Shown here piece after piece: positions 1 to 38,885 of a DNA stretch of 38,885 nt (the first letter of the stretch is position 1; each line of letters starts with the position of its first letter). A model generated the notes under the pieces. The model saw only the letters and a program-made list of their open reading frames with translations, was not told the origin of the DNA and ran no database searches. The stretch comes from Pseudomonadota bacterium (GTDB lineage: Bacteria > Desulfobacterota > JAPLJL01). The translations under genes and the position numbers were made by a program. Location: the NCBI GenBank assembly GCA_026388655.1, contig JAPLJI010000017.1:1-38885 (forward strand), in the 5' to 3' direction.

Positions 1-151
1 AGTTCCATGGTGTTTCCAAAAACAAGTTCCCTTTTTATCTCAAGGAAATGGAATTTAGATATAACAATCGGCATAGGAGCATTTTTGAAAAACTGGTAAA
101 ATTTGTCTGTAGTCCCGTGCCAAATCATTTATAATCACCTAAAATCGCCTC

Positions 152-235
152 AAACGGATTCAGACGGATTAAAGCGAATTCAAACGGATACATCATATCT
201 GTCTGCATCCGAATTTTTTCCGTTTGCATCCGTTT
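152..235. repeat. Imperfect long inverted repeat built of CGGAT/ATCCG words
   Basis: The left arm (about 152-190) carries repeated CGGAT words spaced about 12 bases apart; the right arm (about 197-235) carries the reverse-complement ATCCG words. The arms can fold into an imperfect stem of nearly 40 bases with a short loop around 191-196. It lies directly past the stop of the leftward membrane-protein gene and could slow or end its transcription, but there is no clean T-run terminator. The same word family recurs at 29862-29966. Bases 1-151 show nothing recognisable. Confidence 0.6.
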
Positions 236-240
236 CCTCA

Positions 241-1047
241 TTAGATCCCCCCTAGAGTGAGATTGGTGAGCGGGATATACTTCATCACGAAGGTCCCGTA
301 GATCCCGAAGAAGATCAAAATCCCCACCTCGAGCAGAAGCAGAATCCCGTAGAAGCGGAGCGTCGCCCAGGCCTGCCCGTAGCGCTTCTCCAGAACGGGA
401 AGTTTTTCGAAAACCAGGGCGAAGAGGAAAATCAGGAGAAACCAGCCGATGAAGTTGGAAAGCGGGATCGAGAAGATATTAATCTTGTCGGGGGAAAGCC
501 AGAACCACGATTTCCATTCCGGCGAGGTCTGGACCGGGTCGAGCCAGAGGTCCAGGTCCATCGCGATCAGGCCCCCGCAGATCGCCCGGGTCCAAAGGCC
601 GCGGTTTTTGAGGATGAGCGAGGAGATGTAAACGCAGGCATAGGCGATGAAATACCAGCCCAGGCAGGCCATAACCGGGGTCTCGACGAACCATAAGAAA
701 GCCCGGCTGAAATAGTAAGTCTCTTGGATCCCGCTGAAGCGCCCGGCCAGGATCCACATCGATTCTTCGAGCCCGGTGAAAACGAAGGAACCGGAAAGAA
801 AAACCGAGGCCTGCCAGAGGCCCATGTACTTGATGGAATGAACGAAGCAAAGATAGGAAAGCCCGATCGGGATCAGGTCCTGGGTGAAAAGCGAAGGGAA
901 GCTGTAAAAGGGAATGCCTTCGTGGGATGGAACGCTGAGCACCCCGGGAAAAAAGTGGTGGAGGATAGTGCTGGCGAGGATCAGGACTCCCAGGATCCCG
1001 AAGTTGATGGTAAGAAGCTGCTTTTCTTCCGGTTTGATTTTTCCCAT
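241..1047 (-). CDS. Carotenoid biosynthesis-like integral membrane protein (CruF/DUF422-type)
   Basis: A polytopic membrane protein of about 268 residues with seven or so hydrophobic segments. It resembles the carotenoid-biosynthesis membrane family (DUF422, which includes the hydratase CruF). Supporting features are an acidic GLEESMW motif in the first third, an ETPVMACLGW helix, a central MDLDLWLDPV motif and a late IPLSNFIGWF helix, in the order expected for this family. Members hydrate or otherwise modify the end of acyclic carotenoids, but no other carotenoid gene is present here, so the substrate is unknown. The start at 1047 (ATG, MGKIKPEEK) is preferred; a TTG at 1089 would add 14 residues and has no visible ribosome-binding site. 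It appears to be a single-gene unit, followed by an inverted repeat. Family assignment is moderately secure; the reaction is inferred. Confidence 0.62.
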   Translation of the reverse strand: MGKIKPEEKQLLTINFGILGVLILASTILHHFFPGVLSVPSHEGIPFYSFPSLFTQDLIPIGLSYLCFVHSIKYMGLWQASVFLSGSFVFTGLEESMWILAGRFSGIQETYYFSRAFLWFVETPVMACLGWYFIAYACVYISSLILKNRGLWTRAICGGLIAMDLDLWLDPVQTSPEWKSWFWLSPDKINIFSIPLSNFIGWFLLIFLFALVFEKLPVLEKRYGQAWATLRFYGILLLLEVGILIFFGIYGTFVMKYIPLTNLTLGGI

Positions 1048-1125
1048 GGTCGAGTTATCCCATTGTACCAACTCGGTCGATTTTTTCAAGGTAAAGAGAG
1101 TCAGCGCTGGGTTAGCCGCCGGTTA

Positions 1126-1223
1126 TTCCTGTCCCACCCCATGCGGGAGGAATCCGGAAGAATAAGGGGTTCCTGGATCCCTGCTGGAGTTTATCCCGCA
1201 CTCTGATGCGGGGCAGGAATGAC
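1126..1223. repeat. GTCATTCC/GGAAT-type inverted intergenic repeat (diverged copy)
   Basis: This stretch contains ATGCGGGAGGAATCC near its left end and GCGGGGCAGGAATGAC at its right end, with TTCCTGGATCCC in the middle. It is a diverged member of the 'GTCATTCCnGC...GCnGGAATCC' family seen in cleaner form at 31660-31726 and 32794-32891. Together with the hairpins at 1309-1351 and 1470-1525 it fills most of the 496-base gap between the carotenoid-like gene and apgM. No coding sequence was recognised in this gap. Confidence 0.5.
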
Positions 1224-1308
1224 GCCATAAAGAAGCAGGGCGGCCCTTCAGCCGCCTCGATTGAGCGCAACCTAAAGATTGCGGCTACCCAAGTTTGCTT
1301 GCCCTCTC

Positions 1309-1351
1309 CCCTTCGGCCTGTAAGCCCTACCCTCCGGCCTGTAAGCCCTAC
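1309..1351. repeat. Tandem GGCCTGTAAGCCCTAC repeat
   Basis: Two adjacent copies of a CGGCCTGTAAGCCCTAC unit, followed by a GGGCTGGAAGC duplication. The CCCTAC ends (GTAGGG on the other strand) relate it to the hairpin at 1470-1525, which has GTAAGCCCTAC in its loop. Confidence 0.6.
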
Positions 1352-1469
1352 GGGCTGGAAGCGGGGCTGGAAGCGAGAGCCGGAGGCTACATTCTGGTTA
1401 ATCTGGTTTTTTGGGTTTCTTTGGTTTAACCAGAAACCAGGAACTAGAGACCCGAAACTGTCTTTATAT

Positions 1470-1525
1470 ATTCCGCAATCCCTCCGGGCCGTAAGCCCTA
1501 CAGGGCCGGAGGCCGCATTCCGCAA
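1470..1525. repeat. REP-like hairpin downstream of apgM
   Basis: CCTCCGGGCC (1481-1490) pairs with GGGCCGGAGG (1503-1512) with one mismatch, around a loop reading GTAAGCCCTACA. Flanking ATTCCGCAAT words occur on both sides. It sits just past the apgM stop and may serve as a weak transcription end, but there is no T-run. Related hairpin sequence recurs at 4051-4107. Confidence 0.55.
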
Positions 1526-1543
1526 TCGTCAATCCGCAATTTG

Positions 1544-2764
1544 TTAGGCTCCGTACTTATCCATTCTTTTGGCGTTGGAGAGCAGGATCTTCATCAGGTC
1601 GCGGGAGGGGAACATGCCCAAAGCCCCGTGGACGGCCTCCTGCTCGGTCAGGCGCTGGGTCGAATCCCGGCACACGAACCTCGAGCAGACGAGGAGCGGC
1701 ACCGGATGCCAGCTGTGCGACTTGAGGAGGGCCGGGGTGGAATGATCACCCGTGACCGCCAGGACCGCCGGCATTTTCGCCGTGAGGATCGGGAGGATCC
1801 GGTCCACTTCCTCGATCACCTTGACCTTCCGGGCGAAGTCGCCGTCCTCCCCCGCCGAATCGGTGCCCTTGATATGGATGAAGAAGTAGTCGTACTTATC
1901 GTAATTCTCGATATAGGTCTTGAACTCGTCCTCGTATGACTCGCCGCTGACCTTTAAAATCTCCATCCCCACCAGGCGGGCCAGACCCTTATACATCGGA
2001 TAGGTGGCGATGGCCCCCGCCTTCACTTTGAAGCGCTCGGGAAAGAGCGGGATCGTTGGCGGGGTGGCCAGCCCCCGGAGAAGGATGGCGTTGGCCGGCG
2101 ACTCGTTTTTCAAAATCTCCTGGGTCTTCTTCAAAAAGGCATTGATCACCCGGGCGGCCTTCTCCGCCCCGGCCTTCGTGGCCCTGATCTCGGGGAGCGG
2201 GCTCCCCTCCCGGTGGGGATCGGCGTCGGAAAGCCCGTCGGCCAGTCCTTCACCCCGGAAGACCACCACGAACCGGTGCTCCTTGGCCGGGAAAATCTCC
2301 ACCTTTACGCCCTCGAAGACACCGATATTTTCCTGGAGCTTTTTACAGATTCCGATTGTTTTCTCCGTGGGGATCCGCCCCGCCCGCCGGTCGGTGATGA
2401 TGCCCTTCGCGTCCATCGTGGCGAAGTTGGCCCGGGCCGAGAGGCTTTGCGCGTTCAGGGCCACGCCGATCCCGAGGGCCTCGAGCACCCCGCGGCCGAT
2501 CTCGAGCTCAAGCGGGTCATACCCGAAAAGCCCGAGGTGGGCCGGCCCGCTCCCGGGGGTGATCCCGATGGCCACTGGGATAATTCGACCGAGCGCTCCC
2601 TCCCGGGCCAATCGATCGAGGTTGGGGGTTTTCGCCGCCTCCAGCGGGGTCTTCCCCCCAAAATCGGGGTGGGGGATGTCACCCAGCCCGTCGAAAACCA
2701 GGAGCACGATCTTCTCCCCTTCCGGGGCCTTCACCACGAGTTCATCTTCCGGGTATCTGTTCAT
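1544..2764 (-). CDS. apgM: Archaeal-type cofactor-independent phosphoglycerate mutase
   Basis: A 406-residue protein that interconverts 3- and 2-phosphoglycerate without 2,3-bisphosphoglycerate, in glycolysis and gluconeogenesis. It belongs to the alkaline-phosphatase superfamily, ApgM branch. The N-terminal metal-site motif VFDGLGD, the TPLEAAKTPNLD motif and PGSGPAHLGLFGYDP occupy the first 90 residues. The C-terminal metal-binding motifs HIKGTDSAGEDGD and TGDHSTPALLKSHSWHPVP lie between about residues 295 and 365. The length is normal. The ATG at 2764 follows a clear TAAGGAGGG ribosome-binding site. It is the last gene of the leftward rplU-to-apgM cluster, 202 bases after rsfS, so it may have its own promoter. 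The rlmH gene often found next to rsfS in this kind of cluster is not seen. Function is secure. Confidence 0.93.
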   Translation of the reverse strand: MNRYPEDELVVKAPEGEKIVLLVFDGLGDIPHPDFGGKTPLEAAKTPNLDRLAREGALGRIIPVAIGITPGSGPAHLGLFGYDPLELEIGRGVLEALGIGVALNAQSLSARANFATMDAKGIITDRRAGRIPTEKTIGICKKLQENIGVFEGVKVEIFPAKEHRFVVVFRGEGLADGLSDADPHREGSPLPEIRATKAGAEKAARVINAFLKKTQEILKNESPANAILLRGLATPPTIPLFPERFKVKAGAIATYPMYKGLARLVGMEILKVSGESYEDEFKTYIENYDKYDYFFIHIKGTDSAGEDGDFARKVKVIEEVDRILPILTAKMPAVLAVTGDHSTPALLKSHSWHPVPLLVCSRFVCRDSTQRLTEQEAVHGALGMFPSRDLMKILLSNAKRMDKYGA

Positions 2765-2966
2765 CTACGGCCCTCCTTAGATTTCCCCGTTGCCGCCATA
2801 CCCCAATCCGATAAAAATCATTGCCGATCAGGGATAGATCAACCGATAAAAGTCATCCAGATATATTTTGCATAACGTATCATAAGAAACCACCTCAATT
2901 CAAACGGAAAGAATGGCGATAATCCCAGCGGGAGCGATGAGAAAAAAGGGGGGGAGATTTATTTAA

Positions 2967-3332
2967 TCAGGAGTCTTTCAGGAAATTCTCGGCGTCGTAG
3001 AGGGGGGCGCTGATCCAGAGGCTTTCCAGACGGTAATAGTTGCGGGTTTCGGGGGTGAAAATATGAATAATGGCTGCGCCGTAATCCATGAGGATCCACT
3101 CTCCCCCCCGCTTGCCTTCCACCCCCAGGGGACGGAAACCCGCCTCTTTCAGGTTCTCCAGGATGGCTTCCTGGATGGCCTCCACCTGCCGATTGGTCCG
3201 CCCGCTCGCGATGATGAAGTAATCGGCGATGTCCGTGAGTTCCCTGACCTCCAGGACCACCGGGTCCAGGCCCTGTTTTTCCACGATCGCTTCCACGCTC
3301 TTCCGGGCGATTTGCCGAGAAATGTCTTTCAT
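2967..3332 (-). CDS. rsfS: Ribosomal silencing factor RsfS (Iojap family)
   Basis: A 121-residue protein of the Iojap/RsfS family, which binds ribosomal protein L14 on the large subunit and blocks subunit joining under nutrient limitation. The diagnostic core is present: DIADYFIIASGRTNRQVEAI around residues 34-53 and GGEWILMDYGAAIIHIF around 76-92, followed by YYRLESLW. The length is typical. The ATG at 3332 has a GGAGG about ten bases upstream. It lies 23 bases downstream of nadD in the same direction, a linkage seen in many bacteria, and is almost certainly cotranscribed with it. Confidence 0.93.
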   Translation of the reverse strand: MKDISRQIARKSVEAIVEKQGLDPVVLEVRELTDIADYFIIASGRTNRQVEAIQEAILENLKEAGFRPLGVEGKRGGEWILMDYGAAIIHIFTPETRNYYRLESLWISAPLYDAENFLKDS

Positions 3333-3355
3333 CTTAATCCGTCCTCCATGTTCCT

Positions 3356-4171
3356 TTATATTGGGTTTTGAGCTTTGGATTTTGGATTTTCATATAGTCC
3401 TTTTTCCTGGATATATTCCTCCACCTCCGGGGGGAGGAGGTAACGAATCGACTGGCCGGCGCGCGCCAGGCCGCGGATCTGAGTAGAGGAAACCTCGGAA
3501 CCGGTGATCGGCAGGATAAAAATCCTCTTGCTCGGATCGGCCAGGTCCCGCAATGAGCGGGAAAACAGCGGCTTGAGCTTCGGGGGGCAGCTGATCCGGC
3601 TGCCCCCAGGGAGTCCGGGCCGGGTCACCACCACCACCCGGCAGAGCTGGAGCAGGCGCCGGTATTCCTTCCAGGTTTCGATCTCCCGGAAGGAATCCAT
3701 TCCCATGAGGTAGAAAATTTCGACGCTGACCCGGGAAAGAAAATATTCCACGGTCTGGACCGTGTAGGAAGGTTTTTCCAGGCAGGTGATTTCGACTTCG
3801 GAAACGGAAAAGTAAACGTTGCCGGCCACCGCCCTTTCCACCATCTCGAGCCGGTGATTGGGATCGGAAAGGGGTTCCCGGAGCTTGTGCGGAGGCAGGG
3901 CGGCGGGAATGAATATCACCTGGTCGAGGGGAAGCTTAAGGCGAGCCTCCTCCGCCGCCCGGAGGTGGCCGTAATGAATCGGGTCGAAGGTCCCTCCAAA
4001 AAGCCCGACCCGTTTTTTCTTCGAATGTTGAGGATCGGGATTTCGGATTTCGGCCTCCGGCCCGAGAGGGCCTCCGGCCCGGAGGGATTGCGGATTGCGG
4101 AATTTAGGCAATTGACTTCGAACTTCAGACTTTGAGCTTGGATTTTCCCATTTTGGATTTTTACCTTTCAT
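3356..4171 (-). CDS. nadD: Nicotinate-nucleotide adenylyltransferase NadD, with an odd N-terminal extension
   Basis: NadD joins nicotinate mononucleotide to AMP in NAD synthesis. The nucleotidyltransferase signature GGTFDPIHYGHL starts near residue 59, and the C-terminal motif GSEVSSTQIR near residue 225 is the usual SSTxIR element. The family core is about 200-215 residues, but the open frame has about 53 extra N-terminal residues. These residues are encoded by sequence resembling the intergenic repeats of this window (GGCCTCCGGCCC and GCGGATTGCGG words). No ATG or GTG lies between the first ATG at 4171 and the conserved core; a TTG lies inside the extension. The ATG at 4171 has a GGAGG about 11 bases upstream, so the extension may be translated, or translation may begin at an unusual codon nearer the core. 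Function is secure; the start is not. Confidence 0.88.
   Translation of the reverse strand: MKGKNPKWENPSSKSEVRSQLPKFRNPQSLRAGGPLGPEAEIRNPDPQHSKKKRVGLFGGTFDPIHYGHLRAAEEARLKLPLDQVIFIPAALPPHKLREPLSDPNHRLEMVERAVAGNVYFSVSEVEITCLEKPSYTVQTVEYFLSRVSVEIFYLMGMDSFREIETWKEYRRLLQLCRVVVVTRPGLPGGSRISCPPKLKPLFSRSLRDLADPSKRIFILPITGSEVSSTQIRGLARAGQSIRYLLPPEVEEYIQEKGLYENPKSKAQNPI
4051..4107. repeat. GGCCTCCGG direct repeat inside the nadD 5' extension
   Basis: GGCCTCCGG occurs twice (about 4053 and 4070), separated by CCCGAGAG, and is followed by GGATTGCGGATTGCGG. This resembles the spacer repeats at 1309-1351 and 1470-1525 but lies within the open frame of nadD. Confidence 0.5.
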
Positions 4172-4247
4172 TTTGAACTTTGCCCCTCCGGGGTCCTTGT
4201 CCTGAGACCCCGCTCGGGGTCGTAGGAAGCTTTGGATTTTGGATTTT

Positions 4248-5504
4248 CTATTCTCGGATCTGTCCCTCCCCCAGGGCGAAAAATTTCTGGGTGGTGAGTT
4301 CCCTTAATCCCATCGGTCCGAAGGCGTGCAACTTGGTCGTGCTGATCCCGATCTCCGCCCCCAGGCCGAGCTCGCCCCCATCGTTGAACCGGGTGCTCGC
4401 GTTGACCAGCACCAGCGAACTCTGCACCTCGCTGATGAAACGGCGGGCCTCATCGTAATCCCGGGTGATGATCGCCTCGGTGTGCGCGGAGCCGTATTTT
4501 TCAATGTGTTCAATCGCCGGGCCGACGCCGCCCACCACCCGGATGGCCAGGATCAGGTCCAGGTATTCGGCGTACCAGTCCTCCTCGGTGGCTTTCTTGA
4601 TCCGCGGGACATGCTTCCGGGTTTCCGGACAGCCGCGGAGTTCCACCCTGGCTTCCTCGAGTTTCTTCGCCATCCGGGGCAGAAAGGCCGCCGCCGCCTT
4701 CCGGTCCACCAGCAGGGTCTCTAAGGCGTTGCAAACCCCCGGGCGCTGGACCTTGGCGTTGAGGATAACCTTCTCGGCCAAGTCGAGGTCCGCGCTCCCG
4801 GCCACGTAAATGTGGCAGACGCCCTTGTAATGCTTGATCACCGGGATGCGGGAGCGCTCGACCACGTAGCGGATCAGGCCCTCGCCGCCCCGGGGGATCA
4901 CCAGGTCAATGTAGTCTTCCAGTTTGAGAAGCTCGCCGATCAGCTCACGCTCGGTCCAGGGAACGATCGAGACGGCGGCCGGCGGGAGGTCCACCGCATC
5001 CAGCGCGGACTGCAAAACCCGGGCGATGGCCAGGTTGGAATTGATCGCCTCCGAGCCCCCCCGGAGAATCGCCGCGTTCCCGGATTTCAGCGTGAGCCCC
5101 GCGGCGTCGGAGGTGACGTTGGGACGGGCCTCGTAGACGATGCAGATCACCCCCAGCGGGATCCGCATCCGCCCCACCCTCAACCCGTTCGGGCGGCTCC
5201 AGACCTCGGGGATCTCCCCCACCGGGTCGGGAAGCGCGGCCACCGCCCGGAGCCCGGAGGCCATCTCGGCAATCCGCTTCTCGTTGAGCTTGAGCCGGTC
5301 GAGCATCGCCCCGGAAAGGCCGTGGTCGGCGATCTGGCCGAGATCCTTCCGGTTCGCGGCCAGGATCTTCCGGGTTTCCTTTTCCAGCCCCTCCGCCATT
5401 TTCAAGAGGGCCCGGTTTTTCCGATTGGTGTCGGTCCGGGCCAGTTGCCGGCTCGCCTCCCGGGCCCCGGCCGCAATCTTCAATAAATCATTTTTTCTAT
5501 TCAT
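4248..5504 (-). CDS. proA: Gamma-glutamyl phosphate reductase
   Basis: A 418-residue cytoplasmic enzyme of the aldehyde-dehydrogenase superfamily. It reduces gamma-glutamyl phosphate to glutamate semialdehyde with NADPH, the second step of proline synthesis. Family features are IPLGVICIVYEARPNVT near residue 115, GNAAILRGGSEAINSN near 140, the catalytic cysteine in QRPGVCNALETLL near 255, the SAHTEAI motif near 340, and NASTRFNDGGELGLGAEIGI near 370. The length is normal. The ATG at 5504 has only a weak upstream GGGG. It follows proB in the same direction with a 254-base gap filled with short-word repeats. Function is secure. Confidence 0.96.
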   Translation of the reverse strand: MNRKNDLLKIAAGAREASRQLARTDTNRKNRALLKMAEGLEKETRKILAANRKDLGQIADHGLSGAMLDRLKLNEKRIAEMASGLRAVAALPDPVGEIPEVWSRPNGLRVGRMRIPLGVICIVYEARPNVTSDAAGLTLKSGNAAILRGGSEAINSNLAIARVLQSALDAVDLPPAAVSIVPWTERELIGELLKLEDYIDLVIPRGGEGLIRYVVERSRIPVIKHYKGVCHIYVAGSADLDLAEKVILNAKVQRPGVCNALETLLVDRKAAAAFLPRMAKKLEEARVELRGCPETRKHVPRIKKATEEDWYAEYLDLILAIRVVGGVGPAIEHIEKYGSAHTEAIITRDYDEARRFISEVQSSLVLVNASTRFNDGGELGLGAEIGISTTKLHAFGPMGLRELTTQKFFALGEGQIRE

Positions 5505-5552
5505 TGCCTACCCCGTTAATTAAGCCGCCTTAGCCATTCCTCCGGCCGGAAC

Positions 5553-5758
5553 TCCCAAGGTCAAAATCCCAATGACAAATAAAATCCCAAATCCCAATTC
5601 CCAACGTTTGCCAGAAATCTGTTATCTTCCCCCGATTGCTTCTTTGTTTTTAAGCTTTAAGCTTGATTTGACCTCTTGATTTTTTCATTTATATTTTGCC
5701 ATTTGGAAATTGGTCATTGGGATTTAATTGGGATTTTGGATTTGGTCATTGGAATTTT
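5553..5758. repeat. Degenerate short-word repeats between proB and proA
   Basis: The spacer is made of degenerate direct and inverted copies of words such as CAAAATCCCAAT, CCCAAATCCC and TTGGGATTT. Very similar words appear at 3360-3400 and 4125-4250. No gene or clear signal is seen. The proBA pair is probably still one transcript. Confidence 0.5.
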
Positions 5759-6847
5759 TCAGATTATCACCAGATCATCCCGGTGGATCACCTCGTCGCG
5801 GTATTTGTATCCCAGGATCCGTTCGATGTCCTGGGTATTATGTCCGCCGATTTTTTTCACTTCCTCCGAGTCGTAAGCCGTGAGGCCCCGCGCGAACTCC
5901 TGGCGCTTCTCGTTCAGGATCCGGATCGAACTCCCGATCTGGAACCTGCCCTCCACCCCGACGATCCCGGAGGGCAGCAGGCTCTTCCCCTTTTCCCGGA
6001 TGGCGGTCTCGGCGCCCTGGTCGACTACAATGGCTCCCGCCGGTTTCAGGTTGTAGGCGATCCAGGACTTCCGTCCCTGCAATCGCCGGGACTGGGGCGG
6101 GCAGAAAGTCCCCATCGTTTCCCCGGCCATGACTTTTTGGAGGGTCCTGGGTTTCAAACCGTTGGCGATCACCACCGGAACCCCGAAGCGGGTGGCCCGG
6201 GTCGCGGCCTCAATCTTGCTCTTGATCCCCCCGGTGCCGAGGGGATTGGCCTTCCCCAGCCCGGCGAGCCGGGCTTTCTCCTCTCCCAGGAGGAGAACCG
6301 GAACCAGGCGGGCATCCTTATTTTTCCGGGGATCGGCCGAAAAGAGCCCATCGATATCCGAGAGGATGACCAGGAAGTCGGCCTTGACCAGGTTGGTCAG
6401 ATGGGCGGCGAGATTGTCGTTGTCCCCGAACTTGATCTCCTCCACCGCCACGGTGTCGTTCTCGTTCACGATCGGAAGCACCTTGAGCCGGAGCAGGGTC
6501 TGCACCGCCGCCCGGGCGTTCAGGAACCGGGTCCGGTCGGCCAGGTCCGCGTGGGTCAGGAGGATCTGGGCCACCCGGATTTTGTGCCGGGCGAAGGCCT
6601 CGATGTACAAATTCATCACCTGGACCTGCCCCACCGCCGCCGCCGCCTGTTTCTCCGGGATGGTGCGGGGGCGTCCCTTGAGCCGGAGTTTCCCGGTCCC
6701 GGAAGCGATGGCCCCCGAGGTGACCAGGATGACCTCCCGCCCGGATTTGCGGACCCGGGCGATGTCGTCGGCGAGCCCGAAGACGATCTTCCGGCTCAGG
6801 TTCCGCGTCCCGGCGGTCAGGGCGCTCGAACCGATCTTCACCACCAC
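5759..6847 (-). CDS. proB: Glutamate 5-kinase with C-terminal PUA domain
   Basis: Glutamate 5-kinase phosphorylates the gamma-carboxyl of glutamate, the first and usually proline-inhibited step of proline synthesis. The N-terminal amino-acid-kinase domain shows VVKIGSSALT, LVTSGAIASG near residue 45, NENDTVAVEEIKFGDNDNLAA near 135-155 and LSDIDGLF near 170. The last 90 residues form a PUA domain (GAIVVDQGAETAI, LLPSGIVGVEG). The length, 362 residues, fits the long ProB class. Three GTG codons in a row open the frame at 6847. Homologues usually have about ten residues before VVKIG, and the frame stays open upstream to 6917 without ATG or GTG, so a rarer upstream start is possible. It lies 96 bases after the obg frame. 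Confidence 0.95.
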   Translation of the reverse strand: MVVKIGSSALTAGTRNLSRKIVFGLADDIARVRKSGREVILVTSGAIASGTGKLRLKGRPRTIPEKQAAAAVGQVQVMNLYIEAFARHKIRVAQILLTHADLADRTRFLNARAAVQTLLRLKVLPIVNENDTVAVEEIKFGDNDNLAAHLTNLVKADFLVILSDIDGLFSADPRKNKDARLVPVLLLGEEKARLAGLGKANPLGTGGIKSKIEAATRATRFGVPVVIANGLKPRTLQKVMAGETMGTFCPPQSRRLQGRKSWIAYNLKPAGAIVVDQGAETAIREKGKSLLPSGIVGVEGRFQIGSSIRILNEKRQEFARGLTAYDSEEVKKIGGHNTQDIERILGYKYRDEVIHRDDLVII

Positions 6848-6943
6848 CCGCCGGGATTTCCGGACCAGGCTTTTCCTCTCGCGTTCAAGGAGATTTGATA
6901 TCGGAATTTCCCGTATTTAACCTTTGAACCTTAAACTGTAAAC

Positions 6944-7126
6944 CTAATCACGCAACTCCGTACTATCTTTTTTAACCATATTTAATAGATAAACCGACAA
7001 CTCTTCTATCCCTTCCCCGGTCAGGGCCGAAATCGGAAAGGTCTTGACCTTCTTCCTTTTCAAGGCTTTTTCCACCGCGGCCTTTTTCCCCCGGCCCTCT
7101 TCGAGATCGATCTTGTTCAGGGCCAC
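6944..7126 (-). CDS. obg: Obg GTPase, C-terminal fragment after a frameshift
   Basis: This 60-residue frame carries the rest of the Obg G domain. It starts with the G4 motif NKIDL, which reads guanine, and continues through the G5-like [12 protein letters not shown] motif to a normal-looking C-terminus. It overlaps the N-terminal part in another frame. Upstream in this frame the codons read [14 protein letters not shown], which is what Obg proteins have just before G4, so the break lies near 7135-7165. It is not an independent gene; the GTG at 7126 is inside the domain. See the N-terminal part (7117-7941). Confidence 0.85.
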
Positions 7127-7941
7127 GAACCGGGGTTTTTCCGGGAGGCCCTTTCCCCGAGCAGCACCTGGTAATCATCCGCCGGGTCCGGGCTGGAAAG
7201 GTCCAGGATCAGGAGGAGGATCCGGGTCCGCTCGAGATGCTTCAAAAAGCGGATCCCCAGCCCCTCGCCCCGATGCGCTCCCTCGATCAGCCCCGGGATG
7301 TCCGCGATCACGTAGTTGACCAGGCGGTCCGGGGACTCGGCCACCCCCAGGTTGGGCGAAAGCGTGGTGAAGGGATAGTCGGCGATCTTGGGATGGGCGC
7401 TCGTAAGTTTCGAGATAAAAGTGGACTTGCCGGCGTTGGGCAGTCCGACGAGTCCCACGTCGGCCAGGAGCTTGAGCTCGAGGAAGAGGTTTTTCTCCTC
7501 GCCGGGCGCGCCGGTCTCCGCCCGGCGGGGCGCCTGGTCGGTGGAGGTAGCGAAGTGGGAATTGCCGCGTCCGCCCTTTCCACCCCGGGCGGCGATATAC
7601 CGCTCGCCGTGGCGGTCGAGGTCGCGGAGGAGTTCGCCGGTCTCGGCGTCGCGGATAATCGTTCCGGCCGGAACCGGGACTGTCACGTCCCGGCCATCCC
7701 GCCCGGCCTGCTTTTTGCCTTTTCCCGTGATTCCGGACTGGGCTTTGAATTGTTGACGGAAGTGAAAATCGTAGAGGCTGGAAACCTGCGAATCAGCCTG
7801 GATGATTATATCTCCCCCTTTTCCACCATCCCCGCCGTCCGGCCCGCCGCGGGGAACGTATTTCTCCCGGCGAAAGCTGACGCAGCCATTTCCACCCGAG
7901 CCCGAGATGACCCGGATCCTGGCCTCGTCAATAAATCTCAC
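7117..7941 (-). CDS. obg: Obg/CgtA ribosome-associated GTPase, N-terminal part (frameshifted)
   Basis: Obg is a large-subunit-associated GTPase involved in ribosome maturation and stress control, normally essential. This part holds the glycine-rich Obg fold (residues about 1-158, with [13 protein letters not shown] and [14 protein letters not shown]) and the first half of the G domain: G1 GLPNAGKST near residue 167, the switch region TTLSPNLG and G3 [12 protein letters not shown] near 214. After DYQVLLGE the frame runs into a short unrelated tail and stops, while the G4 motif continues in another frame (6944-7126). The downstream frame is displaced as if 3k+1 bases were lost. The GTG start at 7941 overlaps the rpmA stop by four bases (GTGA), indicating translational coupling. 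A sequencing or assembly error is the simplest explanation; a true pseudogene is less likely for this gene. Confidence 0.9.
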
Positions 7942-8198
7942 CCGCCGGCTTCGGGGAAAATGCTGACCCGCGTTCGACCACCGCTTTTTTCGTAAACCAC
8001 CTTGCCGGGGATCCGGGCGAAGAGGGTGAAATCACTGCCCATCCCGACGTTCAGGCCCGGACGAATCCGGGAGCCGACTTGGCGGACCAGGATCGAGCCG
8101 GCGGTGACCACCTGGCTCCCGTATACCTTCACGCCCCGGCGTTGCCCGTGGCTGTCGCGCCCGTTTTGGCTGGAACCCTGTCCTTTTTTATGCGCCAT
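7938..8198 (-). CDS. rpmA: 50S ribosomal protein L27
   Basis: An 86-residue L27. It begins [16 protein letters not shown] and continues with the conserved [19 protein letters not shown] and [17 protein letters not shown]27 lies near the peptidyl-transferase centre, and its N-terminal tail reaches the tRNA ends. The tail here lacks the cleavable leader found in Firmicutes. The start follows a strong AGGAGGTGA site. It sits 109 bases after rplU and overlaps obg by four bases. Confidence 0.97.
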
Positions 8199-8307
8199 AA
8201 ATCACCTCCTGATCTCCTGATCCAAAAATCCCAATCACTATTTGGTTCCCTATTTATTAATTCTTTTCAACTCGAAACCAGAAACCCGAGACTCGAAACT
8301 GCTTTTT

Positions 8308-8622
8308 TCAGCCGGCCTTGATCGACTCGATCTTGACCCGGGTGAAAAGCTGGCGGTGGCCCCAGCGTCGTTGATAGCTCTTCCGCTTCTTAAATTTCCC
8401 CGCCTTGATTTTCCGGGCCTTGCCCTGCTCGACGATGGTCCCGGAAACCGAAGCCCCCTTGACCACCGGCTTGCCGATCTTAACTTTGTCGTCTTCCCGG
8501 ACGAGGAGAACGTCATCGAGATTAACCTTGCTCCCCTTGTCGCCGGGGATCTTCTCGATCCGGATCAACTCGCCTTCCTGGACCTTGTATTGTTTCCCGC
8601 CGGTTCTGATGACTGCGTACAT
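8308..8622 (-). CDS. rplU: 50S ribosomal protein L21
   Basis: A 104-residue L21. It starts MYAVIRTGGKQYKVQEGE and ends with the conserved KFKKRKSYQRRWGHRQ and a TRVKIESI tail. L21 is an early-assembling large-subunit protein that binds 23S rRNA. The ATG at 8622 follows TAGGAG. It is the first gene of the leftward L21-L27-Obg operon and has a promoter-like sequence just upstream (8657-8684). The 109-base spacer before rpmA contains GAAACCAGAAACCCGAGACTC-type degenerate words (about 8270-8300) that also occur near 1430-1460. Confidence 0.97.
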   Translation of the reverse strand: MYAVIRTGGKQYKVQEGELIRIEKIPGDKGSKVNLDDVLLVREDDKVKIGKPVVKGASVSGTIVEQGKARKIKAGKFKKRKSYQRRWGHRQLFTRVKIESIKAG

Positions 8623-8656
8623 TTTCTTTTCTCCTAACTTGGAAATATCCTAACGA

Positions 8657-8684
8657 AAATTAACAAGAATTCCAAGCCTGTCAA
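8657..8684 (-). promoter_or_regulatory. Probable sigma-70 promoter of rplU-rpmA-obg
   Basis: On the minus strand a perfect TTGACA (8684-8679) is followed after 16 bases by TAATTT (8662-8657), about 35 bases before the rplU start. The groESL promoter proposed at 18255-18283 has the same pair of hexamers, which supports both. Confidence 0.6.
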
Positions 8685-8866
8685 GGTTTTGCCGGGCTAG
8701 GGCCTAAGAATCGTGATATCCCACCGGGCAACATATTTTTGTAATTCCTCTAATCTGCCACCTGTCGAAAGCCTGAAAAATCTTTTGGCTTGGACCGAGG
8801 TTTAAAGACAATTTATCTTGCTTCCGAGGCTTATTCCCCAGTCCGGGAAAAACCGGGCCGGAGCGC

Positions 8867-10261
8867 TTATTTTAATTCAATCCGATAAATTTTCATCTTG
8901 TAGTAAAGCGTCCCCGGCTTGATCCCCAGAATCCGGGCGGCCTCGGCCTTGTTACCCTCCGCCCGGGCCAGGGCCTTTTCGATCAGGTCTTTCTCCAGGG
9001 CCTCGACCGAAGCGTCCAGGGGCTTCCCTTCCCCCGCCGCCGCTTCACCCGGCCGGGCCGGCGGGGCCGAGCCGACGAAAACCCAGGCGGGCAGATCCTC
9101 GACCCGGATGACCGGGCCGGGGGCCAGGACCATGGCCTGCTCCACCGCGTTTTCCAGCTCGCGGATATTCCCGGGCCAGGGGTAATTCGCCAGGACCTGG
9201 AGCGCCTCCGGGTTGAATCCCTGGATTTCCTTCCGGGTCCGCACCCGCAACTTCTTTCCGAAGTGCTCCACCAGCAGAGGAATGTCTTCTTTCCGTTCCC
9301 GAAGCGCGGGGAGGGAGATCCCGATCACGTTCAGCCGGTAGAAAAGATCCTCCCGGAATTTTCCCTTCCGGATTTCCTCCCGGAGCTCCCGGTGGGTGGC
9401 GCTCAAGACCCGGAGGTCCACCCGGATGGTCTCCACTCCGCCCACCCGCTCGAACTCCCGCTCCTGGAGCACCCGGAGCAGCTTGACCTGCGCGACCGGG
9501 GAAAGCTCCCCGATCTCGTCGAGAAAAATCGTCCCGCCGTCGGCCAGCTCGAAGCGGCCGGGCTTGCGTTTGACCGCCCCGGTGAAGGCCCCCTTCTCGT
9601 GCCCGAAAAGCTCGCTCTCGATCAGGGTCTCGGGATAAGCCCCGCAGTCGATCTTGATAAAAGGTCCCTCGTTCCGGGGGCTCAAACGGTGGATCGCCCG
9701 CGCCATCAGTTCCTTGCCGGTCCCGCTCTCCCCGTTGATGATCACCGAGGAATCCGTGGGGGCGATTTTCTGGAGCCGGGCGAAAACCTCCCGGATCTGC
9801 GGGGAGTTTCCCACGATCTCGTCCGGCCGGTAGCGCTCCCCTTCTTCCCCCTTCAGGTAAAGATTCTCCGCCTCCAGCCGCGCCTTTTCCTTTTCCAGCT
9901 CGGCCAGGCCGAGCGCCCGCTCGATCTTGACCTTTAATTCCGCCGACGAGACCGGCTTGGTGACGAAATCAAACGCCCCCGCCCGCATCGCCTCCACCGC
10001 CCCCTCGATGGAGCCGTAGGCGGTCACGATCATCACCGGCACCCCGGGCCGGAGCTTGTTGACCTCCTTCAGCACCTGCATCCCGTCCAGGGCCCCCATT
10101 TTCAGGTCGGTGAGCACCAGGTCGAAATTCCCCGCGCGGAAGGAGGCGATCCCCTCCTTCCCTCCCGGGGCCGCGGTCACCCGGTGGCCCATTCCGGTCG
10201 CCACCTCGGTCATCCCCTCCCGCATGGTCTGGTTGTCTTCAATAATCAGAATCTGCGCCAT
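8867..10261 (-). CDS. NtrC-family sigma-54-dependent response regulator
   Basis: A 464-residue enhancer-binding protein. The receiver domain (residues 1-120) has acidic residues E8-D9, phosphoacceptor D52 in LTDLKM, and the conserved T/K positions. The central AAA+ domain (about 145-385) has Walker A GESGTGKE, the sigma-54 contact loop GAFTGA near residue 222, Walker [13 protein letters not shown] and the arginine-finger region [11 protein letters not shown]. The C-terminal Fis-type helix-turn-helix (about 420-464) reads [20 protein letters not shown]. All residues needed for ATP-driven activation of sigma-54 polymerase are present. It lies downstream of a sensor kinase gene in the same direction and next to two sigma-54 promoters on the other strand (12084, 14728), which are its likely targets. 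The ATG at 10261 has GGGGAG just upstream. Confidence 0.95.
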
Positions 10262-10410
10262 GGTCTCCCCTGATTTATTTTACGTGTTTTGGTGTTTTAG
10301 TGTTTTTTCGTTTTACGGTTGCGCTACTTGTCTCGGTAATCCCTCGACAGCTCTCGGGACAAGTCGTCATTCATCCTTAAGTTTCTTTGTCTTCTCTTGT
10401 TGATTTGGTT

Positions 10411-10445
10411 TTCATTCGTCAATCGTCATTCGTCAATCGTCAATT
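10411..10445. repeat. Tandem ATTCGTCAATCGTC words between kinase and regulator genes
   Basis: Two and a half copies of a 14-base ATTCGTCAATCGTC unit, followed by ATTCCGCATTCCGCAATT. The same GCAATCGTCAATCCGCAAT wording occurs at 1521-1542. The 214-base spacer also holds a CTTGTC...GACAAG inverted repeat near 10329-10365. No gene is seen in it. Confidence 0.6.
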
Positions 10446-10475
10446 GGTATATTCCGCATTCCGCAATTTAAAAGG

Positions 10476-11918
10476 CTACTGGCTGCTGGGTGCGGGTGGA
10501 ATCCAGATCTCCACCGTCGTCCCCTCCCCCTCCCGGCTTTTCACCTCGATCCTCCCGCCGTGTCCATCCAACACTTTTTTCACCAGGGCCAGGCCGATCC
10601 CCGACCCGCTCTCCCGGGTGGTAAAAAACGGTTCGAAGAGATGAGGCCGGTCCGCTTCGGGAATCCCGACCCCCCGGTCCGCGATCGTGATCCGGAGCCA
10701 GTTTTTCTCCAGGTCCGCCTGGATCGACACCTTTTTCCCCCTTTCGGAGGCGGAGACGGCGTTCTCGACCAGGTTGATTACCGCCCGGCGGAGCTTGGCG
10801 GGATCGAAATTAAAAACCGCCTCCTGATCCACCCGCGTTTCCAGTTCCACCCCCCGCTCCCGGGCCCCGGGGGCCTGGATTTCCAGAACCTCCGCGAAAA
10901 ACCGGGAGAGCTTAACCTCCTCCCGCCGCAGTTCCTCGGGCCGGGCGTAATCCAGAAATTCCTGCACCACCCTTTTCAGGTTGCCGATCTCCCTCCGGAT
11001 TTTTTCCAGGTACTCCGCCTCCGGTTCCCGGGAGCCGAGTTTCTCCGACAAGAGCCCGGCAAACAGCTCCATCCCCCCGAGGGGATTCCGCACCTCGTGG
11101 GCCACCCCCCGGAGCATCAGATTCAGGGTGCGATCCCGCTCCCGCATCGAGCCCCGCATCTGCTCAAGCGTCGCGGCCAGGAACCCGATCTCCCCCTTCT
11201 CCCGAACCTCGATCGGGGAATCCAGGTCCCCCGCCCCGATCCGGCCGGCCCCCTCCACCAGCCGGTGGACCGGGTTCACGATCCTCCGGGCCAGGAGGAG
11301 GCTGATCCCCGCGACTATAATCAGGCCCAAGAGCCCCCCGAAAAGGAGATCCCGGCGCAGGCTCGTCAGCCCCGCGAAAAACACGGCGCTGCCTTCCACG
11401 GCGACATAACCGATGATGTCTTCCTGCCCCGCCGGGGTTTTCATCAGGACCGGCGCGTATGCTTCCTTATACAGTCGGCGGTCCGGGCCGGAAAACAGAA
11501 TCGAAACCTGTCCCCGGGCCGGGACGATCCGGACGATCACCTCCTGGTCCAGCTCAAACCGGGAAAAAGGATCCCCGATCCGGGAACCGCTGGTATCCGC
11601 CACGATTTTTCCCTTCCGGTCGAAAAGTGCGATCCGCGCCACCCCGTTCAGTTCCTTGACCTTCCGGCAGAAACCGCCCAGGCGCTGGTAAACCTGGCTC
11701 CCCTCATCACCCGGGGAAAGGATCAGAAAGGATTCCGGATCGGTCCCCAGGGCCACCGCTCCGGCCACCGAAAGGAGTCGCTGGGAGAACTCCTGGTCCA
11801 GGCTCAACTTGGTGCGGTAATAAGCGAAAAAGGAAAGCCCCCCGAGCAGCAACCCGATCGGGATAAGGTAAGCTAGAAGCAGTTGGTTCCGAATTCGCCC
11901 CTTGACCGATGAAATCAT
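10476..11918 (-). CDS. Membrane sensor histidine kinase (partner of the NtrC-type regulator)
   Basis: A 480-residue sensor. An N-terminal membrane helix (about 13-32) and a second near 185-210 bracket an extracytoplasmic sensing region of about 150 residues. A HAMP linker follows (about 205-260, RRIVNPVHRLVEGAGRI). The dimerisation domain carries the phosphorylated His274 in GVAHEVRNPLGG. The ATPase domain shows the N box NLVENAVSASE, G1 DRGVGIP, F box FEPFFTT and G2 GSGIGLALVKK. This is the NtrB/AtoS-like architecture that usually feeds a sigma-54 activator. The signal is unknown. The ATG at 11918 has only a weak AAGGG upstream. The palindrome at 11921-11936 touches this start, so the regulator may control its own kinase. 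Confidence 0.93.
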   Translation of the reverse strand: MISSVKGRIRNQLLLAYLIPIGLLLGGLSFFAYYRTKLSLDQEFSQRLLSVAGAVALGTDPESFLILSPGDEGSQVYQRLGGFCRKVKELNGVARIALFDRKGKIVADTSGSRIGDPFSRFELDQEVIVRIVPARGQVSILFSGPDRRLYKEAYAPVLMKTPAGQEDIIGYVAVEGSAVFFAGLTSLRRDLLFGGLLGLIIVAGISLLLARRIVNPVHRLVEGAGRIGAGDLDSPIEVREKGEIGFLAATLEQMRGSMRERDRTLNLMLRGVAHEVRNPLGGMELFAGLLSEKLGSREPEAEYLEKIRREIGNLKRVVQEFLDYARPEELRREEVKLSRFFAEVLEIQAPGARERGVELETRVDQEAVFNFDPAKLRRAVINLVENAVSASERGKKVSIQADLEKNWLRITIADRGVGIPEADRPHLFEPFFTTRESGSGIGLALVKKVLDGHGGRIEVKSREGEGTTVEIWIPPAPSSQ

Positions 11919-11920
11919 AC

Positions 11921-11936
11921 CCTTAAAAAATTGAGG
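11921..11936. promoter_or_regulatory. Palindromic site, putative enhancer for the NtrC-type regulator
   Basis: CCTTAAAAAATTGAGG; its reverse complement matches 13 of 16 positions of the perfect palindrome at 14640-14655 and 14 of 16 of the site at 14620-14635. It lies in the divergent spacer, about 148 bases upstream of the sigma-54 promoter at 12084 and directly before the histidine kinase start. Binding by the neighbouring regulator is an inference from position and from repetition beside both sigma-54 promoters. Confidence 0.5.
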
Positions 11937-12083
11937 GGTTAAAACCCATGTGGGAAAAAGATAATCCCTGGCTCTTCATTATTAAATAGTTATAATTGCC
12001 ATTACAGGAAGATTTTATATGATTTTTCCCCGTATTTCGACAAAAAACTTTCCTTTCGGACATCTCCCGGCACCTGTAGATTA

Positions 12084-12099
12084 TGGCACTTTTCTTGCA
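12084..12099 (+). promoter_or_regulatory. Sigma-54 (-24/-12) promoter
   Basis: TGGCAC (12084-12089), five bases, then TTGC (12095-12098) followed by A. This matches the sigma-54 consensus TGGCAC-N5-TTGCA with correct spacing. Transcription should begin near 12110, only about four bases before the ATG at 12114. The gene driven lies beside an NtrC-family activator. Confidence 0.85.
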
Positions 12100-12113
12100 T
12101 GTTATTTAATTTT

Positions 12114-13136
12114 ATGAGATTCGCAACCACCAAAATCGCCAGTTTTCTGCTTCTGGCGGCCCTGATCACCATCCCGCGGATGGCTTTTGCTTCCGGACCG
12201 GAATCCCTCCGGGCCGATCTGACCGGCCTTTACGCGGAAGAACAAATCCTGCGGCAGACCTCCCTGAACCTGAGAGAAAAAGCCCGCCTGCTTTCGGAAA
12301 AGATCGCGGCCCAGAAACCCGAAACCGGTGAGCCCAGCCTCTCCCAGAGAACCCAGCTGGAGGATTTTCTCAAGGAATCCAAACAAATCGAAACCGATCT
12401 CGGCCGGATCGAAACCCGGCTGGACTCGGCCCGGGAAAGGATCAGCCAGGCCCGGGAAAATCTCCTGGCCGAATTGTCCCTCCGCATCACCGCGCTGGAA
12501 AAACAATCCCGGGAAAAACCCGATTCGCGCCTGTTCGCCGATCTCCTCGGCCTCCGCCGGGAAAAGGAAGAGTTGCTGGACAAAGTCTTCTCCGACCTGA
12601 ACCCCCGGATCGTTCTCCCCGCCGCCGACCCGGGGGACAGCCCCCAGGAAATCCGGAACAAGCTCGAGGTTCTCGACCTGGCCCGGAGCCACCTCCAGAA
12701 ACAACTGGAAGTGACCAGCCTGAGGCTGGAGGATCTGAACCAGCAATTGGCCCTCTCCCGGGGCCTGCGGGAGTTCCTGGAAGACACCTACGATTTCTCC
12801 GCCGAGGTCAGCCACCGGGACGAAATCATGGCGCGGGTCCAAAACCCGCCGGAAACCTCCTCGCCTTCCACCCCCTCCAAGGAATCCCCCGGAGGCGAGG
12901 GAATCGCGATTATCGATTTTGGAGATACGGGGAAAGGCTCCTCACCTTCCTCGGCTTCACCCCCGGAGATCCTCCGGCTTCAATCCTCGAGCTCGACCCT
13001 TTCCCTTCCGGCCGGTTCCGCCCACGTTCCCACCCTCGAGGAAAAAATCCACCGCTGGAAAACCCGGAAAACCGCCCTGGAGGAGCTGATCCAGCGGGTC
13101 AACGCCCGGGGGGACGAACTCCGGCGGGGGCAATAG
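12114..13136 (+). CDS. Exported coiled-coil protein of unknown function, sigma-54 controlled
   Basis: A protein of about 340 residues with no recognised family. It has a typical signal peptide (MRFATTK, a hydrophobic run, cleavage after MAFA), so it should be periplasmic. Residues about 20-235 are charged and heptad-like, predicting long coiled coils (RTQLEDFLKESKQIETDLGR, LLGLRREKEELLDKVF). A Ser/Pro-rich linker follows at about 245-310, then a last basic helix near 310-340. The upstream in-frame ATG at 12099 overlaps the -12 promoter element, so the ATG at 12114 is preferred; this leaves almost no 5' leader and no Shine-Dalgarno site. It is the first gene of the rightward unit; the outer-membrane barrel follows. 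A periplasmic scaffold or accessory for the barrel is conceivable, but only by context. Confidence 0.8.
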   Translation: MRFATTKIASFLLLAALITIPRMAFASGPESLRADLTGLYAEEQILRQTSLNLREKARLLSEKIAAQKPETGEPSLSQRTQLEDFLKESKQIETDLGRIETRLDSARERISQARENLLAELSLRITALEKQSREKPDSRLFADLLGLRREKEELLDKVFSDLNPRIVLPAADPGDSPQEIRNKLEVLDLARSHLQKQLEVTSLRLEDLNQQLALSRGLREFLEDTYDFSAEVSHRDEIMARVQNPPETSSPSTPSKESPGGEGIAIIDFGDTGKGSSPSSASPPEILRLQSSSSTLSLPAGSAHVPTLEEKIHRWKTRKTALEELIQRVNARGDELRRGQ

Positions 13137-13307
13137 CCAGTCCGTTTTTTTCTTTCCTGTTTTCCTGAATCCTTCTTCCTTCTCCGGTTATCCTTTGTTT
13201 ATATCCTCCGTGTAAACTTATGATTTGACTTTTGCCTTTTATAATTAGAAATTTGACCGGTGAGGTTCTTCACTTCTTGCCGGAGGACTGGAAGCAAAGG
13301 GCTCCGA

Positions 13308-14396
13308 ATGGGACGTTTTCGGGTTTCCCCGGGACTCTGGCTCGCGGGGTTTCTCCTGGTTGCTTCCCTTCCGCTCTCCGCCCCGTCCGCTTTCCCCGCC
13401 GATACCGAAGGCCGGGCCGTGTTTAGCCTGGGTTACAATGACAACGTCCGCGACACCCCTTCGGACCTGAAAAAAGGCGACTTTCTTTACCGGATGATCC
13501 TGGAAGGCCGGACCCGTGTTCCCCTCCTCCCCGCCCTCGCCTTCTCCGGAACCATCTGGAATGGGGCGGAATTTCTTTTCGTGGAGAAAGCCGAAAACCG
13601 CCTCCGGCAGAATCTCTCCCTCCGGGTCACCCACCTGAACCGCTTTTTCACCGGCGACCTGAAGGGAACCCTGGAAAACAGTTTTTATCCCTGGAAAGAA
13701 AATTATTACTACCTGAAACCGGGGGCCCAGCTGGAGCTCTCCCGGCCCTTGAACCCCATTTTTACCGTCGGGATTTCCGGCAACTACCAGTTTTTCAACT
13801 ACCATCCGGAGGATAATCTCAACTACCATCTCCTCTCCTGGGCGGCCCAGGTCCGGGCCCAGGTTTCCGAGGAATTGAGCCCGCAGCTCTCCGGGGGACA
13901 ATCCTGGCACTGGTATGGATCCCTGGCCCGCGTCCTGAACGAAGACGGGAACCTCGTCCCCGGCTTCAAGGATCGGGCCGACGCCATCAGCGAGGTTTCC
14001 GGCTCGCTTTCCTTCTCCCGGAAATTCCTGCTCAAGCCGGCCTACAGCTTTCAGAAAGGCGTATCCAACGCCTTCGGCCTCTCCTACATCAACCACCGGG
14101 TTTCCCTGACCTTTTCCTACCCTTTCCCGACGAAAACCCTCTTGCATCTTTTCGCGGTCATCCAGGTAAAAAAATATGGAGGCCTGGGGACCTACACGAT
14201 CTGGGCCGAGGATCGGAGGATCATCCTGGCCGACGAGCAGGATGAGAACCTGAATGCGATCAACGTCCGGGTCGAGCAGAAAATGAATAAATATTTATCC
14301 CTGCAGCTGACCTACAACCGCTATTCCAACGAGTTTTCGAAATCGCGGCCCTACTCGAAAAACCTGATTTTACTGGGTGTCCGCTTCGGCACCTGA
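13308..14396 (+). CDS. Outer-membrane beta-barrel protein of unknown function
   Basis: A protein of about 362 residues with a signal peptide (MGRFRVSPGLWLAGFLLVAS, cleavage near SAFPA-DTEG). The mature part consists of alternating short amphipathic strands rich in Tyr, Phe and Trp (VFSLGYNDNV, SGNYQFFNYHPEDN, LQLTYNRYSNEF) and ends in LGVRFGT, as expected for an outer-membrane barrel. The GYNDNV strand resembles the start of barrels found in surface-export loci, but I cannot name a family. The ATG at 13308 has AAAGGG six bases upstream; a GTG at 13260 would add 16 residues ahead of the signal peptide and is less likely. It follows the coiled-coil gene by 171 bases with no terminator seen, so both are probably transcribed from the sigma-54 promoter at 12084. 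Confidence 0.8.
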   Translation: MGRFRVSPGLWLAGFLLVASLPLSAPSAFPADTEGRAVFSLGYNDNVRDTPSDLKKGDFLYRMILEGRTRVPLLPALAFSGTIWNGAEFLFVEKAENRLRQNLSLRVTHLNRFFTGDLKGTLENSFYPWKENYYYLKPGAQLELSRPLNPIFTVGISGNYQFFNYHPEDNLNYHLLSWAAQVRAQVSEELSPQLSGGQSWHWYGSLARVLNEDGNLVPGFKDRADAISEVSGSLSFSRKFLLKPAYSFQKGVSNAFGLSYINHRVSLTFSYPFPTKTLLHLFAVIQVKKYGGLGTYTIWAEDRRIILADEQDENLNAINVRVEQKMNKYLSLQLTYNRYSNEFSKSRPYSKNLILLGVRFGT

Positions 14397-14430
14397 CCGC
14401 ATAATTTCATAAACCCGAAAAATGCAATTG

Positions 14431-14466
14431 AATCCGTTCCTCCGTCCTTCCCGGGCGGATTTTTTT
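14431..14466 (+). terminator. Weak terminator after the barrel gene
   Basis: AATCCG (14431-14436) pairs with CGGATT (14456-14461), followed by a run of seven Ts (14460-14466). The loop is long and GC-rich and may extend the stem. The T-run merges directly into the repeat element that begins at 14465. Confidence 0.45.
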
Positions 14467-14597
14467 GTAGTCTGCCGATTCACTTGTCCCGTCTCTGGGG
14501 GGATCGGCGGTTTTCAAAAGCGCCCGATCCCTCCTGTATCGGGATAAATAAATCGGGCAACTACGAAGTATTAAGAAATAATAACTGCATTTTTCGG
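14465..14597. repeat. BIME-like paired-hairpin repeat, copy 1
   Basis: The outer inverted ends TTGTAGT (14465-14471) and ACTAC (14560-14564) bracket a CTGCCGATT... half and a GCGCCCGAT...ATCGGGC half. Here the inner arms are lengthened by extra ATCCC/GGGAT hairpin units. The conserved tail TAAGAAATAATAACTGCATT runs on to about 14597. A CCGAAAAATGCAATT at 14415-14429 mirrors that tail. Other copies are at 20461-20563 (opposite orientation), 25173-25270 and 31767-31826. Confidence 0.75.
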
Positions 14598-14619
14598 ATA
14601 AAAATCCTTTACCGCCAAA

Positions 14620-14635
14620 CCTCAAATTTTTAAGT
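14620..14635. promoter_or_regulatory. Putative enhancer site 1 upstream of the propeller gene
   Basis: CCTCAAATTTTTAAGT matches the perfect palindrome 20 bases downstream at 13 of 16 positions. The 20-base centre-to-centre distance places both on one face of the helix, as expected for paired activator dimers. It is centred about 127 bases before the predicted transcription start. Confidence 0.45.
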
Positions 14636-14639
14636 TTAT

Positions 14640-14655
14640 CCTCAAAATTTTGAGG
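14640..14655. promoter_or_regulatory. Putative enhancer site 2 (perfect palindrome)
   Basis: CCTCAAAATTTTGAGG is a perfect 16-base palindrome about 73 bases upstream of the -24 element at 14728. Related sites are at 14620-14635 and 11921-11936. It is the best candidate operator for the adjacent NtrC-type regulator. Confidence 0.55.
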
Positions 14656-14727
14656 GTCTTGGCCAGCCGAAAATTCGCGCGTTTTTAAATTCCGAGGCTG
14701 ATTAACCTGATCTCCCGGCTTAAGGCG

Positions 14728-14744
14728 CGGCACGGACATTGCAT
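14728..14744 (+). promoter_or_regulatory. Sigma-54 (-24/-12) promoter
   Basis: CGGCAC (14728-14733), five bases, TTGC (14739-14742) then AT. The invariant GG and GC are at the right distance. The start of transcription is expected near 14754, just before the GGGGGAG ribosome-binding site of the lipoprotein gene. Confidence 0.8.
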
Positions 14745-14771
14745 TTAATAATACGGGGGAGATTAATAGAA

Positions 14772-17700
14772 ATGAACAATTTTTTTCCCGATCAGAACTT
14801 GAGGAGGATGAAAATACCCGGGATTCTCCCCGGCCTGGCCGCGGCATTCTCGGTCGTCATCCTTTTTATTAGTTGCTCCGAGGAAAAATCCCCGGGGACG
14901 GGTACGGAAGCCCCGGATATCCCGGCCCAGGCGATCAGCGCCAGCACCGACTCCCAGGATTGGACCCGCTACCTCGCGTACTCCCGCCCCCCTTCCGAAA
15001 CCGTGATCATTGAATCCTGCAAAAACACCGCCGATTTTCCCTCCCTCGTAACCCCCACCCTGGAAAAAATCGTCGATAACGGCTACCGCTCCCTCTCGGA
15101 AGCGTATTACCGGGGAGGAGGGGGAATATATTACGGGCTTGACACCGGCACTCCCCTGACCGGAGGAGAAAAAAATCCCGTTCCCGCCGCCAGCCAGTCC
15201 CAGAGCCCGCCGGAACGGGCGGTGGCCGAGCCGGATATTTACGCCCTGGGAGACAACCTTCTTTTCACCCTCAACATTTACCGCGGCCTTCAGGCCATCA
15301 AAACCAACAACCCGGAAAATCTCCAATACGCGGGCGGGGTTTACATTCCCGGTTTTCCCAATGAACTCTATTTGAAAGGAAACCTGGTCATCTCCACCGT
15401 AGCCGGGTTTAAGCCGGGATACGGGTGGAGCTCGATGAATGCCCCCGCCCTGAACGGGGGGGATCCTCTCTCCGAGGCCCTGACCAAATACCTGGAGGGC
15501 AAGGTGGTGGTCCTGGACGTGAAGAACCCGGAGCGGATCGAGATCGTTTCCGAGCTTCCCCTTCCGGGAACCCTGATCGAAAGCCGGATCGTGGGGGACA
15601 TCCTCTACGCCGTCACCTTCACCCCGGAATCCATCATTATTTCCTCTTTTAATCTCGCCGGGGCCCCGGACCTTCAGGCGGTGGACCAGGAGATCATCTC
15701 TTTTCCCACTAACTGGGACTGGAGTCTCCTGGCTTACACCCATCTCTACGTAAACCCGCAATACCTTTACATTTCCGTCCCGGTCAGCGTCGCCGGCGGA
15801 TACGAATACTCGGAAAACACCGAGATTCACTGCCTCGACATTTCCGACCCCGGAGGCCAGATCGCCGCCCGGGGAACCCTAAACATCTCCGGACACGTCG
15901 CCGACCAATTCAAAATGGATCTATATCAACAGACTTTCCGGGTGATTGCCGGGGACTGGAACGGGAATAACAACTTGTATATCTTTGACGTTTCCAATCC
16001 TGACCAGCCCAACCTGCTTTCCACCAAACCTATCGGCACCTTTGAATCCCTCTTCGCCACCCGCTTCGACGGAAGCCGGGCCTACATCGTCACCTACCAG
16101 CGGAAAGATCCGCTCTGGATCCTGGATCTTTCCAACCCGGCCAATCCCATGGTGGTCGGGGAACTGACGGTTCCCGGCTGGTCCCAGTACATCGAGCCCC
16201 TGGGCGACCGCCTGGTCGCACTCGGGGTGGATGACGAAGGCGGGGGGAGAAGGGCTTCGGTTTCCCTTTTCTCCGTGGAAGACCCCACCAACCCCCGGCT
16301 TCTGGACAAGGTCACGGTGGGAAGCGATTATTCCACCTCCTACGGTTATGCCGATTACAAAGCCTTCAATGTGCTTCCCGACCAGAACCTGATCATGCTC
16401 CCCTGGTCGGATTACCAGGGGTTCGGGTGGTGGGGTTACCGGATGGAGGACCAGGTCACCCTGATCGATCTCCTCCGGGATCAGCTGAAAGAGCGAGGGT
16501 CCCTGGCCCACATCGGGACGGTGGAACGCCCCTTCCTGGCCGATAACCATGCCTTCATCCTTTCCCAGAGCGCGGTTCAGATCGCCAGCATCGATGACCG
16601 CGACCACCCCCAGACCCTTTCCCTCCTCCGCCTGCTCCGGTCGGCGAAAACGATTGTCCCGGCCGGGAAATTCGCCCTGGTGGAGGACGAGAATAACTGG
16701 TGGGAGGTGATCAGGCTTGGCGATTCCGGGCTCAAGCCCACCGCCCGGGTGAAAATCTCCGGGAGCGCGGTCAGCATTATGGGCGACGCGGAAGGTCTCT
16801 ATATCATCCGGGAAACCGAGGCGGTCGATGCGGACCATCCGTCCCAGACCGAGGTTCACCGCCTGCTGATCCCGGAAAATGGCCAGCCGCAGGTGACCGG
16901 ATGCTTCGCTTTCCCTTCCGATCTCCATTTTTCCCCCCAGACCCTGATCTCCCTGAGCGGCTCCCGCCTCGGCTTTTACGGTTCGGTCTCCCGCTGGAGC
17001 GATTCCTATAGCGGCGATGTGACCATCGTGAAGGCGGCCGAGCCGGACTGGTATTACAAGGAAGGCGTCCTGGTCCTGGAGGCCGCGGAGGCGGGGACAA
17101 TTGCGCCCGCCAAGTTCATCGAAATTCAGAATCCCTCCGCCAGCCCGGGCTACTACTCCTACCTGTATTCAAACTACGCTTTCACCCCCCTCGTGCGCGG
17201 CCAGCATCTCTACCTGACGGTTTCCGAAACCATCGAGCCCCAGAATTATTACTATTCCTACCCGGAAACCGTAACCACCACTTACTACGCCGGCCGCCTG
17301 GATCTCGCCGATCCGGAGCATCCTTCCCTCCTCCTGGTCAATATCCCCGGCGGGCTGCTTTATGTCTCGGAGAACGAGGAAAAACTTTTTTACCAGAAAA
17401 CCCAGCTCAAGTTATTGCAAACCCCGGACGGCTGGCCCTTCTATCAATCCGATTATTTCCTGGGGGCCTGCCGCTATGACACCCAGGGGTTCCAGGCCGG
17501 GGACGAGATCGCGCTTTCCGGCTATCCGGCGGTCTCCTTTAACGACGCTAACGCCCTTCTGCTTTCGGGCACCCCCTATTATTACTGGTACGGGGAAAAC
17601 TCCGGGGAGCCGGCCCCCGAACAAAAACTTTCCCTGATCAAAACCGACGACATCGCCGACCTGCAAATCGTTGATTCCCTCGCGCTTCCCGCCTTCGAGG

Positions 17701-17981
17701 CCGGCTACAGCCTGAATGGATTTGCCGGCGGGCGCGCCTTCCTTTCGCTCGGTCCCTTCGTTAATCCCAAGCGGATCCGGGAGCTCGCGATCGCGCAGGG
17801 GTCCTGGAGCCCGTCGGCGGATGAAATGTACGCTTACCTTGACCTGATTTATCAGGTTAAGGATTCCCGGTTTGAGTTTGAACATATCCATCCGTCGACC
17901 AACTGGAACCCGGTCCCGGTTTTGTCGGAAGACCGGGTCCTGGTTCCCGCGGGGATGTATGGAATCGAGGTTTTAAGGTAG
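14772..17981 (+). CDS. Large beta-propeller-domain lipoprotein, sigma-54 controlled
   Basis: About 1069 residues. A lipoprotein signal peptide ends in VILFISC, so the protein should be anchored in a membrane, probably the outer one. The body resembles secreted proteins with a C-terminal beta-propeller distantly related to WD40 (the COG4880-type family). Repeated units of the form 'VVVLDVKNPERIEIVSELPL', 'LYIFDVSNPDQPNLLST', 'LWILDLSNPANPMVVGEL' and 'VSLFSVEDPTNPRLLDKV' mark successive blades from about residue 245 to 520. The second half has further irregular blades and tyrosine-rich stretches (YYSYLYSNYAF near 800, YYYSYPE, YYYWYGE near 940). No catalytic site is recognised. The ATG at 14772 has GGGGGAG ten bases upstream; an ATG at 14808 is an alternative. 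An in-frame TTG at 14739 lies inside the promoter and is rejected. Ligand binding or envelope sensing is plausible but unproven. Confidence 0.82.
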   Translation: MNNFFPDQNLRRMKIPGILPGLAAAFSVVILFISCSEEKSPGTGTEAPDIPAQAISASTDSQDWTRYLAYSRPPSETVIIESCKNTADFPSLVTPTLEKIVDNGYRSLSEAYYRGGGGIYYGLDTGTPLTGGEKNPVPAASQSQSPPERAVAEPDIYALGDNLLFTLNIYRGLQAIKTNNPENLQYAGGVYIPGFPNELYLKGNLVISTVAGFKPGYGWSSMNAPALNGGDPLSEALTKYLEGKVVVLDVKNPERIEIVSELPLPGTLIESRIVGDILYAVTFTPESIIISSFNLAGAPDLQAVDQEIISFPTNWDWSLLAYTHLYVNPQYLYISVPVSVAGGYEYSENTEIHCLDISDPGGQIAARGTLNISGHVADQFKMDLYQQTFRVIAGDWNGNNNLYIFDVSNPDQPNLLSTKPIGTFESLFATRFDGSRAYIVTYQRKDPLWILDLSNPANPMVVGELTVPGWSQYIEPLGDRLVALGVDDEGGGRRASVSLFSVEDPTNPRLLDKVTVGSDYSTSYGYADYKAFNVLPDQNLIMLPWSDYQGFGWWGYRMEDQVTLIDLLRDQLKERGSLAHIGTVERPFLADNHAFILSQSAVQIASIDDRDHPQTLSLLRLLRSAKTIVPAGKFALVEDENNWWEVIRLGDSGLKPTARVKISGSAVSIMGDAEGLYIIRETEAVDADHPSQTEVHRLLIPENGQPQVTGCFAFPSDLHFSPQTLISLSGSRLGFYGSVSRWSDSYSGDVTIVKAAEPDWYYKEGVLVLEAAEAGTIAPAKFIEIQNPSASPGYYSYLYSNYAFTPLVRGQHLYLTVSETIEPQNYYYSYPETVTTTYYAGRLDLADPEHPSLLLVNIPGGLLYVSENEEKLFYQKTQLKLLQTPDGWPFYQSDYFLGACRYDTQGFQAGDEIALSGYPAVSFNDANALLLSGTPYYYWYGENSGEPAPEQKLSLIKTDDIADLQIVDSLALPAFEAGYSLNGFAGGRAFLSLGPFVNPKRIRELAIAQGSWSPSADEMYAYLDLIYQVKDSRFEFEHIHPSTNWNPVPVLSEDRVLVPAGMYGIEVLR

Positions 17982-18081
17982 GGATTCACTAACCGCCCAC
18001 CAAGCTCCTGGCCCCGGGATTCGGGCCCAATTCGGGTGCCATCCATCCCGGAGCCGGGATAAATGAACTCCCTACCCAACA

Positions 18082-18114
18082 AAAAAGGCCTGGGATACTC
18101 TCCCAGGCCTTTTT
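18082..18114. terminator. Strong bidirectional terminator
   Basis: AAAAAGGCCTGGGA (18082-18095), a five-base loop TACTC, then TCCCAGGCCTTTTT (18101-18114). The perfect stem is flanked by A and T runs, so it works in both directions. It ends the propeller lipoprotein transcript and could stop leftward transcription as well. Confidence 0.9.
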
Positions 18115-18134
18115 GTATTTATTCGGGGCGGGCG

Positions 18135-18212
18135 TTACTTCGCTTCGATCCTGATTTCCTTGGCTTTAGCCTTCTCCGCCGTGGGAATCCAGAGCTCCTG
18201 AACCAAATCTTT
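18135..18212 (-). pseudogene. Possible remnant of a small heat-shock protein (Hsp20) C-terminus
   Basis: On the minus strand 22-24 codons read (KDL)VQELWIPTAEKAKAKEIR... and end IEAK-stop. This is the form of Hsp20/alpha-crystallin C-terminal tails, with a beta-strand and IP motif followed by E/K-rich KxxEIxIE. An in-frame TAA at 18215-18213 and AT-rich sequence precede it, so the crystallin domain is gone. The placement next to groESL makes a former heat-shock gene plausible. The match is short and made by eye, so it could be chance. The rest of the 17982-18377 gap holds the terminator, the groESL promoter and CIRCE. Confidence 0.35.
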
Positions 18213-18254
18213 TTAAAATAATATATATTATTTAGGTAGTTACATCTTCCGCAC

Positions 18255-18283
18255 TTGACAAACCTAAAAGGCATGATTAATTT
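18255..18283 (+). promoter_or_regulatory. Probable groESL promoter
   Basis: TTGACA at 18255-18260, a 17-base spacer, then TAATTT at 18278-18283. Transcription would begin near 18290, placing the CIRCE operator at the very start of the transcript as in other CIRCE-controlled operons. Confidence 0.6.
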
Positions 18284-18294
18284 AACTAAGTTCA

Positions 18295-18321
18295 TTGGCA
18301 CTCCTCCATAGAGAGTGCTAA
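18295..18321 (+). promoter_or_regulatory. CIRCE operator (HrcA binding site)
   Basis: TTGGCACTC, nine bases, GAGTGCTAA. This is the CIRCE inverted repeat (TTAGCACTC-N9-GAGTGCTAA) with one mismatch in the left arm. It implies heat-inducible control of groESL by the HrcA repressor, which is not encoded in this window. Confidence 0.93.
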
Positions 18322-18377
18322 CAAGAAGTAATATTTATCGATTTTGGGGCAAAAAATCCTAGAAAGGAGGCATACAT

Positions 18378-18668
18378 ATGAAAATACGGCCCCTCAGAGA
18401 CAAAATCCTGGTGAAAAGACTGGCAGAGGAGGAAAAGAGTAAGGGAGGAATCATCATCCCGGACACCGCTAAAGAGAAACCCATGGAAGGTCTGGTGGTA
18501 GCGGTCGGGAGCGGAAAGCTCAATGACGAAGGCAAAGTCATTCCCATGGTGGTCAAGGTCGGAGACCGGATTCTATTCGCCAAGTACTCCGGAACCGAAG
18601 TGAAAATCGAAGGTGACGACCACTTGGTCATCACCGAGGAAGAAATTCTGGGAATTATCGAAAAATAA
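18378..18668 (+). CDS. groES: Co-chaperonin GroES
   Basis: A 96-residue GroES that caps the GroEL ring. It begins [15 protein letters not shown] and carries the mobile loop [18 protein letters not shown] (residues about 17-34), [23 protein letters not shown], and the terminal [11 protein letters not shown]. The length is normal. An AAAGGAGG lies nine bases before the ATG. It is the first gene of the CIRCE-controlled groESL operon. Confidence 0.97.
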
Positions 18669-18711
18669 TCCGAGCCTTGAGCTCCGGAATACGAAGTGAA
18701 AGGAGGAAAAA

Positions 18712-20358
<1,647 letters not shown>

Positions 20359-20384
20359 ACCAAACTGATAACCGACTCAAACTC

Positions 20385-20422
20385 AAATCCCGGTTCGGGG
20401 AAACCCGAGCCGGGATTTTTTT
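20385..20422 (+). terminator. groEL terminator
   Basis: AAATCCCGG/CCGGGATTT arms with an inner CGGG/CCCG extension and a GAAA-type loop, followed by seven Ts and G. A classical rho-independent terminator 26 bases past the groEL stop. Confidence 0.92.
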
Positions 20423-20431
20423 GTTTCAACC

Positions 20432-20563
20432 CGGAAAATGCAGTTGTTATTTCTTAAAACTTTGTAGTTGCCCGATTTATTTATCCCGACTTCAGAGGGA
20501 TTTATCCCGATACAGGAGGGATCGGGCGCTTTTTAAAACCGCCGATGAATCGGCAGACTACAA
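20432..20563. repeat. BIME-like paired-hairpin repeat, copy 2 (inverted)
   Basis: It starts with CGGAAAATGCAGTTG and TTATTTCTTAA (tail sequence shared with copy 1), then TTTGTAGT (20461-20468), the GCCCGATTTAT...ATCGGGCG arm pair, a CTTTTTAAAA bridge, GCCGATGAATCGGC and ACTACAA (20557-20563). The inner arm contains two extra TTTATCCCGA...AGGGAT units. The rest of the 341-base gap up to 20699 shows no gene. Confidence 0.75.
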
Positions 20564-20699
20564 AAAATTCCATCTGCGAAAGACGGCAATATGAATCCAA
20601 CCGTATTTTCTCGGTTAAAGCGGAAGTTTACAAAAATTATAAAAACTTTCCCGCCTGTTCAACTTGTTCAACCTTTCCCGCTTTTAGCAAAGAAACCTT

Positions 20700-21077
20700 T
20701 TATTCCACGACCTTCCCGCTCCAGACGATCACCGTGTTCATTCCCACATGAACCTTGGCCCGGAGGGTAAGCTCGCAGGGACCTGCGCCCACCCCTTTCA
20801 GCGTCACCTTCATTCCCTCGTGGGGCATAACCCGGCAGTTCTCGGGGTTATCCACCGACCAGTTGGGCAGATTGGCCGCGCTGGGGCTCTCCACTTCGCT
20901 GCCGGAGGGAGCCAGCGCCACGGCTTGAAACTCCAGAACCTGCCCCACCCGGATCGTATCCGGGTACTGACCCGGCCGGGCCTCCATCTTTTCCACGATG
21001 ATGCTTGTGTACGCGCACCCGAAAAGTGAAAAACCGATTGCCAGAATCGCCAGAGTTGATTTTCTCCATCCGCTCAT
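20700..21077 (-). CDS. Small lipoprotein of unknown function
   Basis: A 125-residue protein. The lipoprotein signal peptide starts MSGWRKSTLAILAIG and ends in the lipobox FSLFGC-AYT. The mature part has an Ig/BIG-like look: RVGQVLEFQAVAL near the middle, then LPNWSVDNPENCRV and GVGAGPCELTLRAKV, suggesting a small beta-sandwich. The pattern W-S-V-D-N-P and the closing 'V..GVGAG.CELT' resemble bacterial Ig-like domains, but no family is named with confidence. The ATG at 21077 has a perfect AAGGAGG eight bases upstream, so the longer open frame to 21143 is rejected. The gene stands alone, convergent with groEL. Confidence 0.78.
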   Translation of the reverse strand: MSGWRKSTLAILAIGFSLFGCAYTSIIVEKMEARPGQYPDTIRVGQVLEFQAVALAPSGSEVESPSAANLPNWSVDNPENCRVMPHEGMKVTLKGVGAGPCELTLRAKVHVGMNTVIVWSGKVVE

Positions 21078-21201
21078 TTTCAATCCTCCTTTCTCAAACC
21101 CCATACCGAGATTATCCCTTATTTTCCCGTAGTTGTTAATCACATCTTGCCTCTTTCAAAAACATATCAAAGTTATTTCACCTTCATCTACACCCTCTCC
21201 C

Positions 21202-21306
21202 CCACCCTCCCCCCTCAAGGGGGAGGGAAGTATTGTGGATTTTTTCCTTTATTTTTCCCCCTCCCCTCGTGGGGGGGTTCATCCTGAAGGGATTCACCCT
21301 GAAGGG
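21202..21306. repeat. C/G-rich hairpin followed by a GGGTTCATCCTGAAGGG repeat
   Basis: CCCTCCCCCC pairs with GGGGGAGGG around 21203-21228, and CCCCTCCCCTCGTGGGGGGG follows. At 21275-21306 the words GGTTCATCCTGAAGGGATTC and CACCCTGAAGGG also occur, with small changes, at 25316-25348. These are common-looking intergenic repeats with no gene in them. The rest of 21144-21398 is AT-rich with a GGTGG...CCACC hairpin near 21362-21380. Confidence 0.5.
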
Positions 21307-21398
21307 AAAAAGGGGAGTGGGAAAGAAATAAAATATTTTTAAAAATACGTATGGAAGGACGGTGGATTTTTTGAACCACCTCGGTTATAAATTTAACA

Positions 21399-22541
21399 AT
21401 GCACCCCCGAAAATTTTCTTTTCTTTTTCTTCCGTTCGTCCTCGGCTTCTTCCTCGCCTGCGGCCCGGGCAAACCGGATCTCCCTAAAATGATCCAAGAG
21501 CTTTCCGCCCCGGGAGAATTCGGGGTCGGGCGGGAAACCGCGACCTTCCGGGACCAAAGCCGGCCCACCGATAAAAACGGCGAATACCCCGGGGACCCGA
21601 GCCGGACCCTGGTGACCGAGATCTGGTACCCCACCCGGGAATCCACCGGGACCGCGGAGATCAAAGGCGCTCCCCTGGCCGGCGGGACCTTCCCCCTGGT
21701 GGTTTTCTGCCACGGGTTCATGGGCAACCGCCGCCAGTCCGTCATTATCACCTCCCACCTGGCCAGCCACGGATACATCGTGGCTTCCCCGGATTTTCCC
21801 CTCTCCAACACCTTCGCCCCCGGCGGTCCCACCTCCGACCTGGTGAACCAGCCCGCCGATGTCAGTTTCCTGATCGACTCGCTCCTGGGCTTCTCCTCCC
21901 CGAGCGGAAACCGGTTTTCGGAGGCAATCGATGAAAAAGCCATCGGGGTGAGCGGCCATTCCCTGGGCGGAGGGACCACCATCATGACGGTCTTCGGCTC
22001 CGATGCCGATCCCCGGATCAAGGCGGCCGCGCCCCTGGCTCCCTTCTCCTGTCTGTTCGGGGACGAATTTTATTCCACCGGGGGAGTGCCCATAATTTTC
22101 ATCAGCGGGAGCCGGGATATTTTCACCCGTTTCACCAGCAACGCGTCCCGGTCCTATAACCTGGTTCCCCCGCCCCGCTACCTGGCCGAGATCGCCGGGG
22201 GAACCCATATCGGCTTCACCGATCTCGATATCCCGGAAACCTCCGAGCTGACCCAGGTGATGTTCGGCCTGAGCCCGAACTCGGAGATGGTCCTGGGGTT
22301 TACCCAGCTGATTGAGGTCACCCACGGGAATTTCCTCCAGTGCTCTGACCTTTTCAGCTCCGCCGCCCAATTGGAAGCCATTCCGCAGATCGCCGGCGAT
22401 CTCCAGCGGCGGATCAGCGGGGTCCTCCTGGCGGGGTTCTTCAATCTTTATTTGAGAAATCAGGAGAAATACCGGGACCTGCTGAAGGAAGATATAAATC
22501 AATACCTGCCTGATCTGACCTTGAAATGGCAGGAAAAGTAA
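21399..22541 (+). CDS. Alpha/beta-hydrolase lipoprotein (PAF-acetylhydrolase/chlorophyllase-like)
   Basis: A 380-residue exported hydrolase. The signal peptide (MHPRKFSFLFLPFVLGFFLAC) ends in a lipobox, so the enzyme is lipid-anchored. The fold is alpha/beta-hydrolase: an oxyanion region VVFCHGFMGNRRQS near residue 105, the nucleophile elbow GVSGHSLGGG near 190, an acidic candidate in IIFISGSRDIF near 232, and a histidine in GGTHIGFTD near 265. The EIWYP motif near residue 73 is typical of the platelet-activating-factor acetylhydrolase/chlorophyllase-like group. The substrate is probably an ester but cannot be told. The ATG at 21399 lacks a clear ribosome-binding site. The gene ends nine bases from the end of the convergent chemoreceptor-like gene. 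Confidence 0.85.
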   Translation: MHPRKFSFLFLPFVLGFFLACGPGKPDLPKMIQELSAPGEFGVGRETATFRDQSRPTDKNGEYPGDPSRTLVTEIWYPTRESTGTAEIKGAPLAGGTFPLVVFCHGFMGNRRQSVIITSHLASHGYIVASPDFPLSNTFAPGGPTSDLVNQPADVSFLIDSLLGFSSPSGNRFSEAIDEKAIGVSGHSLGGGTTIMTVFGSDADPRIKAAAPLAPFSCLFGDEFYSTGGVPIIFISGSRDIFTRFTSNASRSYNLVPPPRYLAEIAGGTHIGFTDLDIPETSELTQVMFGLSPNSEMVLGFTQLIEVTHGNFLQCSDLFSSAAQLEAIPQIAGDLQRRISGVLLAGFFNLYLRNQEKYRDLLKEDINQYLPDLTLKWQEK

Positions 22542-22550
22542 TTTCCTTCC

Positions 22551-24389
22551 TTATTTTCCCGGAACGCCCCGGCCGGGCTCAGCCCCGGAAGCCAAAAGCG
22601 ATTTCAACCGATTGCTGATTTCCACCAGGTCCTCGGCCGTCTGGGTGGATAACTTGCTGAGGGACGATCCCTCACTGGCAATCCCGGCTACCCTGGTTGC
22701 GTGCTCGATGATCTTCAGGGTCAGGGTTTCCTGCTGGCTGGTACCCTGGAGAATCCCGTAAACCGTCTCGTTGGCCTTCCGAACCGAGCGGTAAATATTT
22801 TGAAACGAGTCATGGGCCTGGATCATCAGCCCCGACCCGACCCGGGTTTCAGCCAGGTTGCTCTCGATCGCGCCCATGATCTCCCGGGTGCTGGTTTCAA
22901 TCTGCCGGAGGATGGGCCGGATCTGGTCCGCCTCCTTGACGATCAGCTCGGCCAGTCTCCGCATGTTGTCCGCGATCAGCATAAAACCCTTGCCGGCCTC
23001 CCCGGCCTTGGCCCCCTCCAGGGCCGCGTTCAGGGCCAGGACATCGCTCTTATTGGCGATCCCCTCGATCAACTTCAGGATTCTTTCCACCTCCTCGCCG
23101 ACCAGGGAAAGGATTTGGATTCTTTCCCCCACCTCTCCCGCCCTTTCGGCGAAATTCTCGATGCTCTTCCGGAAGAATTCGATGGTCTGGACTCCTTCCT
23201 CCCCGTCCCGGAGAGCGGCCTCAGCCCGCTTCATTACCTGGGTCGAGCCGTCGGAGATCTCCCGCGCCACAACCGAAAGGTCCTCCACCCCGGCCTGCAC
23301 CCCCTTGATGGATTCGGACTGCTGGGCGGCCCCGGCTTCCTGTTTCCGGGAAATCCTCATCATTTCCTCGGTCGAACCGGCCAGGAGGGGAATAATTTCC
23401 CGGATGGTTTTCAAAATGCTTTCCATTTTTTCCGACTGTTTCACCACCTGGCCGACCTTTTGGGCCAGGGCTTCCCGCATCCGGTTGATGGAATCGGCCG
23501 CCTCTCCCAATTCATCCACCGAAACCGGCCGGAGCTCCGGATTAGGATCCAGCGACCCCCGGGCGATCTTCCCGGTTCCGCTCGCTAGTCTCCGCGAATT
23601 CCAGGTAATGTGACGGAGAGCAAAAAATCCCAGCCCCCCGGCATAAATCCCGACCAGAATCGCATTTTCGACCATCCGCAATTTCATCGACTTGATTAAT
23701 TCCTCGGTAATCTGTCCGGAGGAGACCAGGCGATTAACCTGGCTGAAAATGTCCGATCCCAGGAGGTAAATGGAGAGAAAAATAATGAAAAGGAAAGATA
23801 TCCCCAGCTTGGGCCGCAGACCGATCCGGATCAGCCCGGGATGCTGAAAATCCGGAAGGGGGAAACCCACCTCTTCGATCCGGGTTAGCACCGGGGGGAT
23901 GAAAATTATATTGAAAAAAAAGGCAAAGATCGCCGCCATGAAAATCACCACGACAAAATCGGTCAGGAGCAGGAGGTAAGACCCCATCGAAAGATGTTCC
24001 AACCCCGCAAAGCGGGTAATCAGAAAGGCAATAGTCGCTCCGGTTACTCCCAGCGCGATCGTAATCAGGAACGCGGTGTAAGGCCAGTTGACAATTTGTA
24101 CCCCGACCCGGATTCTTTTTTCCGGTTCAAATTTCCGCAATTGACCCGGGTCCTTCTCATAAATAAGGAGAAATTCCGCCAGATCTTTCACCAGGCGGAT
24201 CCCCGCGGTAAGAATTAGCCCCAGAATGATCAAAAGTATCACCAGAAGGACCACGACGGTAATTATCAACTGGGAGGTATTGATGATTGGGTTGGTAAAA
24301 GGTCGGCCAATGTAGCGAAAATAGCTCAGGAACAGGGCCAAGGCCCCAATTACTAGGTTATAAGATATCAGCTTGGCTAAAAATCTCAT
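22551..24389 (-). CDS. Chemoreceptor-like membrane protein (MCP signalling domain), orphan
   Basis: A 612-residue protein. The first 260 residues contain about six membrane helices rather than the usual two helices around a periplasmic sensor domain. A HAMP-like linker follows (about 262-315, SRRLASGTGKIARG...VDELGEAADSINRM). The rest is a long coiled coil with the MCP hairpin near residues 445-480: IEGIANKSDVLALNAALEGA and GEAGKGFMLIADNMRRLAE. The hairpin is recognisable but diverged from the standard (EGAKAGEAG instead of EAARAGEAG). There is no cheB/cheR docking pentapeptide at the C-terminus, and no che gene is nearby, so it may report to a distant pathway or act in something other than chemotaxis. 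A sigma-70-like promoter is seen at 24420-24449; the ATG at 24389 has no Shine-Dalgarno site. Confidence 0.88.
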   Translation of the reverse strand: MRFLAKLISYNLVIGALALFLSYFRYIGRPFTNPIINTSQLIITVVVLLVILLIILGLILTAGIRLVKDLAEFLLIYEKDPGQLRKFEPEKRIRVGVQIVNWPYTAFLITIALGVTGATIAFLITRFAGLEHLSMGSYLLLLTDFVVVIFMAAIFAFFFNIIFIPPVLTRIEEVGFPLPDFQHPGLIRIGLRPKLGISFLFIIFLSIYLLGSDIFSQVNRLVSSGQITEELIKSMKLRMVENAILVGIYAGGLGFFALRHITWNSRRLASGTGKIARGSLDPNPELRPVSVDELGEAADSINRMREALAQKVGQVVKQSEKMESILKTIREIIPLLAGSTEEMMRISRKQEAGAAQQSESIKGVQAGVEDLSVVAREISDGSTQVMKRAEAALRDGEEGVQTIEFFRKSIENFAERAGEVGERIQILSLVGEEVERILKLIEGIANKSDVLALNAALEGAKAGEAGKGFMLIADNMRRLAELIVKEADQIRPILRQIETSTREIMGAIESNLAETRVGSGLMIQAHDSFQNIYRSVRKANETVYGILQGTSQQETLTLKIIEHATRVAGIASEGSSLSKLSTQTAEDLVEISNRLKSLLASGAEPGRGVPGK

Positions 24390-24419
24390 AAAAAAAAGCG
24401 AGTTGATTTAGACAGACAG

Positions 24420-24449
24420 ATTCTATCATTTATCTTTTAAAATCTTCAA
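24420..24449 (-). promoter_or_regulatory. Probable sigma-70 promoter of the chemoreceptor-like gene
   Basis: Minus strand: TTGAAG (24449-24444), an 18-base spacer, TAGAAT (24425-24420), about 31 bases before the gene start. No flagellar sigma-28 pattern is seen. Confidence 0.5.
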
Positions 24450-24468
24450 CCCGGAAAACCACCTAAAA

Positions 24469-24622
24469 GTGGAGCCCTAAGAATCAAGCAACATCTCCAC
24501 AAAGTCTACGACGGGCGGAACCCACCGAAGCTAACCCTCCTACGCTAAAGCTACGAAGGGTTACCCGCCTAAAGCGCGTTCATTTTCTGTAAAACCCGTG
24601 GCCTTTTGCGAAGGCGGGTAAA
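24469..24622. repeat. 150-bp multi-hairpin intergenic repeat, copy A
   Basis: It runs from GTGGAGCCC through GGGCGGAACCCACCGAAGC, CTAACCCTCCTACGCTAAAG, GAAGGGTTACCCGCC and GCGAAGGCGGGTAAA. The same order of words occurs at 36009-36164, so this is one dispersed element and not local low complexity. It contains paired words (GGCGG/CCGCC, AACCCTCC/GGAGGGTT) and can fold into several hairpins. The remainder of the 24390-24749 gap holds the promoter above and no gene. Confidence 0.75.
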
Positions 24623-24749
24623 CTCAAGCTCACGATAGAGGGTATGGCCGCTTTTAGCCCGGGCGGGGGCCGGGTTTGTTCGTTTAGGGGGGAAAGGGAA
24701 AAAAGCTGGAATTTTTTCCGGAAGGAGGTTATAAACAAAATGGTCAAAA

Positions 24750-25112
24750 ATGAACCGGATTCTAAAATCCTTAAAGCAGACATTCTCGAACCCGGACCTC
24801 CTTCCGGATTTCTCCGCTTTCCCGCCATTCCTGGTGCCGAGTTTCAACCTCCTCCTCGAAAAGCAGCCTGACCATTTCGATCCGGTCACCGTGTTTTTTC
24901 TCGAATCCGGCGAGGTCCGGCTCCAACCCGGTTTCGATTACGGCCTGGATCTCACCGTCCGGGCCGACCCCGAAACCTGGGATGAGGTTCTCTCCGGCCG
25001 GAGCACCCTGCTTTCCGAATTCTTCGCCGGCCGGGTGCGGTTCCGCAACCAGCGGACCGCCTGGAATCGCTTTTGCCTTTTAAGTTATTTCCTGAGCCGA
25101 AAAAACCGTTGA
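24750..25112 (+). CDS. Small SCP2-like (sterol-carrier/lipid-binding) domain protein
   Basis: A 120-residue protein that looks like a short SCP2-type lipid-binding domain. The best part is the C-terminal half: YGLDLTVRADPETWDEVLSG followed by RSTLLSEFFAGRVRFRNQR, the 'ADPETWxxxLSGxxxxxxxFxxGRVxxxG' pattern of SCP2 proteins. The N-terminal 35 residues are predicted helical. The gene is shorter than full SCP2 domains, so parts of the sheet may be missing. The ATG at 24750 has GGAGG about 20 bases upstream. That GGAGG is better spaced for an ATG at 24740 in another frame, which gives a frame of only 44 residues without family features. It precedes the MmgE/PrpD gene by 272 bases. Confidence 0.6.
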   Translation: MNRILKSLKQTFSNPDLLPDFSAFPPFLVPSFNLLLEKQPDHFDPVTVFFLESGEVRLQPGFDYGLDLTVRADPETWDEVLSGRSTLLSEFFAGRVRFRNQRTAWNRFCLLSYFLSRKNR

Positions 25113-25172
25113 ATACCTACCAAACAATTCTCTCCCCCTCGAGAGGAAGGGAGAGAGCGCGCGAGGATAAGG

Positions 25173-25270
25173 GTAGTTGCCCAATTTATTTATCCCGATT
25201 TCAGGGGGACTTGTCCCGACTTCAGAGGGATTGGGCATGTTTGAAACCGCCGATAAATCAGCGAACTACA
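25173..25270. repeat. BIME-like paired-hairpin repeat, copy 3
   Basis: GTAGTTGCCCAATTTATTT (25173 on), TATCCCGA...GGGAT inner units, GATTGGGCAT, a TTTGAAACCG bridge, GCCGATAAATCAGC and ACTACAAAA (25265-25273). The arms are slightly decayed compared with copy 4. A GGTTCATCCTGA...CACCCTGAAGGG repeat follows at 25316-25348, shared with 21275-21306. Confidence 0.7.
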
Positions 25271-25384
25271 AAAAAATGCGGACCTCGGTAGCCGTACTTC
25301 CCGGGAGCCCGCAGAGGGGTTCATCCTGAGGGAATTCACCCTGAAGGGCTCCCCTACATCCGGGATAACCAAAGAGGAAAAACC

Positions 25385-26872
25385 ATGACTAAACGCGAAG
25401 ACAAAACCCGGTACCTCGCGGAATGGATCTCCCGGGTCCGCTTCGAAGACATCCCGGCGCGGGTCATCCGGAAAGCCAAGCTCCAGTTTCTCTCCATCTG
25501 GGCCTCCGCCTTCGCCGGTTCCCTGACCCCGGGGGTCCAGGCCCTGCTGAAAACCGTGGAGGGCTGGAACGAGGGCACCGACTGCACCCTGTTTCCCCCC
25601 GGGAAAAAAACCAGCCTGCGGGGAGCGATCCTTTACAACTCCGGGGCCTCCATCGCCCTGGACTACGACGACTATCTCCTGGCTGCCCACACCGGGGTCT
25701 CGGCGGTGCCGCTGGCCCTGGCGCTCTCGGAAAAGCTCAAGCTGAACGGCCGGGATCTCCTCCTGCTCCAGGTCATCGCCAACGAGGTAGCCGGTCGGAT
25801 CGGGGCCTCGGTCGCCCTCGGCCCCCAGAACGGACAGGCCTGGTCCTTCGTTCACCTGGGTGGAGGAGCGGCGGCGACCTCCCGGGCCCTCGGCCTCGGC
25901 CCGGAGGAAACCGTCAACGCCCTCGGGACGGCCTTTTACCAGTCCACTTTCACCATCTGGCCCGGGTTCATGGGGCCGCACACCAAACTGCTCACCGCCG
26001 GTCTCCCCGCTACCATTGGCGTTTTGGGCGCGGAGCTGGCCCGCTCCGGGTTCACCGGTTCGCCCGAGATCCTCGAGCACCCCATCGGTTTCATCAACTG
26101 CTTCGCCGACATTCCCACCCCGGCGATGATCAGCGGCCTGGGAAAAGCCTGGGTCACCGATACCCTCTGCCTCAAGGTTTATCCCGCCTGCGCCTATGTC
26201 GACCCGGTGGCGGATTGCGTCGAGCAAATCCTGAAGAAGCACCCCGGCGAGATCAAACCCGAACAGGTTGAAGAGGTGGTGGTCTCCGGAGGGATCACCT
26301 CCTTCCTGATGGACGAGCTTTCCTCGCCTTTCACCAGTCCGGAAAAAATCGAGCGGAACCAGGCCACCATCGTTCTCAACTTCAATCTGCCCTACAACGT
26401 GGCGGCCTTACTCCTCGACGGGGAACTCACCCCCCGCCAGCTCACCCTGGAAAGGGCGCGCGATCCGAAAATCTGGGAACTGGCCAAGCGCGTCCGCACC
26501 GTGAACGATCCCCGGGTCGCGCGGGCCCAGCTGAACAGTCTGCTCTCGCTCGAACCCCTGCCCGACCTCAAAACCCTGGCCGGGGGAAATTTCGACCTGG
26601 CCGATTTTCACCTGGAAAAACTCGAGGTGCATTTCAGCGGTCGGGTGGAGATCCGGATGAAGAACGGAAAGGTTTATACTGCCACGCAGGACATTCCTTA
26701 CGGGGCGGCCGGGAGGCCGCTCGAGGAAACCGAGAAACTGATCCGGGAGAAATTCATCCGGGAGGGAACCCCGGTTTTAGGTGAAGCCAGGGTTAACCGC
26801 GCCCTGGAGCTGGTTTCAAATCTCGATCAGCTTTCAGACCTGAGCGAACTGATTTCCAACCTCATCCAATAA
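25385..26872 (+). CDS. MmgE/PrpD family protein
   Basis: A 495-residue protein of the MmgE/PrpD family, which includes 2-methylcitrate dehydratase and cis-aconitate decarboxylase. Family features are AILYNSGASIALDYDDYLLAA (the 'N..  .H..D.DD' region, here ALDYDDY) near residue 80, LLLQVIANEVAGRIGASV near 128, SFVHLGGGAAATSRALGLGP near 155, and the lid-domain LKVYPACAYVDPVADCVEQI near 260. Because substrate use varies widely in this family, no reaction is assigned; no methylcitrate-cycle genes are adjacent. The histidine usual just before the DYDD motif (AHALDYDD) is replaced, but AAHTG follows the motif. The ATG at 25385 has AGAGG upstream. The region after the stop is filled by hairpin repeats. 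Confidence 0.87.
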   Translation: MTKREDKTRYLAEWISRVRFEDIPARVIRKAKLQFLSIWASAFAGSLTPGVQALLKTVEGWNEGTDCTLFPPGKKTSLRGAILYNSGASIALDYDDYLLAAHTGVSAVPLALALSEKLKLNGRDLLLLQVIANEVAGRIGASVALGPQNGQAWSFVHLGGGAAATSRALGLGPEETVNALGTAFYQSTFTIWPGFMGPHTKLLTAGLPATIGVLGAELARSGFTGSPEILEHPIGFINCFADIPTPAMISGLGKAWVTDTLCLKVYPACAYVDPVADCVEQILKKHPGEIKPEQVEEVVVSGGITSFLMDELSSPFTSPEKIERNQATIVLNFNLPYNVAALLLDGELTPRQLTLERARDPKIWELAKRVRTVNDPRVARAQLNSLLSLEPLPDLKTLAGGNFDLADFHLEKLEVHFSGRVEIRMKNGKVYTATQDIPYGAAGRPLEETEKLIREKFIREGTPVLGEARVNRALELVSNLDQLSDLSELISNLIQ

Positions 26873-27047
26873 CAGGGCATTTTTCATTTTGTCACCCTGG
26901 ACCCTTCGCCATTTGTCATCCTGAGCACATTCGCTTCACTCAGTGTAAACTCCGCGAAAGGTCTAAGAAATTCTTCGCTTTGCTTCATAGCTATCTAAAT
27001 TAGAATTTTCGCCCTCACCCTTTCCCTCCCCCCACCAAAATTAAAAA

Positions 27048-27191
27048 GCGACCCCAAGGGTCGCCCTACAATTTATTCCGTTTTCCGCAGGGGAGGAGCT
27101 TGTCCCCTCCCAATATATCGATTTCGCGTTTTCCCGTAAGGGAGGGCTTTATGCCCTCCCGCATTTGGGCGGGGACAAGCCCCGCCCCTAC
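27048..27191. repeat. Cluster of four GC-rich hairpins, two ending in CTAC
   Basis: Hairpin 1: GCGACCC/GGGTCGC (27048-27064) followed by CCTAC. Hairpin 2: GGGAGG/CCTCCC (27091-27111). Hairpin 3: GGGAGGGC/GCCCTCCC (27140-27160). Hairpin 4: GGGCGGGG/CCCCGCCC (27167-27187) followed by CTAC. On the minus strand hairpins 1 and 4 read GTAG then a palindrome, the REP signature. They fill most of the 368-base gap between two convergent genes; upstream of 27048 only degenerate words (GTCATCCTGAGC...) are seen. They may end transcription from both sides. Confidence 0.7.
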
Positions 27192-27240
27192 ACAAATCGT
27201 CCAAAATCCAAAGGGTAAAAATCTTAAAGTGTTATTAGAC

Positions 27241-29862
27241 CTACCGGGCGCAGCGGAACCCGATCATTTCGTACTGGGAGGACGGCTGGCTGAAGTAGAT
27301 GTACCGCATGGAAGTGCGCAAGTGGAGCGCGCCGCTGTTCCACGACCCGCCGCGCAGGACCCGCAAGGAGCCTGAACCCGGCCCCGTGGGATCATTGACG
27401 GGGCTCGAGGCATAATATGTGGCACTGTACCAGTCATTCACCCACTCCCAAACGTTCCCCGCTATGTCATGCAACCCATAACCGTTAACCGGAGAGCCGC
27501 CCACCGGACTCGTATCCTCTTCGAGCGAGCAATAATCCGTGTAGCCTTGGGTGTCATAACTGTATTGCGTATCCGCATAGTAATTCGCGTTCACGCAGGA
27601 GATCGTATCCCCCCAGGGGAAACGCTTTCTGGAGAGTCCTCCCCGCGCGGCATACTCCCACTCCGCCTCCGTGGGCAACCGTCCCCCCTCCCATTGGCAA
27701 TAGGCTTCCGCCTGGCCCCAATTCACATATATCACCGGGTAATTGTCGTAAGTCGCATTTCCATAATAGGAGGCCCGGGAAAAGGAAGAACTGTTTCCGG
27801 GAGCGGTGCACGCCCCGGACGTCACGCAGGCCCGGTATTGCGCATTGCTCACTTCGTGAATGCCGATCTGAAAATCCGAAACGCAAGCATAATGAACCGG
27901 AAGCTCATTTCCGCCCCCGTTGGAAGCCGCGCTCCCCTCGTTGAAAGAATCGCCCATGTAGAAGCAACCGGCGGGGATGGAGGCCATGGTCATGGAATAG
28001 TCACGGAATTTCTGGATCCGGTCGTTGCCGAATTCACTCACATAAATGTTGCCGAACCGGTCGGTGGCAATCCCGACCGGCGAGTTGAACTGCCCGTCAC
28101 CCGTACCGGAACTGCCCCACAGGTTCAGGAGTCCGCCGTCGGATGTGAATTTCTGGACCCGGGAATTGCCGCTGTCGACCACATAGACACTCCTTTCCGA
28201 GTCCACCGCCACCCCGTTGATCGAATCGCTGAACTGCCCGTCGCCCGAACCGCAGCTTCCCCATTTGCCCTGAAAACCACCGGTGGAGGTAAATCTCTGG
28301 ACCCGGCAGTTGCCGTAATCCGTTACATAAACGTAGTTGTCGGAACTCACGGCAATCGCGCTGGGGAAATCAAACTGCCCGTCGGCCGAACCCTGGCTCC
28401 CCCACTTGGTGAGGAAGTTCCCGTTGGAATCAAATTTCTGGATCCGGTAATTACCCCGGTCGGCAACATAGATGTTGCCGGAATTATCCGACGCGATGGA
28501 ATAAAAATATCCGAACTGCCCGTCACCCGTACCGGAACTGCCCCACTTGGTGATGAACACACCATCGGAAGAAAATTTCTGGATCCGGTGATTGTTCTGG
28601 TCCGCGACATAAATGTTGCTCGCGCCATCGATGGCCACTCCCCCGGAAAGGCCAAACTGCCCGTCGCCTGTTCCCGAACTCCCCCACTTGAGGAGGAAAG
28701 TTCCACCGGCGGAGAACTTCTGCACCCGGCTGTTCTGGCTGTCGCCCACATAAACATTACCTTCCGAGTCAACCGCCAGGCCGCCCGGTTCGTTGAACTG
28801 CCCGTCGCCGGAGCCGTTACTGCCCCACTTGAGAACGAATTCCGGCGGGATTTTCTCGGAACCTCCTGAAGTCGTGGCACTTACCTCTTCGGAATAGCCG
28901 GAAGTGCCGTCTTCGTTATAAGCCCTCACCCGGTAGTAATAGATCGCCACGGCGGAAAGTCCATTATCCGGAAAATACATGATGTCCGGCCCGGTGACCT
29001 TGATTTCTTCGTAAGTCCCCCACCCCTCGGATTTCCGCTCCACCAGGAAGCCGTCCTCGTTGTCGGAATTATCCACCCAGTAAAGGCTGATCTCGCTTTC
29101 GGAAATAACGCCCAGGATCAGGTTGGAGGGCGCGGCCGGGACTCCAATGGTGCAATTCCAGGTCGTGGCGCTCACCTCGTTGGAATAATCCGAGATCTCG
29201 GAACCAGCGCCCGCGTACACCCGGTACCAGTAAGTCGTCCCGCAATTGAGACCGGTATGAAAATAATTAACGGAGTCCGTCGTCACCTCGTCCACCTCGG
29301 ACCAGGACCCCGCGCTTCCTTCCGAGACAAGAATCCCGAACTTGTCTTCATTATTGGAATTATCCTGCCAGGAGAGATTGATCTGGGTGGTGGAAACCGG
29401 CGTGGCCGCAAGTCCGGTCGGGGCGGAAGGCGCACCCGGGGATGTAGGTGACAACCTGATTTCCTTTTCCCCCGGATGGCATCCCCAGGTCTGCGTACCA
29501 GTCTCGTAGTCTTGATATCCAGTCATAGTCACGGTAACGGAATACGAGATGGACGAAGTGTCAAAAGAAAAATCGATGCAGCCGCTTCCATCGGTTTCGA
29601 CAATGACATTTTCCCGGCCATTTACCCTGGTATCCGAAGAAATCAGTGTAGTCTTCGCCCCCGGAAGCGGGCCTTCATTCTGGTCGTTAATCACCCGGCC
29701 GCACCACTCGCACTGCGATCCCCCGCTCTGCTGTTTCTTCGCGCATTCCGTCACGCTGTAATTCGATGCTTCCGGGTCGCAGGGGTTATTCCAATTCGTC
29801 GAAGCCGTGCAGGCACCGAACGATAGAAGCATGACCACGATAAAAAACAGGTGAATCCGCAT
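27241..29862 (-). CDS. Lipoprotein with FN3, NHL propeller and FGE/SUMF1-like domains
   Basis: About 873 residues. The lipoprotein signal peptide (MRIHLFFIVVMLLSFGAC) is followed by a Cys-rich start and a carboxypeptidase-regulatory-like domain. Two fibronectin type III domains come next (about 145-235 and 238-330; APSAPTGLAATPVSTTQINL, then VPAAPSNLILG). Six NHL repeats follow (about 337-622), each with KWGSxGxGDGQF, IYVADxxNxRIQKF and similar words. The last 250 residues are a formylglycine-generating-enzyme/SUMF1-like fold (PAGCFYMGD, GGRLPTEAEWEYAARGG, GLHDIAGNVWEWVNDWY, RVLRGGSWNS, IGFRCAR). The cysteine pair used for sulfatase activation is not at the usual place near RGGSW, so this domain is probably a binding module. 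An ATG at 29934 would add 24 repeat-encoded residues before the signal peptide; 29862 is preferred. Confidence 0.88.
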   Translation of the reverse strand: MRIHLFFIVVMLLSFGACTASTNWNNPCDPEASNYSVTECAKKQQSGGSQCEWCGRVINDQNEGPLPGAKTTLISSDTRVNGRENVIVETDGSGCIDFSFDTSSISYSVTVTMTGYQDYETGTQTWGCHPGEKEIRLSPTSPGAPSAPTGLAATPVSTTQINLSWQDNSNNEDKFGILVSEGSAGSWSEVDEVTTDSVNYFHTGLNCGTTYWYRVYAGAGSEISDYSNEVSATTWNCTIGVPAAPSNLILGVISESEISLYWVDNSDNEDGFLVERKSEGWGTYEEIKVTGPDIMYFPDNGLSAVAIYYYRVRAYNEDGTSGYSEEVSATTSGGSEKIPPEFVLKWGSNGSGDGQFNEPGGLAVDSEGNVYVGDSQNSRVQKFSAGGTFLLKWGSSGTGDGQFGLSGGVAIDGASNIYVADQNNHRIQKFSSDGVFITKWGSSGTGDGQFGYFYSIASDNSGNIYVADRGNYRIQKFDSNGNFLTKWGSQGSADGQFDFPSAIAVSSDNYVYVTDYGNCRVQRFTSTGGFQGKWGSCGSGDGQFSDSINGVAVDSERSVYVVDSGNSRVQKFTSDGGLLNLWGSSGTGDGQFNSPVGIATDRFGNIYVSEFGNDRIQKFRDYSMTMASIPAGCFYMGDSFNEGSAASNGGGNELPVHYACVSDFQIGIHEVSNAQYRACVTSGACTAPGNSSSFSRASYYGNATYDNYPVIYVNWGQAEAYCQWEGGRLPTEAEWEYAARGGLSRKRFPWGDTISCVNANYYADTQYSYDTQGYTDYCSLEEDTSPVGGSPVNGYGLHDIAGNVWEWVNDWYSATYYASSPVNDPTGPGSGSLRVLRGGSWNSGALHLRTSMRYIYFSQPSSQYEMIGFRCAR

Positions 29863-29966
29863 TACCCGTCTGAATCCGTTTTCGTCCGTCTGCATCTGGT
29901 TTATCCGTCTGAATCCGCTCTTATCCGTGTTCATCCGCGTTATCTTTTGTATCCGCGTTTATCCGC
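29862..29966. repeat. Degenerate tandem ATCCG-word array
   Basis: About eight spaced copies of ATCCG(T/C) words 11-14 bases apart (TCTGAATCCG, TCTGCATCTG, TTCATCCGCG, TTTATCCGCG). It abuts the 5' end of the FGE-like lipoprotein gene and belongs to the same family as the inverted repeat at 152-235. Confidence 0.6.
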
Positions 29967-29974
29967 GCGAGTTT

Positions 29975-31579
29975 TTAGAACTCAGCTCTCGCTCCCAGGT
30001 AACCCCCGCCTTCCGGATACGCGACTATTTCCGGGGAAATCGCTAATTTTGGACTTGCCAAATTTCCTTCCGCCCGGGCCGGGGCTTTCTCCGCGGGCGC
30101 GGCCAAGAAAGAAACCAGCGACAACACCGCCCCAAAACCAATCACCCCGTAAGAAGCGTAAACATATCTATTGTAACTAACCACAATTTCTTTATTCATG
30201 TTTATCAAATTCTGATTTGCTTCTGCCTCGTATTTTTCCCGAGCATCCCGGGCGGAAAGACTAAATACCCCCAGCAGAACAAGACCGGTAGCGGCAATGT
30301 CTATCCCGCTATATCCGAGCAGGTGCGCCCGCTCCCGACCTGATAATGGAGGCATGAAGATATAAGACAACGTGGCGGTGAGAAAACCGGCCCCGCTTAT
30401 TCCATACAAAGCGTAGCTCTCACCATGCACCTTGTGAAATTCATATTTTCCATCAATTTTATCTTCTTTAAGTATTGCCGGACCTATCATTCCCCCAACG
30501 AGCAAAGTCAACCCGGTGTAATAAAATCCCTTCGCCGTACTTCCCTTCCCCTTCGGCTTGGGCTTGGAAACCCTCGCCACCTCCCGCGGCTTTTCCAGCG
30601 ACTGAAGCGAATACCCGATCGTCCGGCTCTCACCTTCCCGCGCCTCGAAATCCTGGCTATAGCCCTGATAACCAACCAGTGACAATTCCACCCGGTGCGT
30701 CCCCGCCGGAACCATCACTTCGCGCGGCGTGGTCCCCACGCTCCTGCCGTCGATCAGAATCTGTGCTCCATCCGGCGCGCCCTGGACCCTGATGGTCGCC
30801 AACTGCTTTAACCGCGCCTCCATCGAGTTCAACCCCGGCTTCACCGAAACCATAATTTCCTGCGGGGCATACCCTTCCTTCTTCAGCAAGAGCCGATGAT
30901 CTCCGGGCTTGATGTCCTTCACCACCACCGGGCTCACCCCCGCCTGGCCGCCGTCCAGATAAACCTGCGCCTCGACCGGATCAGAGCTCACCTCCAGGCT
31001 TCCCAAAACCGGGGCTACCTTCGCCGGTTTGGCCGGCGCCGGCTTGGGCGGGGCCGCCACACCCCCAACCGCCTCCGCTAAAGCCGCCGAGACCTTGTCA
31101 ATCGAGCCGATCAACTGGTCCAGCTCGCAAGCCGAACAGCGGTCCGACGACATCTTCTCAATTTCCCCGGTCTCCACCCTGGTCATCTGGACGCTAATGA
31201 TATAGGTCTTCCCTAGAAGGGTCACATTCCCCGTCACCATCTTCTCCACCCCGAGCAGCTGGCCGACCTTGACCGCGCACTCCTTCGAGGTGCAATCCGA
31301 GAGTTGGAACCCCTGTTCCTTCATAATCCGTTCCATGTTGTTCCGATCCACCACCCGGAAACGGCCTGTCTTCCAGAGCTGTTCCCGGAGAATATCGGAA
31401 AGAGAGGTCTTGGCCTCCTGGGGAATGCCCGGGGAAAGATCCAGATCCAGAACCGCCAGGAATACCTTTTGCGGCGGGCCGGAAGGCGCCTCCCCTTGCG
31501 CCCAGATCAAATCCGGCCGCAGAACCGAAAAGAGAAAAACGATAGTTACCAGGGTGGAGATTGTTTTGGGTTTTTTCAT
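29975..31579 (-). CDS. CsgG-like/PEGA-domain membrane protein
   Basis: A 534-residue exported protein. A signal peptide (MKKPKTISTLVTIVFLFSVL, cleavage near IWAQ) leads into a CsgG/DUF-type N-terminal domain of about 150 residues: VFLAVLDLDL, SDILREQLWKTGRFRVVDRN, GVEKMVTGNVTLLGKTYIIS. Two PEGA domains follow (about 193-262 and 264-335): GSLEVSSDPVEAQVYLDG and ATIRVQGAPDGAQILIDG, each ending in a KEGY/LVGY motif. The last 180 residues hold about four membrane helices. The N-terminal part resembles proteins that combine several gene products to sense or build envelope structures; the exact role is unknown. It lies just upstream of the FGE-like lipoprotein in the same direction, 112 bases apart, suggesting a pair. 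Confidence 0.82.
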   Translation of the reverse strand: MKKPKTISTLVTIVFLFSVLRPDLIWAQGEAPSGPPQKVFLAVLDLDLSPGIPQEAKTSLSDILREQLWKTGRFRVVDRNNMERIMKEQGFQLSDCTSKECAVKVGQLLGVEKMVTGNVTLLGKTYIISVQMTRVETGEIEKMSSDRCSACELDQLIGSIDKVSAALAEAVGGVAAPPKPAPAKPAKVAPVLGSLEVSSDPVEAQVYLDGGQAGVSPVVVKDIKPGDHRLLLKKEGYAPQEIMVSVKPGLNSMEARLKQLATIRVQGAPDGAQILIDGRSVGTTPREVMVPAGTHRVELSLVGYQGYSQDFEAREGESRTIGYSLQSLEKPREVARVSKPKPKGKGSTAKGFYYTGLTLLVGGMIGPAILKEDKIDGKYEFHKVHGESYALYGISGAGFLTATLSYIFMPPLSGRERAHLLGYSGIDIAATGLVLLGVFSLSARDAREKYEAEANQNLINMNKEIVVSYNRYVYASYGVIGFGAVLSLVSFLAAPAEKAPARAEGNLASPKLAISPEIVAYPEGGGYLGARAEF

Positions 31580-31659
31580 GGATTTATTAAGAACTATTTT
31601 ATGAAATTTTTTTTAAACAATAAAGGAAAATCTTCTCTCAACCTCAAAAACCGTTGATC

Positions 31660-31726
31660 GTCATTCCTGCGGAAGCAGGAATCCAGACGAAAAAACAACT
31701 GGATTCCGCATCAAGTGCGGAATGAC
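31660..31726. repeat. GTCATTCC/GGAATGAC inverted repeat
   Basis: GTCATTCCTGCGGAAGCAGG at the left, ACTGGATTCCGCATC in the middle and GTGCGGAATGAC at the right. It has the same organisation as 32794-32891. It lies in the 340-base gap between the PEGA protein and purQ; the rest of that gap holds the paired-hairpin repeat (31767-31826) and degenerate GGACTTTGGACT words near 31885-31915. Confidence 0.7.
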
Positions 31727-31739
31727 GGAAATAATGTGA

Positions 31740-31852
31740 CCCCGCAGTCAAACCACGGGGATTTTTTTGTAGTCTGCCGATTAATCGGCAGTTTTCAAAA
31801 GCGCCCGATAAATCGGGCAACTACAATTCCAAGGGAAATAATGACCGCTTTT
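31740..31852. repeat. BIME-like paired-hairpin repeat, copy 4 (cleanest)
   Basis: The core spans TTGTAGT (31767-31773) to ACTACAA (31820-31826). Between them are the perfect palindromes CTGCCGATTAATCGGCAG (31774-31791) and GCCCGATAAATCGGGC (31803-31818), joined by a TTTTCAAAAGC bridge. It is preceded by CCCCG...CGGGG and seven Ts, as copy 1 is, and followed by the AAATAATGACCGC tail. This compact copy shows the basic design: GTAG-hairpin, bridge, hairpin-CTAC. Confidence 0.85.
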
Positions 31853-31919
31853 TTCGGATTTAAAGAACTATTCTGAAATTCAGATTGGGGACTTTGGACT
31901 TCGGACTGAGGACTGAAAA

Positions 31920-32726
31920 CTACTTGAAATACTTGATCGCGTTCTTGAAGATCTGAAACCCGTCGCCCTCTTCCTTTAATTTCTTCCCCTGGCGGGAGAG
32001 AAGTTCCTTCTCCCTTTCCCAGTTGGGATGGGAGGTGGAGTAAAGAAAGCGCTCGGGGTGGGGCATCATCCCGAAGATCCTGCCCGTGGGATCGCAGATC
32101 CCGGCGAGGTCCAGGACCGAGCCGTTGGGATTTTCCGGGAAGTTGCCCCGGGCCGGTTTGCCCCTGGAATCGACATATTGGAAGGCGATCTGGTCATTCT
32201 TCTTCAGACTGGAAAGCTCTTTCTCCTCCGCGAAAAATCTTCCCTCCCCGTGCGCGACCGGAAGATAAATCCTTTCAATGCCGGTGGTAAAGACGCATTT
32301 GTCGCTCTTTCCCGCCAGCCAGACCCAGCGGTCCTCGTACTTGCCGGAAAGGTTGAAGGTGAGCGTGACGGTCTGGTTGAGCTCCGGAGTGGGCTGGGGT
32401 AGAAGCCCGGATTTGACCAGGACCTGGAAACCGTTGCAGATCCCGATCACCAGGCGATCTCCGGAAACAAAACCCAGGACCTCATCCCGGAGATTGGCCC
32501 GGATCTTGTTGGCCAGGACCTTGCCCGACCCGAGATCGTCCCCGTAGGAAAACCCGCCCGGAATCGCCAGGACCTGGTAGTCGGAAAGCTTCCTCTCCCC
32601 CGCGATCAGGTCGTTGATATGCACCCGCTCGGCCCGGGCCCCGGCCTGGTTGAAGGCGAACTCCGTCTCCCAGTCGCAGTTGATGCCGTAACCGGTCAAA
32701 ATTAGAGTTTTAGGCTTGGCTGACAT
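31920..32726 (-). CDS. purQ: Phosphoribosylformylglycinamidine synthase, glutaminase subunit PurQ
   Basis: A 268-residue class I glutamine amidotransferase. It supplies ammonia to PurL for the fourth step of purine synthesis. The nucleophile cysteine lies in GICNGFQVLVKSGLLP near residue 98, GGFSYGDDLGSGKVLANK near 55 is the PurQ signature, and the catalytic His-Glu lie in GMMPHPERF near residue 228. The start at 32726 (MSAKPKTLILTGYG) aligns with the family; an ATG at 32777 would add 17 unrelated residues. At 268 residues it is slightly longer than the small PurQ form (about 225-235). It lies 203 bases downstream of purL in the same direction with a repeat between. Function is secure. Confidence 0.95.
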   Translation of the reverse strand: MSAKPKTLILTGYGINCDWETEFAFNQAGARAERVHINDLIAGERKLSDYQVLAIPGGFSYGDDLGSGKVLANKIRANLRDEVLGFVSGDRLVIGICNGFQVLVKSGLLPQPTPELNQTVTLTFNLSGKYEDRWVWLAGKSDKCVFTTGIERIYLPVAHGEGRFFAEEKELSSLKKNDQIAFQYVDSRGKPARGNFPENPNGSVLDLAGICDPTGRIFGMMPHPERFLYSTSHPNWEREKELLSRQGKKLKEEGDGFQIFKNAIKYFK

Positions 32727-32793
32727 CTGTCTAATCCAAAAATCAAAATAAATTCCTTGCCAATCTTGGCTTGGCAAATTTAGCTTTTATTAC

Positions 32794-32891
32794 GTCATTC
32801 CCGCAAAAGCGGGAATCCATACTTTCTCGCTTTTTATCTGACAATATTAGAACCCGTAATAATTCTGGATTCCTGCTTCCGCAGGAATGAC
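32794..32891. repeat. GTCATTCCCGC/GCGGGAAT-type inverted repeat between purL and purQ
   Basis: GTCATTCCCGC AAAAGCGGGAATCC at the left forms a hairpin, and TGGATTCCTGC...GCAGGAATGAC at the right forms the mirror hairpin, with about 50 AT-rich bases between. It is the same family as 31660-31726 and 1126-1223. Confidence 0.75.
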
Positions 32892-32929
32892 AACACAATT
32901 TACAAAAGCGTCTACTCCCAGCCAACTTT

Positions 32930-35900
32930 TCACCAATCTTTAAATGTTTTTTTATATGCTTCTTTTAATTCTTCGATTTTGATCCTGATTATCTCCTTGC
33001 CTTTCACCCCTCGGGCCTTCAGAACCGGCTCATTTGTGACCACCCCGATTTTGGCCATCGGCAGGCCCTTCATCCGCTTCTCGAATTTCGCGCTCTTCTT
33101 AGGATCAACCGTAACCGCAAAACGCCCGGTGGATTCGGAAAAGAGCAGGTAATCATCCCGCTCCGTCCCAGGCCCTTTCGGGACCCGGGAAAGATCAATC
33201 TCCATCCCCAGGCATCCGGCCATCGCCTTCTTGGCCAGGGAGATCCCCAGGCCGCCCTCCCCGACCGGGGCCGCGGAGGCGACCAGTCCTTCCTTAATAA
33301 TGTCCGCCACCCGGGGATAGAGCTTCAGGGTTTCCTCCGGCCTGACCTGCGGGACGGACGCGCCCACGTAGGCCCCGCCTTTCTCCTTTTCCCCCCGGGC
33401 CGCGTAATACTGGCCGCCGCCGAGCTCCTTTCGGGTCAGCCCCAGGACATAGACCAGGTCTCCCGCGGACTTGGCCGCGAGGGTCACGCACCGGCGGAGA
33501 TCGGGAACGATCCCGATCCCGGAAATCAGGAGCGTGGGGGGCACGGAGATCTTGATCGGGCCGCCCTGCGCGTCAAATCCCTTGAAATCGTTGAACATCG
33601 AGTCCTTTCCGGAGATGAAGGGGGCCTGGTAGCGGGTGGCAAAATCGTAGCAGGCCTCGCAGGCGCGCTTGAGTTGGCCGAGCCGCTCCGGCTCATCCGA
33701 GCTGCACCAGCAGAAGTTGTCGAGGAGCGCGATTTTCCCCGGGTCGGCCCCGGCCGCGACCAGGTTGCGGATGACCTGGTCAATCGCGTCCGCCGCCATC
33801 CAGTAAGGGTCAATATCCCCGTACCCGGGGAAAAGGCTCCCGGTGATCGCCACCCCTTCCCGCGAATCCAACAGCGGGCGGTAGACGACCGCATCGGAGT
33901 GAATATCCTCCTCCACCCCCACCAGGGGTTTAATCACCGAACCGCCCTGCACCTCGTGGTCGAACTGGCGGACGACGAATTCCTTGCCCGCCAGGTTGGG
34001 CCAGGAGAGCATCGCTTGCAGGACTTCCCCGTAATCGGCCGGCTCCGAAAGTTTTAGCTCCGGCTGACGGGGCGGGTTCCATTTTGATCTTAGCGTTTTT
34101 CGGGGTAAACCGTCGTGGAGAAAATCGAGGTCCACATCCATCAATTTCTTTCCCCGGTAACTGACGATACAGCGGCCGGAATCGGTGAATTTTCCGATTA
34201 CGGCCGCCTCCGCCCCCCGCGACTCGAGCAGGCCTAGGAACTCATCCGCCTTTTCGGGCGGGACGGCGTAGGTCATTCTTTCCTGGGATTCGGAGATCCA
34301 GATTTCGTAAGGGGCCAGCCCCGGGTATTTCAGGGGAACCTTCTCGAGCTCAACCAGGCACCCTCCGCACTCCCGGGCCATCTCCCCCACCGAGCAGGAA
34401 ATCCCGCCCGCGCCGTTATCGGTCACGCTGGTATAGAGCTCCCGCTCCCGGGCCTCGAGCTGGGCGTCGCCGAGCTTCTTCTGGGTGATCGGATCGCCGA
34501 TCTGGACCGCGGTCACCGGGCTCCCGGCGTGGAGTTCCTCGGAGGAGAAGGTCGCGCCGTGGATCCCGTCCTTCCCCACCCTGCCCCCGGCGACCACGAT
34601 GAGATCGCCGGACCGGGCCCCTTTTTTCTCCGAGGGTTTCCCCCGGATCCGGGCGGGCATGAGCCCGAGCGTCCCCACGAACACCAACGGTTTCCCCCGG
34701 TAGCGGGGATCGAAGCGGACAAAGCCGAAACCGGTGGGGATCCCCGACTTGTTGCCCCCGTCTTCCACTCCCCGGCGGACCCCCTCAAAAACCGTCCGGG
34801 GATGAAGCACCGGGTTTTCCTTCTCCCGGTCCCTAAAAAGCGGCTCCCATTTCCCCGCCGGGTTCCCGAAGCAGAAACCGTAGGTGTTGACTACCAGTCG
34901 GGAGCCCTTCCCGGTGCCCAGGGGGTCGCGGTTCACGCCGACAATCCCGGTAATGGCCCCGCCGTAGGGATCGAGGGCGGAGGGGGTATTGTGGGTTTCC
35001 ACCTTGTAGACCAGGTTAAAATCCCGGTTGAACCGGATCACCCCCGCGTTGTCGGTAAAGATGGAAACGCAGAAATCCTTCCGGCCCCGCTTCTTTCGAA
35101 TCTCTTCCGTGGACCGGCGGATGTAGGTTTTAAAAAGGCCGTCCACCCCGTCCAGGCAGGCGGCGAAAATCGTGTGCTTGCAGTGCTCCGACCAGGTCTG
35201 GGCGATGGACTCGAGCTCCAGGTCCGTGGGCTTCCTTCCTTCCCGGTTGAAATAATCCCTGATCGCGTGAAGGTAATCGAGATCCAGGGCCAGGGGGCCC
35301 CGCCGGATTTCCCGGCCGTTCCGCACCGTTTCGACAATCCCCTGCTTGCCCAGGCGGGAGAGCTCCTCATCGGGAAGGTTGAGGTCCACGCTCAGGACCG
35401 GGGGCTCGGGGGGAAGCTTCACCCGGGGAAGGGGCAGGGAGAGGCCGCCCGCCTGTTCAAATTCCTTCCGGCTCATGATCTGGGCCCGTTCGATCAGGGG
35501 GTTGAAAAGAGCGGAAGTGACCTGCCCGACCTCGGGCCGGGAAAGCCGGCCCCTGAGCAGGTACTGGCGGGAGGTATAAACCGACTCACTCTTTTGGAAT
35601 TTCACCCGGAGGAGATCCTCGATCGCCTCCCGGGCGGTTCTCCCCGGGTTGTCGGTCACACCGGGGAGAAAGCCGATCTCCACGATCCAGTCAAATTTCT
35701 GGCTTTTCAGAAAAACCGGCGCGGGTTCGGATAGATTGGATTCCTGGGTGACCGGATCGGTGAAAAGCTCCCGGCGCAGCTTTTCCAAATCCTCCGCGGG
35801 AAAATCCCGGTCCAGCGTGTAGATCTCCCCGATCCGGACCGAGGCGAGCTCGATGGCGAGATCCCGGGCAATCCGCTTCCGGACCCTTTCCCCGAGGTAA

Positions 35901-35944
35901 TCGGGAAGACCTGGCTTGGTGAAAACTTGAATCCGGGTAGCCAT
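32930..35944 (-). CDS. purL: Phosphoribosylformylglycinamidine synthase PurL with fused N-terminal PurS-like part
   Basis: About 1004 residues. It makes formylglycinamidine ribonucleotide from FGAR, ATP and ammonia in purine synthesis. The synthetase body shows SEHCKHT near residue 268, YKVETHNTPSALDPYGGAITG near 320, VEDGGNKSGIPTG near 398, DNGAGGISCSVGEMA near 530, GYGDIDPYWMAADAIDQ near 720 and ISGKDSMFNDF near 785. The N-terminal 165 residues resemble one or two PurS-like modules (MATRIQVFTKPGLPDYLG; FDWIVEIGFLPGVTDNPGRT). It is longer than small PurL (about 740) and lacks the C-terminal glutaminase of large PurL (about 1300), which purQ supplies. The start at 35944 is preferred over an ATG 45 bases upstream. 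Function is secure. Confidence 0.94.
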   Translation of the reverse strand: MATRIQVFTKPGLPDYLGERVRKRIARDLAIELASVRIGEIYTLDRDFPAEDLEKLRRELFTDPVTQESNLSEPAPVFLKSQKFDWIVEIGFLPGVTDNPGRTAREAIEDLLRVKFQKSESVYTSRQYLLRGRLSRPEVGQVTSALFNPLIERAQIMSRKEFEQAGGLSLPLPRVKLPPEPPVLSVDLNLPDEELSRLGKQGIVETVRNGREIRRGPLALDLDYLHAIRDYFNREGRKPTDLELESIAQTWSEHCKHTIFAACLDGVDGLFKTYIRRSTEEIRKKRGRKDFCVSIFTDNAGVIRFNRDFNLVYKVETHNTPSALDPYGGAITGIVGVNRDPLGTGKGSRLVVNTYGFCFGNPAGKWEPLFRDREKENPVLHPRTVFEGVRRGVEDGGNKSGIPTGFGFVRFDPRYRGKPLVFVGTLGLMPARIRGKPSEKKGARSGDLIVVAGGRVGKDGIHGATFSSEELHAGSPVTAVQIGDPITQKKLGDAQLEARERELYTSVTDNGAGGISCSVGEMARECGGCLVELEKVPLKYPGLAPYEIWISESQERMTYAVPPEKADEFLGLLESRGAEAAVIGKFTDSGRCIVSYRGKKLMDVDLDFLHDGLPRKTLRSKWNPPRQPELKLSEPADYGEVLQAMLSWPNLAGKEFVVRQFDHEVQGGSVIKPLVGVEEDIHSDAVVYRPLLDSREGVAITGSLFPGYGDIDPYWMAADAIDQVIRNLVAAGADPGKIALLDNFCWCSSDEPERLGQLKRACEACYDFATRYQAPFISGKDSMFNDFKGFDAQGGPIKISVPPTLLISGIGIVPDLRRCVTLAAKSAGDLVYVLGLTRKELGGGQYYAARGEKEKGGAYVGASVPQVRPEETLKLYPRVADIIKEGLVASAAPVGEGGLGISLAKKAMAGCLGMEIDLSRVPKGPGTERDDYLLFSESTGRFAVTVDPKKSAKFEKRMKGLPMAKIGVVTNEPVLKARGVKGKEIIRIKIEELKEAYKKTFKDW

Positions 35945-36008
35945 TATTATCCCAGCCAATTTACCATTTAATTTAACCAATAACACCATAGCAAATGAGC
36001 CGGTCCGG

Positions 36009-36164
36009 GTGGAGCCCCACGGCTAAAGCCGTGGCACCTCCACCAAGCTTACGGCGGGCGGAACCCGCCGAAGCTAACCCTCCTGCGCTAAAGCTTCGGA
36101 GGGTTACCCGCCCAAAGAACATTCATCCAAGGGTAAACCCATGACCTTCTGCGAAGGCGGGTAA
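36009..36164. repeat. 150-bp multi-hairpin intergenic repeat, copy B
   Basis: It begins GTGGAGCCCCACGGCTAAAG and runs through GGGCGGAACCCGCCGAAGC, CTAACCCTCCTGCGCTAAAG, GGAGGGTTACCCGCCC and GCGAAGGCGGGTAAAA, in the same order and spacing as 24469-24622. The rest of the 382-base gap between purL and the mvhD remnant shows no gene. Confidence 0.8.
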
Positions 36165-36326
36165 AAGTGCCGCGCTTTTAAACTGTTGATTTTGGCTTTG
36201 TCAACCCCAAAGCCGATTATTATTTTTGCCGGTTTGCATTTTCCCCTCCCAAATGCAAAAAATTTACGTAGAAACCTGTTTTTTTCTAAAATTGAACCTC
36301 AACCCGGAGGGCAAAAACACTCAACG

Positions 36327-36589
36327 ATGAATGCTTCTAAGGATTTTGAACCCCCGATAATTGCCTTCTGCTGCAACTGGTGCAGTTATGCGGAGGCGGA
36401 CCTGGCCGGGGGATTGCGACTCAAGTACGTGCCCAACGTCATTCCGATCCGGGTGATGTGTTCCGGGAGGATTTTCCCCCCCATTTCGTGATCAAGGCTT
36501 TTCAGGAAGGGGCGGACGGGGTCCTGGTCACCGACTGCCACATCGGCGACTGCCACTTGATAAATGACGGAATGATTGATTATAAATAA
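36327..36589 (+). pseudogene. mvhD: Broken mvhD (methyl-viologen-reducing hydrogenase delta-type subunit)
   Basis: MvhD passes electrons to heterodisulfide-reductase-like HdrA through a [2Fe-2S] cluster. The first frame (from the ATG at 36327) reads [20 protein letters not shown] and [10 protein letters not shown], the family's N-terminal cysteine motifs, then stops at 36491. The continuation [20 protein letters not shown] and GDCH is in another frame and stops at 36589. The join lies near 36465-36480. After GDCH the last residues ([10 protein letters not shown]) do not match and about 50 family residues are missing. Two lesions, a frameshift and a C-terminal truncation, point to decay rather than sequencing error. 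It lies directly before nfnAB. Confidence 0.82.
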
Positions 36590-36626
36590 GCTAAACTTTT
36601 AAACGTCAAATCAGAAAAAGGTCATC

Positions 36627-37460
36627 ATGGGAAATAAAGTAATCAAGAAGGAAAACCTGGCCAAGGAGGTCGTCCGGATGGTGGTCGAGGCCCCGGAGAT
36701 CGCCGCCAAGCGGAAGCCCGGCCAGTTCATCATCCTCCGGGTGAACGAGAACGGGGAAAGGATCCCCCTCACGATCTCCGATGCCGATCCGGAGGCTGGG
36801 ACCATCACCCTGATTTTCCAGGTGGTGGGCAAAACCACGATGCTCCTCCAGGACCTGCCCGAGGGCGGGGAGATCTCCGATTTGGCCGGCCCCCTGGGCA
36901 ATCCCACCCACGTCGATAACTACGGCGTGGTCTGCGCCATCGGCGGCGGGGTGGGCACGGCGGTGATCTACCCCATCGCCAAGGCCCTGAAGGAAGCCGG
37001 CAACCAGCTCATTTCCATCGTGGGGGCCCGGAACAAGGACCTCCTGATCCTAACCAAGGAGATGGGCCAGATCTCCGACCGTCTCCTGGTTTCCACCGAC
37101 GACGGCAGTTACCAGATCCACGGGTTCGTCACCGACGTCCTCAAGCACCTCCTGGAGGAAGGCGTCCAGATCGACATCGTTTTCGCCATCGGCCCCCTGC
37201 CCATGATGCGGGCGGTCTGCGAGGTCACCCGCGCGAAGCAGATCAAAACCATCGTGAGCCTGAATCCCATCATGATCGACGGCACCGGGATGTGCGGGGG
37301 CTGCCGGGTGGACGTGGGCGGCAGCTCCAAGTTCACCTGCGTGCACGGGCCGGAATTCGACGGCCACCAGGTGGATTTCGATCTCCTGGCCAAGCGTCTG
37401 CGGGTTTATCCGGCCGAAGAGGAAAAAGCCCGCTCGTCCTACCAGCCCAAACCTAAATAA
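36627..37460 (+). CDS. nfnA: NfnA/SudB-type FAD/NAD(P)-binding iron-sulfur flavoprotein
   Basis: A 277-residue ferredoxin-NADP reductase-like subunit. Residues 1-95 form the FAD-binding barrel (RKPGQFIILRVNENGERIPL). The NAD(P) domain starts with CAIGGGVGTAVIYPIAKAL near residue 108. The C-terminal [2Fe-2S] site is D/C-rich: DGTGMCGGCRV near 215 and FTCVHGPEFDGHQVDFD near 237. Such proteins pair with a GltB-small-subunit-like partner as NfnAB (electron-bifurcating NADH-dependent ferredoxin:NADP+ oxidoreductase) or as sulfide dehydrogenase SudBA, or sit beside dihydroorotate dehydrogenase. The next gene, 12 bases on, is that partner. Sequence alone does not decide between the bifurcating and sulfide-dehydrogenase roles. 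AAAAAGG lies before the ATG. Confidence 0.88.
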   Translation: MGNKVIKKENLAKEVVRMVVEAPEIAAKRKPGQFIILRVNENGERIPLTISDADPEAGTITLIFQVVGKTTMLLQDLPEGGEISDLAGPLGNPTHVDNYGVVCAIGGGVGTAVIYPIAKALKEAGNQLISIVGARNKDLLILTKEMGQISDRLLVSTDDGSYQIHGFVTDVLKHLLEEGVQIDIVFAIGPLPMMRAVCEVTRAKQIKTIVSLNPIMIDGTGMCGGCRVDVGGSSKFTCVHGPEFDGHQVDFDLLAKRLRVYPAEEEKARSSYQPKPK

Positions 37461-37472
37461 AAGGCGAACCCC

Positions 37473-38885
37473 ATGGTTGAAGAACCGAAACCCGCACCCG
37501 GCAAGGTTAAAACCCCCCGGCAGAAAATGCCGGAGCAGGAACCCTCGGCGCGGGCCAGGAATTTTCAGGAGGTCCCCTTCGGCTACACCCCGGAGCTCGC
37601 GGTCCGGGAAGCCGGCCGCTGCATCCAGTGCAAGAAACCCAAGTGCATCGAGGGCTGCCCGGTCCAGATCAATATCCCCGCCTTCATCAAACTGATCAAG
37701 GAAGAGAAGTTCACCGAGGCGGGCCGCAAGATCAAGGAGGAAAACAGCCTCCCAGCCGTCTGCGGCCGGGTCTGCCCCCAGGAGGAGCAGTGCGAGCAGG
37801 TCTGCATCCTGGGCGCCAAGGGCAAGGACCAGCCGGTGGCCATCGGCAATCTCGAGCGCTTCGCCGCCGATTGGGAAAGGGAGCATGAGGATTTCACCCT
37901 CCCCGAGATGGCCCCGCCTACCGGGCTGAAGGTGGCGATCGTCGGTTCCGGCCCGGCGGGCCTGACCGCGGCCGGGGACCTGATCCGGCGCGGCCACCAG
38001 GTCACCGTCTTCGAGGCCCTGCACAAGGCCGGGGGGGTCCTGGTTTACGGGATCCCGGAGTTCCGCCTTCCCAAGGCCATCGTCCAGGCCGAGGTGGAAT
38101 ACCTGATCAAGCTGGGGGTCAAGCTGCACCTGAACCAGATCGTGGGCAAGAGCGTCACCGTCGCCGAGCTCTTCGCCCAGGGCTACCGGGCCGTTTTCGT
38201 GGGCTCGGGGGCCGGGGCCCCGCAGTTCATGAACATCCCCGGGGAAAATCTCAACGGGGTTTTCTCCGCCAATGAGTACCTGACCCGCTCCAACCTGATG
38301 AAGGCCTACGCCTTTCCCGAATACGACACCCCCATCATCCGGGGCAACCGGGTGGCCACGATCGGGGGCGGGAACGTGGCGATGGATTCGGCCCGGACGG
38401 CGCTCCGGCTGGGGGCGGAAACCTCCTATATCATTTACCGCCGCTCCCTGACCGAGATGCCGGCCCGGGCGGCCGAGGTCCACCACGCTGATGAGGAAGG
38501 GATCAGGTTCGAGCTCCTCACCCTCCCGGTCCGTATAATCGGAAACGACAAGGGCTTTGTTCAGGCGATCGAGTGCGCGCGGATGGAACTCGGGGAACCG
38601 GACGAGTCCGGCCGGCGCCGGCCGATCAAGGTGCCGGGTTCGGAATTCACCATCGAGGTGGACACCGTGGTGATCGCGATCGGCAACCTCCCCAACCCCC
38701 TGATCCCCGACTCCACCCCGGAGATCAAGACCGCCCCCAAGGGCACCATCATCGCCGAGCCGGAAACCGGCCTCACCTCCATGCCCGGGGTCTATGCCGG
38801 CGGCGACATCGTCACCGGGGCCGCCACCGTGATCCTGGCCATGGGGGCCGGGAAGGCCTCCGCCCGGGCGATTGACCGGATGCTC
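37473..38885 (+). CDS. nfnB: NfnB/SudA-type NADPH-dependent glutamate-synthase-like oxidoreductase (runs off the window)
   Basis: 471 codons are visible and the frame is open at the window edge; family members are about 465-480 residues, so nearly all is present. The N-terminal part carries two [4Fe-4S] cysteine groups: CIQCKKPKCIEGCP near residue 50 and CGRVCPQEEQCEQVC near 97. The FAD-binding motif VAIVGSGPAGLTAA is near 153, VLVYGIPEFRLPK near 190, the NADP(H)-binding VATIGGGNVAMDSARTAL near 295, and the C-terminal flavin motif GVYAGGDIVTGAATVILAMG near 440. With the preceding gene it forms the NfnAB/SudBA heterodimer. The ATG at 37473 follows AAAGGCG. The product is clear; the physiological role (bifurcation or sulfide/sulfur metabolism) is inferred. 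Confidence 0.92.
   Translation, partial: MVEEPKPAPGKVKTPRQKMPEQEPSARARNFQEVPFGYTPELAVREAGRCIQCKKPKCIEGCPVQINIPAFIKLIKEEKFTEAGRKIKEENSLPAVCGRVCPQEEQCEQVCILGAKGKDQPVAIGNLERFAADWEREHEDFTLPEMAPPTGLKVAIVGSGPAGLTAAGDLIRRGHQVTVFEALHKAGGVLVYGIPEFRLPKAIVQAEVEYLIKLGVKLHLNQIVGKSVTVAELFAQGYRAVFVGSGAGAPQFMNIPGENLNGVFSANEYLTRSNLMKAYAFPEYDTPIIRGNRVATIGGGNVAMDSARTALRLGAETSYIIYRRSLTEMPARAAEVHHADEEGIRFELLTLPVRIIGNDKGFVQAIECARMELGEPDESGRRRPIKVPGSEFTIEVDTVVIAIGNLPNPLIPDSTPEIKTAPKGTIIAEPETGLTSMPGVYAGGDIVTGAATVILAMGAGKASARAIDRML

Follow-up and report, generated by a model that had tools for sequence, protein, structure and literature searches.

A predicted membrane scaffold with TolB-N/CsgG-like and PEGA domains is recurrently linked to FGE-type domains without catalytic cysteines

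Two adjacent minus-strand genes in the window, which is the whole 38,885-nucleotide stretch analyzed here and is contig C190 of its source genome (G000; 3.56 Mb in 194 contigs, 94% complete), code for a 534-residue protein and, 40 bases downstream, for an 897-residue putative lipoprotein (Table 1). We hold with moderate confidence that both genes contribute to one cell-envelope complex, in which a membrane scaffold is joined by a lipoprotein whose non-catalytic head serves recognition or assembly. The first protein, with its signal peptide, TolB-N/LpoB/CsgG-fold domain, two PEGA domains and four hydrophobic segments, would be the membrane-anchored scaffold, possibly in oligomeric form. The second would contact it physically, and its cysteine-rich FGE domain, which has no cysteine at the catalytic site, would be the head, borne on FN3 modules and, in the window species, an NHL propeller.

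Table 1. Features of the two genes and of the sequence between them (window coordinates; residue numbers refer to the open reading frames).
Feature	Coordinates	Strand or position	Evidence
CsgG/TolB-N-like, PEGA, four-helix protein, ORF of 534 aa	29975..31579	-	Pfam
CsgG/LpoB/TolB-N-like domain, residues 38-172	31064..31468	-	Pfam, AlphaFold model, structure search
PEGA domain 1	30809..31000	-	profile
PEGA domain 2	30605..30796	-	Pfam, profile
Four hydrophobic segments, residues 352-498	30086..30526	-	hydropathy; helices in low-confidence part of model
C-terminal tail with terminal Phe, beta hairpin in low-confidence part of model	29981..30043	-	model, hydropathy
Degenerate tandem repeat of ~10 bp (TRF unit, + strand: ATCCGCGTTT)	29852..29976	-, between the two genes	TRF
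FN3-NHL-FGE lipoprotein, ORF of 897 aa	27241..29934	-	Pfam domains; Met25 likelier start, by eye
Putative signal peptide and lipobox to Cys42, then NNPCD...SNY	29809..29862	-	lipobox by eye; hydrophobic peak
Weak CarboxypepD_reg-like match, residues 79-145, between lipobox and FN3 domain 1	29500..29700	-	20 bits vs cut-off of 32.3
FN3 domain 1, residues 170-255	29170..29427	-	Pfam
FN3 domain 2, residues 266-353	28876..29139	-	Pfam, profile
Six NHL repeats, residues 377-658	27961..28806	-	Pfam; TRIM71 NHL and Pizza propellers matched by sequence
FGE-sulfatase (C-type-lectin-like) domain, residues 649-897, without catalytic cysteine pair	27244..27990	-	Pfam, alignment

Pfam finds two PEGA matches in the scaffold (E 6.6e-27, 93.7 bits, above cut-off), and a hydropathy scan gives a signal-peptide-like segment plus segments at residues 352-370, 391-409, 418-446 and 472-498, in agreement with a preliminary description of this DNA that listed two PEGA domains and four membrane helices. 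The signal peptide region contains no cysteine, and hence no lipobox by eye. The CsgG family is matched at residues 54-122 (E 1.2e-9), covering just positions 34-101 of the 210 in the profile, and the LpoB family match also passes its cut-off (28.1 bits against 22.3). The AlphaFold model, built from a nine-row alignment, has a mean pLDDT of 49.8 and its use was limited to residues 38-172; ten-residue blocks from 41 to 170 have pLDDT values of 77-88, with one block at 66. This part matches the TolB N-terminal domain with a Z score of 14.8 (rmsd 2.5 over 123 aligned residues), followed by FlgT (Z 13.7), LpoB (13.2), PelC (12.5) and CsgG (12.1), placing the modeled domain in the TolB-N/LpoB/FlgT/CsgG superfold. 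Because the CsgG profile is matched in its first half alone, we read this as a superfold domain rather than a CsgG pore. The domain had been called CsgG-like, and the partial CsgG match stands, but a name from the TolB-N/LpoB/CsgG superfold is more apt and there is no sign of a secretion pore. A CsgG secretion channel, for which a full CsgG domain with its pore hairpins and a lipobox would be expected, was rejected, as about half the domain is matched, the modeled domain is about 135 residues long and no lipobox is seen by eye. Unlike TolB, LpoB, FlgT and CsgG, the window protein continues from this domain into PEGA domains and four hydrophobic segments.

Cys96 and Cys101 are invariant in both nine-row scaffold alignments. 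Against solved structures, the scaffold sequence gave eight weak hits, to designed armadillo-type proteins, and we attribute these to chance. Scaffolds with at least two helices close with a short tail and a terminal Phe, as at L050 (3373-5343), L056 (4463-6148), L063 (4492-5391) and in the window (29981-30043).

In the 897-residue frame Pfam recovers all of the domains listed in the preliminary description: two fn3 matches (E 3.2e-12), six NHL repeats (E 2.6e-42), expected to form a six-bladed propeller, and an FGE-sulfatase domain (PF03781) at residues 649-897 (E 5.5e-57; 193.8 bits, cut-off 23.3). Neither the CarboxypepD_reg-like match nor the tandem repeat over the first codons was part of that description. 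Lipidation is predicted at Cys42 from a lipobox that reads LLSFGAC by eye, and the anchor segment, beginning near residue 41, shares 77% identity across 35 residues with that of the syntenic lipoprotein in a second species of the genus (G002; record JAQTNV01, isolate STA_72). Motifs of the form NNPCD/NPLDP/NPFDP...Y stand just after a lipobox-like cysteine in the window (about 29780-29810) and at L002, L010, L063 and L091, that is, in five ORFs with differing heads, one of them in a Spirochaetes contig; the motif is possibly a sorting signal.

The tandem repeat between the two genes, for which TRF also gives periods of 19 and 39 (61-77% matches), covers the first 23 residues of the lipoprotein frame (MNTDKSGFRRINQMQTDENGFRR); because it overlaps these first codons, the true start is probably Met25. 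At the same site in G002 (L056, about 6150-6290) there is, by eye, a different array of the ~10-bp unit. The pattern CGGATN5CGGATN5CGGAT occurs in three of 59 genomes, own included (G000, G002 at another place, and G013), and its reversed control in none. Four literal repeat strings had no match in a literature search with subscription papers mostly outside its scope.

In solved FGEs the cysteine pair shortly after RGGSY is the catalytic pair. The AlphaFold model of the window FGE domain, made from a two-row alignment, had a mean pLDDT of 33 and was discarded, so the active site was assessed by sequence alignment alone. In the alignment to 6muj and human FGE, the catalytic site reads LCHDSYC in 6muj and RGGSWNSGALHL in the window, leaving both catalytic positions after RGGSW without cysteine, as the preliminary description had proposed. 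Among 34 distinct related FGE domains, 30 could be evaluated at the motif; none has both catalytic cysteines and one has a single one. These data support a non-catalytic role for the predicted fold, and an active FGE is ruled out by the missing pair. In the relatives, the stretch after RGGSW, which in FGE carries the catalytic pair, belongs to the more variable parts, and the C-terminal stretch varies as well.

A tree of 21 FGE rows resolves two clades, each with support of 100/100: one holds all six fused proteins (see below) and four unfused rows, and the other the 11 lipoprotein-type rows, including the window. CsgG linkage thus occurs in both. Cysteines 703, 709, 746 and 895 are present in all 21 domains, while Cys657 and Cys684 mark the lipoprotein clade (11 of 11 domains, against 0 of 10 in the other). 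Cys802 is less constant (9 of 11 and 7 of 10), and Cys780 is rare (2 of 11 and 0 of 10). Three disulfides are likely from these patterns, one specific to the lipoproteins and none at the catalytic positions.

The preliminary description had proposed conservation of the gene pair as a check, and the pair does recur. Gene order around it is kept in G002, where BLAST identities are 87.5% and 90.7% for the two genes upstream, which we take to be PurL and PurQ, and 93.9% for the gene directly after the pair, presumably MmgE/PrpD-like. The scaffold is 73.8% identical overall, with 90% in the CsgG-like domain and 63% in the helices, and the FGE part of the lipoprotein is 55% identical over 255 residues. 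Two genes farther on are at 68% and 62%; the pair is therefore not alone in changing fast. The G002 lipoprotein has 495 residues arranged as FN3-FN3-FGE, with no NHL or CarboxypepD_reg match; the propeller is therefore dispensable, and we rejected it as an essential part. No full-length relative of the window scaffold was found in the third genome of the genus (G001, 82% complete).

FGE matches occur in ten genes of G000 and in one further 47-residue frame, and six of the ten genes are linked to a CsgG-like domain: three as neighbors (the window pair on C190, C78 at 539 bases and C148 at 19 bases) and three as fused CsgG-FGE proteins (C25, C191 and C176). The other four (C69, cut by the contig end, C47, C125 and C77) are unlinked within the stretches examined. 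Among the 15 FGE genes of G002 there is one neighbor pair (C17) and three fusions (C75, C1 and C58), and the FGE gene on C60 adjoins one for a PEGA protein with two hydrophobic helices and no CsgG-like domain. For the remaining ten, three of them cut by contig ends, the stretches examined show no clear CsgG or PEGA partner; one of the ten, on C59, lies about 1 kb from an ORF whose PEGA-like match is marginal (E 7e-3). When the C25 protein is left out of the CsgG profile, the fused proteins match it with E 1e-13 (C25) and 3e-12 (G002:C75), and more weakly 9e-7 (C176), 3e-6 (C191), 7e-6 (G002:C1) and 2e-5 (G002:C58).

Random placement of seven unfused FGE and eight unfused CsgG-like genes (one of them, on C175, a short match) among 2800 or 3300 genes, all of these gene numbers being estimates, produced at least three neighbor pairs at a frequency of 5e-6 to 1e-5 (200,000 draws each), and since paralogous pairs are not independent, the true strength of linkage is below what this frequency implies. 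In G001 (C35; L041 485-2223) a protein of the fused type is split, its CsgG-like and PEGA-FGE parts lying in two overlapping frames.

All six fused proteins have a signal-peptide-like segment and no further hydrophobic segment by hydropathy, so the FGE and CsgG-like parts should share a compartment there. Among split scaffolds, those scanned add one to four hydrophobic segments, and their partner lipoproteins have one, at the N-terminus. These predicted topologies favor a periplasmic complex, or one at the inner face of the outer membrane, at least for the fused form. Of the earlier designation as paired surface proteins, the pairing is borne out by gene order, linkage and fusions, but the surface location is weakened, as the fused forms fit a periplasmic complex equally well. 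Adhesion or envelope sensing is a possible function.

The scaffold family is also found with other partners. Scaffold genes on G000:C12, G002:C4 and G001:C111 each precede an ORF with one FN3 domain; that of G002:C4 has RCC1 repeats by Pfam and that of G000:C12 is similar by eye. Loci with the scaffold family beside FN3 ORFs are L052 (1-2827), L060 (3144-6138; RCC1 repeats by Pfam) and L066 (1705-4664). These FN3(-RCC1) neighbors have no FGE domain, which shows that FGE is not the sole partner. Among 28 loci from a named-genome scan, the profiles used show an FGE neighbor only at L077, which is the G002 locus, and an NHL neighbor at L084 (1-4478, Candidatus Firestonebacteria, outside the phylum sample), where a five-NHL ORF overlaps the beginning of the next, CsgG-like ORF, in which there are two CsgG-like matches. 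Partners of the scaffold family are thus of several kinds and include propellers. At L059 (3981-9223, on G002:C32) there are five tandem CsgG-like genes without PEGA matches.

Across 59 genomes, own included, a scaffold relative is present in nine (E 1e-10) and a part-match to the lipoprotein in 43. A fused protein was also searched against 297 genomes of the phylum, own included (E 1e-25, with no more than four candidates per genome scored), and among the matches listed, only those in the three genomes of the genus extend from residue 165 or earlier into the FGE domain. In G036 two listed matches begin within the last PEGA domain, at 335 and 363, and the remaining ones span roughly the FGE part. 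It seems that common parts have been elaborated here in a lineage-specific way. No paper combining CsgG and FGE-sulfatase was found in the literature, with most subscription papers outside the scope of the search. Taken singly, the domains are of known kinds; it is their pairing that recurs in the genus, at times within one fused protein.

The FGE heads at the conserved locus are not sisters. That of the window groups with those of G032 and G042, members of different families in the phylum (91/90; 94/91 in a 14-row tree), and the syntenic G002 head groups with G000:C148 (96/92; 94/92 in the 14-row tree). Constraining the syntenic heads to be sisters is rejected with 14 rows (log-likelihood difference 28.5, p-AU 0.0042), in an AU test chosen after the first tree had been seen and with most inner branches weak (11 of 18 open in the 21-row tree). 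Together with the difference in NHL repeats, this suggests that the outer half of the lipoprotein was replaced beside an orthologous scaffold. On this view the locus would keep the scaffold and the N-terminal anchor segment of the lipoprotein, and outer modules would be gained, lost or swapped. The pattern could also have arisen by ancient paralogy followed by loss, or by gene conversion in G002.

The available text of PMC5006420 describes FGE-type C-type-lectin folds as ligand-binding scaffolds in some proteins of diversity-generating retroelements (DGRs). The window lipoprotein resembles DGR variable proteins (TvpA, Mtd) in a sequence match to TvpA (2y3c) and in the variable C-terminal stretch of its relatives; unlike them, it resides in a genome with no detected reverse transcriptase or near-identical template. 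The G000 contigs (94% complete) gave no PF00078 match and no template near-identical to the 3' end of the lipoprotein gene, and its last 200 bases find their best other match in the paralogue on C148, at 68% over 137 bases. With neither component found in this genome, the lipoprotein is not a recognizable DGR target, and we rejected this explanation.

A possible, if doubtful, alternative to a recognition head is that the FGE domain is a structural assembly unit with no external ligand, forming disulfide-bonded oligomers in a periplasmic or outer-membrane array in the manner of OCTIN or of the PorK/GldK ring lipoprotein of the T9SS. According to the available text of PMC5915273, bacterial FGE domains without catalytic cysteines are widespread, many of them of open function, and have N-terminal extensions, PEGA among them; OCTIN itself has no catalytic cysteines and forms disulfide-bonded periplasmic oligomers. 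As described there, OCTIN and its kin resemble the window protein in a C-terminal FGE domain without catalytic cysteines, an N-terminal extension and other cysteines; in the present genus the domain is instead found in an FN3/NHL lipoprotein or fused to a TolB-N/CsgG-fold domain, and a split scaffold partner is not mentioned in that text. The clade-wide non-catalytic cysteines agree with an assembly unit, as do the fused forms, which place FGE in the compartment of the CsgG-like part. PorK/GldK, by model and PDB names a lipoprotein with an FGE-like fold, is matched by sequence, but the GldK model TIGR03525 scores 112.9 bits, far under its cut-off of 350, and the window protein differs in having FN3 and NHL modules. 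Recognition would account at least equally well for these modules and for the changes in the outer part.

It is unlikely that the domain works as a different type of enzyme, comparable to PvdO or the sulfoxide synthases: models and structures of PvdO, EgtB and SenA are matched, but the model scores are all far under the NCBIfam cut-offs, there is no DinB domain among the Pfam matches, and the stretch after RGGSW is a variable one. We regard as similarly improbable a scaffold that acts as an LpoB-like activator of peptidoglycan synthases, or as a cell-wall regulator, modulated by the lipoprotein. The Pfam LpoB match and the structural match to LpoB agree with this, but the equivalog TIGR02722 scores 35.5 bits against a cut-off of 110.55, TolB and FlgT fit the fold equally well or better, and LpoB is a lipoprotein, whereas the scaffold shows no lipobox by eye. 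That the two genes are merely unrelated neighbors is very improbable; a CsgG partner is missing for many FGE genes of the genus, and an FGE partner for some CsgG genes, but the order is kept in two species, and further pairs and fusions occur.

TolB combines a TolB-N-like domain and a six-bladed propeller within one chain. In the window copy these two elements appear to be divided between two partner proteins, and the Firestonebacteria pair hints that this split arrangement is wider. Tentatively, and as no better than a working idea, the two genes may belong to a genus-level system in which a TolB-N/PEGA scaffold presents interchangeable heads (FGE, FN3-FGE, FN3-NHL-FGE or FN3-RCC1), the head being replaced while the scaffold and lipid anchor are kept, so that a C-type-lectin-fold binder is diversified without a reverse transcriptase. 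For the preferred reading, of one complex with a non-catalytic head, the recurrent partner and the fusions provide a handle on the function of FGE domains without catalytic cysteines, predicting both a binding partner and a shared compartment. If true, exchange of heads at a fixed locus would be a further route, free of retroelements, to diversifying an FGE-fold binder.
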